From contig QQUE01000004.1 of NCBI GenBank assembly GCA_008501765.1, forward strand, positions 186,001-250,000: a stretch of 64,000 nucleotides of DNA. Reading direction: 5' to 3'. This DNA is from Calditrichota bacterium. GTDB taxonomy: Bacteria > Zhuqueibacterota > Zhuqueibacteria > Zhuqueibacterales > Geothermadaptataceae. The translations under genes were made by a program, and so were the position numbers. Shown here one piece after another: positions 1 through 64,000 of the stretch (positions within the stretch are counted from its first letter, which is position 1; each line of letters starts with the position of its first letter). The notes beneath the pieces were generated by a model. That model had not been told where the DNA came from. It saw nothing but the letters and a program-made list of their open reading frames with translations, and made no database searches.

Positions 1-380
1 CTTTCGTGAGCTTTTTTGTTTGTGCATCTGATAAAATCATGCGTTTTTATACTTTCGCTTGATAATTGCTTCTTTCCTGCTGATAGCATAATACATCATT
101 CTTTTGCCGGTTTCAATAATTATCAAGGTGCATTATTTAGGAACTGCGATTGTGTGGTATTTTTTTTTCGCAGGTGATAAAATTGAATTAAACGGGGAAG
201 CACCATTCCTGTCATTTTATGATGAAAACGGCTCAATCAGCAAATAATTAATGAAATAATTTTGAAGATAATATTTTGTTTTTAAATTAATTCCATTAAA
301 TCGATGAATCTTACTTTTACCGCGCACTCTCTTCACGGCGCTGCTACACATTATCTTAAAAATTGAACGGAGTAAATAAA
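1..380. other. AT-rich leader with no gene seen
   Basis: No open reading frame with coding character, RNA gene or clear repeat is visible. The stretch is AT-rich and ends in the ribosome binding site (CGGAG, 368-372) of the M1 peptidase gene, so it probably holds that gene's promoter, but I cannot point to convincing -35/-10 boxes. Confidence 0.5.
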
Positions 381-2264
381 ATGTTCAACCTTCAATCCGT
401 AAATTCTAAAATTTTCCTGACTCTAATATTTACTTTACTGCTTTTTTCCTGTGCTAAAAACAAAGAATTATCGGATATCCCAAAGGATCCTCACTCCTGG
501 TCAAATCCACAGGAAGTCATCGTCCAGCATCTGGCGTTGGAGCTGAATGTTGATTTTAATGCAAAACAACTATCCGGTTGTGCGCGGCTGGAGATTCGCA
601 ACCACACAGGCATGGATACGCTCATTCTGGATACGAGCGATCTAAATATCGAACGCATCACTCTTGGGAAACAAGAAAAAGAGACCCCCTTCCGCCTTGG
701 AAATCCGGAAAAATACAAAGGCTCCCCGCTTTATATCGCGATAAAAAAATACACCCAGCAGGTCAATGTTTATTACAGCACCAACCCGCAGGCCGGCGCT
801 GTTCAGTGGTTAGCACCCGGCCAAACGGCCGGCAAAAAACTTCCCTTTTTATTCACACAAAACCAGCCTGTTTTTGCCCGAACCTGGATTCCCTGTCAGG
901 ATAGCCCGGGTGTGCGAATGACATATTCTGCGGAAATCACGGTTCCAAAGAAATTAATGGCGGTAATGAGCGCTGCAAACGGGACAGAAAAAGTTGAAAA
1001 CGGCGTCTATCATTTCGAGATGCCGCAACCAATTCCCTCCTACCTGATTGCGCTGGCGGTGGGCGATATTTCCTTCCAAGCCATCAGCGAGCGAGCTGGA
1101 GTTTATGCGGAACCATCGGTTTTAGCCAAAGCAGCAGCAGAATTTGAAGATACCGAAAAAATGATCATCGCAGCAGAGAAACTATACGGCCCTTATAGCT
1201 GGGACCGCTATGATATTATCGTCCTGCCTCCCAGTTTTCCATTTGGCGGCATGGAAAATCCACGGCTCACTTTTGCAACTCCGACAATTCTCGCCGGGGA
1301 CAAATCGCTCGTTTCACTCGTCGCCCACGAACTCGCCCATTCCTGGTCCGGCAACTTAGTGACAAACTCAACCTGGAGTGACATTTGGTTAAATGAGGGA
1401 TTTACGACCTATTTTGAGCATCGGATAATGGAAGAGATTTACGGTTTTGAATACAAGGAAATGTTGGCAAAACTCGATTATGATAATATTTTGCAAACAA
1501 TTCAGCAACACGGTGAGGACAATCCGGTAACAGCTCTGCGGCAAAATCTGGCGGCAGATGATCCGGATAATACCCCGACGGCCATTATTTATGACAAAGG
1601 GCACCTGTTTCTGCGAACGATGGAAACGTTAATCGGGCGCGAAGAATGGGACCAGTTTTTAACAAATTATTTTAACAAATTTTCTTTTCAATCCATGGAT
1701 TCAGAAAAATTTGTCGCTTATTTCGAAGACAAATTGATAAAAGAGGATGCGGAGCTTGCGGAGAAATTGCAACTTAAAAAATGGGTCTACGAACCCGGGT
1801 TGCCCGGCAACCATTTTGTAGTGAAATCGCCCGCGCTAAAACAGGTAAAAAATGAAATTACCGCGTTCAACAACGGTACAGCGGCAAGCGATCTCAAAAC
1901 CCAAAACTGGACATCGCACCATTGGCGCTATTTCGTTAAAAATCTACCCGCCGAACTCAGCAACAAGAAATTGTCAGACCTCGAGTCTACTTTTTCCTTT
2001 AGCAAAACAGGCAATTCCGAAGTCTTGTTTAGCTGGCTTATGCTTGCAGTAAAAAATCGATACTATCCATCTTATCTGGTTTTGGAAGAGTTTTTATCAG
2101 GCGTCGGCCGGGTAAAATTTATCGCACCACTGTATTGGTCTTTAGCACAAACTGAAGAAGGCCGGGCATTTGCCAGTCGCGTTTATAAAAAAGCCCGCGA
2201 TGGCTATCACCCCCTCGCGACAAGCGCCATTGACCCGATTTTGAAATTTGAAAGTGAAAAATAA
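381..2264 (+). CDS. M1 family metallopeptidase (LTA4H-like aminopeptidase), lipoprotein
   Basis: Zinc aminopeptidase that should remove N-terminal residues from peptides in the periplasm or at the cell surface. With the ATG at 381 the product is 627 residues. The GGMEN exopeptidase motif lies at about 289-293 and the zinc site HELAH at 316-320, with the third ligand Glu339 in NEGFTTYFE, the classic HEXXH-X18-E arrangement. The C-terminal third resembles the helical leukotriene A4 hydrolase C-terminal domain. The N-terminus is a lipoprotein signal (hydrophobic stretch ending LLFSC), which argues for membrane anchoring. A TTG 18 nt upstream is in frame, but CGGAG at 368-372 is placed correctly for the ATG. 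It is a single gene facing the next one tail to tail. Confidence 0.93.
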   Translation: MFNLQSVNSKIFLTLIFTLLLFSCAKNKELSDIPKDPHSWSNPQEVIVQHLALELNVDFNAKQLSGCARLEIRNHTGMDTLILDTSDLNIERITLGKQEKETPFRLGNPEKYKGSPLYIAIKKYTQQVNVYYSTNPQAGAVQWLAPGQTAGKKLPFLFTQNQPVFARTWIPCQDSPGVRMTYSAEITVPKKLMAVMSAANGTEKVENGVYHFEMPQPIPSYLIALAVGDISFQAISERAGVYAEPSVLAKAAAEFEDTEKMIIAAEKLYGPYSWDRYDIIVLPPSFPFGGMENPRLTFATPTILAGDKSLVSLVAHELAHSWSGNLVTNSTWSDIWLNEGFTTYFEHRIMEEIYGFEYKEMLAKLDYDNILQTIQQHGEDNPVTALRQNLAADDPDNTPTAIIYDKGHLFLRTMETLIGREEWDQFLTNYFNKFSFQSMDSEKFVAYFEDKLIKEDAELAEKLQLKKWVYEPGLPGNHFVVKSPALKQVKNEITAFNNGTAASDLKTQNWTSHHWRYFVKNLPAELSNKKLSDLESTFSFSKTGNSEVLFSWLMLAVKNRYYPSYLVLEEFLSGVGRVKFIAPLYWSLAQTEEGRAFASRVYKKARDGYHPLATSAIDPILKFESEK

Positions 2265-2326
2265 AGCATGCGGTGGATATAGCTGATGCGGGTACGCGAC
2301 TAAATCGTAGATCGACATCGATCCGG

Positions 2327-3271
2327 TCATTTTTTTTGAGGCAGATGCACCTGCGTCAGTCGATTTGTTTTGCCGGAGAAAGTATAATTATAGTACACCA
2401 AACGGCAGGGAATTTTAAGAAGTTCTTCGCTAATCGTAAAATAGCCGTTTTTAAATTGTGCCCAACAGATGGCTTCGCCCTGCGGTTCTGGAAAATAAGT
2501 AGCGGTCGTTGCCGGCCGCTGCAATACTTTTTCGATGGGCTCGGCGCCTTCACGCTTCCAGTAATAAACTGAGCCATACGTTTTTATCAGGATTTCTGTA
2601 CCGTCCATCGAAATATCACCGGACACCACCATCGACATGCCAATCATTGCGACAAAAACAGCTTCGTTAATTTCATGTATTTTCTGGGGATAAGCAATTT
2701 TATACACACGCGCGTCCCTTTCTCTTTTCGAGATCACAAACAAATCGCGGGTCAAAGGATCAAGCAGGATCGTTTCGGCATCGCGGGGGCCATCGGGAAA
2801 AGTGAACTTGATTGTATCATAAGCTCGTATCGTGTCGAGCGTGGCTTGTGCTTGCCAATTTACCTCCGGCTCGGGAAAACGCAGTATGGATTTAACTTTG
2901 CGTTTCGAATCGTTATCCCCGATATCTGCCATGTAAATATAGCTGATTTGGGTCAGCGGACCTGGGCCCACAGCCAGGTCTTCCGGATCGCGAATTTTAG
3001 GATTATCAATGTAGAACGCGCCACGACTTTTCCCTGCCACATCCAGCGCGAAGATAACTTTGCCCCAAATTTTGTCGTTGTGCGTCCAAAGAATCCCGGG
3101 ATTTCCCAGACTTGCAGCTAAACCCGATGCCTGATTTATTTGCGGATTTTCAACCGTAGAAACATGGGTGTTTTTGTTTAAAATTGGCAGGAGAATGAGG
3201 AGATTTAAAAGGCCGTACACGAGTAAAACAATGATACTCAGAAAAATAAATGGTTTGACCATCCTGATCAT
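2327..3271 (-). CDS. membrane-anchored beta-propeller-like protein of unknown function
   Basis: The 314-residue product has one hydrophobic segment at about residues 6-29 (signal anchor or uncleaved signal) followed by a soluble extracytoplasmic domain. That domain has spaced motifs such as ASGLAAS, LWTHND, DPEDLAVG and MADIGDN, which recur in proteins annotated as NHL/WD40-like or phytase-like propellers. SGLA, D-x-EDL and DIGDN spacings suggest beta-propeller blades with metal- or substrate-binding loops. I do not recognise a characterised homologue, so no reaction is assigned. It converges on the M1 peptidase gene with a 62 nt gap. Confidence 0.75.
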   Translation of the reverse strand: MIRMVKPFIFLSIIVLLVYGLLNLLILLPILNKNTHVSTVENPQINQASGLAASLGNPGILWTHNDKIWGKVIFALDVAGKSRGAFYIDNPKIRDPEDLAVGPGPLTQISYIYMADIGDNDSKRKVKSILRFPEPEVNWQAQATLDTIRAYDTIKFTFPDGPRDAETILLDPLTRDLFVISKRERDARVYKIAYPQKIHEINEAVFVAMIGMSMVVSGDISMDGTEILIKTYGSVYYWKREGAEPIEKVLQRPATTATYFPEPQGEAICWAQFKNGYFTISEELLKIPCRLVYYNYTFSGKTNRLTQVHLPQKK

Positions 3272-3435
3272 AAAAAATCAATCCTTTGGCTGTGTAAATC
3301 GCTCAATTAGCGGGTGGATTATGTGATGAAAATAAGCTCCCCATAAGCAAGGCTGGCAACGAAAAATTTAAGTAGGAAACAAAATCAATCCGCTCTGTTA
3401 AAGGAACGGTATGAATTATCCAGCGATCGCTTCTA

Positions 3436-3612
3436 AATTCCCATCCTTGAAAAGGAGGGGAAATCAACCGGAGCGTTAAGCGAAGGTTGGAGGGGTGGTT
3501 GCTGAGATGAGCCTGGAAATTGATAAAAAAGTAGCTGATCGCATAAAACCACCCCTGATTTTTCCGCTGAACGCTCCAAAATCTGTCCCCTCCTTTTTCA
3601 AGGATGGGAATT
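3436..3612. repeat. long imperfect inverted repeat (dispersed palindrome)
   Basis: The left arm (3436-3500) and right arm (3546-3612) are near complements. Each carries AATTCCCATCCTTGAAAA, a GGAGGGG block, GGAGCGTT and AGGGGTGGTT, read in opposite directions. The unit could fold into one cruciform or RNA hairpin of about 65 bp stem length with small internal loops. No coding potential is seen. It looks like a miniature palindromic element rather than a terminator, because it is far from both flanking gene ends. Confidence 0.7.
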
Positions 3613-3755
3613 GCTAAAGCGCTTCACGCTTCAAATGGCTTGGTATATGACCTGACTGGAGACAGTATAATAATCAACTTGTTTCTTAAACAGAGCCAAT
3701 CAATATAATCAAGCTAAAGTTTTCGAATCAACTTAATTTCTTATAAATTAATCTG

Positions 3756-3947
3756 TTGTGCGAAATTGATTGTCTTCAAAAATATTTATCTATTCAGTCT
3801 TATTTGCCGTACCGGATTGCAATATTTCGCAATACCGGTGTCTCCCTGGTTTGAGTTTCATGTCAGGAGATCCCGGGATTTTACGTTGTGAAAACCGGGA
3901 TGACTCGCACACCAAATTATTATGTACGAGCATTCTAATTTGCACAA
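3756..3947. repeat. about 200 bp dispersed repeat, family A, copy 1
   Basis: One of three copies in the window (others at 20801-20998 and 39155-39352). Ends are inverted: TTGTGCGAAATT on the left and AATTTGCACAA on the right. Inside are two small hairpins, one around ACCGG/CCGGT and one with CCCGG..TTTACGTTGTGAAAACCGGG, followed by GATGACTCGCAC. A short frame runs through it but does not look like protein. The rest of 3272-4012, outside this copy, the palindrome at 3436-3612 and the terminator at 3966-3996, shows nothing I can name. Confidence 0.75.
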
Positions 3948-3965
3948 GCGGTTGTAAATTCACAT

Positions 3966-3996
3966 AAAAAAAGGGAACTCGAAAGTCCCCTTTTTT
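3966..3996 (-). terminator. rho-independent terminator of the ECF sigma gene
   Basis: Read on the minus strand this is GGGGACT, a short TTCG-containing loop, AGTTCCC, then a run of seven T. It starts 17 nt beyond the sigma gene stop. A-run/T-run symmetry means it could also stop plus-strand transcription. Confidence 0.8.
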
Positions 3997-4012
3997 TCAA
4001 ATTTCGTTTAAT

Positions 4013-4639
4013 TTAAACCGCAAATACGGGTTGATTATCCAAGATTGACGATTTAACCTCAGAAAGATAGCCATTTGACTCGGCATACGATTTGAGTGAA
4101 CGCGCAAGCATCGTGCGACCGCGATGTAAGCGGGACATCACAGTGCCAATTGGGCATTCCAGCACCTCTGCAATTTCCTTATATGGCAGATTGCTCACAT
4201 CTGACAGCAGGACGACGGAGCGGTAGTGTTCCGGGACCTTTTTTAATGCCTCGGAAATCGTGTCATCAAAGACATCCTCATAATCTTTTACCTGAAAACT
4301 GAACTCCAGCCGATCTTCCACCTCTGCTGATGCCAAATACGGAGCCACTTTATCAAAATCATCCCGCAATGGACGGCGTTTAACACGCCGATATTCGTTG
4401 ATAAAATTATTCCGCAATATTCTAAAAATCCAGGCACGGAAATTTGTATCCGGATCAAACTGCTCAAAATACTTCCAGGACCGTAAATATGTTAATTGCG
4501 TCAGATCTTCAGCTTCAACCTCATCCTGCGTGAGGTAGAGTGCTGTACGGTAAAGCTGGTCCATCAAGGGAAAAGCGCGCTTCTCAAATTCAATCTGTTT
4601 CTGTTGTAAACTTCGAGATATTTTTTTGAGTTGTCGCAT
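4013..4639 (-). CDS. RNA polymerase sigma-70 family factor, ECF subgroup
   Basis: The 208-residue protein has sigma region 2 (about residues 20-90, including EDLTQLTYLRSWKYF and the RAWIFRILRNNFINEYRR recognition part) and region 4 (about 140-190, helix-turn-helix with YKEIAEVLECPIGTVMSRLHRGR). There is no region 1 or 3, as expected of ECF factors. No anti-sigma gene lies next to it: upstream is a 416 nt divergent intergenic region, then the DUF6588 gene. It is therefore an orphan in this window, or its partner is encoded elsewhere. It may direct the divergent gene at 5056, but no matching promoter could be defined by eye. Confidence 0.93.
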   Translation of the reverse strand: MRQLKKISRSLQQKQIEFEKRAFPLMDQLYRTALYLTQDEVEAEDLTQLTYLRSWKYFEQFDPDTNFRAWIFRILRNNFINEYRRVKRRPLRDDFDKVAPYLASAEVEDRLEFSFQVKDYEDVFDDTISEALKKVPEHYRSVVLLSDVSNLPYKEIAEVLECPIGTVMSRLHRGRTMLARSLKSYAESNGYLSEVKSSILDNQPVFAV

Positions 4640-5055
4640 AATTTCTCCATATTTAATAATTCAGCGTCCCCAATAATTTGCTATTTTGGTGAGCCAGCAA
4701 AGTATTTAGCAACGCCTGTTATCCTTCTAACGATCGATATGTAAAATTGTTCTAACTGAATCAAGCATTATGCCAAAATTATTTTTTAAAAAAATAACTA
4801 TCATAATATCAACAATTACAATATATTGAAAAGAAATTCGATACTTCGTTACACAAAAAAGCAGAGAGACATTATGACGAAAACCTCGACATGCTGTCAA
4901 AATTTCTCTACATTGCCCCACATGTTGGCAGACGCCGTTCAACCAATTTTGTTTAAACTGTAGGGCAAATTTTCATTAATAAAAGATATAATAACTTCTT
5001 ATAGAACACAATCAAAAATTCCAAGTTTCTTTTTTTTCATAAAAAAGGAGGTACT
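4640..5055. other. divergent intergenic region, promoters only inferred
   Basis: It separates the minus-strand sigma gene from the plus-strand outer-membrane protein gene, so it must carry both promoters. It is AT-rich. A strong ribosome binding site (AGGAGG, about 5046-5051) precedes the ATG at 5056. No repeat or RNA gene is recognised. Confidence 0.5.
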
Positions 5056-5949
5056 ATGACGAAACGAACAACACAATTTTCCTACCTGTTATTTTTCCTT
5101 TTTTTATTTAGCGTTCCGGCACAAGGTCAGGAATTTGAAGATTTGGTTTCCCGGTACACATCGGAAAACGGCAAAGGCTACATGCAACCACTCGCAGATG
5201 CATTTGGTGCCACTTTGAACAGCGGGCTCTACCACAGCGCCAAAATTCCAGCATTTGGCATTAATGTCGAACTCAGCATTGAGACAACAACTGCTATAAT
5301 TACCGACGAGCAAAAAACCTTCACAGCTACAACGGAAGGTCTCTTTGAGCCAGTACAAACAGCCGAAGTACCAACGATTTTCGGCGACGTGGAACCCCTG
5401 GAAGTGCCGGGAACCGGTGGAACCGCTTATGTTTTTCCGGGTGGGTTTGGTGTGAAAAGACTGCCTGTGGCAGTGCCACAATTAACTGTTGGCTCGTTTA
5501 TGGGAACCCAGGCAATGTTGCGCTACATGCAATTTGATCTCGGCGATGACTTTGGATCCTTAAAAGTATTGGGTTATGGGGTCCGGCACAGCATTAGCCA
5601 ATATATTCCACTTTTCCCGGTGGATATTGCAGCGACATTTTTTAGACAAAAATTCGAGCTCGGGGATATAGTTGAAGCCAATGCCACATATTTCGGGATT
5701 CAAAGCAGCCTGCAGAGAAGCATTTTCGAATTCTATGCCGGATACGGTTACGGCAAGTCCAATCTCGACCTCCGCTATGAATTTGAGGGCACAGACGGCT
5801 CTGAAGAAATTTCATTTGAGCTGGATTCTGAAGGCTCGAATCGCCTGACTTTTGGTTTTGGAGTCAATTTACTACTTTTTAATTTACACACTGATTTCAC
5901 TTTGGGTCAATCGAATGTTCTTGGACTCGGCGTTGGTTTTAAATTATAA
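5056..5949 (+). CDS. DUF6588-like outer-membrane protein
   Basis: The 297-residue exported protein has a signal peptide (about 1-24, cleavage after PAQG). The pattern after it (EFEDLVSRYTSENGKGYMQPL, then GATLNSGLYHSA) matches my recollection of the DUF6588 family. The C-terminal half alternates short amphipathic strands rich in aromatic residues and ends in VLGLGVGFKL, which suits a small beta-barrel. Function is unknown. AGGAGG precedes the ATG. The lipoprotein gene at 5980 follows after 30 nt, so the two are probably one transcript. Confidence 0.72.
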   Translation: MTKRTTQFSYLLFFLFLFSVPAQGQEFEDLVSRYTSENGKGYMQPLADAFGATLNSGLYHSAKIPAFGINVELSIETTTAIITDEQKTFTATTEGLFEPVQTAEVPTIFGDVEPLEVPGTGGTAYVFPGGFGVKRLPVAVPQLTVGSFMGTQAMLRYMQFDLGDDFGSLKVLGYGVRHSISQYIPLFPVDIAATFFRQKFELGDIVEANATYFGIQSSLQRSIFEFYAGYGYGKSNLDLRYEFEGTDGSEEISFELDSEGSNRLTFGFGVNLLLFNLHTDFTLGQSNVLGLGVGFKL

Positions 5950-5979
5950 ATACAGCAAAAACAACCTCAGGATATAATT

Positions 5980-6567
5980 ATGAAAAAATTACTTTCTCTT
6001 TTGTTTCTCTGTGCAATGATTTTAAATACTGGCTGTGAAAAACGGCTTTTTAAAACGATTGTAACCTACAATTTTAATGAAACTTACACACTCACTGTCG
6101 ATGGCCGCCGCGATGTTCCGCCGACAACTATCACCCGGGCGGATCTGCTCGATGGGCTAAACATTCCTGATGATGCACAAATCACCAAAGTGACAATCGA
6201 AAATGTTTCTGCCAAAGTCTCTGAAAATGTTGAACAGAGTCAGGCCTATTTTGTGAACCTTGAAGGATTTTATGTAAAGCCCGATGGGAAGAAAAAGTTA
6301 TTCCCTCAATTTCCGATTCCGATTGCCAGCGCCACTTTTACAAGGATTAACAACACCATTGCGGAGGATATTCAAGGATTGGCAAATCAATTATCCGCGA
6401 TTCTCCTTGATGAAAACAACACCCAAAGCGCATCGGTGGAACTGACAGTCTTCACCAGCTCTCCCCTGGCCATCGATTTACATTTTCAGCTTGGAATCAG
6501 TGTTCACTACGAAGTGTGCCGTGAAGTCGCCATAATCTTTGGCGGTGGTGGTGAAAAATGTGAGTAA
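5980..6567 (+). CDS. lipoprotein of unknown function
   Basis: The 195-residue product starts with a lipoprotein signal (LCAMILNTGC, lipid-anchor Cys at about residue 19). The mature part is predicted beta-rich, with no family I recognise. It ends FGGGGEKCE. The gene lies 30 nt after the outer-membrane protein gene, which suggests that the two act together at the cell envelope, for instance as an outer-membrane protein with an associated lipoprotein. That link is inferred from position only. Confidence 0.75.
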   Translation: MKKLLSLLFLCAMILNTGCEKRLFKTIVTYNFNETYTLTVDGRRDVPPTTITRADLLDGLNIPDDAQITKVTIENVSAKVSENVEQSQAYFVNLEGFYVKPDGKKKLFPQFPIPIASATFTRINNTIAEDIQGLANQLSAILLDENNTQSASVELTVFTSSPLAIDLHFQLGISVHYEVCREVAIIFGGGGEKCE

Positions 6568-6686
6568 TGCCTCTGTCGAGCGGACAAGTTACGAATATCG
6601 ATATTTCTTGACTTCACTTAATTGTTCCCGTTCGACACTTTGCCTGGGATTTCTATTGAGTGTCCATCCGGAAATTTCCCTTTTTT

Positions 6687-6786
6687 GTCATTCCGGGTTC
6701 GATGTTTTTTATCGAATCCCGGAATCTCATACGGAGGTAGGCTTAAGGAGATTCCGGTACGCCAAAAAGAGGGCGACCGGAATGAC
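6687..6786. repeat. GTCATTCCGG/CCGGAATGAC inverted repeat
   Basis: The segment is bounded by GTCATTCCGG at 6687 and CCGGAATGAC ending at 6786. A strong internal hairpin at about 6691-6724 pairs TTCCGGGTTCGAT with ATCGAATCCCGGAA around a T-rich loop. This is a known style of intergenic palindromic repeat. The remainder of 6568-6901 shows no gene. Confidence 0.65.
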
Positions 6787-6901
6787 ACAACCAGGGAATC
6801 TCGGATGGACGCTATTTAGTTTGGCTGGGAAAAAAATTTAATCTTAAACCTGATGAATACAAACAAGGTTTTCAACACTCTTGCAAAAGAAAACGATTGC
6901 G

Positions 6902-7642
6902 ATGCTAACAAAGCAAAAATATACCTTTCAAGTCCGGGCCTATGAAATCGATCCATCAGGCAAACTCACTATGGCCAACTTGTGCAATTACCTGCAAGAA
7001 GCTGCGGGGCAACATGCCCATGCCCTGAAAGTATCATCGCCACAACTCATGGAAAATGGAATTACTTGGGTATTGGCACGGCTGCATGTTCAAATGCGCA
7101 AAATGCCTAACTGGCAGGAAAATGTAACCATTGAAACCTGGCCTGCCCAAATTGACCGCTTATTTGCTGTACGTGATTTTAGGATTTTCGTCGACAATGA
7201 AGAAATTGGGGTGGCAACCAGTGCCTGGGTTTTGATGGATTTAAAATCGCGGCGCCCCCTGCGGCGGTTCCCGGCTGAAATTACAGACGTGCACCCGGAA
7301 AAGCCTGTTCGTGCATTGAACGATTCTTTTAAAAAATTGCAGCCAGTCGAAACAGCGGAAAATCCCACAGAACTGCCCATCCGGGCAGATGATATCGATA
7401 TAAACAGCCATGTAAATAACGCTGTTTTTATTGCTCTTCTGGAAGATAACTTGCCAGAATCCAGAAGAAACAAGCATCAATTAATTGAAATTGAAATCGA
7501 GTTTCGAGGCGAGGCTTTTCAGGGCGATACCCTCATTGGACGTCGTGGAGTTGATGGCCATCAAAATGAATTTTACCATAGTCTCACGCGCCGGGAGAAT
7601 AACGCCGAAGTGATTCGCGCACGCACTGTTTACAGCCAATAA
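6902..7642 (+). CDS. acyl-ACP thioesterase
   Basis: The 246-residue protein has the double hot-dog layout of acyl-ACP thioesterases, which release free fatty acids from acyl carrier protein in the cytoplasm. The first half carries YEIDPSGKLTMANLCNYLQEAA and WVLARLHVQM; the second has the ADDIDINSHVNNAVF segment with the expected Asn and His of the active site, and ends FRGEAFQGDTL. I chose the ATG at 6902 because it directly precedes the conserved start of the domain; an in-frame TTG lies at 6881. The PHP gene follows after 42 nt. Confidence 0.9.
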   Translation: MLTKQKYTFQVRAYEIDPSGKLTMANLCNYLQEAAGQHAHALKVSSPQLMENGITWVLARLHVQMRKMPNWQENVTIETWPAQIDRLFAVRDFRIFVDNEEIGVATSAWVLMDLKSRRPLRRFPAEITDVHPEKPVRALNDSFKKLQPVETAENPTELPIRADDIDINSHVNNAVFIALLEDNLPESRRNKHQLIEIEIEFRGEAFQGDTLIGRRGVDGHQNEFYHSLTRRENNAEVIRARTVYSQ

Positions 7643-7684
7643 TATTGCACGTTAAAATTATTTCCAAATCAAGGGAGGGAATTG

Positions 7685-8761
7685 ATGCATTTTATTTTCA
7701 GGATTCTTTTTTCAGTAGCAATTTTTACGACCGTTTTAAGTTGCAGCCAGGAAGAACCAGCCCAACACTGGTTCCGTGGCAATACACACGCACACACTGT
7801 CATTTGCGGTCACGCCGATTCGACTCCAGAATTTGTCACGGCCTGGTACCACGAGCGCGGCTACAATTTTCTCATTCTCAGCGAGCACAACCATTTTATT
7901 GATCCCGATTCTGTAAAAATGCCGCAACCGCTGCGGGATGATTTTATTCTCATTCCCGGGGAAGAAGTTTCCGGGCATAAAGTAATCCATTCGACCGCTA
8001 TGAATATTGATACACTTGTCAACTGGGATTTTAACCACGAACACGTTTCAGAAATCATCCAATTTCAGGTGGATGGCGCTATCGCAGCGAACGGACACAC
8101 CATTCTCAATCACCCAAATTACGAATGGGCAATTACCGCCGCCGATATTTTGCCGGTGAAAAAACTATACATGTTCGAATTGTACAATGGCCACCCCTCC
8201 GTGCGCAACCATGGCGATGAAACCCACCCATCAACTGAAAAAATGTGGGATGAATTGCTGACAAAAGGCATGAAAATCTACGGAGTTTCCTCAGATGATG
8301 CCCACGATTTCCAAAAAATTGCTGATGATGAATCCAATCCCGGCCGTGGCTGGGTGATGGTAAAATCACAAAACCTGACGCCGGATGCCATTACCGAGGC
8401 GATGAATCACGGCCAATTTTATTCCAGCAATGGTGTATTTCTGAAAAAGTGCGGTGTGAATAATGGTGTTTATTCCATTGAAATCGACGAAGCTGCCACG
8501 ATGAAAGAGCTACTATCGCCTGATATTTTTGGCAAAAAAGTGGATGAAAAAGAAAACGGCTTTTTTATCGAATTTATCGGACCGGAAGGCAAAGTGCTTT
8601 CGCACTCAAAAACCATGCAGGCCAAATTTAAGATCGATGATTCATCTTCCTATGTTCGGGCAAAAGTTACATTTACCCGGACGCACAAAGCTGGCGGCTC
8701 CGAAGAATTTTATGCCTGGGGCCAGCCGGTTTTTACGGATGAGAGAAAAAAAGACCACTAA
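7685..8761 (+). CDS. PHP-domain metallohydrolase (CehA/McbA-like), secreted
   Basis: The 358-residue protein has a signal peptide (about 1-22; the Cys in LSCSQEE suggests a lipoprotein). A PHP metal-dependent hydrolase domain follows: GNTHAHTVICGHAD, LSEHNHF, GEEVSGH, NHPNYEW and SSDDAHD supply His and Asp ligands. PHP proteins of this kind cleave phosphate or ester bonds; the substrate cannot be read from sequence. The ATG at 7685 follows GGGAGGG (7673-7679) by a good distance. A TTG one codon earlier is less likely. Confidence 0.87.
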   Translation: MHFIFRILFSVAIFTTVLSCSQEEPAQHWFRGNTHAHTVICGHADSTPEFVTAWYHERGYNFLILSEHNHFIDPDSVKMPQPLRDDFILIPGEEVSGHKVIHSTAMNIDTLVNWDFNHEHVSEIIQFQVDGAIAANGHTILNHPNYEWAITAADILPVKKLYMFELYNGHPSVRNHGDETHPSTEKMWDELLTKGMKIYGVSSDDAHDFQKIADDESNPGRGWVMVKSQNLTPDAITEAMNHGQFYSSNGVFLKKCGVNNGVYSIEIDEAATMKELLSPDIFGKKVDEKENGFFIEFIGPEGKVLSHSKTMQAKFKIDDSSSYVRAKVTFTRTHKAGGSEEFYAWGQPVFTDERKKDH

Positions 8762-8778
8762 ATTACAGCACTATGATT

Positions 8779-8818
8779 CGGGGACAAAACCACGGCCACT
8801 GCGTTGATTTTGTCCCCG
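8779..8818. terminator. strong hairpin after the PHP gene
   Basis: An 11 bp perfect stem (CGGGGACAAAA with TTTTGTCCCCG) lies 18 nt after the stop of the PHP gene. There is no T-run directly after it on the plus strand, so it may slow or stabilise transcript ends rather than be a textbook terminator. The rest of 8819-9095 is AT-rich and empty. Confidence 0.55.
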
Positions 8819-9095
8819 GTATTCCCCTAATCAAATTTTTTACTGCAGTCTATCCTGCAATTAAGGGAACATTCCCACCCATACCATAACTATCAATAAC
8901 ACATATTTCGCATATAAATTTGAGTATCTATTGTCATCTTTTTGAAATTTGTGATTAAAAAATATAAATTTGTTTTTCTTGATTTTAGCTCTATATTCTA
9001 TAAATTCTCTTTAAAAGAATTATTAAAGCGATTTCATTTATATCCCAAATCTTAAAAAATCTACATAGCAGAGTCAGAAAGTTTCGGAGAAAACC

Positions 9096-9275
9096 ATGTT
9101 TAAATACAAGATTCTCTGTCGTGCTTATCTTTTTGTTTTCCCAATTACTTCGATGGTATTCTCTCAAGAATCACCGCCCGTTTACGCCTTAGCCGGATTC
9201 AGCAAGATGACCGATATTTCCAGCACAGTGATTTTTATCGACACAAATGATGGTGCTAATGAGACAGGAATTTAA
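9096..9275 (+). CDS. small exported peptide of 59 residues
   Basis: ATG at 9096 is preceded by GGAG (9086-9089) with a normal gap, and the frame stops with TAA at 9273-9275. The product begins with a convincing signal peptide (MFKYKILCRAYLFVF..., cleavage likely after VFSQ) and leaves a mature part of roughly 35 residues (ESPPVYALAGFSKMTDIS...). No family is recognised. It could be a genuine short secreted peptide or the surviving start of a longer exported protein broken by mutation. It leads directly into the secreted-protein run that follows 40 nt later. Confidence 0.45.
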   Translation: MFKYKILCRAYLFVFPITSMVFSQESPPVYALAGFSKMTDISSTVIFIDTNDGANETGI

Positions 9276-9315
9276 ACAAGCACGCAATTAATCAATCAAC
9301 GTATGAGGCAATTTA

Positions 9316-11481
9316 ATGCTGATTAAAAAACTTCAGACCGTCATATTTCTTGGAATCTGGTTTGGTACCTTTTCAACTTCCTGGGGTCAAACGGGCCATC
9401 CCCTGACACCGATTTCCGGCGCCGACGGAGCATTTGAACTGGTTGAAATCGATGGTGTTCCAGTTTACCGTTCCGCAGGCACGCCCGGTGCATATTCGAT
9501 TTACATGTATTTTCAAACCGCTGTGGAAGTAATGTCGGAAACGGTTTATATAGAAGTCGTTTATAAAGATTTGGGGAGCGGCAATCTCGGAATCCAGTAC
9601 AATTCCACTGCAAATGATTATGAATTCGCCATAAATCAAGAAGCCACAGATTTACAAAATACGCAGGGAAAACGCGTCGCTTTCTTCGAGTTGCCAGCCG
9701 CCGATTTCAGAAATGCCCAGAACCTGGGGGCGGACTTACGTCTATTTTTGAGTCCCACTGTGCGAATGCACATCCTGTCCGCCACACTTTATTTTGAACC
9801 GCCGCCTTCCAAATTAACAGCAGCCCCATCCTTTGGCATGGACAGCCATATTGTGAGTACGTCTGTATTTCACTGGTATTACCCCCAGGCAGGGCAGTTA
9901 AGCGGTCCATGGAGACCGGTCGAAGGCCGTGAAAACTGGACAGGTCAACCTGATTGGTGGAAATCACAGATTAAACAAATAATGGCTGCCAATATTGACG
10001 TTTTATGGGTTCATCTCATGAATCAAAGCGAGGATGCGCGGGCAAACCTATTTCAGGCCCTTTATGAATTACGGATTGAAGGTTATGATGTGCCAAAAGT
10101 TGCGCCCTTTCTCGATCCGTTAATTACATGGTATCAACAGCCAAATATCGACTTGGCCACATCAGCGGGAAAAGATTCACTCGCTGCTCAATACCTCCGT
10201 TTTTTTAACCAATATTTTAGAGAAAATCCCGATCGATTTGCCGACGACTATCTGGCAAAAATTGATGGTCGTCCTGTGCTCGACACCTGGCATGTGCATT
10301 TAAATATGGATAACGTCGCTTCGCTGCAAAGAAATGATTTAGAAAGCCGTTTGCAGGCAGAGTTATCCACCAGCCACCCTGTCTTTGACAATGGAATTTA
10401 CATGATCGGTACGGCTTACAGCCCACAGGTATTTTCGTTTGTCGATGAGCGTACCGTTCAATTTGAGCTTAATGATTATTTTGTATCGAACACTTATAAC
10501 AGTTTAAAAACCATGCAATTAAAAGGCGGCTACTGGGATCAAAATGTACGGAATCCAGGGGATTTTTTAGCGCGTGCTGGTGGCGCGCATTTCAAAGAGG
10601 CCTGGAGCAAGATAGATGCGTCGGTAAACCGTATATATATTGAAAGTTGGAACGAATACGATGAAGGGACTGGCATATATGCCGGCAATACCGGAGAACC
10701 GTATATTCATCCTGGCAGCGGCAATAGCAACACTGATACGTGGTCAAGCACAAACGATCCTTACGAGTACATTAAAACAACAGCACAGGGAGCTGCAGAT
10801 TTTAATGACGCGCCTGAGCACAGTTCGAAAATACTTAACCATACTATTCCGGATTCTATGCACACAGGTGAATCGTTGCAAGTGCGATTTACCGTGCGCA
10901 ACGAAGGCAACGCTTTTTGGAGTGGAGCAGGTGGTTTTAGTTTCAGTCAAATCGTTCCCGATGAAAACGGACGTTTTGTGCAAAACGATATTTTAGTGAA
11001 TGATGATTTTGACGATATCCCGATTTTTGGTGGTATTTTCCGGGGTCGTCCCAAGACTTTCTTTGTGAATATAAAAGCGCCGGAAGTACCCGGGACGTAC
11101 AATACAAAATGGGCAATGCGGCAAGACGGTACCGGCTATTTCGGCGACGAGCTGCAAGTGACAATTCATGTGAGCGGCACTACCGCAGTCACTGACCATC
11201 AAAATCAAAGTGTATCTACGGAATTTGCGCTTTGGCCCGCGTACCCCAATCCCTTCAATCCGAAAACAAACATCCGCTATGAACTGCCGCAAGAAAGTTT
11301 TGTTTCACTGAAAATCTTTGATCTTCGAGGACGCGCGGTAGCAACACTGGTTCAAGGCAGAAAAATCGCCGGTCAACACAACATTATTTTTAATGGAGAA
11401 AATTTTGCGAGCGGCATTTACATCTATAAATTAGAGGCCCGCAACCAAACGGCACACCGGAAATTCTTACTCATCAAATAA
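9316..11481 (+). CDS. secreted GH71/99-like (DUF5010-like) protein with sorting domain
   Basis: The 721-residue product has a signal peptide (about 1-24) and an N-terminal beta domain. A central region (about 180-500) has VFHWYYPQAGQ, IDVLWVHLMNQ, KVAPFLDPLITW and IYIESWNEYDEGTGIY, the style of a (beta/alpha)8 fold related to GH71/GH99 and DUF5010. After that comes an Ig-like segment (about 510-620), then a C-terminal sorting domain from about 640 with YPNPFNPKTNIRYEL and SGIYIYKLEA. It is probably a cell-surface polysaccharide-acting enzyme; the catalytic acids were not assigned. GAGG precedes the ATG. The LVIVD gene follows after 12 nt, suggesting one operon. Confidence 0.78.
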   Translation: MLIKKLQTVIFLGIWFGTFSTSWGQTGHPLTPISGADGAFELVEIDGVPVYRSAGTPGAYSIYMYFQTAVEVMSETVYIEVVYKDLGSGNLGIQYNSTANDYEFAINQEATDLQNTQGKRVAFFELPAADFRNAQNLGADLRLFLSPTVRMHILSATLYFEPPPSKLTAAPSFGMDSHIVSTSVFHWYYPQAGQLSGPWRPVEGRENWTGQPDWWKSQIKQIMAANIDVLWVHLMNQSEDARANLFQALYELRIEGYDVPKVAPFLDPLITWYQQPNIDLATSAGKDSLAAQYLRFFNQYFRENPDRFADDYLAKIDGRPVLDTWHVHLNMDNVASLQRNDLESRLQAELSTSHPVFDNGIYMIGTAYSPQVFSFVDERTVQFELNDYFVSNTYNSLKTMQLKGGYWDQNVRNPGDFLARAGGAHFKEAWSKIDASVNRIYIESWNEYDEGTGIYAGNTGEPYIHPGSGNSNTDTWSSTNDPYEYIKTTAQGAADFNDAPEHSSKILNHTIPDSMHTGESLQVRFTVRNEGNAFWSGAGGFSFSQIVPDENGRFVQNDILVNDDFDDIPIFGGIFRGRPKTFFVNIKAPEVPGTYNTKWAMRQDGTGYFGDELQVTIHVSGTTAVTDHQNQSVSTEFALWPAYPNPFNPKTNIRYELPQESFVSLKIFDLRGRAVATLVQGRKIAGQHNIIFNGENFASGIYIYKLEARNQTAHRKFLLIK

Positions 11482-11493
11482 TGGAAACAAAAA

Positions 11494-13665
11494 ATGAAAA
11501 ACATCATTAACACTTTGCTTCTCCTGACATCGCTTGTATATTTGCTGCCGACACTGCACGCCCAGGAAAGTGAGAATGTCTCGCTTATTGGCCGTTGGGC
11601 GGATGGGCCCTGCAACGCGGTTGCCACTGACGGCACTATCGTTTTTTTCGGTAATGGCGCCAATCTACAAGTTGCCGATTTTTCCAATCCGGCCAATCCA
11701 ATTGAACTGGCAAAAATTGAATTAAGTGCGCCGCTGACAGATTTGACGCTGGATGGCACTTATGCTTACATCACAGCTGGATTAGCCGGGTTAATTATTT
11801 TTGATATTTCAAACCCGGCCAAACCTATCGAACTTGGCTCCTATAAAATCAGCCCGGCCACAATCGGTGACTTTAATGGCATTGCCGTTCAGGGAAATTA
11901 TGCCTATGTCACCACGCGAAGCGTATTTTACATCATCGATATTTCTGACCCGGAAAATCCCCAAAGAGATGATTCTTTCACCGGAATCAGAGATGGTAAG
12001 AGTGTAGCCGTAAGCGGGAATTATGCCTATGTCGCAGATGGCAACAAGGGTTTGCGCATACTCGATATTTCTGATTCAAAAAATACAACGGAAGTCAGTC
12101 TTTTGGGTACCGGTAGCTATTTTGCTCCTGCACAGGACATTGCCATCAGCGGCAATTTTGCTTTTGTTGCAATAAGTTATGGCGGCTTGATCACCGTAGA
12201 CATTTCCGATCCCGCAAATCCAACGCAAATCGATTCCGTTGGCACGAAGGAGTACGCCAACGGCATCGCCATCAACGGAAACAAAGCCTTCATCTCAAAT
12301 GGCTTCGACGGCATGCGCATCTTTGATATTTCAAATCCGGCAGACCTTAGTTCGGTTGGCTCATTTGATATATCAGGCTGGGCGGAGGGTATCGCGATCA
12401 GTGGGAATGATGTTTATATCGCGGATAATCACTTTGGATTGCATGCCATTTCTGCAAGCAATTCTGCCAATCCACAAGCAGCAGGATTCTTCGCAACAGC
12501 CAACACAGCACGCAATATAACTGTAAACGGAAATTATGCCTATGTTGCTGACGGCATTGCAGGGATGGCGATTCTTGATGTCAGCGATCCGGCTAAACCT
12601 ATTGATCTTTCATTTTTTCAACCTGGCAGTTCTGCGCGGGATATTTTTATTGTTGGGACCACCGCATTTCTGGCGGCTGGCAGCGCTGGATTGCGAATTG
12701 TTGATATTTCAGATCCGGCCAATCCAACAGAAATTGGTTCTTATGACATTGCGAAATATGGTTCTGGAAACACAAGTGGCTATGCCCATGAGGTTTTTGT
12801 TCGTGGTGATTATGCCTATGTTGCGGCAGGATACCAGGGCCTAATTATACTTAATATTTCCAATCCTGCTAACCCAACAGAAGCCAGCGTTTTTGGCCCA
12901 TTCCGTACCTGGGGCTTCGATATTCAAGGTGATTTTGCATATTTGGAAGGCAGCACCATTGATGGCCTGCGTATTGCCGATATTTCCAATCCACAACTGC
13001 CACAACAAGTCGCTCTCATTGACACCATCGATGCCAATGCCGTAGCAGTGAGCGGAAATTCTGTTTTTGTCGTAGAGGGCTTAAATGGCGTGCGGACTTA
13101 CGACATAACAGATCCAGCAAATCCTGTTTCCGCTGGTTTTTTTAAGGTTAGATTGAGTGACGCGTCTCTTAAGATCAATGGCAATTTTGCCTATGCGACA
13201 GGTTATTTTTCTGGATTGCATGTATTCGACCTTTCAGACCCTGCCAATCTTAAAGAGGTCGGGTTTTATAACACTTACGGAAATTCACAGGGTGTAGACG
13301 TCGAAGATGGTCTTATTTATTTAGCTGACGGTTCTGGTGGTGTGCATATTTTACAGCACAATCCATCCACATCTATTATTGAAGAAAAATTAAGCACACC
13401 GGCCCAAATTCATTTAGCGCAAAATTATCCCAATCCCTTTAATCCAACAACAACAATCAGCTATGAATTAGCGCAAACCGGTTTTGTCACATTAAAAATA
13501 TATGATTTACGTGGTCGCGAAGTGGCAACGCTTGTGCAAGATGAAAAAGACGCCGGATCACACACCATCCTTTTCGATGCCTCCAAATTGGCGAGCGGCG
13601 TTTATGTGTATAGATTACAAACAGAGGTATTTCAGCTGAGCCGCAAATTAATTTTGCTGAAATAA
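11494..13665 (+). CDS. LVIVD-repeat secreted protein with sorting domain
   Basis: After a signal peptide (about 1-23) the 723-residue protein consists of many tandem units of about 42-45 residues. Each has the core GNYAYVADGxxGLxIxDISDPANP, the hallmark of LVIVD repeats, which fold as propeller blades. From about residue 635 a C-terminal domain starts with YPNPFNPTTTISYEL and ends LSRKLILLK, the sorting signal shared with the neighbouring subtilisin. No catalytic motif is seen; a binding or surface-display role is likely. It lies between the GH-like and subtilisin genes, all in the same direction. Confidence 0.88.
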   Translation: MKNIINTLLLLTSLVYLLPTLHAQESENVSLIGRWADGPCNAVATDGTIVFFGNGANLQVADFSNPANPIELAKIELSAPLTDLTLDGTYAYITAGLAGLIIFDISNPAKPIELGSYKISPATIGDFNGIAVQGNYAYVTTRSVFYIIDISDPENPQRDDSFTGIRDGKSVAVSGNYAYVADGNKGLRILDISDSKNTTEVSLLGTGSYFAPAQDIAISGNFAFVAISYGGLITVDISDPANPTQIDSVGTKEYANGIAINGNKAFISNGFDGMRIFDISNPADLSSVGSFDISGWAEGIAISGNDVYIADNHFGLHAISASNSANPQAAGFFATANTARNITVNGNYAYVADGIAGMAILDVSDPAKPIDLSFFQPGSSARDIFIVGTTAFLAAGSAGLRIVDISDPANPTEIGSYDIAKYGSGNTSGYAHEVFVRGDYAYVAAGYQGLIILNISNPANPTEASVFGPFRTWGFDIQGDFAYLEGSTIDGLRIADISNPQLPQQVALIDTIDANAVAVSGNSVFVVEGLNGVRTYDITDPANPVSAGFFKVRLSDASLKINGNFAYATGYFSGLHVFDLSDPANLKEVGFYNTYGNSQGVDVEDGLIYLADGSGGVHILQHNPSTSIIEEKLSTPAQIHLAQNYPNPFNPTTTISYELAQTGFVTLKIYDLRGREVATLVQDEKDAGSHTILFDASKLASGVYVYRLQTEVFQLSRKLILLK

Positions 13666-13701
13666 ATTTTCACTAATCGTTAAAATCAGAGGAATTTGAG
13701 A

Positions 13702-15654
13702 GTGAAAAACAAATATTGGCCACAGAATCGGATCGCAACTTTTTTGACCGTATTTCTTCTTTATTTTAGTGTAAATCTTGCCAAAATCCATGCAGATGAA
13801 TTGGCTCGAACAGAAACACGCGTTGAAGAGGCCCAGACCCAATTTGGCGTAACGGGTGCAGGCGTAATCATCGCAATTTTGGACCGTGGTATCGACTATG
13901 AGCACCCGGACTTCCGTAATGAAGATGGCAGCAGCCGCATTCTTTACATTTATGATTTAACGGATAACAGCGGAGCGACAGATACTGACAATCCCTTTAA
14001 TGTCGGCACCGTTTATACGAAGGCGGAAATTGATGCAGCGCTTGTGAGTCAAACGCGACTTGCCACCCGGGACGCCGTTGGGCACGGTACGACAACGGCG
14101 GGGCTCGCCGGCGGAAACGGACGCGCCAGCGCTGGTCTCTACAAAGGAACCGCCCCTAACGCTTCATTTATTATTGTAAAATTCACCACCGAAGGCGCCC
14201 CGGCCCACGACGGAGAATTAGCAGAGTCACCTTTTTTCCAAGGTAATTTATTTCCCACGGCTCTGGATTTTATTTTGCAGAAAGCCGACGAGGCTAAAAT
14301 GCCGGTAGTGGCATTGGCCAATTTTGGTTCAATCGGCGCGATTGCGGATGGGTCAACCATTCTGGCTCGTACCGTTGATGAGCGCTTCGGCGCTGGCAAA
14401 CCGGGGCATGTTTTTGTTTGTGGTTCCAGCGATGACGGGGGCGTGGCTAATCATGCGGCCGGCAAAATTGATGCAAATGCAAGCATTGACTTAAAAATTC
14501 GGAAAGAGCACGCCGGCAATCTTCGTTTAGAATTATGGTATGCTGAAAACGACCGTTTTGATGTACAAATTATTACTCCGAACGGCACATTCGGGCCTTA
14601 CAATTCTCCATCAAGCAGCGGACAGCGGGAGACGCAGCAGACACAGGATTTCTGGTATTACCACAATGGCAGCGACGTTGATTTTCACCAGGCTACGAGC
14701 AATCAGCGTGAGATTCTCATAGATTTTAACGGCCCCGTGGGCGATTACATCATCCGTTTGCAGGGCTCCTCCGTAACAGATGGCCAGTTTCATGCCTGGC
14801 TTAATCCCGCAACCATTCATAGAAATAACCGCTTCGAAAGCCACGTTTCACCGGGCCATACAATTTGGGAAATCGCGGCAGCCAAGAATAACATCGCACC
14901 AAATTCCTATGTACTGCGCACAAAATGGAAGGATATTGATGGCATCACGCGCAGCAATACCGGGGAAGGAAATATTGGTGATTTGTGGACGGGCAGCGGG
15001 GTTGGCCCAACGACCGATGGGCGTATCGGCATTACCGTCAGCGCCCCCGGTGAAAGCCTTTTTACCCCTTACGCTCCACGCTCCTATTTTGCCACGTTCC
15101 GGTTCAATACTGTTTTCGATGGTGGCAACGGTGGGCTTTACGGGAGGGCTAACGCCGTCAGTGCGGCGGCTCCGACCGTTACTGGAATTATTGCTTTGTT
15201 GCTGGAGATCAATCCCGCATTTGATGCGGCCCAAGTCAAAGATATCCTGCAACAAACGGCACGATCGGACGAATTTACCGGCGAAACACCAAACCCGAAC
15301 TGGGGTTACGGCAAAATCGATGCACTTGCAGCGGTCAGACAAGCTGAACAGATGACAGCCGTTAAGGAACGAGAAAATTTTAAAAATGAATTACGCTATA
15401 AATTGACACAAAACTATCCCAATCCATTTAATCCAACGACGACTATCAACTTCGAGCTGGCGCAGGCCGGAGTTGTCACACTCAAAGTTTATGACCTGCG
15501 CGGCCGCGAAGTGGCAATCCTTGTCCAGGCTGAGAAATCTGCCGGGCCACATTCCATTACGTTCGATGCCTCGAAATTGGCCAGTGGTGTTTATGTGTAC
15601 CGGATCGAATCGGGTACATTTCAACTTAGCCGCAAGCTCATATTGCTGCAATAA
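13702..15654 (+). CDS. S8 family serine peptidase (subtilisin-like) with sorting domain
   Basis: Secreted protease with the S8 triad: Asp61 in LDRGIDYEHPDF, His128 in GHGTTTAG, and Ser487 in AVSAAAPTVTG. The usual GTSMAAP is changed to AVSAAAP, but the Ser is kept. The Asn of the oxyanion hole is probably in VALANFGS. A long insertion between His and Ser contains a beta-rich domain. The C-terminus from about 570 is a sorting domain (YPNPFNPTTTINFEL ... LSRKLILLQ) almost identical to that of the upstream LVIVD protein. I chose GTG at 13702 because AGAGGA at 13688-13693 is 8 nt away; a TTG at 13696 would be too close. Confidence 0.88.
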   Translation: MKNKYWPQNRIATFLTVFLLYFSVNLAKIHADELARTETRVEEAQTQFGVTGAGVIIAILDRGIDYEHPDFRNEDGSSRILYIYDLTDNSGATDTDNPFNVGTVYTKAEIDAALVSQTRLATRDAVGHGTTTAGLAGGNGRASAGLYKGTAPNASFIIVKFTTEGAPAHDGELAESPFFQGNLFPTALDFILQKADEAKMPVVALANFGSIGAIADGSTILARTVDERFGAGKPGHVFVCGSSDDGGVANHAAGKIDANASIDLKIRKEHAGNLRLELWYAENDRFDVQIITPNGTFGPYNSPSSSGQRETQQTQDFWYYHNGSDVDFHQATSNQREILIDFNGPVGDYIIRLQGSSVTDGQFHAWLNPATIHRNNRFESHVSPGHTIWEIAAAKNNIAPNSYVLRTKWKDIDGITRSNTGEGNIGDLWTGSGVGPTTDGRIGITVSAPGESLFTPYAPRSYFATFRFNTVFDGGNGGLYGRANAVSAAAPTVTGIIALLLEINPAFDAAQVKDILQQTARSDEFTGETPNPNWGYGKIDALAAVRQAEQMTAVKERENFKNELRYKLTQNYPNPFNPTTTINFELAQAGVVTLKVYDLRGREVAILVQAEKSAGPHSITFDASKLASGVYVYRIESGTFQLSRKLILLQ

Positions 15655-15775
15655 TTCACGCTAAATTGGGCTGCATTTTGCGATATTTCGATACCAATTA
15701 AGTTGTGAAAATTTATTTTTTGTATTCAAAAATCCGTATGTTTGAATTACCAATAACCAATTCAAGGAGGGTTTC

Positions 15776-16333
15776 ATGGTATCAGTATTATCATTATGGA
15801 TTCCGATCCTGCTTTCTGCAGTGATCGTATTTGTTGTGAGCTCCATTATTCATATGGTGTTCAAGTACCACGAAAGTGATTTCGGTGCCGTTCCAAAAGA
15901 AGACGAGGTCATGGATGCACTGCGAAAATTCGATTTGCCGCCCGGGGATTATGCCATCCCACGTGCTGAAAGTATGGAAGCGATGAAGTCGGAAGAATTC
16001 ATCAAAAAGTATACTAAAGGCCCCGTTGCTTTTATGACGGTACTTGAAAATGGTCCACCTTCCATGGGCGCAAGTCTGGTACAGTGGTTTATTTACAGCA
16101 TCGTTGTCAGTCTTTTTGCAGGTTATATCGGCAGCCGCGCTTTAGGCCCAGATGCAAATTATCTTGAAGTATTTCGCTTTGTAGGAACCACGGCTTTCGT
16201 AGGATATGCCCTTGGTCTGCTACAAAATTCAATTTGGTACAAACGCAATTGGACCGCGACACTCAAATCGGTTTTTGATGGCTTGATTTACGGACTTGTA
16301 ACAGCCGGGACATTCGGCTGGTTGTGGCCATAA
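15776..16333 (+). CDS. integral membrane protein of unknown function
   Basis: The 185-residue protein has a first transmembrane segment at about 6-28, a soluble stretch at about 30-95 (YHESDFGAVPKEDEVMDALRKF), and three further hydrophobic segments at about 100-185. The order YHKSDF..LPKEDEVM..LR is one I associate with an uncharacterised conserved membrane protein; I cannot give a role. AGGAGGG sits before the ATG at 15776. The gene stands alone with its own terminator. Confidence 0.78.
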   Translation: MVSVLSLWIPILLSAVIVFVVSSIIHMVFKYHESDFGAVPKEDEVMDALRKFDLPPGDYAIPRAESMEAMKSEEFIKKYTKGPVAFMTVLENGPPSMGASLVQWFIYSIVVSLFAGYIGSRALGPDANYLEVFRFVGTTAFVGYALGLLQNSIWYKRNWTATLKSVFDGLIYGLVTAGTFGWLWP

Positions 16334-16369
16334 CAGACTGCTTCGAACATTAGTTCGATGAAAAATTGA

Positions 16370-16404
16370 AGCCCTGCAAACCTGTTTTCGCAGGGCTTTT
16401 TTTT
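16370..16404 (+). terminator. rho-independent terminator
   Basis: AGCCCTGC (16370-16377) pairs with GCAGGGCT (16390-16397) around a 12 nt loop and is followed by eight T. It lies 37 nt after the membrane-protein gene. Confidence 0.88.
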
Positions 16405-16478
16405 ATATTTTCAAGGTCCCCATCCTCAATTGGAGCAGAAAAGACTGGCAGTTGATAAATAAAAAGAATAACATAATA

Positions 16479-16645
16479 TAACGTGAGTTCGATATAAGCT
16501 GTAATATTCTTTACCAAGCATAATTAAAATAGAGCGAAGGCGTCTCGCCGAGCGTTTCGTGCGTTATCCTCGGCGGGACGCCTTCGGACTATATCCTACA
16601 ATTAATTTGTTTTGTCCCAATTCTTCTTATATCGAACTTGCGTTA
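16479..16645. repeat. 167 bp element with 20 bp terminal inverted repeats, family B, copy 1
   Basis: The left end TAACGTGAGTTCGATATAAG (16479-16498) matches the complement of the right end CTTATATCGAACTTGCGTTA (16626-16645) at 18 of 20 positions. Near the centre, CGAAGGCGTCTCGCCGAG (16535-16552) pairs with CTCGGCGGGACGCCTTCG (16569-16586) with one mismatch. There is no coding capacity. This looks like a miniature transposable element. A diverged relative is at about 34390-34555. The rest of 16405-16890 is empty. Confidence 0.75.
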
Positions 16646-16890
16646 CTATAACAATTTTTTGTGATCTATTTCTCTTTCCAGGCAGAGTTCTAAATACTTT
16701 CTAATCCAACTTTGGCAAATTAGATTTTAGGGATAATTGGGATGCACCCTGAACCTGCATAACATTCGCCAGACTGAGGGCACGGGGCAAGCCGGTCAAT
16801 GAGCTCGTCGAAATGTCCGGTTCCCACGCATAATCACTAATCTACCAAAGTAGGGCTAATTAAAACAATTTACTAAATTTGGAGTGTCAA

Positions 16891-17544
16891 ATGGAGAATA
16901 CGCGCTTTTCAATTGGTGACGCTTTTCGTCATGGCTGGGATAAAACGCTGGCCAATTTGGGATTTATGATCGCTGCTTTTGTTTTGGTTATATTTGTTTA
17001 CATTGCCCTCGCCAGCGCTCAGTATGTGCTGGAAGATGCGGTATTGTTAGCATTCATCATCGGGTTGGCAGGAGCTGTTGTCGGCACAGTCATCGAAATG
17101 GGATTTTTCAAAATCGCCCTGAAAGCTTATGATGATCAGCCGCTGGATTACGGCGATTTATTCGCTCATTTTCACCTGTTTTTCAAATACTTCGCCGCAG
17201 CCATTTTATATGGACTGATGGTTTTTATTGGCTTTATCCTGCTCATCATTCCCGGAATTATGCTGGCAATCCAGTTTTATTTCAGTTTTTATTTTATTGT
17301 CGATAAGGAATTGGGGCCATTGGAAGCATTGGACAAAAGTTCAGCGATCACTCGCGGCGCACGGTGGGATATTTTTGTCTTTTTTCTCGGCATATTCATT
17401 CTAAACATCGCGGGAGCTTTGGTTTTCCTCATCGGTCTTTTCATAACCATTCCGATGACACTTTTTGCAACAGCCTATGTTTACCGCAAATTATTATCCA
17501 GCTACGAAGAGGCGACTTCCGCCAATGTGGCCGCACAATCGTAA
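16891..17544 (+). CDS. multi-pass membrane protein (DUF975/YciC-like)
   Basis: The 217-residue protein has about five to six hydrophobic segments with short polar links. FSIGDAFRHGWDKTLANLGF at the start, LLIIPGIMLAIQFYFSFYFIVD in the middle and ALDKSSAITRGARW near the C-terminal third match the layout of the DUF975/YciC-type and glycerophosphodiester-phosphodiesterase membrane-domain families. Function is unknown. The ATG at 16891 has GGAG at 16881-16884; the in-frame TTG at 16879 overlaps that site and is unlikely. Confidence 0.8.
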   Translation: MENTRFSIGDAFRHGWDKTLANLGFMIAAFVLVIFVYIALASAQYVLEDAVLLAFIIGLAGAVVGTVIEMGFFKIALKAYDDQPLDYGDLFAHFHLFFKYFAAAILYGLMVFIGFILLIIPGIMLAIQFYFSFYFIVDKELGPLEALDKSSAITRGARWDIFVFFLGIFILNIAGALVFLIGLFITIPMTLFATAYVYRKLLSSYEEATSANVAAQS

Positions 17545-17552
17545 TCGAAGGT

Positions 17553-17581
17553 CTGCCTGCGTTGAACCTGAACGCAGGCAG
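17553..17581. terminator. hairpin between convergent genes
   Basis: CTGCCTGCGTT (17553-17563) pairs perfectly with AACGCAGGCAG (17571-17581). A short T stretch (CATTTT) follows. It lies 8 nt after the plus-strand membrane-protein gene and 16 nt beyond the stop of the minus-strand CotH gene, so it may serve both. Confidence 0.7.
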
Positions 17582-17597
17582 CATTTTACATTGTCAG

Positions 17598-20576
17598 TCA
17601 TGGAATATAAAGCAGCTTTCTTATTCTGAATTCGTTTCCAGCCTGCAACCGGCAAAAATAAAGCCCGGCAGCCATGCGCTCGCCATTCCCATTTTTCCCA
17701 TCCCAGATGACGGTGAATTTCCCGGCTTCACGAAGATTTTTATCCAGCGTTATTATGTGTTTCCCCACACTGTTGAATATTTGCAGTGAAACGCGCGCCG
17801 CCTCTGGAAGAAGAAAATTTATCGTTGTTTCATCTCGAAATGGATTGGGAAAATTCTGCTCCAGTATTGCAACGTGCGGCCCCGTCAAAAGTTCATCGGC
17901 AGTTGAAATAATCCCGTTTTCAGCGCCGGGAGTTGGCGATTCAAAAAATGTCAATGCAATGCCATCGCTTTCCGCGCGGCCGAAAGAAATATCTGCTGTT
18001 TGTGTTCCAAATTGCAGCGAGTCAATAAAACTGAACTCTTCTCCTGCTCCAAAAGCCAATCCAACGTACTCACCATTGCCGCTGAGCTTGAAATTCACGT
18101 GCAGCAATCCCTGCTCCGGTTGGTTGTCTGCCCAGAGAATTTTGTATCCGCCGGGTTCAATGGTCGTTTCCGCAAAATTTGTGGAGGGAATTTGCCATTT
18201 ATTTGGGATGCTCAAATCATCGGTGACGAATAATCCGGCTAAATTAATCGATCGATCGCTGGCATTATAGATTTCAATCCAATCATCGTATTCTCCGGCG
18301 GCATCAGCCAGGGTTGTGTTGTTTACGGCCATAATTTCATTGATGCGCAATGCTGCGTAATCCGCAAACGCAGCAGGTTGGAAATTCGCCTGCAAATCCG
18401 CTGGAAGATTGAGCACAATATTTATCGCATTATTCGATTCCTCTGATATTCCCTGCCAGCCAACAAATCGGTAACCCGGAGCTGGCAAGGCTTCACAACG
18501 GAGCGGAATTTCCTTAAAAAAAAGTCCGCTGAAATTATTCGGCAGCGTTACGCCACTGACACGAACTTCACCCCCCACTGGATTATTCGTGGAAACACGA
18601 AGTCTGGCTCTGCCGGAAAGCTCAAATATGCTCAAAAGGTGATCCAGCATCACCTCCGGCCGCTTGCGGGCAAACTCGCGCATTATTTCAACCTGTGTCT
18701 CCCAACTACTGCCGAAGGACAAGCTTTTCGGCCATTTTTCTTTGTGGCGCGGCACTTCGGGCGCGAGCAGCGATTGCAGGCTATCGATCACGGCCAAACT
18801 GCGACCGCTTTCGAAAGTCGTCACCATATGCGCGGCAAATCGCTGAATAAATTCAGCCCGGAATTCATCATTGGTTAACAGTTTGCGAAAAAGTAAAGTG
18901 GACCAGGTTGGGTTGGCATAATATGTCTGCACCCCCGAAGTAACAAGATTCAACGTATTGCTGAAATATTGTCCTTGGGGGTGGGCGCCGAATCCAAGAT
19001 CGGTGTCAAAAAGCAGCCAGCGCCATTTACTGCCAGCGCTTTGTGGCCGCCAGAATTTTATGTTATTTGCCGGCCAATCGACATTGGCATAAAATATTTC
19101 ACTGATCTGATAATTGATGTATTCGTCAACTTCCATTTGCGTCTTTACAAAAGCATAGTTTTGCGGCACATTCATATCGTTGTTGTTCACAAAACTTATC
19201 AGCGATTTGTAGTCATCGGCCGAACCCGTTTTGACGCTGGCATTGCCAACAAGCAGGTCAATTTTATCGGCGTCAAGTCCGTAATTTTGCGCAAAAAAGT
19301 GTTCGTTATGTTTTTCCCGCAAGCCGTGAATTCCCCAATATTCACCATTCAAAAAGACAACCACCGGCCGGTACGCCTGCCAGTCGATATTCATTTTATT
19401 TTTTACCAGCGTTTGCATCAGGCCGTCGCGGAAAATTGTGCGGTAAAAATCCTGCCCACCATTGCGCAAAACGAGATTATTAAAGCTCGTAATGTTTTTA
19501 TCAGCGAAAAGCGGATATTCAATTTTACTTGCACCATATTCGCTGCGGGCATAAATAGCCAACGATTTCAGGGGATATTTTCTTGTGCAGCCGCCGCCTA
19601 TTTTCATGCCTGCGTCGAGCTCAAAACCGGTGACTCTGTCTTTTTCAAAAAACGAAAGATGAACCGGCCGCTCCCAATCCTGATTCCAGTTTTTCGGATC
19701 GCTGCTGCAATACCCGGCAACGCCGTTTTCTCCTTCCACATAAATGCCTGTTTGATCATCCCAGAGATTTTCCGGATCGGTAACCACTGAAAAAACCGGC
19801 AGGCTGACCGACTCATCAATAAAAATACTGCTCGTAACAACCGCGCTCGGAATGTAGCCCTGCCGAAAAGCCTGGGCACGAATAACCGTGGTTTGTGCAA
19901 TCGTCAGTGGGCTGGAATATATCGCCGAGGAATCTCCAGGAATGGAGCCATCCGTGGTGTAGCGGATAAATGTTCGCGGTGCATTTACCGTAATTTCAAG
20001 CTGTTGGATTCCCTCGTAAAATCCACTTTTTAGCAGGACGACGGGTTCAACTACAATTCCCCCAAATCCGGGATATTTATTTGATGAGGACGGCGTTGGG
20101 AGGTCAAAATATGAAAAACCATTTGCCCCATCCGGATAGCGGCCGCAGGAGATATCTGTTATTTGAGCGGGAAAACTCAACGTGTCCACTGGAATGCCAG
20201 CGGGCGTAAACAAGCCCAGTTGTTCGCCTTCCCGTGCCAATTTAAAATTTGTATGGATTCCGGAATCCTGCCCGTCTGCCCAAAAAAACAGACGCCAGCC
20301 CGGCCGAATCACCGTGGGGGTGGGAATTTGCCATTTTTGCGGATCATCGAAATCATCGGTTAAATAAAATCCACCAAGATTTACAACTGAATCTTCGGCA
20401 TTGTAAATTTCAATCCAATCAGAATATGCATCGTAAGCAGGGTTGTTTATTGTCGATTTGTTCGCGGCCATAAATTCATTGATTAAAACACGTGGAATAT
20501 TATTCTGAGAGCGGAGTGGATTTGTGCAAATTAAAATTGAGAAGAAAAAGAAAATGAAACTCTGTCGAACATGCAT
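17598..20576 (-). CDS. secreted CotH kinase-type protein with two lamin-tail domains
   Basis: The 992-residue product starts with a signal peptide (about 1-23). A first lamin-tail domain (about 28-165) shows LINEFMAANKS, DWIEIYN and GFYLTDD. A chitobiase C-terminal-like Ig segment (about 180-250) has IRYTTDGSIP. The CotH domain (about 250-650) has FELDAGMKIGGG, KSLAIYAR, NLVLRNGGQD, GLREKHNEHF and WRWLLFDTDLGFG, where the Asp residues fit CotH-type atypical kinases. A second lamin-tail domain spans about 740-880, and the end is a NFPNPFRDETTI sorting domain. It likely acts on the cell surface or in an extracellular matrix. A broken gene lies 11 nt upstream. Confidence 0.86.
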   Translation of the reverse strand: MHVRQSFIFFFFSILICTNPLRSQNNIPRVLINEFMAANKSTINNPAYDAYSDWIEIYNAEDSVVNLGGFYLTDDFDDPQKWQIPTPTVIRPGWRLFFWADGQDSGIHTNFKLAREGEQLGLFTPAGIPVDTLSFPAQITDISCGRYPDGANGFSYFDLPTPSSSNKYPGFGGIVVEPVVLLKSGFYEGIQQLEITVNAPRTFIRYTTDGSIPGDSSAIYSSPLTIAQTTVIRAQAFRQGYIPSAVVTSSIFIDESVSLPVFSVVTDPENLWDDQTGIYVEGENGVAGYCSSDPKNWNQDWERPVHLSFFEKDRVTGFELDAGMKIGGGCTRKYPLKSLAIYARSEYGASKIEYPLFADKNITSFNNLVLRNGGQDFYRTIFRDGLMQTLVKNKMNIDWQAYRPVVVFLNGEYWGIHGLREKHNEHFFAQNYGLDADKIDLLVGNASVKTGSADDYKSLISFVNNNDMNVPQNYAFVKTQMEVDEYINYQISEIFYANVDWPANNIKFWRPQSAGSKWRWLLFDTDLGFGAHPQGQYFSNTLNLVTSGVQTYYANPTWSTLLFRKLLTNDEFRAEFIQRFAAHMVTTFESGRSLAVIDSLQSLLAPEVPRHKEKWPKSLSFGSSWETQVEIMREFARKRPEVMLDHLLSIFELSGRARLRVSTNNPVGGEVRVSGVTLPNNFSGLFFKEIPLRCEALPAPGYRFVGWQGISEESNNAINIVLNLPADLQANFQPAAFADYAALRINEIMAVNNTTLADAAGEYDDWIEIYNASDRSINLAGLFVTDDLSIPNKWQIPSTNFAETTIEPGGYKILWADNQPEQGLLHVNFKLSGNGEYVGLAFGAGEEFSFIDSLQFGTQTADISFGRAESDGIALTFFESPTPGAENGIISTADELLTGPHVAILEQNFPNPFRDETTINFLLPEAARVSLQIFNSVGKHIITLDKNLREAGKFTVIWDGKNGNGERMAAGLYFCRLQAGNEFRIRKLLYIP

Positions 20577-20587
20577 TATTTATATTC

Positions 20588-20800
20588 TCACTGATTTTTC
20601 TGCTTTGATTTTATTAACGGAACAATTGTATTGGGTTGAAATTCGATTTCATCAAGTTCAGCAGTTTTCACCCACTGTGGAATGTAAGTGTTTTGTGTTG
20701 AGTTCAATTTCTTTTCCGGGCCGCCTAGTTCGACAATTCGATCACCAGATTCAACTTGAAAATAGTGCTCGGTTCGATTCCGATTATTTATTGTAACCTG
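20588..20800 (-). pseudogene. C-terminal remnant of a gene cut by repeat family A
   Basis: Reading on the minus strand, about 70 codons keep protein-like composition (VTINNRNRTEHYF, VELGGPEKK, YIPQWVKTAELDEIEF) up to a stop 11 nt before the CotH start. The frame continues upstream only through the end of repeat family A copy 2 (NFAQ is the translation of the repeat terminus), so no natural start is seen. I read this as the 3' end of a gene whose 5' part was lost when the repeat inserted. The family is not recognised. It was probably co-transcribed with the CotH gene. Confidence 0.4.
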
Positions 20801-20998
20801 TTGTGCGAAATTAACTGGAATCACAAATTTGTATCTATTCAGCTTCACTTGTCACACCGGTTTGCGTTTTTTTGCAATACCGGTGTCCCCCTGGTTTGAG
20901 CTTCATGTCAGGAGTTCCCGGTATTTCACGTTGTGAAAACCGGGATGACTCGAAAATGAACTTGCTATTATTCAGTGCGAGCACTCTATTTTGCACAT
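20801..20998. repeat. about 200 bp dispersed repeat, family A, copy 2
   Basis: Same orientation and layout as the copy at 3756-3947: TTGTGCGAAATTA at the left end, GCAATACCGGTGTC, a hairpin with TTTCACGTTGTGAAAACCGGG, GATGACTCG, and TTTTGCACA at the right end. The remaining sequence to 21346 is AT-rich with no gene seen; it must contain the promoter of the sigma gene at 21347. Confidence 0.75.
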
Positions 20999-21346
20999 CG
21001 AATTATTGCAGTAATTCTCTTCTTTAATTTAATACAAATATCTGTTTTTATTAAGATTTTTGATTTATGCCATCCAGTAAGCAAATTCATGAAACGGTTT
21101 GGATAGAAAATCGCCATTGCATATATTGATATTTGATTATCCGGCAGACTTTATTTCCAACCCGCACAGCGCCAAGGTAAGCGAAACAATCGTGTTTTTC
21201 AATCTATATAGTGTAACCATTCGTAATAACTTATGTCTTAACTTTTAGATTACTTTTTCAAAAATTATTTTTGAATTTAAGTCTCAATTTTTCACTCATT
21301 TGCAAATAGCCCTCAGCCACGTTACCAATAATCGGATCAATGCACT

Positions 21347-21889
21347 GTGTCCAATGATAACGAATTGATGTTCAAAGTCAAATCCGGTGAGATCGACAAG
21401 CTCGGTTTGCTGTATGAGCGATACAAAAAAATGCTCTTTGCCTATTTTTTTCGCTCAACAAATGACCGCTACACCAGTGAGGACCTCGTGCAAATCGTTT
21501 TTACGAAGATTCTCACCTACCGCCATAACTTTTCCGGAACCGGCAAATTCACAACCTGGATGTATCGAATTGCTTATAACGTAAGTATCGATCATTTCAG
21601 AAAAAACCAGCGCTACCAAATGCACGGAGAGCTAAATGAAATGAGCGCAGTTGATGAGCAGACTCCGGAAATTGCAACGCTCCAAAACGAACAAATTCAA
21701 TTATTGCACAAGGCGTTGGCAGCTTTGAGTCACGAAAATCGCACCGTGCTTTTGCTCAGCAAGTTTCAAAAGCTCAAATACAAAGAAATTGGCCACATAT
21801 TGGATTGTTCGGAAAATACCGTGAAAGTTAAAGTTTTTAGAGCCCTTTCGGACTTGAAGAAAAATTACAATCTGTTGGAAAAATCATGA
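21347..21889 (+). CDS. RNA polymerase sigma-70 family factor, ECF subgroup
   Basis: The 180-residue sigma factor has region 2 (about 10-80, SEDLVQIVFTKILTYRH, FTTWMYRIAYNVSIDHFRK) and region 4 (about 120-175, ALAALSHENRTVLLLSKFQKLKYKEIGHILDCSENTVKVKVFRAL). The GTG at 21347 gives the full domain; an ATG at 21368 is the alternative. The stop overlaps the next gene by 4 nt (ATGA), so it is co-translated with the HEAT-repeat membrane protein, the usual sigma/anti-sigma arrangement. Confidence 0.92.
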   Translation: MSNDNELMFKVKSGEIDKLGLLYERYKKMLFAYFFRSTNDRYTSEDLVQIVFTKILTYRHNFSGTGKFTTWMYRIAYNVSIDHFRKNQRYQMHGELNEMSAVDEQTPEIATLQNEQIQLLHKALAALSHENRTVLLLSKFQKLKYKEIGHILDCSENTVKVKVFRALSDLKKNYNLLEKS

Positions 21890-22695
21890 ATAAAAAAGAG
21901 AGAGAAGCGCTCGTTGCCGACTTTGTCGCTGCAGAAGCGGGATCCGCCCGGTCAAATGCATTAGAAAAAGAATTGCTGAACAGTGGCTACTCTGCAAAAC
22001 AAATCGAGGAGTTCCGGCAACTCTACACCCAATTGGGAAAAATCGAAGCCCCGGCCCCAAGCGAACGCATGGACAAGGCCTTTTACCAGATGCTCGATTC
22101 ACACAGCGTGCAGGGGCCAGAACAGGAAAATTTGCTGGTTGGCTGGGCCAGGCGCCTGTCCCAATTTGGATGGCGCGATTGGGGTTTACAAATTGCCTGG
22201 AGCTGCGCCCTGTTGTTCCTCGGATTAATTCTCGGTCAAAGATGGGATTCCACTGATTTGCAGTATGAAAATCGCCTGAAACAGATGGCCGTGGAAATCC
22301 AGAATGTCCAGTTGACTTTGGCATCCACACTTTTGAAACAGCCGTCTCCCGTTGCGAAATTGCAGGGAATGGCACATGTTAAAAATTTTGAGGAAATTGA
22401 TGTACACATTGCTGATGTTTTGTTGCAAACGCTCAACAAAGATCCCAACAACAACGTGCGCATGGTTGCGCTCGAGGCGCTGCAAAAATTTACCCATGAA
22501 CCCCACGTGCGGATCGGGCTTGTTCACTCCATCAGCAATCAGACTTCTCCCGCCATTCAGCTCGCTCTGGTAAACATCATGGTTCGTTTACAGGAAAAAA
22601 ACGCGGTGCAGCATTTTCAAAAACTGCTGCACGAAAATCCGGTAGAAAACGATGTGCGTGAAAAAATAGAAAAAAGCATCGTGGCCTTGCTTTAA
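21886..22695 (+). CDS. membrane HEAT-repeat protein, candidate anti-sigma factor
   Basis: The 269-residue protein has an N-terminal cytoplasmic part (about 1-95), one transmembrane helix at about 101-117 (LQIAWSCALLFLGLILG), a short coiled stretch, and C-terminal HEAT-type helical repeats (about 165-269, VRMVALEALQKF, PAIQLALVNIMVRLQ). The position, a 4 nt overlap with a sigma gene, plus the single membrane helix fit an anti-sigma factor that holds the sigma factor at the membrane. No zinc-binding anti-sigma motif is seen, so the assignment is inferred from context. The HEAT repeats face the periplasm if the N-terminus is inside. Confidence 0.75.
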   Translation: MNKKEREALVADFVAAEAGSARSNALEKELLNSGYSAKQIEEFRQLYTQLGKIEAPAPSERMDKAFYQMLDSHSVQGPEQENLLVGWARRLSQFGWRDWGLQIAWSCALLFLGLILGQRWDSTDLQYENRLKQMAVEIQNVQLTLASTLLKQPSPVAKLQGMAHVKNFEEIDVHIADVLLQTLNKDPNNNVRMVALEALQKFTHEPHVRIGLVHSISNQTSPAIQLALVNIMVRLQEKNAVQHFQKLLHENPVENDVREKIEKSIVALL

Positions 22696-22704
22696 AAAGA
22701 AAAT

Positions 22705-22925
22705 TGATTAGGCCTTTGACTCCGCACATCAATTCCTTGTTGGCTTTTGAAAAATGGCGTTAAGAAGTTTTGGAGATTTTCCGTTAAGAATCATTTTCTG
22801 TTTGAGCGAAGCGAGTTTAAATGATTTAGGAAAATCTCCAAAACTTTAGCCATTTTTCAGCAGCCTTGATTTTTTTGTTTCTTTTTTGATCAAGCAAAAA
22901 AGAAAAGGGCTATTCCTTTATAAAT
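22705..22925. repeat. hairpin repeat, family D, copy 1
   Basis: The segment shares long stretches with the complement of 34140-34385: ATTGATTAGGCCTTT, AAAAATGGCGTTAAGAA, GTTAAGAATCATTT, GAGTTTAAA, CAGCCTTGATTTT and TTTCTTTTTTGATCAAGCAAA. A perfect 17 bp stem joins 22766-22782 (AGTTTTGGAGATTTTCC) and 22829-22845 (GGAAAATCTCCAAAACT), and a second hairpin at about 22880-22910 pairs TTTCTTTTTTG with CAAAAAAGAAA. It fills much of the gap between the anti-sigma gene and the repeat-protein gene. Confidence 0.8.
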
Positions 22926-23105
22926 ATGTACTTTACAAGTTAAAACGCGGAGCAAACGACCTAATCAAAAAGAAAATAACCGTTGTGATCAATCTACTCT
23001 AAAAAAAACAATGTAACCTATTAAAAATTCATCTGTGTTACTTTGTGAAAACCAACCAAACCTGCAGGTTATTTTCATTCCACAAGATTAAAGGAGTCTG
23101 TTAAA

Positions 23106-24464
23106 ATGAAATTAATTAAATATATATTGACCGCTGCCCTGCTGCCATTAATTGCAATCCCGGCATTCGGCGCCCCCACTGTTGAAGGCGAATGGATTCT
23201 CAAACGTGTCGATGAAAAAATCAAATTAACGCTTATCATTGAAGATGACAATCAGCGCTCGCACAGCATGAATTCGACATATTGGCTGGTGGAAGAAGAT
23301 TTTACCGGTTTAAAATTCAATTCAACTCAGCCATTTAAACTGAACCGGTCGGCCGGTACTATTGACTTTACCGGAAAATTAAATGGCACTAGAGGGATAG
23401 GTTATTTTGTATTCACGCCAAATACTGAGTTCAAAAATTATTTAAAGAGTTTGGGTAGAAAACAACCGGAAGACAGAGAATTTTTACTGCTTTGCATTGG
23501 CAATATCGATAAAAAATATATCGAAGAGATGGGCACTTTAGGCTATAAAAATATTTCCACCCAGCAGCTGGTTTCCTGTGCCATTTTTAAAGTCACCACA
23601 AAATTTGTGCGGCAAATTCATGCGGCAGGATTCAAAGATATATCACTGGAAAAACTGATCAGCTTTCGAATCCACGGCATCAACAACGACTTTATTAAAT
23701 CATTTAAATCAGCCGGTTATGATGATTTTTCTGCCGATAAATTGCTCGAACTTAAAATTCACGGCGTCACCCCGCAGTACATTGAAAAAATGCGCAAAGC
23801 CGGTTTCGAAGACCTATCCCTCTCCCGGCTTACAGAATTTAAAATTCATGGCGTCGACAGCGAATTTGCAGCCGAAATCGAAAAAATGGGCTTTAAAGAT
23901 TTAAGCAGCTCGCGCCTGGTGGAATTAAGAATTCACGGCGTCACTCCGGAATACATTAAAAGCATCCGCAAGGAATTTGGCGATATTTCCCTTTCACGCA
24001 TGGTCGAATTTAAAATACACGGCGTGACCCCGGAATTTGTCGAATCGATTGCACAATTGGGATTTAAGGATTTGCAGCCATCAAAACTTGTCGAGTTAAG
24101 AATCCACGGCGTTACAGCGGAATATATTAGAAGCTTTCGCAAAGAATTCGGTGATATGCCGCTCTCGAAAATGATCGAGTTTAAAATTCATGGGGTTTCC
24201 CCGGAATTCGCCAATAAAATCCTGGCAATGGGTTTTGAAGATGTCAACCCCTCCCGGTTGGTTGAACTGAGAATTCACCGTGTCGATGCGGATTATATCG
24301 AGGAAATCCGTGCAACAGGATTGAAAGATATAACGCTGCGGCAGCTTATTGAATTCCGAATTCACCGGGTCGATGCCGATTATGTGCGCTATATTCAACG
24401 CGCCCGCAACGACAAAAATGTGTCAGCGAAGAAGATTATTCGGTTTAAAATTGCGGATTTTTGA
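23106..24464 (+). CDS. exported protein of about eleven 28-29-residue repeats
   Basis: The 452-residue product has a signal peptide (about 1-23), a beta-rich head (about 25-125), and then about eleven tandem units of 28-29 residues plus a final partial one. The core is LVELRIHGVTPEYI..., alternating with a sister type FKIHGVTPEFVESI...GFKDL. Similar HGVT repeats are known to me from proteins found with sigma/anti-sigma genes or at the tail of M56/BlaR1-type peptidases. The peptidase part is absent here. Function is unknown. A good AGGAG site precedes the ATG. It lies 410 nt after the anti-sigma gene in the same direction. Confidence 0.82.
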   Translation: MKLIKYILTAALLPLIAIPAFGAPTVEGEWILKRVDEKIKLTLIIEDDNQRSHSMNSTYWLVEEDFTGLKFNSTQPFKLNRSAGTIDFTGKLNGTRGIGYFVFTPNTEFKNYLKSLGRKQPEDREFLLLCIGNIDKKYIEEMGTLGYKNISTQQLVSCAIFKVTTKFVRQIHAAGFKDISLEKLISFRIHGINNDFIKSFKSAGYDDFSADKLLELKIHGVTPQYIEKMRKAGFEDLSLSRLTEFKIHGVDSEFAAEIEKMGFKDLSSSRLVELRIHGVTPEYIKSIRKEFGDISLSRMVEFKIHGVTPEFVESIAQLGFKDLQPSKLVELRIHGVTAEYIRSFRKEFGDMPLSKMIEFKIHGVSPEFANKILAMGFEDVNPSRLVELRIHRVDADYIEEIRATGLKDITLRQLIEFRIHRVDADYVRYIQRARNDKNVSAKKIIRFKIADF

Positions 24465-24483
24465 TAGCTGCCAGGTGAGCCGC

Positions 24484-24545
24484 CAGAATCACAGACGGCT
24501 CCATTGGGCTGATAGGTGGAGCACTGCGTGCTAACCTGTCGGGCT
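24484..24545. repeat. partial copy of GC-rich repeat family C
   Basis: AGAATCACAGACGGCTCCATTGG-like sequence, with GATAGGTGGAGC just after, matches the centre of the full copies at 25448-25632 and 30145-30345 in the same orientation. Both outer arms are missing, so this looks like a decayed copy. Confidence 0.6.
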
Positions 24546-24606
24546 CCAAGGGAGAGAAACCTGCATGAAACAAAATACCCTCGCGTGTCTGATCAGATAA
24601 ACTTTA

Positions 24607-24858
24607 TTAAAACGCACTGACCTGAAATGATTTTCCAAGCGGTTTGAATGCCGAGGTGTCTTGGTGGTATAGTTTTGCCTCGATCTCTTCAAATTTCTTT
24701 ACGGTGTCTGGCGTATACAATCGTTCTCCACAATGCTGACAAACCCCCACAGTCACTTTTACAAACGCCGTATTAACACCACCGGACAGAACTTCAGTCA
24801 CTTGTTTCTCGATGACTTCACCACCACAAGTAGGGCATTTTCTAACATAAGTTCTCAT
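24607..24858 (-). CDS. YgiT-type zinc-finger antitoxin (MqsA-like)
   Basis: The 83-residue product has two CxxC pairs, CPTCGG at about 8-13 and CQHCGE at about 40-45, spaced as in YgiT/MqsA N-terminal zinc domains. A short C-terminal part follows and there is no DNA-binding helix-turn-helix domain, so it is a single-domain version. I chose the ATG at 24858, which follows GAAGGAAG by a normal gap; it starts 2 nt after the stop of the DUF4258 gene. The pair forms a toxin-first type II toxin-antitoxin operon. Confidence 0.85.
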   Translation of the reverse strand: MRTYVRKCPTCGGEVIEKQVTEVLSGGVNTAFVKVTVGVCQHCGERLYTPDTVKKFEEIEAKLYHQDTSAFKPLGKSFQVSAF

Positions 24859-24860
24859 GA

Positions 24861-25166
24861 TTATTTCTTCCTTTCTTTCCAATCTATCCAGAGTTTTGAA
24901 TCAGGGCGATATACAGTTATCAAAATCGAGATTTGTGTTTCAGAATCGTATGCCCAAACGCAATGGATGGGATCTCCATTTGAAGATTTGCCATAAATCA
25001 GGCAGCTCGGATATGGCTTATCAGTCTGATAATCTTCAATTATTTCGCCGTTACAAGTTGCCGCAAAGATATCATCCAATGTCAGTGAATCATTCTTGGC
25101 TTCAACTCGTGCATGATGTGTTATGTTAACACGATCGGATTGAACGGAATTGATGATATCATTTAT
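24861..25166 (-). CDS. DUF4258 toxin-like protein, normal start codon missing
   Basis: The family signature is clear: CNGEIIEDY, KPYPSCLIYG and ITVYRPDSKLW. The coding frame extends upstream of the first recognised start (TTG at 25079) for 29 more codons that also look like the family N-terminus (INDIINSVQSDRVNITHHARVEA). In that stretch there is no ATG, GTG or TTG. The first codon after an in-frame TAG is ATA at 25166-25164, where homologues would start with ATG. Either translation begins at a rare start codon or at the TTG with loss of the catalytic-looking His-His segment, or the toxin is inactive. Confidence 0.65.
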   Translation of the reverse strand: MNDIINSVQSDRVNITHHARVEAKNDSLTLDDIFAATCNGEIIEDYQTDKPYPSCLIYGKSSNGDPIHCVWAYDSETQISILITVYRPDSKLWIDWKERKK

Positions 25167-25447
25167 CTAAATAAACTAAAACGCGTTTCGGGTTACAGTT
25201 ACTTGAAACAAAAAAATCAATTTTCAAGTTTTTTAAAAAATAAGTACTGAAATTAGTGTGTCGGTAAATGGCTCAGCATTCCTTTTTAACAATCCCGAAT
25301 ATCTCCGTCAACTTCAATTTGATGCATCACGATTTTATTCTCATCTTACTCCCTTTTAACCGACAATACTACCTGCAATAAAAAATACGAAAGTAAAAAT
25401 AGTGAACCAAGTAAATAATTGTTGCAATGAATTCCGGTTTTATGTAT

Positions 25448-25632
25448 AACGTCGCCGGATGAGCCGCGAGACTCGCAGGCGCGGGGAAGGGTGTTTTTCC
25501 ATTTTCCGTGCAGAGAATCGCAGACGGCTATAGGTGGAGCGCTTCGCGCGGAACCAATCATGGCCAATGGAGCGAAGCGCATCCGGCGACGATACGTTGA
25601 CCCGCAGCGAAGCGGAGCGGTCAACGTATCGT
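25448..25632. repeat. GC-rich structured repeat, family C, copy 1
   Basis: A large inverted pair, GTCGCCGGATG (25451-25461) and CATCCGGCGAC (25580-25590), encloses GACTCGCAGGCGCGGGGAAG and GAATCGCAGACGGCT segments. It is followed directly by a second perfect 12 bp stem (25591-25602 with 25619-25630) around a GCAGCGAAGCGGAGC loop. The same layout occurs at 30145-30345. A frame runs through on the minus strand but it is the by-product of GC-rich sequence. The rest of 25167-25884 shows no gene. Confidence 0.85.
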
Positions 25633-25884
25633 TTAAGATAAGGTGATTTGCCATTGTAAAAGTGCCGTAACTCAGGTCATGCCATGCGTGGCAAATTCAC
25701 CTTAATTTCTTTGTTATAACACGTTATGTCCAATTGATTGAATGCTAAAACTTAAAAGAAAATAACAAACCGGTACACCAAGTGCCATTGTTTTTGAAAA
25801 ACTAATGTAGGGCAAATTATGAATAACACACAAAGAAAAATGCTAGTATGGAAAAAGGGTAGGGAAGAATATTTTCAAATTTTT

Positions 25885-26571
25885 TCAAGACACTTTAATT
25901 TGTTTTGCAGAAAATTTAAGAAGGCTAATACCAGCCAGGGCAAACCAAATTACAACTAAGGGATACCCAATTGCTGCAATAGCAAGAACTGGAAATATAT
26001 ATCTGAATAATACAATTGTTACCAGAATTCCGGCTACCACTCCTAACCAGCCTAACCAATTTGGTAATAGTTTGTTTTTCATTCCTGCAAATCCAAACAA
26101 ACCGTTTCCAACTCCAATAAGGCACGTGGCTAAATCATCGGCAACTAAAAAACCACGCATTCCCATTGTGGCGGAAACAACCAGTTTTTCTGTTTCACCA
26201 CCTGCTGTTTTATACAAATCGGTTAAAGCCCAGGTAAAACCAAACCCAAACAAGAAGGCAGCCAGTGCCAAAGAAACACCCAATAGATGGACAGAAAACG
26301 CCGCTGTATTAATCCAGTCATTATTTGGAAGGATCTTGTTTAAAGTCAATCCAACCGGCAGAAATGCTAGTAAGGCTATAATAAACAATCCTATGCCAAG
26401 CAGTGTTTGGCTTGTGTCGGCAGAAATGGCAGCAAGCCAATTGTTCATAGTTCCGGCTTGTAAGTCATTTTCCGGAAACCAACCTGTTTGTGTTTGTATT
26501 GCTATAGCGGGAATAAAAAAGAGTGTAATGATACCGGCGATACCACCAAAACGTAAAAGTTTTAAATTCAT
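25885..26571 (-). CDS. DUF4386-like membrane protein
   Basis: The 228-residue protein has six hydrophobic segments and an N-terminal LRFGGIAGIITLF start, with a loop containing the LTDLYKTAGGE segment, in line with the DUF4386 family of unknown function. Topology suggests an inner-membrane protein. It lies 74 nt downstream of the AraC-type regulator gene in the same direction, so that regulator probably controls it. Composition is more AT-rich than the flanking housekeeping genes. Confidence 0.75.
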   Translation of the reverse strand: MNLKLLRFGGIAGIITLFFIPAIAIQTQTGWFPENDLQAGTMNNWLAAISADTSQTLLGIGLFIIALLAFLPVGLTLNKILPNNDWINTAAFSVHLLGVSLALAAFLFGFGFTWALTDLYKTAGGETEKLVVSATMGMRGFLVADDLATCLIGVGNGLFGFAGMKNKLLPNWLGWLGVVAGILVTIVLFRYIFPVLAIAAIGYPLVVIWFALAGISLLKFSAKQIKVS

Positions 26572-26645
26572 TGTTTCTCCTGTATGGTTATTTATTTAAG
26601 AGAAATTAGTGATATCAAGAGTTTAATAATTGTATGATTGTAACA

Positions 26646-27452
26646 TTAACAGGAGAGTTGCCCGACTAAATTCGTTTTCCTTTTTCTATATTGTCCCGGG
26701 GTCATATTGGCAAATTCACGAAAATTATGAATAAAGTGTGCCTGATCATAGAAACCTTTTTCAAATGCAATATCAGTAAGTTTCTCTGGTGCAAAATGTA
26801 AATAGGTCAGTGAATTGGTGAATTGTAATAACTTCAGGTTTCGTGCAGGCGATAATCCGAACCAGTCGGTAAAAAGCCTGTGGGCATGCATTCTTGAATA
26901 TCCGGTTAAATTTTCTATGCTATATTTCTTTCCCATAAGCCTGTTTGAATACATTTTGCTTAGCGTGTCTTTCATTTTCATTGCTGTATACAACTCAATA
27001 TTCTCATTTATCAATGATAACAAAAAGCTTTCTATCCATTTGGCTTTTTCAAAAAAACTATGGTTCCCACACATATAATCTTCAATTTTGTTTATTTCAT
27101 GAAACAGCAATTCACCCGGTACTGCCCAATCCTTTACTTCCATGCATGGTATACCAAAAAGGGCTTTAACTGCTATTGGATACATTTGCACACCCATTAC
27201 ATGAAAGCGGGGAAAATTCATATAAAGCGGTTTTGTATGCAAGCCGGATAAAAAGCAAAAATTCTCGGTTGGATTAAATCCGTTACCAATTCGCTTTGCC
27301 TTTATATTTTCCATTTTGGGACCAATATTGAAAATAAGTTCCACAGATCCGCTCGGGAGGATTTGCCAATTCATTGGATCATCCGATTGCTGTTCCCAAA
27401 TTATTTTAACCAGGTCCTTTATTTTGACTGGTTCATAAAAATTAACATTCAT
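26646..27452 (-). CDS. AraC family transcriptional regulator (DUF6597-type N-terminus)
   Basis: The 268-residue regulator has an N-terminal sensor domain (about 1-150, WQILPSGSVELIFNIG, FLSGLHTKPLYM) like the DUF6597/cupin-like sensors. The C-terminal AraC DNA-binding domain (about 165-260) has two helix-turn-helix parts: IENLTGYSRMHAHRLFTDWFG and LTDIAFEKGFYDQAHFIHNFREFANMTPGQYRK. The likely target is the membrane protein downstream. The inducer is unknown. Confidence 0.9.
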   Translation of the reverse strand: MNVNFYEPVKIKDLVKIIWEQQSDDPMNWQILPSGSVELIFNIGPKMENIKAKRIGNGFNPTENFCFLSGLHTKPLYMNFPRFHVMGVQMYPIAVKALFGIPCMEVKDWAVPGELLFHEINKIEDYMCGNHSFFEKAKWIESFLLSLINENIELYTAMKMKDTLSKMYSNRLMGKKYSIENLTGYSRMHAHRLFTDWFGLSPARNLKLLQFTNSLTYLHFAPEKLTDIAFEKGFYDQAHFIHNFREFANMTPGQYRKRKTNLVGQLSC

Positions 27453-27834
27453 TTTGAATCACCTTTTGAGTAACCTGCAAAAAAGAGCATTGTAACCAGA
27501 TAACAATATGTATGCGTGAATAATTTCTTGGTGGCTTTTGGTTGGGAGTATGCAATGGCAAAGTTTTTCAATCCGTGTAGCTTAATTGTTTTTGGGCAAA
27601 ATCAGAACTTTAAATCGATGGAAAATCAGGTGGACCCGACTAAACAACGAAGTCTATAACGCTTTGCTCTGCTGAGAGCGAGGTCTACTTCAGAATTAAC
27701 ATAAAACGCTGAACTTTGCACTACTGAAAACTCCAAAAAAGCGCAGGTCGGAGCGAGTCAGCAGCAGCAAAATGTTAGAAAAAACTTGCCAACAGCAGGT
27801 AACAATAGCGTACGATAGCTGTCGGCCTTCTTTT
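27453..27834. other. intergenic stretch with no gene seen
   Basis: No coding frame, hairpin terminator or copy of the other repeat families could be supported. It contains CAGCAGGTAACAATAGCG just beyond the RloC-like gene's 3' end, which has the look of decayed accessory intergenic sequence. Confidence 0.4.
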
Positions 27835-30045
27835 TCATATTGTCTCTTCCTCGAGATTCATCATCATTTTATAGTGTCCTTCGTGCTTGGTTAGAACAAA
27901 AATATCTTTAAATACCTTTTTGTAAGCATCAATTGTCCTGTCTTGAAGTTCTATGTATAAGTCGTCATTAATACTATGCGAACCATCGTTTATCCATGAA
28001 ATCAAAGACCTACAAATTTCCTGTTCTTCCTTAGTTTCAAATTTCAGAATTAAATCATCGTCACCATATTTGCCAAGTAATTTAAAATAATTTTCAATTA
28101 TTCTTCGCATAATATTTTGAATAGTAAGGTTTGATTTAATTCCTCCACTTTTCAATTCTTGCCACAAAAGTCCGTATGAAGATTGAATTGGATTGTCCAT
28201 TTCAAAACTCTGCAAAGTAGTAATTTTATCATTTTTCCTTAAAATCCAAAAATTAGTCTTGCTGCAAAATTTGGTTCTACCATCAATGAAAGAAACTTCT
28301 TTATGGAAATATACATTGTGGGTTAGTAAAATTAACTGCTTAATATTTCCTGTATCAGCTTTAATATTTTTGATTATTTCTTTGATAAGAGTACTTACAA
28401 CAAATAAAACATTGCTGTCTAAACTGGAAATTGGGTCGTCAATTACTAAGACTCTTTCATCGCTTACTTCTTCCTCTGAAATCCCACCTTTCGTAAGTTG
28501 CAAATAGTATAAAAAAGTAATGAATGTTATTTCCCCTTCGCTTAGCGTTGTTTCTGCTACTGAGCCGTCTTCACGTTGGATTTGATAAAAGCCTTCTTCT
28601 TGTGCAGGAACAATTTCAAAATTTAGAAAACCGTAGGATTTCAAAATCCTATTGATTTCATTGATAGTAGGCTGAATACTTGTTACATTCTTGCTTAATA
28701 TTTTTATTTCAGCATCTAGTTTGTTGTATTCAACAAGTTTTTCATTACGTTGTTTTTCTAAATTTTCAATGCCTTTTTCTAAACCACTTTTTTGGCTGTT
28801 GAACGCTGTTATTTCTGTTTTGAATTCTTCAATTAAGTATTTCCAAATAGATTTAATAAGTTTGCTTCTTTCTGTTGCATAATTTGTTACGATTTCATTA
28901 TGTTTTTTGATTTCAATATTTGCTTGTTTGATTAGCCTAGTTATTAAATCTGCTTGTACCTTTATTGGAACTAATTGAATGCTTCTGCTTGGTTCTTTAA
29001 TCTTGTTGTTTAGATATTCATTGTTTGTGGTGTTTTGACTTATCAATGTTTTTAAGTATGCCGAAAATTTGTCCACGTCAAGTTTTGTATTGCTAAAAGC
29101 CTTTTGATTAGTTTCAATTCTATCTAATTCGTTAATGATATTTAGGGCTATAATGTTGTATTCTTGTTTTAACTCTTTGAGTAGTGTAATGTCATTCAAA
29201 TATGTTTCATCAAAAAAACTTTCTATTTGCGTTTTAAAGTCGTCAGTTATCGTTTTTTGTTGGCAAAAAGGACAAGTATCGTCTTGAATGTATTCTCTAC
29301 CTTGATTCACCCAATCGTTGATATTCAGTTTTTGGATTAGTTTAGCAATATCAACATCAGCTTTTCCTACAATAATTCTTTTCCATACTTCATTGGCTTC
29401 AATTTCTACAATTTTGTCAAATGAAATTTGACTGATTTCGTCTATTCTTTGCGGTTGCTCTCCAAATATTGTTTTGGCTTTAGCTTGTAAGGTGTCAAGA
29501 GTTTCTAATAAAGAGTTGTTGTTTTCAAATTCTTGTAAAAGCTTGTTTTTGAAAGATTCCTTTTGAAGTGAACCTGCAAATGCGTCCTTAAAGGCGATTT
29601 CATTTTTCTTGTAAACTTTTGTCCAAGTTGTTTCTTTGAAACTGTTCACTAATTCTTCTTTTATCTTTTTCTGTTTGTCTAAAGTTTCACGTTTTTGTAG
29701 TCCTTCAGCTTTAATAATTTTAAGTTCATCATTTTTTTTCTCAATTTCTTTTATTTGGTCAGCAGTAGCTTCGCCAAGTGTAAAAACCCCATTTAGCTTT
29801 CCTTTTCCAAAATTTTTTACTCTAAATTCCTTGTTGTAAACCAAAACTTTTAAAAGCAAGTCATTTTGCCAAGTCAAGGAGCAATTACTGAATTTCGAAT
29901 CTGAGCTGTCGTGAACAAAGTTTGAAATAGTAGTCTTACCGCAAGCATTTGCACCATAAATGAAATTGACTTTTTTCAAGTCGTTAATTTGAACACCTTG
30001 ATTGTCAAATGTCGCTATATTTTTTATGCTAATTGATTGTATCAT
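27835..30045 (-). CDS. RloC-like ATPase, candidate anticodon nuclease
   Basis: The 736-residue protein has an ABC/SMC-type ATPase split by coiled coil: Walker A GANACGKTT (31-39), coiled coil (about 95-455) with a zinc-hook CPFC at 258-261, signature LSEGE (501-505), Walker B VLVIDDP (532-538) and H-loop THN (575-577). The C-terminal domain has Arg647-x3-Glu651 (MRRIIEN) and His690 (NDGSH), which can match the Arg-Glu-His triad of PrrC/RloC anticodon nucleases. RloC cleaves tRNA anticodons as an antiviral or DNA-damage response. It is AT-rich and lies in a repeat-bracketed block, which suggests transfer. Alternative: a general AAA_13 ATPase without nuclease activity. Confidence 0.8.
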   Translation of the reverse strand: MIQSISIKNIATFDNQGVQINDLKKVNFIYGANACGKTTISNFVHDSSDSKFSNCSLTWQNDLLLKVLVYNKEFRVKNFGKGKLNGVFTLGEATADQIKEIEKKNDELKIIKAEGLQKRETLDKQKKIKEELVNSFKETTWTKVYKKNEIAFKDAFAGSLQKESFKNKLLQEFENNNSLLETLDTLQAKAKTIFGEQPQRIDEISQISFDKIVEIEANEVWKRIIVGKADVDIAKLIQKLNINDWVNQGREYIQDDTCPFCQQKTITDDFKTQIESFFDETYLNDITLLKELKQEYNIIALNIINELDRIETNQKAFSNTKLDVDKFSAYLKTLISQNTTNNEYLNNKIKEPSRSIQLVPIKVQADLITRLIKQANIEIKKHNEIVTNYATERSKLIKSIWKYLIEEFKTEITAFNSQKSGLEKGIENLEKQRNEKLVEYNKLDAEIKILSKNVTSIQPTINEINRILKSYGFLNFEIVPAQEEGFYQIQREDGSVAETTLSEGEITFITFLYYLQLTKGGISEEEVSDERVLVIDDPISSLDSNVLFVVSTLIKEIIKNIKADTGNIKQLILLTHNVYFHKEVSFIDGRTKFCSKTNFWILRKNDKITTLQSFEMDNPIQSSYGLLWQELKSGGIKSNLTIQNIMRRIIENYFKLLGKYGDDDLILKFETKEEQEICRSLISWINDGSHSINDDLYIELQDRTIDAYKKVFKDIFVLTKHEGHYKMMMNLEEETI

Positions 30046-30144
30046 TTTTTAATTGTGTTTATCTATAGGGTATGTCATTTAAGCTTACAGCTAACCACTA
30101 AACCTCGCTGTTACCTGTACCGGGTAACTTGCAACAAAAAATCT

Positions 30145-30345
30145 AACGTCGCCGGATGAGCCGCGAGACTCGCAGGTGCGGGGAAGGGTGTTTTTCCCTT
30201 TTCCGTACCGAGAATCGCAGACGGCTCCATTGGCCTGATAGGTGGAGCGCGGAGCGCGCAACCGATCTGGCCAATGGGGCGAAGCGCATCCGGCGACGAT
30301 AGAGGTGACCCGTAGCGAAGCGGAGCGGTCAACTCTATCAGTTAA
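30145..30345. repeat. GC-rich structured repeat, family C, copy 2
   Basis: Same orientation as copy 1. Outer pair GTCGCCGGATG (30148-30158) and CATCCGGCGAC (30287-30297); second stem 30298-30310 with 30327-30339 around the conserved GAAGCGGAGC loop. The arms of that stem differ from copy 1 but still pair. The rest of 30046-30586 has no gene. Confidence 0.85.
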
Positions 30346-30586
30346 AATAGATAGAAAAATTTCCACTCTATTACAATTATAGTCTGTAAAATTATCTACA
30401 TATTGCGATATTAATATAAGATAGTGGAAAAAAATCCCTGAATATTACCTCTATTATTCAATAAAACCAATAAGGTGGAAAACACAAGAAAAATCGAACG
30501 AAAATCCAGTCACGATAAATACTGTGACCGGGAGAAAGACTTCTTCTATAACGCTGAGAAATCAGCAGCTCCGAGAGATATAAATA

Positions 30587-31303
30587 TCAAAACCGCCACT
30601 CCATCAACGCGGTGTTCAACACACTTTCCACCCGTCGTTTTGGCTGGTGAAAATAAATCATCCCATGTCCCGGCAACATGATGTCGGTGTCGATTTTTGC
30701 GAACCGTTTCAGGGATTTTAAATAGATTTCACGGTCAAAATCGATAGAGCCGCTCCAGCCGAAATCTCCATCTAGCAGCGTGCCGATAATGTCGCCACTG
30801 ACAACAATGCGCTTGTTTTCGTGCTCAAAAAACCAGGCGGTGCAGCCCATACTGTGGCCGGGCAGCAGCATCGCTTCGAAAGACAGGCCGGCAATTTGCA
30901 GTTTTTCGCCATCTGTTATTGTGTGGTCAACTTCAAAGGGCTTAAATTTTTTATGATAAAGATAAGGACAACAGCGGTCGTCTCCGGCTGCCACCGCCGA
31001 AGCCGTTGCATTGCTGGAAAAAAATTGCACTCCCTGTTTTTTTAGCAAATGCCCGGCGCCGGCGTGGTCGAGATGCGCATGGGTCAAAATGCAGTAGCGA
31101 ATCTCTGCCGGATCGAGGCCCCAGTAACGCATGTTGGTGAAAATTTGCTCCAAAGTATCCCCGCAACCGCAATCGAACATGATCAAACCTTCCGGACTTT
31201 TGAGAACATAGGTGTTACAATCGTTGTATCCGGCATCGACACCATCCCAGGTAATGCCATTCAAATCGCCACCAATCTGGTAGAGATTCTTTAAAATTTG
31301 CAC
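30587..31303 (-). CDS. MBL-fold metallo-hydrolase
   Basis: The 238-residue cytoplasmic protein has the metallo-beta-lactamase signature THAHLDHAG (about 76-84, HxHxDH), a later metal His in LLPGHSMGC (about 150), Asp in VVSGDIIG and a final LPGHG His. Such proteins hydrolyse thioesters, lactones or nucleic acids; the glyoxalase II-like proportions do not allow a specific substrate. It is a single gene on the minus strand with repeat-rich sequence on both sides. Confidence 0.88.
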   Translation of the reverse strand: MQILKNLYQIGGDLNGITWDGVDAGYNDCNTYVLKSPEGLIMFDCGCGDTLEQIFTNMRYWGLDPAEIRYCILTHAHLDHAGAGHLLKKQGVQFFSSNATASAVAAGDDRCCPYLYHKKFKPFEVDHTITDGEKLQIAGLSFEAMLLPGHSMGCTAWFFEHENKRIVVSGDIIGTLLDGDFGWSGSIDFDREIYLKSLKRFAKIDTDIMLPGHGMIYFHQPKRRVESVLNTALMEWRF

Positions 31304-31359
31304 AAAAGTCCTATTTTAATCGTCCGTTGACCTGCTATTCATAAATATCATGTCATGTG

Positions 31360-31440
31360 CCGCGCACTTATCTGGTCTTATAAAGTTTGAGATATTTATT
31401 ACACTGCTCGCGTCTGGTATAAAGCGCATAAGTGCGCGGT
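31360..31440. repeat. CCGCGCACTTAT inverted repeat
   Basis: CCGCGCACTTAT (31360-31371) and ATAAGTGCGCGG (31428-31439) are perfect complements about 56 nt apart. No coding sequence lies between them. It could be a large hairpin or a miniature palindromic element. Confidence 0.6.
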
Positions 31441-31460
31441 CCATTTTAACTAAAAAACAG

Positions 31461-31550
31461 CTCACGCAGAGTCGCAAAGGCGCTGAGAACAGACTTAATA
31501 AAATTTAAAAATAAAACTCTGCGTGCTCTGCGGCTCAGCGCGAGAATTAT
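31461..31550. repeat. CACGCAGAG-type inverted repeat, family G, copy 1
   Basis: CTCACGCAGAGTCGCAAAGG on the left faces CTCTGCGTGCTCTGCGGC with CGCGAGA on the right, so the ends are imperfect complements around an AT-rich centre. Related units occur at 36601-36690 and 55530-55600. Together with the palindrome before it, it fills the gap between the MBL gene and the ABC permease genes. Confidence 0.55.
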
Positions 31551-31605
31551 CCAGGTTCAATCACTTGATAACTTTATTTTAAAAATACAAAATGCAAGTT
31601 TAAAT

Positions 31606-32331
31606 TCAGCGCTGATTGTTTAAAAATTTACGCAATAAAAATAAAATAATTCCGGCGTGCACCAAGGTACCCAAAACTATGTAAATCCAGAAAATTTGTG
31701 CATCTGCTTTTGCTGCGATAAATGCCTTGGCAACCCAGAATGGCGGTAAAAATGCTGCAAAATAATGCCAGTTTGTATCAAAGAAAAACACGATCACGGG
31801 AGCGATATACATCAGTCCGAGGATTTTGCTGTAAGCCATTCCCTCCACTTTATTTTCAGCATAAGCGGCGAGAAAAAGCGAACCGATTGGCGCTTCAAAT
31901 GCCACTAACAAAGCCAGTATGGAAGCATATTTTAACGGAATCGTCGTTAGACCGGTGCCATAGACAACGATGAAAAAGAAAGCAAAACTCATGAGTGTGG
32001 AAGCCAGAAGTTTGTAGGTCAGGTATCCCGTTTTTTGCAGTGGCGTCACCGCAATAAATGCAATTATCTCTTCGTCGCGCTCCTCAAGAATCAACAGTCC
32101 AAAAATAAAGCCAAAAAGTTGCGTCGGGATCAGACTCATAAAACAGACGATGTATAAATAATGCTCGGTTAAATCAAATGCCATCTCTGCTTGCAGATAA
32201 TCGGTCGCAACCGGAATAAGATAACGCAATAAGAAAAAAATGGCGACCGGGCCAAATAGAATCAGAATGAGAATTGTGTCCCGACTTATGTTTTTTGCAT
32301 CGCTGAGCGAAAGCGCAAGCACTTTTCGCAT
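31606..32331 (-). CDS. ABC-2 type transporter permease
   Basis: The 241-residue protein has about six hydrophobic segments, with a conserved-looking LILEERDEEIIAFIAVTPL stretch in the cytoplasmic loop that fits ABC-2 permeases of small-molecule exporters. The ATG at 32331 overlaps the stop of the upstream permease by one base (TAATG), which decides the start; a longer frame upstream is inside that permease. It is the third gene of an ATPase-permease-permease operon; a drug- or lipid-exporter role is a guess. Confidence 0.85.
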   Translation of the reverse strand: MRKVLALSLSDAKNISRDTILILILFGPVAIFFLLRYLIPVATDYLQAEMAFDLTEHYLYIVCFMSLIPTQLFGFIFGLLILEERDEEIIAFIAVTPLQKTGYLTYKLLASTLMSFAFFFIVVYGTGLTTIPLKYASILALLVAFEAPIGSLFLAAYAENKVEGMAYSKILGLMYIAPVIVFFFDTNWHYFAAFLPPFWVAKAFIAAKADAQIFWIYIVLGTLVHAGIILFLLRKFLNNQR

Positions 32332-33032
32332 TAAACGCCCCCTGTTCTCAAAATAATGTGCTTTGCAAAAACCCAGGAGGCAAGTCCACTTGCGGCAGCA
32401 ATCCAAAAACTCAAATTCACAAAAGCATAGAAGATTTCCAGTGCGCTATAGTTAACAAAAACAACATCGATCAAAATGAGCGTTGCGTGCGTCGGCAGCA
32501 GGTAGAATACGGGTGTTTCGAATATGGAGAAATAGGATAAAATCGGTGTGGCCATAACAAGGCCGATCCCGAGTATTTTTGCAAAATAATCGTTCACACT
32601 CTTCGCGATTATGCCGAAGATAGCCCCGAAAATTGTGAAAAATCCAGAGCTCAATAAAAATCCCGGGATGAACACATGCCAGTTTGCAGATAAACCATGT
32701 GTAAATATCAAAATAGCCACAGCGGAAATCATCGAAATGATAGCCAGCGAAATCACTTTCGCTAAAAAATATTCATATATTTTTAGCGGCGTGACAAATA
32801 AACTTTCGAGGATATTCTGGTCCTTTTCGAGAAGAATTATCGCTCCAATAAAAAAAAATCCTAACGTGGCTGTATCGCTAAAAAGGAGAAATGTTGTCGC
32901 TTTATTTTGAATATCAGCGGGCAGAAATAAAATTACGATGATGTACAGAATGGTTATCAGCAAATAGACAAAATAAAATCCGTGGCGGAACTGAAAAAGC
33001 ATGTCATATCGAATTGCATCGAGCAATCTCAT
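32331..33032 (-). CDS. ABC-2 type transporter permease
   Basis: The 233-residue membrane protein has about six transmembrane segments and a motif LLEKDQNILESLFVTPL in the same place as in its neighbour, so the two permeases are distant relatives and probably form a heterodimer. It begins 4 nt inside the ATPase gene's end and its stop overlaps the next permease start. The substrate is not readable. Confidence 0.87.
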   Translation of the reverse strand: MRLLDAIRYDMLFQFRHGFYFVYLLITILYIIVILFLPADIQNKATTFLLFSDTATLGFFFIGAIILLEKDQNILESLFVTPLKIYEYFLAKVISLAIISMISAVAILIFTHGLSANWHVFIPGFLLSSGFFTIFGAIFGIIAKSVNDYFAKILGIGLVMATPILSYFSIFETPVFYLLPTHATLILIDVVFVNYSALEIFYAFVNLSFWIAAASGLASWVFAKHIILRTGGV

Positions 33033-33883
33033 AGGAGCCGCCTGCCGGTTGTTTTAATGAAAATATCTTCCAGCGAGGCTTCCTGCGTGTGTATTGTTTC
33101 GATATTTTTTTCGTTCAAAATGCGGATAAATTCAGCATCTTTCCCGAGATTATCCAAACGAAATTCCCGGGTATTCAGAGATTCATTCTCACGAAATTCA
33201 ACGCGGACTCGCTGTTTTCCATTATGCAATTTGAGCTGCCGCGGTGAATCGATTAGCGCGATTTCTCCGTCGACCAGAAATGCCACCCGATCGCATAACG
33301 TATCTGCAACATGCATATCGTGGGTGGTTAAGCAGACCGTTTTCCCAGCATCTTTCAGATTGGTGATTATCTCAATTATTCGCCTTAAATTAACCGGATC
33401 AAGTCCTGAAGTTGGTTCATCAAGAAATAGAATATCTGGTTTGTTCAACAGGGATCGGCAAAAATTCAAGCGCATTTTCATGCCCTTGGAATATTCTGCA
33501 ATGCGCGTATTGCCGTCTTTCTCCAATCCCACCATGGCGAGAAGCTCTTCCGGTTTTTCTGTCTCACCGGAATAGAGCTTGCGAAAAAAATCAAGATTCT
33601 CCAATGCCGTAAATTTCGAATACAAATTTGGGAATTCGAAGGCGACACCGATGGATTCGTAATAGCTGGAATTCAGGTCTCTCATTTCGTGATTCATAAC
33701 CTGCACCCGGCCACTATATTTTTTTAAAATACCAATAAGTATTTTTTGAGCAGTGCTTTTTCCTGCACCGTTTGGCCCGAGAAAGCCGAAGATTTCACCT
33801 TCTGCAATCGTGAAATTTATATCTTTCAGGGTGGGCTCGCTGTTGCCAGGGTAGGTAAAATGCAGTTTTTCTACTTCAATCAT
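33029..33883 (-). CDS. ABC transporter ATP-binding protein
   Basis: The 284-residue ATPase has Walker A GPNGAGKST (36-44), signature YSKGMKMRL (about 130-138), Walker B ILFLDEPTSGLDP (about 150-162) and a switch His in LTTHDMH. A C-terminal extension of about 75 residues is typical of exporters of the ABC-2 class. It is the first gene of the operon and powers the two permeases that follow with overlapping ends. Confidence 0.93.
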   Translation of the reverse strand: MIEVEKLHFTYPGNSEPTLKDINFTIAEGEIFGFLGPNGAGKSTAQKILIGILKKYSGRVQVMNHEMRDLNSSYYESIGVAFEFPNLYSKFTALENLDFFRKLYSGETEKPEELLAMVGLEKDGNTRIAEYSKGMKMRLNFCRSLLNKPDILFLDEPTSGLDPVNLRRIIEIITNLKDAGKTVCLTTHDMHVADTLCDRVAFLVDGEIALIDSPRQLKLHNGKQRVRVEFRENESLNTREFRLDNLGKDAEFIRILNEKNIETIHTQEASLEDIFIKTTGRRLL

Positions 33884-34139
33884 ATAAAACTATTTTCCGT
33901 TGTTTCAGGGCAGCATAATAAAAATTAGATCAAACGAATGAATCACAACTAAAATATAATTTCTATTGTCGTTAGCGAACGATTTTTTGTTGAACTGGAA
34001 AACTGCATGTTTAAAAAAGAGAGAGCGCAAGTATAATTTTACGCCTGATAATCGACAGAACAATTATTTTATTGATTGTGAACTTAGCTCCGTTGTACTT
34101 AATCTAATTGCCAAATATTTAATGTGTTATGCATTTTCT

Positions 34140-34385
34140 TTTTGCTTCGCCGGCCGTTGGCTTTGCTTGATCAAAAAAGAAACAAAAAGCTGAAAGCCGG
34201 CGAAGCAAAATCAAGGCTGACGAAAAATCGGCTAAACTTTTTGAGAATTTCCTAAATCATTTTAAACTCGCTGCGCTCAAACAAGAAATGATTCTTAACG
34301 GAAATTCTCAAAAAGTTCTTAACGCCATTTTTCGAAGGCCGTTTAAAAAAAAGGCCGCGGAGCTAAAGGCCTAATCAATTATTTT
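34140..34385. repeat. hairpin repeat, family D, copy 2 (inverted relative to copy 1)
   Basis: The complement of this stretch aligns over most of its length with 22705-22925. The central 17 bp stem is 34236-34252 (ACTTTTTGAGAATTTCC) with 34300-34316 (GGAAATTCTCAAAAAGT). An additional outer pair, GCTTCGCCGGC with GCCGGCGAAGC at about 34145-34205, brackets the TTGATCAAAAAAGAAAC hairpin and is absent from copy 1. The ABC operon's upstream region (33884-34139) shows nothing else. Confidence 0.8.
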
Positions 34386-34389
34386 ATTG

Positions 34390-34555
34390 TGAGTACGATA
34401 GAATATCTTTCATTTTTCGTAAAACAGAAAAAATAGAGCCAGAGCGTCCCGCTGAGCGTTATGATCGTTGCCCTCGGCGGGACGCCTTCGGATTATAGTC
34501 TAAATAAAAGTGCTGGCTAATCCAGGTCTTCTTATTTCGAAATAACGTTATTTTA
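34390..34555. repeat. diverged copy of TIR element, family B, copy 2
   Basis: The central hairpin (AGAGCGTCCCGCTGAG facing CTCGGCGGGACGCCTT) and the flanking ATTATAGTCTAAAT and GTCTTCTTAT segments align with 16479-16645. The terminal repeats are worn. It lies directly against repeat D copy 2 and ends at the stop of the CBS-domain gene. Confidence 0.65.
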
Positions 34556-35306
34556 CCTTATTTGCAACATCGATAATCAAACTTGCGGTCAATCGTGATC
34601 TGTCCACGACACCAGTAAACTGCCCGTTTTCATCAATGACTGGCAAAATTTCCAGGTTCAGTTTTTCCATTTTTTCCAGCACAGCCTGTTTGTCGACGGT
34701 ATTTTGAATGGCATTTTCGACACCGATAAAATCCGGGAGTTTTGCCAGATTATTCATATCAGCCCGGCGCAACCAGTTCGTGAAATCCGTTGAGTCATAT
34801 TCATGATCCGGTTTGACAAACAAGGTGTAAAGTTCGCGTGCATTGGCCATGCCGACAAATTTATCATCGCGGCTATTGATGACAATATATTTGAAAAACG
34901 CGTGTTGTGTCAAACGTCGCAGATATTCTTCGATGGCTGTGTCCAAATATCCGCCATAACTCAAATTAAAAACAAGCGCTTCGGTTTTATTGTTGATAAG
35001 CCGTGGGATATCACTGACCGCACTTTTTCTATTGCTGCTTACCATTTTCACAGGAAATTTCAGGGGCGTGATTTGACCTGTTATCGGCGTCGTGGAAGCT
35101 TCGAGAAATGCCGACTGGATTTTCAGATCCCCAAATTCAAATTTCTCAATTCGGCCGGAAAAGAATAACCACAAAACAATGGGAATCAAGGCGATTAAAA
35201 TATCCGTTTGCTTGACTTCGGTGTTTTTGAGAAACTTGATGCGAATAAAAATCATCACAACGATGACGACGATAAATATGGCGATGGCAATAGCTAAATC
35301 AATCAT
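34548..35306 (-). CDS. membrane-anchored CBS-domain protein
   Basis: The 252-residue protein has two hydrophobic segments near the start (about 3-24 and 34-52), then a tandem CBS pair (about 95-250). The second repeat reads LEILPVIDENGQFTGVVDRSRLTAS, a standard CBS end. CBS pairs bind adenosyl ligands and act as energy sensors. No transporter or kinase domain is fused. No partner gene is adjacent, so what it regulates is unknown. Confidence 0.8.
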   Translation of the reverse strand: MIDLAIAIAIFIVVIVVMIFIRIKFLKNTEVKQTDILIALIPIVLWLFFSGRIEKFEFGDLKIQSAFLEASTTPITGQITPLKFPVKMVSSNRKSAVSDIPRLINNKTEALVFNLSYGGYLDTAIEEYLRRLTQHAFFKYIVINSRDDKFVGMANARELYTLFVKPDHEYDSTDFTNWLRRADMNNLAKLPDFIGVENAIQNTVDKQAVLEKMEKLNLEILPVIDENGQFTGVVDRSRLTASLIIDVANKVK

Positions 35307-35598
35307 GGCTTTTCCCTTAAATAATTGGGGTCTTGAGATTACTCCACAAAAAACTCAAGTATTTTACGTGTAGTTAGGGTAAATCTTTGGCGAAGGAAAG
35401 AAGAACTAAATTCTTTTGTTAATAAAACTAATGGAAAACATCGCTAATGTCAAGAAAAACATAGAGAAATAAAGAGGATTTACCAGGAATCAATTTTTAA
35501 AAATCGCGCAAAAATATACCAAATCCGGCAAGCAAAAAGAGCGGGATCTGGTATATTATTGGGCAATACTACGATCACAATTTTTTATTCTGTGGTCA

Positions 35599-36486
35599 TC
35601 ATTGAATTGATTTCGCGCAGCGAAAACCCTGCGTGTATTCTGTATAAAGTTTATCAAAATGGGACCGTTTTGTCAGCCGGATGAACACAGGGTTTGAACT
35701 ATTCCAGTTCCCTCCCCGGGCAATCACAATATCCTTCAAAGCGGTGCTATCAGCAAATGGCCGCCGTTTTGTATGCTTCCAATCGGAATCTTTCAAACCG
35801 GGATATGGTTTGTAATCGTCGGCGCACCACTCGCGCACATTGCCACACATATCATACAAGCCATATCCATTTGGCTCAAAACTTCCAACCGGTTTCGTAT
35901 TAATTTCCCGACCAAAAGCCAATTGCATCAGGCCATCCCAAAACGATTCCCCTTCGTGGCGCCATTGGGCTCTGCTTTCATCCGGAACTTCGCCCCACGG
36001 AAACCATTTCACATTTTTGCCGCCTTTGGCTGCGTATTCCCACTCTGCTTCGGTTGGCAGGCGCTTGCCGGCCCATTTTGCGTAAGTCCGGGCGTCGTTC
36101 CACGAAACATTGACCACGGGATGATTTTCACGACCAGCCGTCGCGTATTTTTCCCAATCGCCCTCCGTTACAAATCCGGACTCTGCAATAAATTCACGGA
36201 ATTGCGCATTGGTGACTTCATATTTATCCAGATAAAAAGAACTGACCTGCACCAAATGATTCGGTCGCTCATCGCCATACCAGCCTTCAGCGTGTAAAAT
36301 ATTCATGTGCGGCACTTTTTTACCCAGTAAAACCAGCGCGGCCAGCGAATCGTGCGGAATTCCCATTTCGAATTCCCCCGCCGGAATGCGTTGCATGCCA
36401 GTTGGAATCACAAATTGCGACGCTGGCTGTGAAAAAGCGCCAATCGAAAAGGCAAAAAACCAGATAAGTTTGATTGTTTTAAACAT
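35599..36486 (-). CDS. formylglycine-generating-enzyme-like (SUMF1) protein, active Cys absent
   Basis: The 295-residue exported protein has a signal peptide (about 1-20) and a complete FGE-sulfatase fold (about 28-295) with IPAGEFEMG, YEVTNAQFREF, PVVNVSWNDA, KRLPTEAEWEYAAKGG, GNVREWCADDY and RGGNW. The segment after RGGNW lacks the paired Cys of true formylglycine enzymes, so it is probably a structural or binding relative, not a sulfatase activator. The ATG at 36486 follows AGGAGA; an upstream frame extension has no ribosome binding site. No sulfatase is nearby. Confidence 0.88.
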   Translation of the reverse strand: MFKTIKLIWFFAFSIGAFSQPASQFVIPTGMQRIPAGEFEMGIPHDSLAALVLLGKKVPHMNILHAEGWYGDERPNHLVQVSSFYLDKYEVTNAQFREFIAESGFVTEGDWEKYATAGRENHPVVNVSWNDARTYAKWAGKRLPTEAEWEYAAKGGKNVKWFPWGEVPDESRAQWRHEGESFWDGLMQLAFGREINTKPVGSFEPNGYGLYDMCGNVREWCADDYKPYPGLKDSDWKHTKRRPFADSTALKDIVIARGGNWNSSNPVFIRLTKRSHFDKLYTEYTQGFRCAKSIQ

Positions 36487-36600
36487 GATCCATTCTCCTG
36501 ATTTTTGATTGAATATTCCCTGGAACAAACTAATCAAACTCAGAAAAAAGATGTCATCTAATTGTCAAAAGAATGTGAATTTCTATTTAACTTGAATAAT

Positions 36601-36690
36601 TCTCACGCAAAGGCACTAAGTTCGCAAAGAAAATATTTAAATACTTATAAAACTTAATTTTGCGGGCTCTGTAGCTTGGTGAGTGATAAT
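36601..36690. repeat. CACGCAAAGG-type repeat, family G, copy 2
   Basis: CTCACGCAAAGGCACTAAG on the left and TGCGGGCTCTGTAGCTTGGTGAG on the right match the style of 31461-31550. The remainder of 36487-36803 is AT-rich and empty. Confidence 0.45.
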
Positions 36691-36803
36691 TTTAATAGAA
36701 AATTTAGTTTCTCGGAATCTCTTATCTCAAATATCCAATTATCAATAGGTTAAAAATATTTTAATAGCTATTTATGAACAAAACAAGTTAAGGCACTGCG
36801 GCA

Positions 36804-38462
36804 TCAATTGAACGCCGGTGGGTACTGCAAATGAAAATCCGTTGCATCCTGGTATTTTTTCGCCACGGCCAGTAAGGTTGCTTCGTCATAAAGTTTACCC
36901 ATGAAAGTGATACTGACCGGGCTGTTTTTGCTGTTAAATCCATTGGGCAAAACAACGCTGGGGTGGCCAGTCAAATTTGTCAGCAACAAATTATTGCCGA
37001 TAAACGACGGAGCAATATACAAATCCACTTCTTGCAAGATTTTATGCATTTCCTGAATTGCACGGTACCGTAGCCGGTTGGCCTGAATATACTCGACCGC
37101 AGGAATGAAACGCGAAGTACGGAATACGTTCGGCCAGGCATTTTTGATCTGCCTGACGAGCAAATCATCTTTATTGCTGCGGGTCAAATCATCAAATGCG
37201 GCAGCCGCTTCAGCGCTCAAAATAAAGCTCAGGGAACGAATCGGTAAATCAGGTAATTCGATGGGCACCAGCTCTGCCCCGAGATCACGCAGTTTTTCAA
37301 GCGTACTCAAATCCGTTTTTTTATTATCATAATCACTTTCAAAAGCGCTTTTCACATAACCGATCTTTAGCTTTTTCAAATCGATTTCATGATTATAATT
37401 AAACGGCACATCGACCAAAGTTTGATCCAAGCCATCTTCACCGATTATTGCCTGAAAAACGAGTGCGCAGTCTTCGACGCTGCGGCAAATTGGTCCAATT
37501 TTATCCATCGACCAGCTCAAAGCCATTGCGCCGGTTCGGCTAACACGGCCGTAGGTCGGGCGCAATCCGGTATTGCCGCAGCGTGTCGAGGGCGAAACAA
37601 TGGAACCCCAGGTTTCCGAGCCGATTGAAAATGCAACCAATCCGGCGGCAGTTGCCGAGGACGGACCGGCAGATGATCCACTGGAACCCTGCTCAATATT
37701 CCATGGATTGCGTGTTTTTCCGTCGTACCACACATCGCCCCAGGCCAGAGCGCCGAGGGTTAATTTTGCCACCAAAACAGCGCCCGCCTCCTCAAGTTTT
37801 GTTATGACCGTCGCATTGGCATCGATAACCTGATCTTTGTAAGGCATCGCCCCCCAGGTTGTTTTGTAACCTTTGACAGAAAGCAGATCTTTCGCTCCAT
37901 AAGGGATGCCATGCAGTGGCGACCGATAATTGCCGGCAGCAATCTCGTCATCAGCACGTTGTGCCTGTCGCATGGCTAATTCTTCGGTGATCGAAACCAC
38001 GCAGTGCAATTTGGCATCGAATTTTTTCAGTCGGTCCAGATACATTTTTGTGAGCTGCAGGGAGGTGATTTTACGCGTTCGAATGAGTTCTCCTAAATCA
38101 CGCACCGAGTAAAAAGCAAGCTCTTCAAAATTTTGCGGCACTGCGATTTTCCGCGCCAACAATTCAATTGCCTGTTGTTCTTTTTCAAGCTTCATGCCCT
38201 GAGGAATGGGATTAAAATTCAGCGCCGGGGGAAGACCATTCGGGATTGTGGTTTCTCGAATTTTCTGATAACTCTGGCGATTGGCTTCGAGCCCAGCGAG
38301 CATGGAATCTCGCTCTGCCTGGCTGAATTCCAGGCCAATGAGTTTGGCCGATTCTATCACGGTCTGATGCGATATGTCAAGTTTACTGCTGACTGCCCCA
38401 AGGAAAAAGAACAATGGAGCAAGCACAATAAAAGATATAATTATTTTCCAATAGCGCCACAT
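36804..38462 (-). CDS. amidase (amidase-signature family)
   Basis: The 552-residue enzyme has an N-terminal membrane helix (about 8-25) or signal anchor, then the amidase domain from about 120. The catalytic Lys is in YGAKDLLSVKG, and the Ser-cisSer pair in GSSGSSAGPSSATAAG is followed by GSETWGSIVSPSTRCG. Such enzymes hydrolyse carboxamides, including peptidyl amides. Length and membrane anchor suggest periplasmic action. The substrate is not known. The SnoaL-like lipoprotein gene is 105 nt upstream on the same strand. Confidence 0.92.
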   Translation of the reverse strand: MWRYWKIIISFIVLAPLFFFLGAVSSKLDISHQTVIESAKLIGLEFSQAERDSMLAGLEANRQSYQKIRETTIPNGLPPALNFNPIPQGMKLEKEQQAIELLARKIAVPQNFEELAFYSVRDLGELIRTRKITSLQLTKMYLDRLKKFDAKLHCVVSITEELAMRQAQRADDEIAAGNYRSPLHGIPYGAKDLLSVKGYKTTWGAMPYKDQVIDANATVITKLEEAGAVLVAKLTLGALAWGDVWYDGKTRNPWNIEQGSSGSSAGPSSATAAGLVAFSIGSETWGSIVSPSTRCGNTGLRPTYGRVSRTGAMALSWSMDKIGPICRSVEDCALVFQAIIGEDGLDQTLVDVPFNYNHEIDLKKLKIGYVKSAFESDYDNKKTDLSTLEKLRDLGAELVPIELPDLPIRSLSFILSAEAAAAFDDLTRSNKDDLLVRQIKNAWPNVFRTSRFIPAVEYIQANRLRYRAIQEMHKILQEVDLYIAPSFIGNNLLLTNLTGHPSVVLPNGFNSKNSPVSITFMGKLYDEATLLAVAKKYQDATDFHLQYPPAFN

Positions 38463-38567
38463 GACAACTCCTTGATTTTAATAAAATTGATTCTGATACG
38501 AAGCGATTTAATTGTGATGGAGATTGGCTGCAAAAAAAGATGGTTGTCACCTTCATTCGAAGGGAGA

Positions 38568-39029
38568 TTAATTTTCTTTTGCTGAAGATGTGTGATCATG
38601 AACGATAAACCAGCCGTCATCAGTTTTTCGAAAGAGAAGTGAAAATAATCCACCGGGATTATCGGTCGCCCGTCGTAATCCCCATCGCCCAAAAACAAGG
38701 ACAGCATCTTCAGAGAGCACAGTCATCTGTGCATCAGAAAAATCCAGTTTTCCCATTGTCGCACGATTGGGATAGCTTTTTTGATAGCGTTCCAACGTCG
38801 TTTGCCAGCCAAATGTAACAGTGCCACCTGAGGCAAATCGCAACGAGTCCGATCGCAGATAACCGGCCATGTAACCAGCGATATCGCCCTGATTCCAGGC
38901 TGCAACTTGCATTTTGAGAACGGTCAAAACTTGCGCTTTAATTTTTATATTGCTATCCGGTTCAGAATTTTGGCAGGAATAATTCGAAATGGCCAATCCC
39001 AAAACGATTAAATAGATGCAAGTTTTCAT
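38568..39029 (-). CDS. NTF2/DUF4440-like lipoprotein
   Basis: The 153-residue product has a lipoprotein signal (GLAISNYSC, Cys at about 19) and an NTF2-like fold (about 30-150) with VAAWNQGDIAGYMAGY and WFIVHDHTSS, the usual start and end of DUF4440/SnoaL-like domains. The pocket may bind a small molecule, but no catalytic set is clear. It is possibly co-transcribed with the amidase gene downstream. Confidence 0.82.
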   Translation of the reverse strand: MKTCIYLIVLGLAISNYSCQNSEPDSNIKIKAQVLTVLKMQVAAWNQGDIAGYMAGYLRSDSLRFASGGTVTFGWQTTLERYQKSYPNRATMGKLDFSDAQMTVLSEDAVLVFGRWGLRRATDNPGGLFSLLFRKTDDGWFIVHDHTSSAKEN

Positions 39030-39154
39030 GCTCTTTTCCTCCTGATCTTTTTTGATGAAATTCTATCAAAAATTGATTTCTGGCCAGTGAAAATGGATGT
39101 GATTTGTGCAAACCTTGCTCTTCCCCAGGTACTTAAAATTCACAATTAATCCGC

Positions 39155-39352
39155 TGTGCACAATGAAAGATATTCACGAATCATCTTTCAGCTCAGCCTC
39201 ATTTATCACCACGGTTTGCGTTTTTTGCAATACCAGAATCTTTATAAATGGGAGCTAAATATTCGGAGATCCCGGTATTTCACCCGGTGAAAACCGGAAC
39301 GACACGCACGCAAACTTCTTAGAATTTTGCGGGTGTATTCCATTTTGCACAA
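39155..39352. repeat. about 200 bp dispersed repeat, family A, copy 3
   Basis: Most diverged of the three copies, same orientation: CTGTGCACAATGA at the left end, CACGGTTTGCGTTTTTTGCA, then GATCCCGGTATTTCAC and GGTGAAAACCGGAACGAC, and TTTTGCACAA at the right end. The hairpin loop is kept while the first hairpin has decayed. The stretch 39360-39572 that follows contains a weak palindrome (ACGCAAATTTTACGAAT with ATTCGTGTAAATTCG) and no gene. Confidence 0.7.
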
Positions 39353-39572
39353 CGGGCTTTTAAAAATCACCACTTTACATTGTCATTTGTTTGGTTATCC
39401 AAATAAGCCAGCAAACTTAAAACTAGGATTAATAGATAATTGTCCGCTAATTACGCAAATTTTACGAATAAAAATTATTAGAAATTCTGGCTCTTTTATT
39501 CCAAAAAAAATTCGTGTAAATTCGAGTGATTCGTAGTTTGGTTTTATTAAATAATAAGTTATCCTTGCGGAG

Positions 39573-40781
39573 CTATCTGGATAGCCAGCTGTCATTTGAT
39601 TTAACGGCATGGCCGGGCAGTGGTTGTGCTGGCGAAAAAACAGTCAGCTCCTCTTTAGGTTCAATTATAATTCCATTTTCGTTGATTGTGCCATCATCTT
39701 TGAGGACATTTTCAATTTTGAGATCGAGATGTTTTGCCAGGAAAAAATAAGCGCCAATCCGTTTATTAATCCCATAATCGTGTTTTTCATTTGGGAGATG
39801 CACATTTTCAACATTCTTCTCCCGGCCAAACAAGCTGTAAATATATTTTATGTGGGGATATTCAACTTCAGGATTGTTTTTTGTCCAGTCACCGCCATCG
39901 GAGATGAGGAGCAACGGGCGGGGTGCGGCCAAAGCAGCGATTTCAACATTGTTTGTTTCATGGGATTCACTTTTGTGAATCGGCATGCCGCTTTCACAAT
40001 CGCAGCCACCAAAAAAATGGGCTGAAACCATGACCACCGGCACGGAAACGGCAATCCGTGGATCCACAGCGGTGAGTAAAAAAGTTTGCGTTCCACCTCC
40101 CGAGGCGCCTGTCACAGCAACTCGTTCGGGATCAGCACCCAGCGACAACAGAAAATCCACAGCGCGGATGCTGTTCCAGAGTTGCAGTTTTAAAGTTTTG
40201 CCATGCTTGTGTTTCCAGCCATAATTTGCAAGTTCGCCGTAGCCGACCATATCATAGGAAAATACCACAGCGCCCATTCGCGCCAAAGTCGCGCACCGGT
40301 TTTGCATGTCGGGGCGATACCGGCCATAATCTTCCGGCTTGCCCCAGTGCCCGTGTGGTGAAAGTATCGCCGGAAAATTTTCAACTTTTCCAGCCGGGCG
40401 GTACAGGCTGCCAGTCACGAAAACTCCAGGCAGGCTTTCAAAAGCCACATTTTCTACAGTGTAGCCATCATAGTGTCGTTTTTCACGAATGATCGGATTT
40501 AAGGGATGTTTATCCAGCAGGGGAAAAAGCTCGGCCCCTTTTAAAATGCCATCCCTGATGAGAGCCGCTTTCGACTGCCACTCAGCCAAAGTTCTGTACT
40601 GTCCCCGGAATCGATTTAATTGACTTTTGGCTTCATCTTCAGACTGGTAATGCCCTTGGCAGAGCATTGAATCTTCACTATTTTTTTTATCTTGTCCTGA
40701 AATATTTTGCACGACAATAAGCTGAATAAAGAAGAATAAAAACAGAAAGTTGCAACCGTTAACCACGTTCGTACTTTGCAT
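39573..40781 (-). CDS. alpha/beta-hydrolase, acetylxylan-esterase/dienelactone-hydrolase type, exported
   Basis: The 402-residue product has an N-terminal signal (about 10-29) and an alpha/beta hydrolase domain (about 115-375). The nucleophile elbow is GASGGGTQ, preceded by SPHGHWG (oxyanion side), and the His is in LPNEKHDYG with the Asp probably in LLISDGGDWT. It probably removes acetyl groups from a sugar or ester outside the cytoplasm. The last residues run into repeat-like sequence (NDSWLSR), so the exact C-terminus may be secondary. Confidence 0.83.
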   Translation of the reverse strand: MQSTNVVNGCNFLFLFFFIQLIVVQNISGQDKKNSEDSMLCQGHYQSEDEAKSQLNRFRGQYRTLAEWQSKAALIRDGILKGAELFPLLDKHPLNPIIREKRHYDGYTVENVAFESLPGVFVTGSLYRPAGKVENFPAILSPHGHWGKPEDYGRYRPDMQNRCATLARMGAVVFSYDMVGYGELANYGWKHKHGKTLKLQLWNSIRAVDFLLSLGADPERVAVTGASGGGTQTFLLTAVDPRIAVSVPVVMVSAHFFGGCDCESGMPIHKSESHETNNVEIAALAAPRPLLLISDGGDWTKNNPEVEYPHIKYIYSLFGREKNVENVHLPNEKHDYGINKRIGAYFFLAKHLDLKIENVLKDDGTINENGIIIEPKEELTVFSPAQPLPGHAVKSNDSWLSR

Positions 40782-40836
40782 TGATTCTCCCTCTTTATAA
40801 TCCGTTCATTTCACTTGAGAGCCTCTCCCACATCAT

Positions 40837-43821
40837 TTAAAGAAAAGCAATCTTCCCGATATTTTTTCGCCCGTTGATTTCAATAGATAAAGGATTCGAA
40901 AGTTCGATATGCCTGACATAATCCAATTTATTTTGATCCGGATGTTTTTTCAACCAGTCCCAGTTGAGAAAATGATCTTTATTTACGGGATTAATCGTGA
41001 AGTACCCGATTTGAAATGAACTCACGTTTTGAAAGAAATGGGACGCCTGTGAGGGCTCGATGACCATTTCCCGGATACCACTTTCGACAATGGCTTTCAC
41101 TCCCGCAATTTCTTCCCAGTGGACTGGAACGCCCAACCAGGGATCGTTGCTTCCGAGACGGCCAAGCGTGATCAAGACATAGGGTCTTTTTTCCTTGCGC
41201 ATAATCTTATTGAATTGTCTGATTTCATCGGCAATTTGCAAGGTTTTAGAGCGATCGAAATCATCCCGGTCAACAACGATTATATCTTTGACGCCGCTAA
41301 TCATTCCGTTCCCCAGTACCTGATTGCTGTAACACAAAGTTGATTTTTTTTGCGATGGTTTAAATTCAACCCGGAGTTCATCACTTTTTTTTGCGATGGG
41401 TCGCATTTGCAAGAGGCAAAACTCATCCGGTTTGTTTCTGTCTTTGGAAAAGCGAACGGCAAATTCAATTTCCACATCATTGCCCATCCCCTCTTTGCCT
41501 ATTTTTAAAATAGTGGAAAGAATGTTCGGCAATGGCAGAATTTCCTGTTTTAACACCGGCGCTAAAGTTATCAGCCGTTGTCCCTGCCGGGAAATGCCGT
41601 CATAAATAGCTTCATTTTCATAGGAATATGTCGAGGCAACAAACCGTAAAGTGCCATCTTTCTCTGCCTGGCTGATCGGGAAACTGATAACATCATCAAT
41701 CCCATGCCCGGGAATATTGGTCAATTTGATTGCATAAAATGCTGTTTGGTTGTTATACAATGCCTGGTCAATTGAGGCGAGTTGTTGAATATGTTTCGGA
41801 AAGGCAGGACTAAATGTCAAACAGTTTTCGCCTTCAACCACAGTTTTTCCCATGCCCAGCGCTGCCGAAACAATGCCATCATCGGAACTTTGTGGCGGCG
41901 AGGTGTAGTAATTATAAGACTTGGCCACTCCGGCAATTTCAGGATAAAAATGGTCGCCGTATTTATTTCCGACGAGAGTTTGAATAACGATTGCCATGCG
42001 CTCTTCTTCGTTGCGAAAGGAGGTGTATTGGATGTAATTTCGTGCACGTTTGCAATAAGTCGACGCATATACCTTTTTAATCGCACGAATCAGATGCTCC
42101 AGTCGCTCCTCAATCGTTTTTTCATTATTCGCCAGCATAACCGTATCGTAGACACCGGCAAAAGGAAAATATTGTGAATCTTCCAGCAGGCTGGAAGAAC
42201 GGATGGCAATTGGATCTATGACAATTTCAAGATAATCGCGCAATTGATTCATAAATTTTTCAGGGAATTTCGCTTTCAGAAAGGTTTCCAGCAGATAAAC
42301 ATCATTCTGAATATCGAGCGCCTTGCCATGCAGATTATTATTCACCATGAAATCATCAAAAATATTTGTGCCAAGAATTAATGCGGCCGGTACGCGAATA
42401 TTTACATTTTCAAATTTATAATAAAGGTCGTTGGTATTGACAAGCAGGTTCAAAAAACTCAGGCCCCGTGCTTTCCCACCAATTGATCCCGCGCCGATAC
42501 GCGCAAAACCATACTTCCGGTCAAAGTGTTTTTTGTTGAAATCCGTCAGTATGCCACGTGATTGCCGGCTCGTATACAATTTCAGCGATGAAACCAGGTC
42601 TTCGCGCAAATCCTCAACACTTTGGTAATCGGAGATTTTACGCGGGCGAAGTTTGTAGGCCAGCCAAAATTCGCGCCGGGCTTTCAGCCAGTTGGAAAAA
42701 TGATTGCGGTCGGCATGATATTTTACGCTTTCACCGGGGATCTTTTCCAACATATGCTGCAAACTGGTCAATCCATCGGCCCGGCCAACTTCTTCCCCGG
42801 ATTCAGTGCGAAAAATAAAATCACCAAAGCCAAGATTATCGAATGCAAATTCCCGGATACCCCGCAACAAATGCTTTGAACCTTTGTTTAAAAACGAAGC
42901 ACCGAGTTTATAAGCTTTAGCCTTGTTTTCTTTTGCGTGCGATTGCAATAAAATGGGGATATCATTTTTGCGGGATTTGATGGCTTTTGCAAATTTAAGC
43001 CCGGCCTCTTCATCGCGTTTGCCACCACGCATGTAGTTCACATCAGAAATGACACCGAGAATATGATCCTCATATTTCTTAAAAATTTTAATCGCTTCTT
43101 CGTAATTTGTCGCTAATAATATTTTGGGTCGTGCCCGCATGCGCAGAAATTTATGGTGTAAATTTATTCCCTGTTCCATCAACCGCTGCGATTGCCGTAA
43201 AAGTTCCGAGTACAGCAGCGGCAAATAGGCAGAATAAAAACGGATATTATCTTCCACCAATATGATGACTTGCACACCGGCTTTGAGAACATCGCTCTCC
43301 ACATTCCGGGAGTCTTCAATCAGTTTTATTATCGAAATAATGATGCGGAAATCACCCGTCCAGGTAAAAATACCATCGAAGGGATTTTGATGCCTGCTGA
43401 CAAGCCGCGGATTAAATTCGCTGGTATCAAATACCAGATGCACAATTGGTATACTGGGACGAATTTCGTTTACTTTGCGCGCAAAAGAAGTAACGGCCAT
43501 ATCGGCATTGTGCGCTGTGGTTATGATGAGATCGAACCGATTGGTATTCTGTAATAATTCCAGTGCTTTACGGCCGCTGTCGACCCGGACTATTTCGGGG
43601 GTGTGGGTTAAATTAAGCTGGTAATATTCTTCCCGCAGAAATTCATACATGTGCCCATCTTCTTCGAGAAGAAAAAGATTGTACTGGCTGGAAACAAGCA
43701 AAATTTCCCTTGTACGGTAATGCATTAAATCCTGAAAAACCTTAAAACGATCGCCTGTCGGAAAATCTGTTTCAAAGCTGTGCATGACTCTGCTGTGGGG
43801 CTGAGTTACTTTATTATCCAT
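40837..43821 (-). CDS. double-receiver, PEP/pyruvate-binding domain protein
   Basis: The 994-residue protein begins with a receiver-like domain (about 30-160) lacking a clear phospho-Asp, then a second receiver-like domain (about 185-330) with VISDVNYMRGG. The PEP/pyruvate-binding ATP-grasp domain (about 430-830) has FARIGAGSIGGKARGL, IAIRSSSLLEDSQYFPFAGVYDT and FCLLQMRPI. No phospho-His swivelling domain or PEP-binding barrel of PEP synthase or pyruvate phosphate dikinase is visible, so it is not PpsA/PpdK. It may transfer phosphate to a separate partner in a signalling role, a family-level inference. Confidence 0.8.
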   Translation of the reverse strand: MDNKVTQPHSRVMHSFETDFPTGDRFKVFQDLMHYRTREILLVSSQYNLFLLEEDGHMYEFLREEYYQLNLTHTPEIVRVDSGRKALELLQNTNRFDLIITTAHNADMAVTSFARKVNEIRPSIPIVHLVFDTSEFNPRLVSRHQNPFDGIFTWTGDFRIIISIIKLIEDSRNVESDVLKAGVQVIILVEDNIRFYSAYLPLLYSELLRQSQRLMEQGINLHHKFLRMRARPKILLATNYEEAIKIFKKYEDHILGVISDVNYMRGGKRDEEAGLKFAKAIKSRKNDIPILLQSHAKENKAKAYKLGASFLNKGSKHLLRGIREFAFDNLGFGDFIFRTESGEEVGRADGLTSLQHMLEKIPGESVKYHADRNHFSNWLKARREFWLAYKLRPRKISDYQSVEDLREDLVSSLKLYTSRQSRGILTDFNKKHFDRKYGFARIGAGSIGGKARGLSFLNLLVNTNDLYYKFENVNIRVPAALILGTNIFDDFMVNNNLHGKALDIQNDVYLLETFLKAKFPEKFMNQLRDYLEIVIDPIAIRSSSLLEDSQYFPFAGVYDTVMLANNEKTIEERLEHLIRAIKKVYASTYCKRARNYIQYTSFRNEEERMAIVIQTLVGNKYGDHFYPEIAGVAKSYNYYTSPPQSSDDGIVSAALGMGKTVVEGENCLTFSPAFPKHIQQLASIDQALYNNQTAFYAIKLTNIPGHGIDDVISFPISQAEKDGTLRFVASTYSYENEAIYDGISRQGQRLITLAPVLKQEILPLPNILSTILKIGKEGMGNDVEIEFAVRFSKDRNKPDEFCLLQMRPIAKKSDELRVEFKPSQKKSTLCYSNQVLGNGMISGVKDIIVVDRDDFDRSKTLQIADEIRQFNKIMRKEKRPYVLITLGRLGSNDPWLGVPVHWEEIAGVKAIVESGIREMVIEPSQASHFFQNVSSFQIGYFTINPVNKDHFLNWDWLKKHPDQNKLDYVRHIELSNPLSIEINGRKNIGKIAFL

Positions 43822-43926
43822 CGGGTTCCAGGCTCGTTGTTAAAATTTTCTTACCCTTGGCAATCCTCAGGTTCATCGGGTTGCAAGGTGGGGAGATTGT
43901 CGTTTAATTGCACATGGATGCAAGCA

Positions 43927-43957
43927 AAAATCCCCCTTTTGCTGGAAGGGGGATTTT
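43927..43957 (-). terminator. rho-independent terminator of the glutamate dehydrogenase gene
   Basis: AAAATCCCCCTT (43927-43938) and AAGGGGGATTTT (43946-43957) form a perfect 12 bp stem. On the minus strand it ends in a T-run, 69 nt after the gdhA stop; the A/T flanks make it active both ways in principle. Confidence 0.85.
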
Positions 43958-44025
43958 AATTTAGCGGATTTTTTTCTAAAATACAGTATTAAATCCAGAT
44001 TGGTCTAAATCAGGAGCGAAAAAAA

Positions 44026-45387
44026 TTACACGACACCCTGATCGAGCATGGTATTCGCAACTTTCAGGAAGCCACCAATATTCGCACCGACCACATAGTT
44101 GCCTTCAACATCAAATCGTTTGGCTGTTTCAACACAAGTGGTGTGAATATTTTTCATGATTTCCTGCAAACGACGGTCGACTTCTTCGCGGGACCATGGC
44201 AGGCGCATACTGTTTTGCGACATTTCAAGACCGGAAACGGCGACGCCACCAGCGTTTGCTGCTTTGCCTGGGCCATAAAGAATTTTTTCCTGCAAATAAA
44301 GATTTATTCCATCGATTGTCGTTGGCATATTGGCGCCTTCGCTGACTACATAAACGCCATTGTTTATAAGATTCTGTGCATCTTTTCCATTGATCTCGTT
44401 TTGTGTGGCGCTTGGGAATGCGCAATCCGCTTTATGATCCCAAAGAGGATTGTGATCCAGGCCAGAATCGAGAACAGTGTAAGTCACACCAGCGTATTTT
44501 TCAGCATATTCCTTAATCCGGCCACGACGCACATTTTTCAAGTCCATAATATAAGCCAGTTTTGAATCGTCGATTCCAGCGGGATCGTAAATATAACCGG
44601 ATGAATCCGACAATGTTACCGCTTTTCCACCAAGGTGATTGATTTTTTCAACGGTGTACTGGGCCACATTTCCACTACCTGAAACCAGACAGCTCTTGCC
44701 TTCCAGAGATTCACCGCGGGTGTTCAGCATTTCAGCAGCAAAATAAACAGCGCCGTAACCTGTGGCTTCCGGACGAATGAGTGAACCACCCCAGTTCAGG
44801 CCTTTGCCCGTGAGTATACCGGTAAATTCATTACGGATTTTCTTGTATTGGCCAAACATGTAGCCAATTTCACGGCCACCAACCCCAATGTCGCCGGCAG
44901 GGACGTCGGTGTTTGGGCCGATGTGGCGCTGGAGTTCCGTCATAAATGCCTGGCAAAATCGCATGACTTCGGTGTCCGATTTTCCTTTGGGATCGAAATC
45001 AGAGCCCCCTTTACCGCCGCCCATGGGCAGGGTTGTCAGGCTGTTTTTGAAGACTTGTTCGAAGGCGAGGAATTTGAGAATACCGAGATTTACCGAGGGG
45101 TGGAAACGCAAGCCGCCTTTATAAGGGCCGATTGCCGAGTTCATTTCAATGCGAAATCCACGATTTACATTTATATTTCCCTGGTCATCAAGCCACGGAA
45201 CCCGGAACATGATTACGCGCTCGGGCTCGATGATTCGTTCGAGCACTTTCGCTTTGCGATATTCCGGGTGTCGATCAAATACGACACCGATAGTCTCAGC
45301 TACTTCTTCAACCGCCTGATGAAATTCGGGCTCGCTCGGATTTTTTGCAACAACGTCTTCCAATAGCGATTTAATATATTCGCTCAC
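44026..45387 (-). CDS. gdhA: NADP-specific glutamate dehydrogenase
   Basis: The 453-residue hexameric-type enzyme makes glutamate from 2-oxoglutarate, ammonia and NADPH. It matches the E. coli GdhA layout throughout: FRVPWLDDQG, GPYKGGLRFHPSVNLGILKFL, PMGGGKGGSDFDPKGKS (catalytic and substrate Lys), DVPAGDIGVGGREIGYM, TGKGLNWGGS, VSGSGNVAQY (nucleotide-binding fold), and SEGANMPTT and GKAANAGGVAVSGLEM near the end. I chose the GTG at 45387, which has GGAGG at a proper distance; an ATG four codons upstream overlaps that site. It ends at its own terminator. The 545 nt upstream, to the ADH gene, show no feature. Confidence 0.96.
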   Translation of the reverse strand: MSEYIKSLLEDVVAKNPSEPEFHQAVEEVAETIGVVFDRHPEYRKAKVLERIIEPERVIMFRVPWLDDQGNINVNRGFRIEMNSAIGPYKGGLRFHPSVNLGILKFLAFEQVFKNSLTTLPMGGGKGGSDFDPKGKSDTEVMRFCQAFMTELQRHIGPNTDVPAGDIGVGGREIGYMFGQYKKIRNEFTGILTGKGLNWGGSLIRPEATGYGAVYFAAEMLNTRGESLEGKSCLVSGSGNVAQYTVEKINHLGGKAVTLSDSSGYIYDPAGIDDSKLAYIMDLKNVRRGRIKEYAEKYAGVTYTVLDSGLDHNPLWDHKADCAFPSATQNEINGKDAQNLINNGVYVVSEGANMPTTIDGINLYLQEKILYGPGKAANAGGVAVSGLEMSQNSMRLPWSREEVDRRLQEIMKNIHTTCVETAKRFDVEGNYVVGANIGGFLKVANTMLDQGVV

Positions 45388-45933
45388 GACAACCTCCATG
45401 GGTATTAAAATGAAACGTTATAAGTAAATAGCCACCTGCAAATGCAGGAAAAATCTAATTTATAAATTAAGATGAATCTTTTATTTGCTTTGCATTTTTC
45501 TGCCGCCAAAATGATTTAGCTAACATAAAAATAACAGGACAAATCGCAACGTAAAAATCGGCGATTTATCACTTCTTTTGAGCCTGCTTTTAAAGTCGCA
45601 AAATGGCCACTTTTTGTTCAAAAAATGTACCACACGCCAGCTCCTTAAATAGTGTTCGTATAGTAGCATAAAATCTTAAATAAATAATCAATTATAACAG
45701 TCCAGCATTATAAACAACGTCTGATAATTTTAAGACTTCCTAATTTTAAAAATGAACACAAGAAATTCCAATTTTCAGTAATTTTCATTTATTCCATTAC
45801 AATCGGCCTTCTGCATAAAATCGCAATAATTCATTTATAATTTTGTCCAATTTTACTTTCAATTCGTTTTTGAGATTCTTAAAATAACTGCATTATAAAA
45901 TGGGCAAATAAATCAAATGTTCGAGGCCTATCC
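45388..45933. other. divergent intergenic region
   Basis: It lies between the minus-strand gdhA and plus-strand MDR oxidoreductase starts. Long AT-rich runs suggest promoters for both genes, but none is clear enough to mark. No repeat or RNA gene is seen. Confidence 0.45.
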
Positions 45934-46911
45934 ATGCAAGCAGTTATTTACTCGGAGTACGGAACCCCCGATGTTCTGCAGTTAAAAGATGTGGACAAAC
46001 CAACTCCAAAGGACAACGAAGTTTTAATAAAAGTGCATGCTGCTTCACTAAATGCATCTGACCTGGAAGCATTAAAAGGATCTCCTGTATATATCCGGAT
46101 GTGGGGGCTGTTTAAACCAAAATACAAAATACTGGGCTCGGACATTGCGGGTCAGGTTGAAGCGGTTGGCAAAAATGTGGTACACTTTCAGCCGGGTGAC
46201 GCGGTATTCGGGGATATATTGGGATCGTGGGGAGGATTTGCCGAGCACGTTTGCGCTCCGGAAAATGCCTTGACCCGTAAACCGGAGAGCGTCACTTTTG
46301 AACAGGCTGCAGCCATCCCGCAAGCGGCAACAGTTGCGCTGCAGGGACTTCGTGATAAAGGCAAGATTCAGCCCGGTCAAAAAGTATTGATTAACGGTGC
46401 GGGCGGGGGCGCAGGCTCTTTCGCGCTACAGTTTGCTAAAATATTTGGAGCGCACGTTACCGGCGTCGATAATACGACGAAGCTGAAAATGATGCGCACG
46501 CTTGGTGCAGATAAAGTGATAGATTACACGCAGGAAGATTTCACCCAAAATGGGGAAAGTTATGACCTGATTCTCGATTTTGTGGCGTCGCATTCCATCT
46601 TCGATTATAAACGCGCCTTGAGCCCCGGTGGAAAATATGTGATGGTCGGTGGATTTATGCGGCATATTTTTCAGACGCTGATTACCGGGTCCCTGATTTC
46701 TTTGACCGGGAGTAAAAAAATGGGGATCTTAGCCGCGAAACCTAATAATGATATGCCATACATTTTGGAATTGATAGAATCCGGTAAATTAACACCGGTT
46801 ATCGAAAAAGTATATCCCCTGCGTGAAACACCTGCGGCCTTCCGCCATCTCGACTCAGGGAAGGCGCAGGGTAAATTGGTTATTTCGCTGGAAAATGTCG
46901 ACAAATCCTGA
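45934..46911 (+). CDS. zinc-independent MDR oxidoreductase (quinone oxidoreductase-like)
   Basis: The 325-residue MDR protein has a catalytic-domain start (YSEYGTPDVLQLKDVDKPTPKDNEVLIKVHAASLNASD), a DIAGQVEAVGKNV strand, and a Rossmann fold with LINGAGGGAGSFALQFAKIFGA (about 148-170), which fits NADPH. The Cys and His ligands of zinc alcohol dehydrogenases are missing, as in quinone oxidoreductases. It probably reduces reactive aldehydes or quinones. A short truncated antitoxin frame follows after 18 nt. Confidence 0.92.
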   Translation: MQAVIYSEYGTPDVLQLKDVDKPTPKDNEVLIKVHAASLNASDLEALKGSPVYIRMWGLFKPKYKILGSDIAGQVEAVGKNVVHFQPGDAVFGDILGSWGGFAEHVCAPENALTRKPESVTFEQAAAIPQAATVALQGLRDKGKIQPGQKVLINGAGGGAGSFALQFAKIFGAHVTGVDNTTKLKMMRTLGADKVIDYTQEDFTQNGESYDLILDFVASHSIFDYKRALSPGGKYVMVGGFMRHIFQTLITGSLISLTGSKKMGILAAKPNNDMPYILELIESGKLTPVIEKVYPLRETPAAFRHLDSGKAQGKLVISLENVDKS

Positions 46912-46929
46912 GAATTGGAAAGAAAATAT

Positions 46930-47109
46930 ATGAGGAATAAAAAAAAGAAAACGGTTAAATACACCGATGAAACCATGGGCAAAATCGAAGTTGTTTCAGA
47001 TTTCCTCCCTTCGCCGGATCAGCTTGGTTTCAAAGAAGAAACGGTGAAAGTCACGATCGCACTCAGTAAAAGCAGTGTTGATTATTTTAAAAAACAAGCG
47101 CAGGTTTAG
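46930..47109 (+). CDS. truncated CopG/BrnA-like antitoxin
   Basis: The 59-residue product reads VKYTDETMGKIEVVSDFLPSPD and EETVKVTIALSKSSVDYFKKQA, the start of an antitoxin family in which this is followed by roughly 20 more residues of DNA-binding ribbon-helix-helix. Here it stops early (TAG at 47107-47109) just after KKQAQV. No toxin gene adjoins it. I chose the ATG at 46930, with GGAAAG upstream. It is likely a decayed or orphaned module. The family name is from memory, so treat it as tentative. Confidence 0.55.
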   Translation: MRNKKKKTVKYTDETMGKIEVVSDFLPSPDQLGFKEETVKVTIALSKSSVDYFKKQAQV

Positions 47110-47121
47110 CTATTCGATTTT

Positions 47122-47229
47122 CTATCCCAATCGTTCGGGAATCTCGCCTTTTGGGACTTTGCTGTTGAGAATATTATTGACTTCGGCCAGCAGCCGTTCG
47201 GTATCGCTGGCAACATTGACAGGATCAAA
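47122..47229 (-). pseudogene. remnant of a second UDP-GlcNAc 2-epimerase C-terminus
   Basis: On the minus strand, codons read NVASDTERLLAEVNNIL followed by SKVPKGEIPE and a TAG at 47124-47122. This aligns with the intact WecB end at 47948-49054 (RDSQKLLAEANKIL, KGKKGEVPE). Upstream the similarity fades into the VapBC control region, so only about 30 codons survive. It points to a former tandem wecB copy or a recombination scar at this locus. Confidence 0.5.
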
Positions 47230-47251
47230 GAATTTCTTTGTTGCATTAAAG

Positions 47252-47267
47252 TGTACAGCGCTGTACA
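47252..47267. promoter_or_regulatory. perfect palindrome, likely antitoxin operator
   Basis: TGTACAGCGCTGTACA is a perfect 16 bp palindrome 33 nt upstream of the Phd-type antitoxin ATG (47300). Antitoxins of this class commonly bind such palindromes to repress their own operon. The role is inferred from position. Confidence 0.65.
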
Positions 47268-47299
47268 TTTCAATAAATATTATAACGAAGGAATTAAAA

Positions 47300-47533
47300 A
47301 TGCGAACTATTCAATTCACAGATTTTCGAAAAAACGCATCATATATCTTTTCACAGGTTGAAAATGGTGAAATGGTGGAAGTTAAGCGACACGGCAAAAC
47401 GATTGCTCACATTGTGCCACCAATCGGACAAAAAGAAAACTTTCCAGCCTGGAAACGGCCGGGACTTCGCCTTGCTATTAAAGGTGATGGATTAGCGCGA
47501 GCCATTTTGAATGAACGAAATCAAAAAGAATGA
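47300..47533 (+). CDS. Phd/YefM-type antitoxin
   Basis: The 77-residue protein has the Phd/YefM start (MRTIQFTDFRKNASYIFSQ) and the VEVKRHGKTIAHIVPP strand-turn, which form the DNA-binding, dimerising half. A C-terminal tail (ENFPAWKRPGLRLAIKGDGLARAILNERNQKE) would bind and block the toxin. GAAGGA precedes the ATG. It overlaps the PIN-domain gene by 4 nt (ATGA). Confidence 0.88.
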   Translation: MRTIQFTDFRKNASYIFSQVENGEMVEVKRHGKTIAHIVPPIGQKENFPAWKRPGLRLAIKGDGLARAILNERNQKE

Positions 47534-47946
47534 AAATATTTTTTGACTCTTCAGCTTTTGCCAAACGTTATATTGAAGAATCCGGCAGTGCTGAAATTGA
47601 TGCGCTCTGTCAAAAGGCGAGTTCTGTTGGTTTGAGCGTTATATGCATACCAGAAATAATTTCGGCCCTGAACCGGAGAAAAAGAGAGCAATTCATTTCA
47701 CCAGAAGAATATCAATCGGCCAAGGAATTTCTCGCTTCCGATGTTGCCGACTGTGAAATTATAGGAATTTCTGAGGACATCATTTCAGCATCAATAAAAT
47801 TGCTTGAAAATAATACTCTCAGAGCCATGGATGCTTTGCATGTTGCCGGCGCTATTTTGTGGGAAAGTGAATTATTTATAACTGCGGATCACAGGCAAGC
47901 AGAAGCTGCTAAGCATTGTAAGTTTGAAACGGTATTAAATACATAA
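47530..47946 (+). CDS. VapC-like PIN-domain toxin
   Basis: The 138-residue PIN-domain RNase has the acidic set Asp6 (FFDSSAFAKRY), Glu42 (IPEIISAL), Asp101 (RAMDALHVA) and Asp120 (TADHRQ), all present for the single-metal-ion or two-metal nuclease site. VapC toxins usually cleave initiator tRNA or 23S rRNA. It is translated together with the antitoxin and converges on wecB with one base between stops. An intact residue set suggests an active module. Confidence 0.9.
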   Translation: MKIFFDSSAFAKRYIEESGSAEIDALCQKASSVGLSVICIPEIISALNRRKREQFISPEEYQSAKEFLASDVADCEIIGISEDIISASIKLLENNTLRAMDALHVAGAILWESELFITADHRQAEAAKHCKFETVLNT

Positions 47947-47947
47947 T

Positions 47948-49054
47948 TTATTTCCCCTCATTCTCCCACAAAATCTTCACAATCCGTTCCGCTGCTCTGC
48001 CGTCCCACAACTCCGGCACTTCCCCTTTTTTGCCTTTGCCAGCTAAAATTTTGTTCGCTTCAGCCAGCAATTTCTGCGAATCGCGGCCTACGATGATGTT
48101 GGTGCCAACTTCAGCCGTGATCGGGCGTTCGGTATTTTCCCGTGCGGTGATGCAGGGCACGCCCAGCACTGTGGTTTCTTCCTGAATGCCGCCACTATCC
48201 GTGAGCACGAACTTGCTGTTGTCCATGCACTGGAGAAAATCGAGATAACCCAACGGCTCGACCAGTCGCATATTGCTGTGCTTTGCAATGAGTGAATCCA
48301 GTCCAAAAACGCCCATCTGCTTGCGCGTGCGCGGGTGCACCGGGAAAACAACCGGCAGCGATTCAGAAATCGTGCACAAAGTCTGCATCAATGTTGTGCA
48401 GACTGCGCGGTCATCCACATTCGCAGGTCGGTGCAAAGTCACGAGAGCAAAGTTGCCGGGTTCGAGTTCCAGTTCTTGCAGGATTTTTTGCTCGGCCGCT
48501 TTTTTGCGGTGTTTGAGCAACGAATCGATCATCACATTGCCGACAAAATGGGCTTTCGCGGTGTCGATGCCTTCGTTTTCCAGATTTTTAAACGCTGACT
48601 TTTCGGTGAGAAAAAGGTAATCTGAAATTTGATCGGTGAGAATGCGGTTAATTTCTTCCGGCATTGTGCGGTCGAAAGAACGCAAACCAGCCTCAACATG
48701 CACCAGTTTGGCGCCCAGTTTCACGGCATCCAATCCGCAGGCGATGGTGGAATTGACGTCGCCGACGACGAGCACGATGTCCGGTTTTTCTTCCAGCATC
48801 ACTTTTTCAAATTCGATCATCACTTTGCCGGTCTGTGTGCCATGGCCGCCGGAACCGATGCCGAGATAGCAATCCGGTTTCGGCAAGCCGAGATTGTTAA
48901 AAAACAGATCCGACATTTTATGATCATAATGCTGACCGGTGTGCAACAAAAATTGTTCGATGCCCTCGTATTTGCGTATTTCTTCGACGATCGGAGCTAT
49001 TTTCATAAAATTCGGGCGTGCACCGACAACATTGATAATTTTCAATTTACTCAT
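47948..49054 (-). CDS. wecB: UDP-N-acetylglucosamine 2-epimerase (non-hydrolysing)
   Basis: The 368-residue enzyme converts UDP-GlcNAc to UDP-ManNAc for surface-polysaccharide synthesis. It has the standard GARPNFMKIAPI start, LLHTGQHYDHKMSDLFF, VVGDVNSTIACGLDAVKLGAKLVHVEAGLRSFDRTMPEEINR, and LTDSGGIQEETTVLGVPCITARENTERP near the end. It starts the minus-strand polysaccharide gene run when read from the 3' side. A fragment of a second copy lies at 47122-47229. Confidence 0.96.
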   Translation of the reverse strand: MSKLKIINVVGARPNFMKIAPIVEEIRKYEGIEQFLLHTGQHYDHKMSDLFFNNLGLPKPDCYLGIGSGGHGTQTGKVMIEFEKVMLEEKPDIVLVVGDVNSTIACGLDAVKLGAKLVHVEAGLRSFDRTMPEEINRILTDQISDYLFLTEKSAFKNLENEGIDTAKAHFVGNVMIDSLLKHRKKAAEQKILQELELEPGNFALVTLHRPANVDDRAVCTTLMQTLCTISESLPVVFPVHPRTRKQMGVFGLDSLIAKHSNMRLVEPLGYLDFLQCMDNSKFVLTDSGGIQEETTVLGVPCITARENTERPITAEVGTNIIVGRDSQKLLAEANKILAGKGKKGEVPELWDGRAAERIVKILWENEGK

Positions 49055-49129
49055 TGAGTCCTTTTCCTTAATCCTTCAAACATCCACTTCCTGGATGCAT
49101 TATAAATAAGTCCTATTTTCTGATAATTC

Positions 49130-49176
49130 GCTGTTGGCTATTGGTTGTTCACCGTTGGCAGCAAAAAGCCAACAGC
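49130..49176. repeat. GCTGTTGGCT hairpin
   Basis: GCTGTTGGCT (49130-49139) pairs with AGCCAACAGC (49167-49176). It lies between the acyl-CoA ligase stop and the wecB start, so it may attenuate read-through, but no T-run follows. Confidence 0.5.
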
Positions 49177-49199
49177 CAATCGCTCAATTTATGTATATT

Positions 49200-50735
49200 T
49201 TAAAACTGGTATCGTTTTCTTAATTCCTCTTTCATCAATTTCCCGGAGGCGTTTTTAGGGAGCAATTTTTCCACCAAAACTTTGCGTGGCACTTTAAACT
49301 CAGGCATTTTTTCGCGGCAGAAAGATATCACTTTTTTTTCGTCCAAACTATCACCATTTTTTAAAACGATGAAGGCGTGGATCGCTTCGCCCAATATATC
49401 GTCCGGCACACCGATGACAGCGCTCTCGAGAATATTCGGGTACTCGCACAGCACTTCTTCCACTTCTTTGGCGCTCACACGGTTTGCGCCCGATTTTATC
49501 ATGTCCCGCTTGCGCCCGACGACGTAGAGAAATCCATCTTCGTCACGTTTGCCGAGATCGCCGGTGTGAAAGCCAAACTCGGTCAAGACGTTGGCTGTTT
49601 CTTCCGGTGCGTTCCAGTAACCCTGCATGATATTTTCACCACGGGCCACTATTTCACCTGTTTCGTCGATATCCGCTTCGGAGCCGTCGTCGCGTAAAAT
49701 ACGCAGCTCGACATCCGGAATGGCTTTACCGATAGAGCCGATTTTCTGCGGCAATTTCTCCGGATCGAGATAGCTCAACCGTGCGCTGGCTTCGGTGGCG
49801 CCGTACATAATAAACACTTTTTGCCGCTCAAACACGTCCATCACTTCGCGGATAAGTTGTGGCGCCATGGCTCCACCCGCCTGGGTAATGTAGCGCAGGT
49901 GCGGAAATTCCATTTCGCGGATCGATGTTTTATGCAGCAAAATGGCATAAGTCGAAGGCACACCGCTGAATCCTGTGGCCTGTTTTTCCTGCATGGTTTT
50001 GAGCGCCACATTGGGAAATAGAAACCGGTTTTCCAACACAACCGAGCCGCCGACGCTGAAATGTGTATTGAGCAGTGAAGCGCCGTAAACGTAGGGAAAC
50101 GGTAAAATTACCAGCACACGGTCGTCTTTTGTCAACTGCAAATATTTAACGATGCTGCGGGTATTGGCGACAATATTTTTGTGCGTCAACACGGCGCCGC
50201 GGGGATCACCCGTGCTGCCGGATGTGTAAATTATCGACGCGATGTCCTGCCCGGTTATTTCCCGTGCCGGTTTTGTAGCAGGCATTTCAACAAGTTCATT
50301 TTCTGTGCAAATATTGCGTTTCAGCCCCTCATCAATTTTGCCTTTGCCTAGCGCCACGACCGATTGTAAATCTGGAATCTGTCCATTGAGCTGGGCAAAA
50401 ATTTTCGTTGCCGGTTTCTGCGTGATGACCGCTTTGACCTGACAATCGTTGAAGATGTATTTGAGCGTGCGTTCTGTGGCAGTTTTGTAGACCGCAACAG
50501 TCACCGCTCCGGCTTTGAGAATGCCGTAGTACGCCGCGATATAATCGATGGAATTATACAAATACAACGCCACGCGGTCTCCCTTTTGCACCCCCATTTC
50601 AATGAGCGCATTGGCAAAACGATTTGCCTGTTGATCCAATTCCCCGTAGTTGATTTCGCCATCAATCTGAATGCAAGCAATGTGATTGGGCAATGTTTGT
50701 GCGTGATGTTCGAGAAAATGGTGGATGAGATGCAT
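49200..50735 (-). CDS. AMP-forming acyl-CoA ligase, polysaccharide-locus type
   Basis: The 511-residue ANL-family ligase has P-loop YTSGSTGDPRGAVLTH (about 170-185), A-motif YGATEASARLSYLDP, GYWNAPEETA, the adenylation Asp in FHTGDLGKRDEDG, and the catalytic Lys in KNASGKLMKEELRKRY at the end. It activates an acyl acid and loads it on CoA or on the acyl carrier protein encoded nearby (55604). The combination of ligase, ACP and acyltransferases resembles the set found in exosortase-linked EPS loci, where an acyl modification is made. Confidence 0.88.
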   Translation of the reverse strand: MHLIHHFLEHHAQTLPNHIACIQIDGEINYGELDQQANRFANALIEMGVQKGDRVALYLYNSIDYIAAYYGILKAGAVTVAVYKTATERTLKYIFNDCQVKAVITQKPATKIFAQLNGQIPDLQSVVALGKGKIDEGLKRNICTENELVEMPATKPAREITGQDIASIIYTSGSTGDPRGAVLTHKNIVANTRSIVKYLQLTKDDRVLVILPFPYVYGASLLNTHFSVGGSVVLENRFLFPNVALKTMQEKQATGFSGVPSTYAILLHKTSIREMEFPHLRYITQAGGAMAPQLIREVMDVFERQKVFIMYGATEASARLSYLDPEKLPQKIGSIGKAIPDVELRILRDDGSEADIDETGEIVARGENIMQGYWNAPEETANVLTEFGFHTGDLGKRDEDGFLYVVGRKRDMIKSGANRVSAKEVEEVLCEYPNILESAVIGVPDDILGEAIHAFIVLKNGDSLDEKKVISFCREKMPEFKVPRKVLVEKLLPKNASGKLMKEELRKRYQF

Positions 50736-50757
50736 TTAAAACCTTTTTCGTTTGAAT

Positions 50758-50797
50758 GTTGGGACGTTGGAACGTTAAAACGTTAAAACGTTGGAAC
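50758..50797. repeat. short tandem ACGTT repeat
   Basis: Four 10 bp units of the form GACGTTGGAA/AACGTTAAAA follow each other. It sits in the gap between the inserted helicase-nuclease gene and the acyl-CoA ligase gene, a place where an insertion boundary would be expected. Confidence 0.6.
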
Positions 50798-50868
50798 TGA
50801 TAAATATGCTGAAAAAAATTGCAATAGTGTTCTACTGAGCTGAGAAAAATGGAATGATATTTAATACA

Positions 50869-53800
50869 TTAGATTTCTTTTTTCTTCCACCAAGCATTTT
50901 TTTTTGCGGAAAATCGATACCCTGTTTTTTTTACAGATGACCAGTACAGAAGTTTTGATTCCCATTCATTCACATTGCTTTTTTCAGCTCTGTTGATTGA
51001 ATCCTGATATTGATTTTTTGATATTTGAGTTTGTGAAATGCTGTATTCATGGATTTGAGAGTCGAATGACTTTGATCGTATGTTTGAATTTATAGCTGAT
51101 TCCATGTTTTTCTTTGCATTCCTTCCATTCAAATCTGAATTCTCTAACCATTCACATTTAGGCCATCTTGAACAACCAAAAAATTCTTTATAAGGATATT
51201 TACGTTGTTTTTTCGTAACTATATATCCAACTGAACACATTGGACAGGTATCTCCATTTCGATTTGTATTTTTTAATAAACTTTCTAATTTAAATTTCTC
51301 AAAAAGTTCATTTGCGGACCTTTCTCCTACGACTCGTTCCATATATTCAGTTCGTGTATTATGGCTCAATATATTTAGACTTCCAATCCACTTAATTTTT
51401 CGATCGATTAGAGCGATTTTCTCATGCATGTTCTTTCGGAATTTGACAATTACACCTATGGATTTTAAATGTTCCAAGACATTCCTAGCGTTATCTCGCA
51501 TTACTGCGGGCTGTTCATTTGGTGAAAGTGTAATTACATAAATATTTATATTCTTAGATAAAAGCTCAATAAAATAGTTTGATAATTTACCCACGCGTTC
51601 AATTGTCAAAAATGGACTAAAAATAATTAACTCGTCATTTACGTGACTTAGATCTTTTAAAAATGAAGGCCAAAATTCATCTGCTGTAAAGCTGCTGCCT
51701 TGGATAAATTCTCTTTTGTTTGTAGAGTTTATTTTATCAACCCAATACTCGAAATTGCTATCTTTTAAACCATTAAACAATTCTGTTGAGGGCACTACCT
51801 TACCTTTTTTTCTAAAATGATTTAAAACCTTTAAAAACATCGTATCCGGAGGAAATACCTTGGTAAAATAGTTGCAATTAGCTACTAAATATAGTTTTGA
51901 AGATGCTCGTGTTAATGCAACATTCAACAACAATTTTGATGATTCTAAATTATCGTAGTCATTAAGGATTGACCACTTCTTGCTACCTAATCCTTCTACT
52001 GAGTCGAATATGATTACTTCTTCTTCACCACCTTGAAAACTATGCACTGTATTAATTCTTAAGTTATTGTTTCTAAAGAGATTTCTATCTTCAGCAATTC
52101 TTAATAATAATCGAGCATGCTTTTGATATGGAGTGATTATACCAACGGTAATTTTATTGTGTCGTATATCATCCAAAATAATTGATGCTAACTCAATAGA
52201 AATCAAACCACTTATAAGATTAAATCTACCACGGTCAAATTGGCTGCACCAAGGATTTTGTAAAGATGTATCAACAAGACAAATGGGTGAATTCCCTGAT
52301 ACCTTATCATATGTGGTTTTTGTACTAGTATTTTCTGCATCCATTAATCTCCCATTATATATTTCCCTTTTTGGAATTTGTGAGATCAATGGGTTCATTC
52401 TGTATTGAGTATCCAGCAAGACAACTCGATGATCAGAACAAGCTTTACTTATTTGATTAATTCCCAAAACATCAAATATGTTTCTCTTAAGCCATTTTTG
52501 AGCAAGCACTTCTCTGGATATGCAAATTGGTGGAAGTTGCTTAAAATCCCCTACAATTGTAATTCCTTTTTTTACTTTTGATGCTGACCAAAACAGCATA
52601 GGTAGAGGTGCCATACTAGTTTCGTCAACAATCAAGATATCAAACTGTATTTTATCAATTTCTTTCGATAAATAAGACTTTGATAAAGTTGTTGCCACAA
52701 GTTGTGCTTCATCAAGAATTTGATTTTTAATATTCTCTATATTTGTATTTATTTCATCAATTTTATCTTTGGTTAAATCCCGTTGTGTTTCAAGGTCCTC
52801 CAATATTTTTGTTATTTCTTTGAAATTAGAATATTTTTGTACTTTAGGTCGCAGTGATTCCCTTAGTTGATGGTTTGAATTCTTACAGTCTTTCAGCCTA
52901 TTTCTATGTACATTTAATAGTTCTTTTAATTTTTGGATTTGATTTGAATTTAAATTTACTTTTTGAATTACGTCAATTCTCTCGCTTTTAATCTTGTTAG
53001 GATCAAGCCCAAAAATAATTTTCTTGAATCCACTGGTGTCGGCTATAGTTTCAAGTTTTCGCTTTAGCTCATTTGATTTGTATTGTAATCTTCGTGTTTC
53101 ATGCCTGAAATGATGAATTTGGTGCTCTATATTTTGACAAGCAATTTCTTCCTGTTGAATACTTTTAATTAATTCCTTTAATCGCTCAACATCCAAAACC
53201 ACATTTTTAAGTTTTTCAATTTCGGAATTGAGTTTTTCTAAATACAGAGAAAGCTTTCTCTTCTGTGCTATTAATTCTGACGATTTGTGCTCAGCAATTT
53301 TATCTAATAAAACAAGAGGATAGTGAGTTTCAAATTTTTGCAGCATTTCAGCCTTTGGGGTGCCAAGTCGTACTAATTTGCAGTCTTTATAAAAGAATTT
53401 TTTTGTCTCGAATGCAACTTTCTCTAGTGCTTGGTCGACAGCATTATTGGCATGTGAAAGCAAGAGAATCTTTCTACCTAAATTCATATGACCATAGATT
53501 GCCTGAGCAATTGTTGCTGTTTTCCCCGTTCCTGGAGGTCCCCATAAAATTGATATAGAGTTATTTATTGAAGAAAATATAGCTTTTTGTTGAGATATGT
53601 TTGAATTGATGTTTGTAAAAGTATTTAAATCTAATTGTGGCCTATTAGCATCTTTGATATTCTCGGAATACCCACTAAATAGTTTATAGCTAGTTGCAAA
53701 TCTTTCAACTTCATTTTCATACTCTTCATATTTTTTCTTTAATAACTCTAAGAGATACCATGTATTTGTTTTAATCCTAGCTTTATGAATTATACTCTCT

Positions 53801-54129
53801 AATTTTTCCTTTACTGATATTTGAACTAGCTGGCCATTAACAGAGATAATCTCACATTCAAATTCCCTTCCATCAACATCCAATATTGCTGGAGTATCTT
53901 CTAGTACAACAATAAAATTCTCAAGGTGAAACTGATAAATATAAAATTCTAAAGTTTTTTTAAGGAATTTCCCATTAGTAACTAATACAATACCGCTTCC
54001 TTTTCCTAATTTAAGTGCATGTATTTCATCGTCTAATGCTTGCTTAAATTCTTGAATTATTTTATTGATCTTTTCATTAGTTTTCATCATACCACTAAAA
54101 ACTTCATTAAAAGATGATCCGGATAGCAC
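50869..54129 (-). CDS. Upf1-like helicase fused to PLD nuclease and zinc ribbon (Mokosh type II-like)
   Basis: The 1086-residue protein has a superfamily 1 helicase with Walker A GPPGTGKT (about 197-204), a long coiled-coil insertion (about 270-430), Walker B DILIVDETS, GDFKQLPP, LLDTQYRMNP, VHSFQGGEEEVIIFDS and NVALTRASSKLYL, all in the COG1112/Upf1 order. A phospholipase-D-type nuclease follows with HEKIALID (His902, Lys904, Asp909) and GSLN, then a topoisomerase-like zinc ribbon (CPMC ... CSRWPKC). This matches the one-gene Mokosh type II (MkoC) antiphage layout. A GTG starts the frame at 54129; ATG at 54090 is also possible. It is very AT-rich compared with both neighbours. Confidence 0.82.
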   Translation of the reverse strand: MLSGSSFNEVFSGMMKTNEKINKIIQEFKQALDDEIHALKLGKGSGIVLVTNGKFLKKTLEFYIYQFHLENFIVVLEDTPAILDVDGREFECEIISVNGQLVQISVKEKLESIIHKARIKTNTWYLLELLKKKYEEYENEVERFATSYKLFSGYSENIKDANRPQLDLNTFTNINSNISQQKAIFSSINNSISILWGPPGTGKTATIAQAIYGHMNLGRKILLLSHANNAVDQALEKVAFETKKFFYKDCKLVRLGTPKAEMLQKFETHYPLVLLDKIAEHKSSELIAQKRKLSLYLEKLNSEIEKLKNVVLDVERLKELIKSIQQEEIACQNIEHQIHHFRHETRRLQYKSNELKRKLETIADTSGFKKIIFGLDPNKIKSERIDVIQKVNLNSNQIQKLKELLNVHRNRLKDCKNSNHQLRESLRPKVQKYSNFKEITKILEDLETQRDLTKDKIDEINTNIENIKNQILDEAQLVATTLSKSYLSKEIDKIQFDILIVDETSMAPLPMLFWSASKVKKGITIVGDFKQLPPICISREVLAQKWLKRNIFDVLGINQISKACSDHRVVLLDTQYRMNPLISQIPKREIYNGRLMDAENTSTKTTYDKVSGNSPICLVDTSLQNPWCSQFDRGRFNLISGLISIELASIILDDIRHNKITVGIITPYQKHARLLLRIAEDRNLFRNNNLRINTVHSFQGGEEEVIIFDSVEGLGSKKWSILNDYDNLESSKLLLNVALTRASSKLYLVANCNYFTKVFPPDTMFLKVLNHFRKKGKVVPSTELFNGLKDSNFEYWVDKINSTNKREFIQGSSFTADEFWPSFLKDLSHVNDELIIFSPFLTIERVGKLSNYFIELLSKNINIYVITLSPNEQPAVMRDNARNVLEHLKSIGVIVKFRKNMHEKIALIDRKIKWIGSLNILSHNTRTEYMERVVGERSANELFEKFKLESLLKNTNRNGDTCPMCSVGYIVTKKQRKYPYKEFFGCSRWPKCEWLENSDLNGRNAKKNMESAINSNIRSKSFDSQIHEYSISQTQISKNQYQDSINRAEKSNVNEWESKLLYWSSVKKTGYRFSAKKNAWWKKKEI

Positions 54130-54230
54130 TCATAAGTTTCAATGATTTAATTAAATGCTGATTGAAGCCCCAGCAACCTTAAGGAGCAGAGAGTACCAGC
54201 AAAAATTGGTTCCCAGCGAGTTGCTAGAAA

Positions 54231-55466
54231 TTAGAATTGGAATTGAATCTGAATACTCGCGTGTGGGAAAACACCAATTTCACAGCCGTTCGGATGCCAT
54301 TTATTTATTTTATTTACAACGGTTTTCCAGTCGTTGGCAAAATGGTAGCCTTCCCAGTAAACCTGGTAAAATTCTTCTTCGCTGACGCCGGGCAGAAAAA
54401 AAATCACGTTGCGGTTTTTTAGAAATCGTTTCGGCATCGGTTTGCGGTAGAGCACGCCGGATTCGGGTTCGAAAAGGCCGTGCTTGCCCAGACCTTCGGA
54501 GCAGGCGGCAGTGACTACAATTGTGCCATTTTCCCGCACCAGATTTTCGCTAACCGTGTGCATGTACATAAAAGCGTTTTCCACCTGCAATAACTCTGTA
54601 TCTTTCGGATAGCTGTTAAAAATAGCAACATCGAGATTTTCAACCGCTTCCGTAGCGTAGACTTCTTTGGCGAATTCGGCGGCTTTTGCGTGGGCTTCGA
54701 TCAATTCTCCCGCAAAAAGCCCCGCCACCTCCCGCTTCGAATTGACGACGACATTCACACAAAAATCGATGCCAACGTGGCGGGCGACACGCTCGAACTC
54801 AGCGCGAAAGCGGTTATTTTCCAGCGTGCCCGGTTTGCTGCGCAAGCCCATCATTACGGCTTTGTGCGTCCAGGCGATGGAATCGAGATTGGACAGACCG
54901 GGCAGCACCATTTTGGCACCACCGCTGAATCCGGCAAAATGGTGCGGCACCACGCTGCCAATCAAAATACGAAAATCGGCTTCGAGAAAATCTTTGTTAA
55001 GCAACACTTCTGTTTTGCCAACCGAAATCCCGGTGGTTGCCAGATTATCATTGCAATCGTGGTTGATCACCCGAATGCTATCGACGATATTTTTGCCCAA
55101 CTTTTTGTAAAGTTGCTCGTTGCTGAGCGCCGTGTGTGTTCCGAGACTGATGATAATTGTTATTGCATCGGTGGGCACACCGGCATTATCGAGCTCGGCA
55201 AGGAGAAATTCCAGCACCTGTTCCGTTGGAGTCGGGCGACTCAAATCATCCACTGCGATGGCGATTTTCTTTTTATCAACCACCAGCTCGGCCAGCTTTT
55301 TTGTGCCGATGGGATCTTCGATAGCAGCAACGAGCTCATCTTCTTCCAGCTCAACTGCATCGGTCATTGGGTAAGTTTTAACTTGCCAATTTTGATCATC
55401 GGTTAATTGTAGCACGCTGTCGCCGTTCCATGCTGCCCACGGCAGAGCAATCCTGTAGTCCTGCAA
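54231..55466 (-). CDS. LarA-like (DUF2088) lactate racemase domain protein
   Basis: The 411-residue protein matches LarA in segments: VDDLSRPTPTEQVL, IISLGTHTALSNEQL, RVINHDCND, and GSVVPHHFAGFSGGAKMVLPG, which holds the His and Lys that bind the nickel-pincer cofactor. LarA-like enzymes racemise or epimerise 2-hydroxy acids or sugar acids. No larB/C/E cofactor genes are nearby. In a polysaccharide locus it may act on a sugar acid, but that is a guess. It stands between the inserted helicase-nuclease gene and the acyl carrier gene. Confidence 0.85.
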   Translation of the reverse strand: MQDYRIALPWAAWNGDSVLQLTDDQNWQVKTYPMTDAVELEEDELVAAIEDPIGTKKLAELVVDKKKIAIAVDDLSRPTPTEQVLEFLLAELDNAGVPTDAITIIISLGTHTALSNEQLYKKLGKNIVDSIRVINHDCNDNLATTGISVGKTEVLLNKDFLEADFRILIGSVVPHHFAGFSGGAKMVLPGLSNLDSIAWTHKAVMMGLRSKPGTLENNRFRAEFERVARHVGIDFCVNVVVNSKREVAGLFAGELIEAHAKAAEFAKEVYATEAVENLDVAIFNSYPKDTELLQVENAFMYMHTVSENLVRENGTIVVTAACSEGLGKHGLFEPESGVLYRKPMPKRFLKNRNVIFFLPGVSEEEFYQVYWEGYHFANDWKTVVNKINKWHPNGCEIGVFPHASIQIQFQF

Positions 55467-55529
55467 AACTATTCAGCCTAATTATTTATAAATAAAAAAT
55501 TAATGAATTGAATTAGAATAATTCCCCCG

Positions 55530-55600
55530 CCGGGACGCAGTGCCGCGGAGAAAAAAAATTAAAAACTCTGCGGGCTTCGCGACCTTGCGTGAGATAATCC
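55530..55600. repeat. family G-like repeat, copy 3
   Basis: CGGGACGCAGTGCCGCGGAG at the left and CTCTGCGGGCTTCGCGACCTTGCGTGAG at the right follow the same scheme as 31461-31550 and 36601-36690. It lies between the LarA-like and ACP genes. Confidence 0.45.
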
Positions 55601-55603
55601 CGC

Positions 55604-55840
55604 TTAAGCGGCTTTCTTCTCTAAAATAAACGCGTCGATCGCTTCGATGGAATCAAAATTTTCCGGCATCAGTTCGTCGTCACCGATGGATACATCAAAT
55701 TCTTTTTCGAGAAAAGTGATCAAATCCATCATTTTCAGCGAATCGATGATGCCGGCCATCAGCAGGCTGTCGCCATTTTCAACGCGGTTGTTTTCCAGTT
55801 CCGGTCCAAAAAAAGACCGTATCGTTTCTTTGCTGCTCAT
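55604..55840 (-). CDS. acyl carrier protein
   Basis: The 78-residue acidic protein carries the DSL phosphopantetheine site (Ser34 in GIIDSLKMMDLI) and the usual four-helix ACP outline, ending FILEKKAA. The ATG at 55840 has GGAG at a normal distance; a longer frame from 55852 overlaps it. It probably carries the acyl group made by the ligase at 49200 and delivers it to one of the GNAT-type acyltransferases (56040 or 59414). Confidence 0.93.
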   Translation of the reverse strand: MSSKETIRSFFGPELENNRVENGDSLLMAGIIDSLKMMDLITFLEKEFDVSIGDDELMPENFDSIEAIDAFILEKKAA

Positions 55841-55867
55841 AAAAATCTCCAAATTTTCACTATAGGC

Positions 55868-55988
55868 TGAGCATCCTGAGTAGTCACGCTGCAGTTTGGC
55901 GGGACGTATCGAAGGGGCGGTTTACCTCCACGTCCGCACTCCTCGATACATCCCGCTGAAAAAGCAAGCGGGACACTCGGAATGCTCT
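55868..55988. repeat. nested palindromic element before the ACP gene
   Basis: TGAGCATCCTGAGT at the left faces ACTCGGAATGCTC at the right, and inside GCGGGACGTATCGA faces TCGATACATCCCGC. It is two nested inverted pairs spanning about 120 bp, with no coding frame. It lies in the ACP upstream region. Confidence 0.6.
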
Positions 55989-56039
55989 ATGTTGCTTTTA
56001 TTTTAGGCGAATTATTTTAAATTTGATTTTTATCTGTTT

Positions 56040-57161
56040 CTATATATCCCGGTCACCAACCGTCATGTACCACGCATCCGGGTTCAAAATGTGTTTGTGC
56101 AGGCCATTTTTCTCATTGGCATAAACCATGACTTTTGAAGTCGCGTCGTCGCGCTCGCGGAAGCCAAATTTTTTCATTTGCTCTAAAACCGGATTCGTCT
56201 CATGCAATTTGACCGACATGGTAGAAATACCCTTTTTGCGGTAAATTTTAAAAAGTTGCGCCATCAGTGATTCCAGCAAGCCATCCTCCGGTGCGACAAC
56301 AATATCGGCTATTTGCGCCATGCTGAAAAGTGAGCCGACGAGCGCATATCCGCGCAGTTTGCCATCGCGGTAGACTTTCAATGTATCGACCTGGTAGAGC
56401 GGGCAATCGATAAATCGCCAGGTCAAATAATCGGCATCGCGGAAACCACTGACGGGGTAGTGCTGGCGCATTTCCTCGTAGAATTCAGTAAATTCCTCGC
56501 CGAACCGCTGTTTTTCAACGAATGAAAATTTTACAGATTTATCGCGAGTTTTTGGCTGCGGCAGTAATAAATGTACCAGCGGTTGCACGAAAAAACCTAA
56601 AAATCGAGCTAAAAAAAGGAGCTTGACATAATTCAAAATCTTGCGATCGAGACGCAGCAGTGCCGCGTAGCGTTTCATCAAACCGATTTGATGGTGGCCA
56701 ACCCGCTCGTGCACCACGGCCATGCGGTCGTTCGGGTGCGCGTAGAGAAACGGAATTTCACCGCCATCGACGCCGTCTTTGGCTGCCCGGCGCAGTTTTA
56801 TCGCCACACCCAACACACGGTATTTTTTGTCGATGGAAAAATCGGCACAATTCCACGCCAGCGACTCTTTGCCATCGACCGACATTTTGCGCGGAAAACC
56901 GGCTGTGAAACCAACAACTTCGCCTGTATTATCGTCCTCCACGACCCAGGCTGTGGCTTTGCCGTGGGGATTTTTTAAATACGCCCATTCAAATCGCTGG
57001 CGAAAGATATCATCGTCATCATAACGCTCGCGGTTGCGCAGCAGCGTGTCCATGAGAATGGGCAGTTCTTTATCGAGATTGGCTTTGCGAACGATTATGG
57101 CCATCTTGGGTAAAAATCTCCGTAAATTAGCGATAACATCCCTGAAAAGCAGGGATCTCAT
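56040..57161 (-). CDS. GNAT family N-acyltransferase
   Basis: The 373-residue protein has a GNAT-like N-terminal half (RKANLDKELPILMDTLLRN, ENDNTGEVVGFTAGFPRKM, SIDKKYRVLGVAIKLRRAAKDG) and a second, diverged domain ending VYANEKNGLHKHILNPDAWYMT. It would acylate an amino sugar or a lipid-linked sugar with an activated acyl group, consistent with its place beside the ACP gene. An ATG at 57104 is a shorter alternative start, giving MAIIVRKANL. Confidence 0.82.
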   Translation of the reverse strand: MRSLLFRDVIANLRRFLPKMAIIVRKANLDKELPILMDTLLRNRERYDDDDIFRQRFEWAYLKNPHGKATAWVVEDDNTGEVVGFTAGFPRKMSVDGKESLAWNCADFSIDKKYRVLGVAIKLRRAAKDGVDGGEIPFLYAHPNDRMAVVHERVGHHQIGLMKRYAALLRLDRKILNYVKLLFLARFLGFFVQPLVHLLLPQPKTRDKSVKFSFVEKQRFGEEFTEFYEEMRQHYPVSGFRDADYLTWRFIDCPLYQVDTLKVYRDGKLRGYALVGSLFSMAQIADIVVAPEDGLLESLMAQLFKIYRKKGISTMSVKLHETNPVLEQMKKFGFRERDDATSKVMVYANEKNGLHKHILNPDAWYMTVGDRDI

Positions 57162-57185
57162 CGCGGGTTTTTTTATTTAAAAAAG

Positions 57186-57217
57186 ACCCTTGCGAGGATT
57201 TTTACCCAAGCAAGGGT
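57186..57217 (-). terminator. rho-independent terminator of the outer-membrane protein gene
   Basis: ACCCTTGC (57186-57193) pairs with GCAAGGGT (57210-57217). Read on the minus strand it is followed by CTTTTTT. It separates the outer-membrane protein gene from the acyltransferase gene. Confidence 0.8.
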
Positions 57218-57282
57218 GAATTTAATTACTCTACATTTTTAGCGATTTTAGTCTAAAAGATTCAGAATCGCTTTTTCATGAT

Positions 57283-57843
57283 TTATAATATGAGCGATAA
57301 TCCAATTTGGACTGAGAACGTTTTGTACTTTTCGTCTGCATCTTTTATTGGGATTTCATAAAGCATCTTGGTATTTATCGCTGCTCTTTCAATTACAAAA
57401 TACCTTACACCACCACCAAAAGCGTAAGAAGACACGTCGGTAATCCCTACACTGCCTTCTGGAGCAATGTCCATTATTGCATACTGACCTGTAAAATATG
57501 GTACATATTTTGAACTTGATGAAAAATTATAATTCATAAATAATGCAACGCCGACCGTACCATCGCTTTCTGAATTTGATTGTGATCCGTATTTGTAACT
57601 TGTACTCACGTAAATCCATACAGGCTCGATGCCCAACTGTAGATGCGGGGTAATAAATCTACCGAACCCTGCTGAAATTATCAAAATAGTTGAACTCGTT
57701 GTATAATTCTGACCTCCATCATTAGACATACGGTTGAATGCACCCTGCAACGAAAATTCTTTATCACCACGCTCGAATTGTGCCAATACGGAGGAAGTCC
57801 CCATCAACGTAAATAGCAGGCCGATTGACAATTTCTTCAACAT
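57283..57843 (-). CDS. small outer-membrane beta-barrel protein
   Basis: The 186-residue exported protein has a signal peptide (about 1-21, cleavage after VLAQ), an N-terminal FERGDKEFSLQGAFNRM strand and repeated amphipathic strands that end FSVQIGLSLIL, a typical outer-membrane beta-barrel of about eight strands. Function is unknown. It has its own terminator, so it is not part of the polysaccharide transcript despite its position. Confidence 0.82.
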   Translation of the reverse strand: MLKKLSIGLLFTLMGTSSVLAQFERGDKEFSLQGAFNRMSNDGGQNYTTSSTILIISAGFGRFITPHLQLGIEPVWIYVSTSYKYGSQSNSESDGTVGVALFMNYNFSSSSKYVPYFTGQYAIMDIAPEGSVGITDVSSYAFGGGVRYFVIERAAINTKMLYEIPIKDADEKYKTFSVQIGLSLIL

Positions 57844-58038
57844 AATATACCCTCCAGTTAGTTTTTAAAGTGTCCTTCCGGGAAAACACTTTCCATCATA
57901 GCTAAAGTTTATTAGCTATGAATGCACTCCATAATTTGTTCGAATGGACACGACAGGAATTATTGTGAGATAGATTACTTGAATATATTAAAGTGCACGA
58001 TCTCTAACAATTCTTTTTAGCACCATTGAATGCGTTTA

Positions 58039-59268
58039 TCAAACTTCTTCAACGGCTTCCAGTTCGGGAAGGGCGGAAACCCGGTGTTCCTCATTTCGCC
58101 AACGGCTAATATTTTCACGCAGTTCCGGGCTCAAATCCAGTTTTTCTTCAGCCAGTTCGATGTACAATTTTTCATAGCGGCGAATCATTTGCTTAAATGT
58201 AAATTTCTGCTCAACTTTTTGCCGTCCGGCGACTGCAAATCTCCGGCGTTTTTCCGTGTTTTCCAACAGGTCAACGATTGCCGCTGCCATCGCTTCATCG
58301 TCATCCGAAGGTACGAGCAGACCGGTTTTGTTGTGGCTCACCAGCTCGGGATTGCCGCCAACATCCGTCGCGATGACGCTGCGTGAACAGGCCATGGCTT
58401 CGAGAATCGTGTTGCTCATGCCTTCGCTAAACGATGGTAAAATAAAGACATCCATCGCACGGATATATGCCGGGATATTTTTGCGCCAGCGAATAAAAAT
58501 TGTGTTCTTCTCGATGCCGAGTTCGCGAATAAGTGCTTTCGTTTCCGGATAAAGTGGCCCGGCGCCAACGAGAAGCAAGCGTGCGTGTGGAATTTTCGCG
58601 ATAACTTTTTTCGCGGCGCGCAGGAGCAGCGGATAATTTTTAACTTCCACCAGTCGGCCGACGGAGCCAAAAACCGGCGTATCTTCTGGTAAATCAACAA
58701 GTTTTTTGTAGCCGTTAAAATGTGTGCTATCGGCGAATTTCTTGAGATCGACGCCATTGACCAGCGTGTGAATTTTTTCTTTCGGGTAGCCGATGCGCTC
58801 GGCGAGTTGCTCGCTCAGAACTTCAGAGACACTCAAAATTCGATCGAATCTATCCCAAATAAACCGCTGTACGATTTTATGTTTGCGGCTGTCATCTTTC
58901 ATCGTTCCGTGTTCGCCATGAATGAGAACCGGCGTGCGCGCCAACTTGGCGCCACCAAATCCTTCGATGAGGGTGCTCCATGCATGGGTGTGTAAGACAT
59001 CAATTTTATTCTGGTGCAATTGCCGGCCAACTTTGAACGGCAGCGTCGAGTCGTTGCCCCATTTTCTACCGGTGGAAACGACGGTGCAGCGCTGCGGATC
59101 AACCATCTTCTGCAGCGAACCGCCTTTGAGAAAAGTAATGATATAATTTTCAAATATCTCGCTGTCGGTGTTGTTCACCAAATTGACAATACCGTTTTCC
59201 TTACCGCCGAAATGCAGAACCTGCATCAAATGGGCGACACGAATTTTATTTATGGGTTGTTTTTTCAA
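58039..59268 (-). CDS. GT4 glycosyltransferase, EPS-locus type
   Basis: The 409-residue GT-B glycosyltransferase has an N-terminal acceptor domain beginning VAHLMQVLHFGGKENGIVNLVN, the style of the TIGR03088 sugar transferases of exosortase-linked loci, and LHTHAWSTLIEGFG. The donor domain has GSVGRLVEVKNYPLLLRA and PSFSEGMSNTILEAMACSRSVIATDVGG, the E-x7-E motif of family 4. It likely adds a sugar to a lipid-linked repeat unit on the inner face of the membrane. Confidence 0.92.
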   Translation of the reverse strand: MKKQPINKIRVAHLMQVLHFGGKENGIVNLVNNTDSEIFENYIITFLKGGSLQKMVDPQRCTVVSTGRKWGNDSTLPFKVGRQLHQNKIDVLHTHAWSTLIEGFGGAKLARTPVLIHGEHGTMKDDSRKHKIVQRFIWDRFDRILSVSEVLSEQLAERIGYPKEKIHTLVNGVDLKKFADSTHFNGYKKLVDLPEDTPVFGSVGRLVEVKNYPLLLRAAKKVIAKIPHARLLLVGAGPLYPETKALIRELGIEKNTIFIRWRKNIPAYIRAMDVFILPSFSEGMSNTILEAMACSRSVIATDVGGNPELVSHNKTGLLVPSDDDEAMAAAIVDLLENTEKRRRFAVAGRQKVEQKFTFKQMIRRYEKLYIELAEEKLDLSPELRENISRWRNEEHRVSALPELEAVEEV

Positions 59269-59335
59269 TTTCTTTCTCTAAAAACTTTATCAAAAATATG
59301 AATCTTAAATTAGCAAATTGTTGTGCTATAAGGAC

Positions 59336-59362
59336 CGTTCCCTTCGACATGCTCAGGGAACG
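59336..59362. repeat. GTTCCC/GGGAAC hairpin
   Basis: CGTTCCC and GGGAACG enclose TTCGACATGCTCA. A similar short hairpin (GGACAAGCTCAGTGTCC) lies at about 59406-59422, inside the end of the next gene. They resemble small palindromic repeats. Confidence 0.45.
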
Positions 59363-59413
59363 TTTCGATTACTTTGAGCGCTATACTGTCCCACCGCTTC
59401 CACTTGGACAAGC

Positions 59414-60622
59414 TCAGTGTCCGCCCTGCTTCACGATTTTCTTCACCTGTTTTTTCACGCCGCGCCATTTAGCCTGTGCACTAAAATGAGCTGTGGCCGC
59501 CTTTGAAAAAGCGATCTCAAAAATAAAAGTATCGCGCGTTTTATCTGTCCAGCGGAATTTGTAATCTTCCAAACCGCGGAGAAAATCATATTCGTGCGCA
59601 CCCTCAGCAAAACTGGCCTCGATGGCTTTGCCCATCACAACCATGCCAATGCTTTGTTTCTCCATTTCCGGTTCCATACCAGCCTGGTAATAGTAAACAT
59701 GGCCAGCGTAAACGAAACAGTAGAGTGTCGCAACCGGATCGCCATCGACCTCCAGAATATAAAATCGCAGGCGGTCGGCTTCCAACAACGGACCGGCAAC
59801 GAATTTATGAAAATCCTCTCTTTGCGGATCATCAAACTTGCTGGTTCCCTCCCGTGTTGCCCAGCGTTTGCGGTGCAGCTCGTACAAAATACTGACGGCG
59901 TTTTCAGCTTCTGTTTTTGATTCCACCCGTCGAAAAACGACGTCATTTTTCTTCTCCAGATTGCGCGTTCGGCGGCGGATATTGTAGCGCATATTTTTAG
60001 AAAGCGAGCTGATAAAACTTTCGTAATCACCATGCAACGGGATGTGCGGACAGGTTTTCCAGTAGCGTTTTTCAGCGTATAAATTCTTGCCGGCTGCCCA
60101 TTCTTGCAGCACCGGCAACAGAAACGAATCTTCACGCAGATCGCTGAAATGAATGCCGTCTGCCTCGATTTCTAACAGCGCATTGAAAAGAGCTGTAGTA
60201 ATTCGATCTTCATTTTCAGCAGCGACAATCACATCGAGATATTCTGAAGATTCGTGCCCGGAGCCAACGAAATATAGCAATTTGAGCTTGCGTCCCAACA
60301 GGCCTGGAACGCCGGCCAGATAAATGGGTAAAACAGCCTGAATATCATTATTTTCATCCCGAAGAACGATGATTTTTAGTTCTTTTACTTGATCGATATT
60401 TTGGTAGAATCGCCACCAGTTATATTGCCATTCCCAGGTAAGAAAAAAACTTTTTCGCGCACTGCGGGCAAGCAATTCGTTCCATTCATCTCGCAGATTT
60501 TGGAACATCAGGTTGGAGGTTATTATCTCAAATTTCAGGTCAGTTTGGGGTAAATGCACTACATCCGTACGCTCTGTCAAAGAATCCATCCTCAATTTAA
60601 AATCCGTTTTATTTTGCCCCAT
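59414..60622 (-). CDS. CelD/BcsL-like (FemAB-related) GNAT acyltransferase
   Basis: The 402-residue protein carries the BcsL/CelD-type acyltransferase pattern: FFLTWEWQYNWWRFY, LPIYLAGVPGLLGRKLKLLY, and GSGHESSEYLDVIV in the first half, and YNIRRRTRNLEKK, DPVATLYCFVYAGHVYYYQAGMEPE and EYDFLRGLEDYKFRWT in the second. Such genes recur in exopolysaccharide clusters, including exosortase-linked ones. It overlaps the polysaccharide deacetylase gene by 31 nt if ATG 60622 is used; ATG at 60589 avoids that. Confidence 0.87.
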   Translation of the reverse strand: MGQNKTDFKLRMDSLTERTDVVHLPQTDLKFEIITSNLMFQNLRDEWNELLARSARKSFFLTWEWQYNWWRFYQNIDQVKELKIIVLRDENNDIQAVLPIYLAGVPGLLGRKLKLLYFVGSGHESSEYLDVIVAAENEDRITTALFNALLEIEADGIHFSDLREDSFLLPVLQEWAAGKNLYAEKRYWKTCPHIPLHGDYESFISSLSKNMRYNIRRRTRNLEKKNDVVFRRVESKTEAENAVSILYELHRKRWATREGTSKFDDPQREDFHKFVAGPLLEADRLRFYILEVDGDPVATLYCFVYAGHVYYYQAGMEPEMEKQSIGMVVMGKAIEASFAEGAHEYDFLRGLEDYKFRWTDKTRDTFIFEIAFSKAATAHFSAQAKWRGVKKQVKKIVKQGGH

Positions 60623-61629
60623 ATCCCGGTAATTTTTGACAGAAAAAAAGCAAAATTTGCAGAGCGCACAATATTGATCCGCTTCAACGCGTAGACATCT
60701 TCACCGACACTGTTCAAGCCATCAATCTGTGAAAACGCTGCGGCGTATCCAAGTTCCTGCAAGATATTTTTATCGCGCCGGGAAAAATCTTTCGGCGTGC
60801 CGTTCGGGTAGCTAAATAATTTACAAGGCATAGCTAACTGTGCTTCGATCGCCATTTTAGCGTTGAGCAATTCTGTCTTAACTTCCTCATGCGTTAAAGT
60901 CGATAAAATTGAATGGCTGCAAGTGTGCGATCCTATTTCGATAATACCCGATTTTACCATCGCGGCGATGTCTTGCCATTGCAGAAATGCGTAACGTTCA
61001 TCCATCTCGTCGATAAACTCGCGCACTCCTTCGATTTGTTGTTCGAGCAATAAAATGTGGCGTTCCCGCTCCCTCCGGCTCTGGGATTTTAAAATTTTTC
61101 GAATGCGGTCAGAGGACTTGATCTTATTTTCAGGCGTCGAAATATCGAACAAACCATCCTCGCCATCAATTGGCAGGCGCAACCGGAGAATTGTTGCACT
61201 GTAAATGATGGAATCGATGCGCTCCGTCCACAATTGCTCCCCTTTGGTGTTAATAAAATCAGTGGTGACAAATATCGTTGCGGGCACATTGTGTTTTTCC
61301 AGCACCGGAAATGCGACTTTGTAGTTATTATGAAACCCGTCATCAAAGGTGACGGCAACCGCGTGTGGCGGCATCTTTTTTTTGCCTTGAAGCATTTCCA
61401 CCAGGTCACTAAGGTGGACCGGATTATAATTGTTTTTAAGCCACAGCATTTGTTTTTCAAACATATCTTTTGAAACACAATTGCGATTTACATAATTTTC
61501 AGAACCTGTTTCAAGAACACCATGGTAAGTAAGAATAAGCGCTTTATTCGCATTTAACCGGCGCGTTAATTCAAATAAACCTGTTGCTTGCATCGTACCA
61601 TAAAAAACGGATTTCAACAGTTTTGACAT
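60592..61629 (-). CDS. polysaccharide deacetylase
   Basis: The 345-residue NodB-type deacetylase has TFDDGFHNNYKVAFPVL (first Asp pair at about 94-95), PATIFVTTDFI, and the metal ligand motif EIGSHTCSHSIL (about 226-237). It would remove N-acetyl groups from a sugar unit. It has LILTYHGVLETG near the start, also typical of the family. It lies directly upstream of the CelD-like gene with overlapping or abutting ends, so the two are co-transcribed. Confidence 0.92.
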   Translation of the reverse strand: MSKLLKSVFYGTMQATGLFELTRRLNANKALILTYHGVLETGSENYVNRNCVSKDMFEKQMLWLKNNYNPVHLSDLVEMLQGKKKMPPHAVAVTFDDGFHNNYKVAFPVLEKHNVPATIFVTTDFINTKGEQLWTERIDSIIYSATILRLRLPIDGEDGLFDISTPENKIKSSDRIRKILKSQSRRERERHILLLEQQIEGVREFIDEMDERYAFLQWQDIAAMVKSGIIEIGSHTCSHSILSTLTHEEVKTELLNAKMAIEAQLAMPCKLFSYPNGTPKDFSRRDKNILQELGYAAAFSQIDGLNSVGEDVYALKRINIVRSANFAFFLSKITGIWGKIKRILN

Positions 61630-61716
61630 CGTTTCAGCGTCTCGTAAATTATAATTAATATGTCCGTCAATATCACCCAGATTAATCAGAAATCTGTTGC
61701 CTGTTTTTTCAATCCA

Positions 61717-62030
61717 TACCTGGTCTGGTTATCCATTTAACTCAGCATTTTCAACTTCTTGTAAAAATATAATGCTACCTATATCGCAAAAATTAACCTT
61801 TTCAAAAAGTCTACAAAACTATGCCACCCCTCCGGGGTTTAAATATTTGGATTTTCAGTGTTATAATCATGTCATCCCTCCGGGATTAAAAAAATTAATC
61901 TGTTTTGTTATGCTGCAAAACCCCGGAGGGGTGCAATGATTATAACTCGGTGAACTCAAAAAAACCGGAGAACCCCGGAGGGGTGGCATATTCACCGCTG
62001 GCTGAGTTAATTGGATAGCCAGATATCCCT
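61717..62030. repeat. composite repeat with CCCCGGAGGGGT units and inverted ends
   Basis: The left end (TGGTCTGGTTATCCATTTAA at about 61722, then CTCAGCA) faces GCTGAGTTAATTGGATAGCC with AGATATCC on the right. Between them the unit CCACCCCTCCGGGG/CCCCGGAGGGGTGG occurs in both directions, at about 61820, 61873 (worn), 61920 and 61973. There is no coding frame. The remaining part of 61630-62122 has nothing to report. Confidence 0.7.
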
Positions 62031-62122
62031 GGTTTAAAAATCTATTAAAATCAATATATTGTGAGGCCGGTATTTTCTTTCGTTCCGACGATTTTGCGCA
62101 AAAAATTTGCTCGTTTTATACA

Positions 62123-63490
62123 TCACAAACGAACGGATTGCGGAGCCCGGATTCCCGGTTTCACATTTCCGTATTGCGGTTTAGGTTCACGCTCATCCGC
62201 CAGATCCGCGTACAGCGCTTTGCCCGCCTGTTCTGCGTTTGGAAAACGTCGGTCCAGATTAAAAAGCAGGCAGCTAAATGCCACGAACCAGTAGATTGTG
62301 TCCAAATCCTGATAATTGTGCGTGTAAATACCCGCTGTAATCCCGAGCATACCTATTTCGAGTCCCAACGCGTAAAGTTGAATATATGTTGGAGCGCGAT
62401 CATTTGTTATTTTTAATCTCACCCGGCGAAAATACCACCATGTGGTCGCAGCCATCGTCAACCAAATTGTGATGCCGATCAGGCCCTGTTCTGCGGCAAT
62501 TTTCAAATAGGTATTGTGTGCATCACGTACGCCGGTTTCAGCGAGTTCTTCTTCCGGAACGTAATCAACGGACATCGAAGAATAGTGGCCTTTGCCAATT
62601 CCGAAGGGGTAATCGGCGATCATTTTGAATGTCGCGTCGTTAATCACACCACGGGAGGCAGCGCTGCCTTCCTCCGACGGATTGAGAATTGTCGCCATAT
62701 TTGTCCAATAGTCCGGCGGCGTCAGCACAAAAATGAAAATGATGCCCCCAAAAGCAAACGGAACGATACTCTTCCTTCGAATGCGGTTTGGTGTAAAAAT
62801 AAAGAAAAACGTAAAAGAAGTCACCAGGCCAACAAATGTTGAGCGCATGCCTTCATTGGTTATCGGGAGAAAATCGAGGATGAACGGAATTATGCCGTAC
62901 GCCATGATTTTTTCGTATTTGTTGCCATAAAGCGCAAAGAGAATAAGCATCGGAAAAAACATGATCAAGTGAGTTCCGGTGCCCCCGGTGGCAATACCCA
63001 TTTCATCTTCGTCGATCCATCCCCATTCACCACCCCAGCGCGCCATAAATGAGGTATAAAAGCAGGAAATCAGGATGACCCAGATCAGCGTTTTCATTTC
63101 TTTTTCTGTACGCACGATTTTGAACATCAAAAAACTGAAGATTACGATTTTCAGAAAATCAACAGTTTCGAGGAAGGCATAACCTTTGTCGATCGTTGCC
63201 CAAATGCAGGTGATAAATCCCCAGGCCAGAAAGAAGAAAAGCCATTTAAAGGGTAATTCTATCCGGTTTCCGTCCTCACCGGTGAACTCTTTGATATTGA
63301 TTAAATAAGCAATGATGAGCACAATACTTAAAACAAACTGGAACCGTATGTCCTCGAGGCCCCCACCCAACTGGCGCGGATTCATATGAAAAACAATAAT
63401 ATTTGCCAGTACACCGATATATGGCCGGCGAAGTGTCCAACCGCATGCGCCTATGAGCAAAATGTATGCAATTAATTCTCGTAAAAACAA
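62123..63490 (-). CDS. O-antigen-ligase-like membrane polymerase (DUF5935-type N-terminus)
   Basis: The 455-residue protein has about ten to twelve transmembrane segments. The start, LIGACGWTLRRPYIGVLANIIVFHMNPRQLGGGL, resembles the DUF5935 N-terminus of the exosortase-A-associated O-glycosylation ligase family. The large loop carries GKGHYSSM and RDAHNTYLKIAAEQGLIGI, the Wzy/WaaL-style His segment. It probably polymerises or attaches the polysaccharide made by this locus outside the inner membrane. Confidence 0.87.
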   Translation of the reverse strand: MFLRELIAYILLIGACGWTLRRPYIGVLANIIVFHMNPRQLGGGLEDIRFQFVLSIVLIIAYLINIKEFTGEDGNRIELPFKWLFFFLAWGFITCIWATIDKGYAFLETVDFLKIVIFSFLMFKIVRTEKEMKTLIWVILISCFYTSFMARWGGEWGWIDEDEMGIATGGTGTHLIMFFPMLILFALYGNKYEKIMAYGIIPFILDFLPITNEGMRSTFVGLVTSFTFFFIFTPNRIRRKSIVPFAFGGIIFIFVLTPPDYWTNMATILNPSEEGSAASRGVINDATFKMIADYPFGIGKGHYSSMSVDYVPEEELAETGVRDAHNTYLKIAAEQGLIGITIWLTMAATTWWYFRRVRLKITNDRAPTYIQLYALGLEIGMLGITAGIYTHNYQDLDTIYWFVAFSCLLFNLDRRFPNAEQAGKALYADLADEREPKPQYGNVKPGIRAPQSVRL

Positions 63491-63680
63491 CGTTCCCTGT
63501 CTCCGTTAAATTAACTCATTTGACAGATAGAAAATCTCTATCTGAAGCTTCCTGCTCAAATTTATTCGCATTCCGAGTTGCTCTTCCCGCTTCAGTAAAA
63601 TCAGATGATTGATCCGGTGTATTTTCCTTTTTTCAACTCGAAATTCCACCTCAATCAAATAATAATACCTGCAAACACCC

Positions 63681-64000
63681 TTAGACTGCGGTCTTTTTTT
63701 CTGAAAAAGTAAAAAACTGTTTTTTAATCCTTTGTATCTTTTTTCTGATTTTTTTCCCGATCTTCTGCCAATCCCCGCCAAGCTCTTTCATCAAATCTTT
63801 TACAAGCTGAAACCGGAAGAGAAAATGGGAGCCGAAATAGACAAGAATTCCTGCGATTGAGAGCACTATTAACATGAGAAAATCAGACAGCGGATAGCTG
63901 CTTTCGAAGCCGAATTTTACCGCAAGCATTGCTGCCAGCATACTAAATGTCGTGACCATTGCCGGGCCCATGGGTTGCAAACAGTCGTACCAACTGATTT
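63681..64000 (-). CDS. C-terminal part of an oligosaccharide flippase (partial, runs off the window)
   Basis: The frame is open to the window edge on its 5' side (codons before TTG at 63980 read ISWYDC with no stop), so the gene starts beyond base 64000. The visible part has hydrophobic segments of the last transmembrane helices, then a basic tail (KKIRKKIQRIKKQFFTFSEKK). In context and in style (WYDCLQPMGPA before a helix) it fits a Wzx-like polysaccharide flippase. The 63491-63680 gap has no gene. Confidence 0.6.
   Translation of the reverse strand, partial: ISWYDCLQPMGPAMVTTFSMLAAMLAVKFGFESSYPLSDFLMLIVLSIAGILVYFGSHFLFRFQLVKDLMKELGGDWQKIGKKIRKKIQRIKKQFFTFSEKKTAV

What the first reader, a model, noticed from the sequence alone, without database searches (positions are those of the whole stretch)
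50869..54129. Upf1-like helicase/PLD nuclease/zinc-ribbon protein: a Mokosh type II-like defence gene inside a polysaccharide locus
Seen: one AT-rich gene with all SF1 helicase motifs in order, an HxKx4D PLD nuclease site (His902, Lys904, Asp909), and a C-terminal C4 zinc ribbon, lying between the acyl-CoA ligase and LarA-like genes of a GC-richer surface-polysaccharide run. Known: Mokosh type II antiphage systems are one protein combining a COG1112 helicase with a PLD nuclease. Inferred: this is a member or a close relative, with a zinc ribbon that may be an extra nucleic-acid binding part.
Basis: partly seen in the sequence, partly recalled or inferred. Interest (0 to 1): 0.78.

Follow-up and report, generated by a model that had tools for sequence, protein, structure and literature searches.

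The report
Stand-alone helicase–PLD–zinc-ribbon defence-type gene
A single foreign gene in a bacterial polysaccharide locus encodes a helicase motor fused to a nucleic-acid-cutting domain and a zinc ribbon; it is probably a one-gene defence against viruses or plasmids, looks like the known Mokosh type II system, but belongs to a separate, unnamed family.

Summary
Window 50869-54129 (minus strand) is one intact 31% GC gene for a UPF1-like SF1 helicase, a single-HKD PLD nuclease domain (H902/K904/D909) and a C4 topoisomerase-type zinc ribbon. It lies between acyl-CoA ligase and LarA genes.

Two congeners have the two flanking genes directly adjacent, so this is a one-gene insertion; only 3 of 82 genomes of the phylum carry it. 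Full-length relatives (23-50% identity) are scattered over Ignavibacteriales, Chloroflexota, Verrucomicrobia and KSB1. Five of about 14 loci sit beside Zorya, HindIII-type restriction-modification, SIR2, TIR or HNH genes.

It is not Mokosh type II. Bona fide MkoC forms another helicase clade (grouping with MkoC rejected, AU p=1e-4; with a wider clade, p=0.018 or 0.20 depending on sampling). Its PLD domain matches a TOTE-like primase-helicase-PLD protein (E 6e-30) far better than MkoC (1e-12), and MkoC lacks the zinc ribbon.

Best reading: a separate, unnamed family of single-protein helicase-nucleases, probably antiphage/anti-plasmid, that works like MkoC or SauUSI: an ATP-driven motor delivering nucleic acid to a PLD dimer. 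Defence is inferred and untested; trigger and substrate are unknown.

The parts
50869..54129 (-). whole ORF: helicase-PLD-zinc-ribbon protein, 1086 codons from GTG; probable real start ATG at 54090 or 54087
50789..54246 (.). segment with no counterpart in the congeners, where the acyl-CoA ligase and LarA genes are neighbours with about 220 and 167 bp between the matched blocks; contains this one gene only
53701..54087 (-). N-terminal stalk helix, six-stranded beta-barrel and second stalk helix (UPF1/IGHMBP2 '1B' domain-like), residues 15-143
   Evidence: AlphaFold2 model; Foldseek matches to SETX, IGHMBP2 and UPF1
53518..53541 (-). Walker A GPPGTGKT, residues 197-204
   Evidence: invariant
52708..53352 (-). 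long antiparallel coiled-coil insertion in the first RecA domain, residues 260-474
52621..52626 (-). Walker B / motif II DE, residues 502-503
51874..52440 (-). second RecA domain (AAA_12), residues 564-752, including motif VI NVALTRA
51307..51648 (-). PLD nuclease domain (PLDc_2), residues 828-941
51403..51426 (-). single HxKxxxxD catalytic motif HEKIALID, H902/K904/D909, followed by GSLN
51136..51252 (-). C4 zinc ribbon of the topoisomerase I/III type, C962, C965, C986, C992
50872..50973 (-). conserved C-terminal tail (WESKLLYWSSVKKTGYRFSAKKNAWWKKK), shared only with the Ignavibacteriales relative L010

Best explanation
A horizontally acquired, single-protein helicase-nuclease of a family distinct from Mokosh, most likely an antiphage/anti-plasmid system. 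SHOWN by sequence and model: a UPF1-like SF1B motor with 1B barrel, stalk and coiled-coil insertion; one HKD motif per chain in a PLD domain of the Zucchini/NucT/Nuc/BfiI kind; a topoisomerase-type C4 zinc ribbon; one-gene insertion; patchy spread over several phyla; several relatives beside known defence genes. INFERRED mechanism: because a PLD active site needs two HKD motifs, the protein works as a dimer held by its PLD domains, as in SauUSI. The zinc ribbon and 1B domain bind exposed single-stranded nucleic acid of an invader. ATP-driven translocation by the motor delivers that strand to the dimeric PLD site, or releases that site, and the strand is cut. Whether the target is DNA or RNA, and what gives self/non-self discrimination, is not known.
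For: Domains and catalytic residues. Foldseek: SETX/IGHMBP2/UPF1 for the motor; Zucchini, NucT, Nuc and BfiI for the PLD part, model pLDDT 82. Profile match of the ribbon to topoisomerase III-alpha. Empty site in two congeners; GC and GC3 contrast. 3 of 82 phylum genomes carry it; 6 of 393 and 1 of 286 genomes in two other classes. Relatives in several phyla. A tree forced to group the KSB1 relative (same order) with the window clade is rejected, AU p=0.019, which fits horizontal transfer. Neighbours of relatives: Zorya ABCD, HindIII-type RM, SIR2_2, TIR_2, HNH/type IV. SauUSI precedent: PLD dimer plus translocating ATPase (PMC7913695).
Against: The window gene itself has no defence gene beside it; the nearest is the PDC-S06 candidate about 21 kb away. 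About nine of 14 relatives also sit among ordinary genes, and no background rate for defence neighbours was computed. No phage assay of this family is known to me. The two relatives on the sister branch have lost the HKD motif, so nuclease activity is not kept in every related lineage, and one clade member (L064) has E in place of the motif's D. One clade member lacks the ribbon (L062). The full-length model is of modest confidence (pLDDT 69, pTM 0.36).
Confidence: 0.66

Rival explanations
1. It is a divergent Mokosh type II (MkoC) protein: the same family, with an added zinc ribbon.
For: Same N-to-C order of COG1112-type helicase and PLD nuclease in one protein; significant MkoC and MkoA profile scores. 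With the smaller helicase set, a clade of this family plus its HKD-less sisters plus MkoC is not rejected (AU p=0.198).
Against: MkoC groups with a non-PLD helicase (bootstrap 99 and 93). Direct grouping with MkoC is rejected (AU p=6e-5 and 1e-4), and the wider clade is rejected with more sampling (p=0.018). The PLD domain is nearer to TOTE-like PLD (E 6e-30) than to MkoC PLD (1e-12), while MkoC PLD is nearest to MkoB PLD (1e-13). Best MkoC profile stretch covers only 857-1109 of 1136.
Confidence: 0.12
2. A housekeeping or stress helicase-nuclease for DNA repair or RNA turnover (IGHMBP2/Dna2-like work) with no defence role.
For: UPF1/IGHMBP2/Dna2-like motor. Many relatives sit among ordinary genes.
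Against: Absent from 79 of 82 phylum genomes and from the same site in both congeners. No IGHMBP2-family housekeeping helicase over cut-off in the group. AT-rich inserted gene.
Confidence: 0.12
3. A type IV-like restriction enzyme of the SauUSI kind that recognises modified invader DNA through its zinc ribbon and C-terminal tail.
For: PLD plus ATPase in one protein as in SauUSI (PMC7913695). PLD domain closest to TOTE-like proteins, one of which lies beside a DNA methyltransferase gene.
Against: The motor is SF1 UPF1-like, not SF2. No modification-reader domain was identified. Topoisomerase-type C4 ribbons bind single strands rather than reading a modified base (general knowledge).
Confidence: 0.1

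Closest known systems
Mokosh type II (MkoC)
   Same: One protein with an N-terminal COG1112/UPF1-like helicase and a C-terminal single-HKD PLD nuclease; copies lie near other defence genes.
   Different: Different helicase clade, different PLD lineage, no zinc ribbon in MkoC. MkoC profile score 101 bits against 938 for a bona fide MkoC fragment.
Mokosh type I (MkoA kinase-helicase plus MkoB PLD protein)
   Same: The helicase half scores highest against the MkoA profiles (181 bits).
   Different: No kinase domain, no separate MkoB gene; grouping with MkoA is marginally rejected (AU p=0.0497).
TOTE-like proteins (primase-like region, SF2 helicase, PLD nuclease)
   Same: The closest PLD domain found (30% identity, hhalign E 6e-30).
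   Different: An SF2 helicase and a primase-like N-terminal region instead of an SF1 UPF1-like motor. The TOTE label is mine, from memory of the architecture; no profile confirmed it.
SauUSI type IV restriction enzyme
   Same: PLD nuclease plus ATP-driven motor in one chain, dimer through the nuclease domains (PMC7913695).
   Different: SF2-type motor and a target-recognition domain for methylated DNA.
CnuH helicases of CoCoNuT systems
   Same: UPF1-like helicase with OB/stalk and a helical coiled-coil insertion; some types use a PLD effector (PMC11090510).
   Different: CoCoNuTs are operons with a McrB-like GTPase; none is near this gene. No CnuH sequence was compared here.

Membership tests
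Mokosh type II (MkoC) | single protein with N-terminal COG1112-type helicase and C-terminal PLD nuclease | tested here: met
   definition from PMC10013915 and PMC11672841
Mokosh type II (MkoC) | strong, full-length match to the MkoC profile | tested here: not met
   101 bits; best stretch covers 857-1109 of 1136; bona fide MkoC fragment 938 bits
Mokosh type II (MkoC) | helicase falls in the MkoC clade | tested here: not met
   AU p=6e-5 and 1e-4 for grouping with MkoC
Mokosh type II (MkoC) | PLD domain of the MkoC/MkoB lineage | tested here: not met
Mokosh type II (MkoC) | antiphage activity | not testable with these tools
   needs plaque assays
Mokosh type I | kinase domain in MkoA and an adjacent MkoB gene | tested here: not met
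   no kinase; single-gene insert
IGHMBP2-family housekeeping helicase (TIGR00376) | score above the curated cut-off | tested here: not met
   172 bits against 348.9
CoCoNuT CnuH | operon with McrB-like GTPase CnuB | tested here: not met
   no such gene among the neighbours
CoCoNuT CnuH | helicase falls in the CnuH clade | not tested
   no CnuH sequence was fetched
PLD nuclease superfamily | HxKxxxxD and GSxN motifs on a PLD fold | tested here: met

The most novel reading that the evidence does not exclude
An undescribed, rare and widely scattered family of one-gene immune proteins in which a UPF1-like helicase, a TOTE-type PLD nuclease and a topoisomerase-type zinc ribbon came together independently of Mokosh, with a sister branch (Aulosira, Cytobacillus) that kept the helicase and a degenerate PLD-like region but lost the catalytic motif.
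Probability: 0.55. Interest if true: 0.6.

Novelty: new variant of a known kind. Interest (0 to 1): 0.5.

Why it matters
If active, it would show that fusing a UPF1-like motor to a PLD nuclease arose at least twice in bacterial immunity, and that current Mokosh models score such proteins only partially and would misname them. It offers a compact one-gene system whose motor, nuclease and ribbon can be mutated separately, and a natural HKD-less sister group, to ask what the helicase senses.

Tried and rejected
(1) Mokosh II membership: rejected by profile, helicase tree with AU tests, PLD comparison and lack of ribbon in MkoC. One AU test on the smaller set did not reject a wider clade (p=0.198); four more helicases brought it to 0.018, so this point depends on sampling. 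(2) Housekeeping helicase: rejected by distribution and empty sites. (3) Phage-borne gene: two IMG/VR scans and the phage collection gave no full-length relative. (4) Target-site duplication, flanking repeats or integrase at the insertion: none found. (5) Partner gene in the insert: no room, about 80 bp and 117 bp outside the ORF. (6) Promoter scan: no more sites than in shuffled sequence. (7) A whole-chain fold comparison gave low TM-scores, probably from domain-placement error; the PLD-ribbon part was modelled again on its own.

Full report
OBSERVATION. Window 50869-54129 holds one uninterrupted minus-strand gene of 1086 codons. Relatives begin near residue 15-24, so the ATG at 54090 or 54087 is a likelier start than the GTG at 54129. 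Pfam gives AAA_11, AAA_12, PLDc_2 and a sub-threshold Zn_ribbon_Top1. The HEKIALID motif starts at H902, and the ribbon cysteines are C962, C965, C986 and C992. The gene is 31.3% GC against about 45.5% around it, with third-position GC of 24% against 53-59% in neighbours. The flanking genes are an acyl-CoA ligase and a LarA-like gene, as reported.

SITE. Two genomes of the same genus carry the ligase and LarA genes side by side, with about 220 and 167 bp between the matched blocks where the window has about 3.46 kb. In the congener with the longer contig the synteny continues on both sides. The insert holds this gene and nothing else. No duplicated target, flanking repeat or integrase was found. 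The window lies in a genome whose order-level relative G013 is labelled candidate division KSB1.

DISTRIBUTION. Only 3 of 82 phylum genomes have a full-length relative; 2 of 44, 6 of 393 and 1 of 286 genomes in three other groups do. The GTDB scan found full-length relatives in Ignavibacteriales (47% in the best segment; it also shares the C-terminal tail), Dehalococcoidia and other Chloroflexota, Verrucomicrobia and KSB1, and broken or partial ones in Phycisphaerae (in-frame TAG) and Thermodesulfovibrionales. The KSB1 relative groups with Dehalococcoidia genes (support 99), and forcing it with the window clade is rejected (AU p=0.019). This is the pattern of a transferred accessory gene.

DEFENCE CONTEXT. 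In five of about 14 loci a neighbour is of defence type: a complete Zorya type I set (L062), a HindIII-type restriction enzyme with a methyltransferase (L010), a SIR2_2 gene interrupted by a transposase (L008), a TIR_2 domain (L015) and an HNH nuclease (L016). The others are among ordinary genes. No background rate was computed, so this supports defence without proving it. The window has a second AT-rich lone gene, 27835-30045, that matches the candidate defence family PDC-S06 (895 bits).

STRUCTURE. The full-chain AlphaFold2 model (pLDDT 69, pTM 0.36, eight sequences) shows an N-terminal helix, a six-stranded barrel, a stalk, two RecA domains and a long coiled-coil insertion. Its best Foldseek matches are SETX, IGHMBP2 and UPF1. 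The PLD-ribbon part modelled alone is better (pLDDT 82, pTM 0.79) and matches Zucchini, NucT, Nuc and BfiI, nucleases with one HKD per chain that pair to make the active site (established knowledge). A profile search adds topoisomerase III-alpha for the ribbon.

MOKOSH OR NOT. The PADLOC profiles give MkoA 181 bits (helicase half only) and MkoC 101 bits; a bona fide MkoC fragment gives 938. In helicase-core trees the window protein sits with its relatives and two HKD-less helicases, while MkoC groups with another helicase (bootstrap 99 and 93). Direct grouping with MkoC is rejected (AU p=6e-5 and 1e-4). A wider clade joining family, HKD-less sisters and MkoC is not rejected with 28 sequences (p=0.198) but is with 32 (p=0.018). 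The PLD domain's nearest match here is a TOTE-like primase-helicase-PLD protein (hhalign E 6e-30), well ahead of MkoC (1e-12) and MkoB (2e-9), while MkoC is nearest to MkoB (1e-13). MkoC tails have no ribbon. So the design matches Mokosh II but membership fails on three tested features. The name TOTE is a recalled label for that architecture (PMC12458937 spells it out as TPR, OB, TBP, Effector), not a profile result.

MECHANISM. Shown: motor, nuclease motif, ribbon, single-gene insertion. Inferred: dimer through PLD domains, as SauUSI does (PMC7913695); capture of exposed single strands by ribbon and 1B domain; ATP-driven feeding to the nuclease. DNA or RNA as substrate is open.

VERDICT. A real, horizontally acquired one-gene helicase-nuclease, probably for defence, in a family with no model of its own in Pfam, NCBIfam, PADLOC or PHROGs as searched here. 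New variant of a known kind.

Noticed in passing
window 27835-30045, minus: A second AT-rich (30.5% GC) lone gene, an AAA_13/PrrC-like ATPase matching candidate defence family PDC-S06 at 895 bits.
   Followed up: partly
window 25447-25640 and 30144-30349: Direct repeats of about 207 bp, 85% identical, on either side of the region holding the PDC-S06 gene; whether they mark an insertion could not be tested because synteny with the congener is broken there.
   Followed up: partly
L081 (G001:C110) 482-3131: A broken TOTE-like primase-helicase-PLD gene in a congener, split over several frames.
   Followed up: no
L045 7980-10610; L046 8031-10256: Related helicases in Aulosira and Cytobacillus with a PLD-like region that has lost the HKD motif; the Aulosira one has two zinc ribbons.
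   Followed up: partly
L003 and L018: Two relatives carry an extra CxxC...CxxC ribbon between the N-terminal domain and the helicase.
   Followed up: no
L048 (OR851096.1): A record labelled Salmonella phage is a 2.9 kb contig holding an MkoC fragment and a restriction-type gene; 852 of 5426 E. coli genomes carry a 90-95% identical copy on the chromosome, so it is probably bacterial DNA.
   Followed up: partly
window 50749-50796: Short repeats with 8-nt spacing (ACGTTnnA type) in the intergenic spacer; similar ones occur in the congeners' spacers.
   Followed up: no
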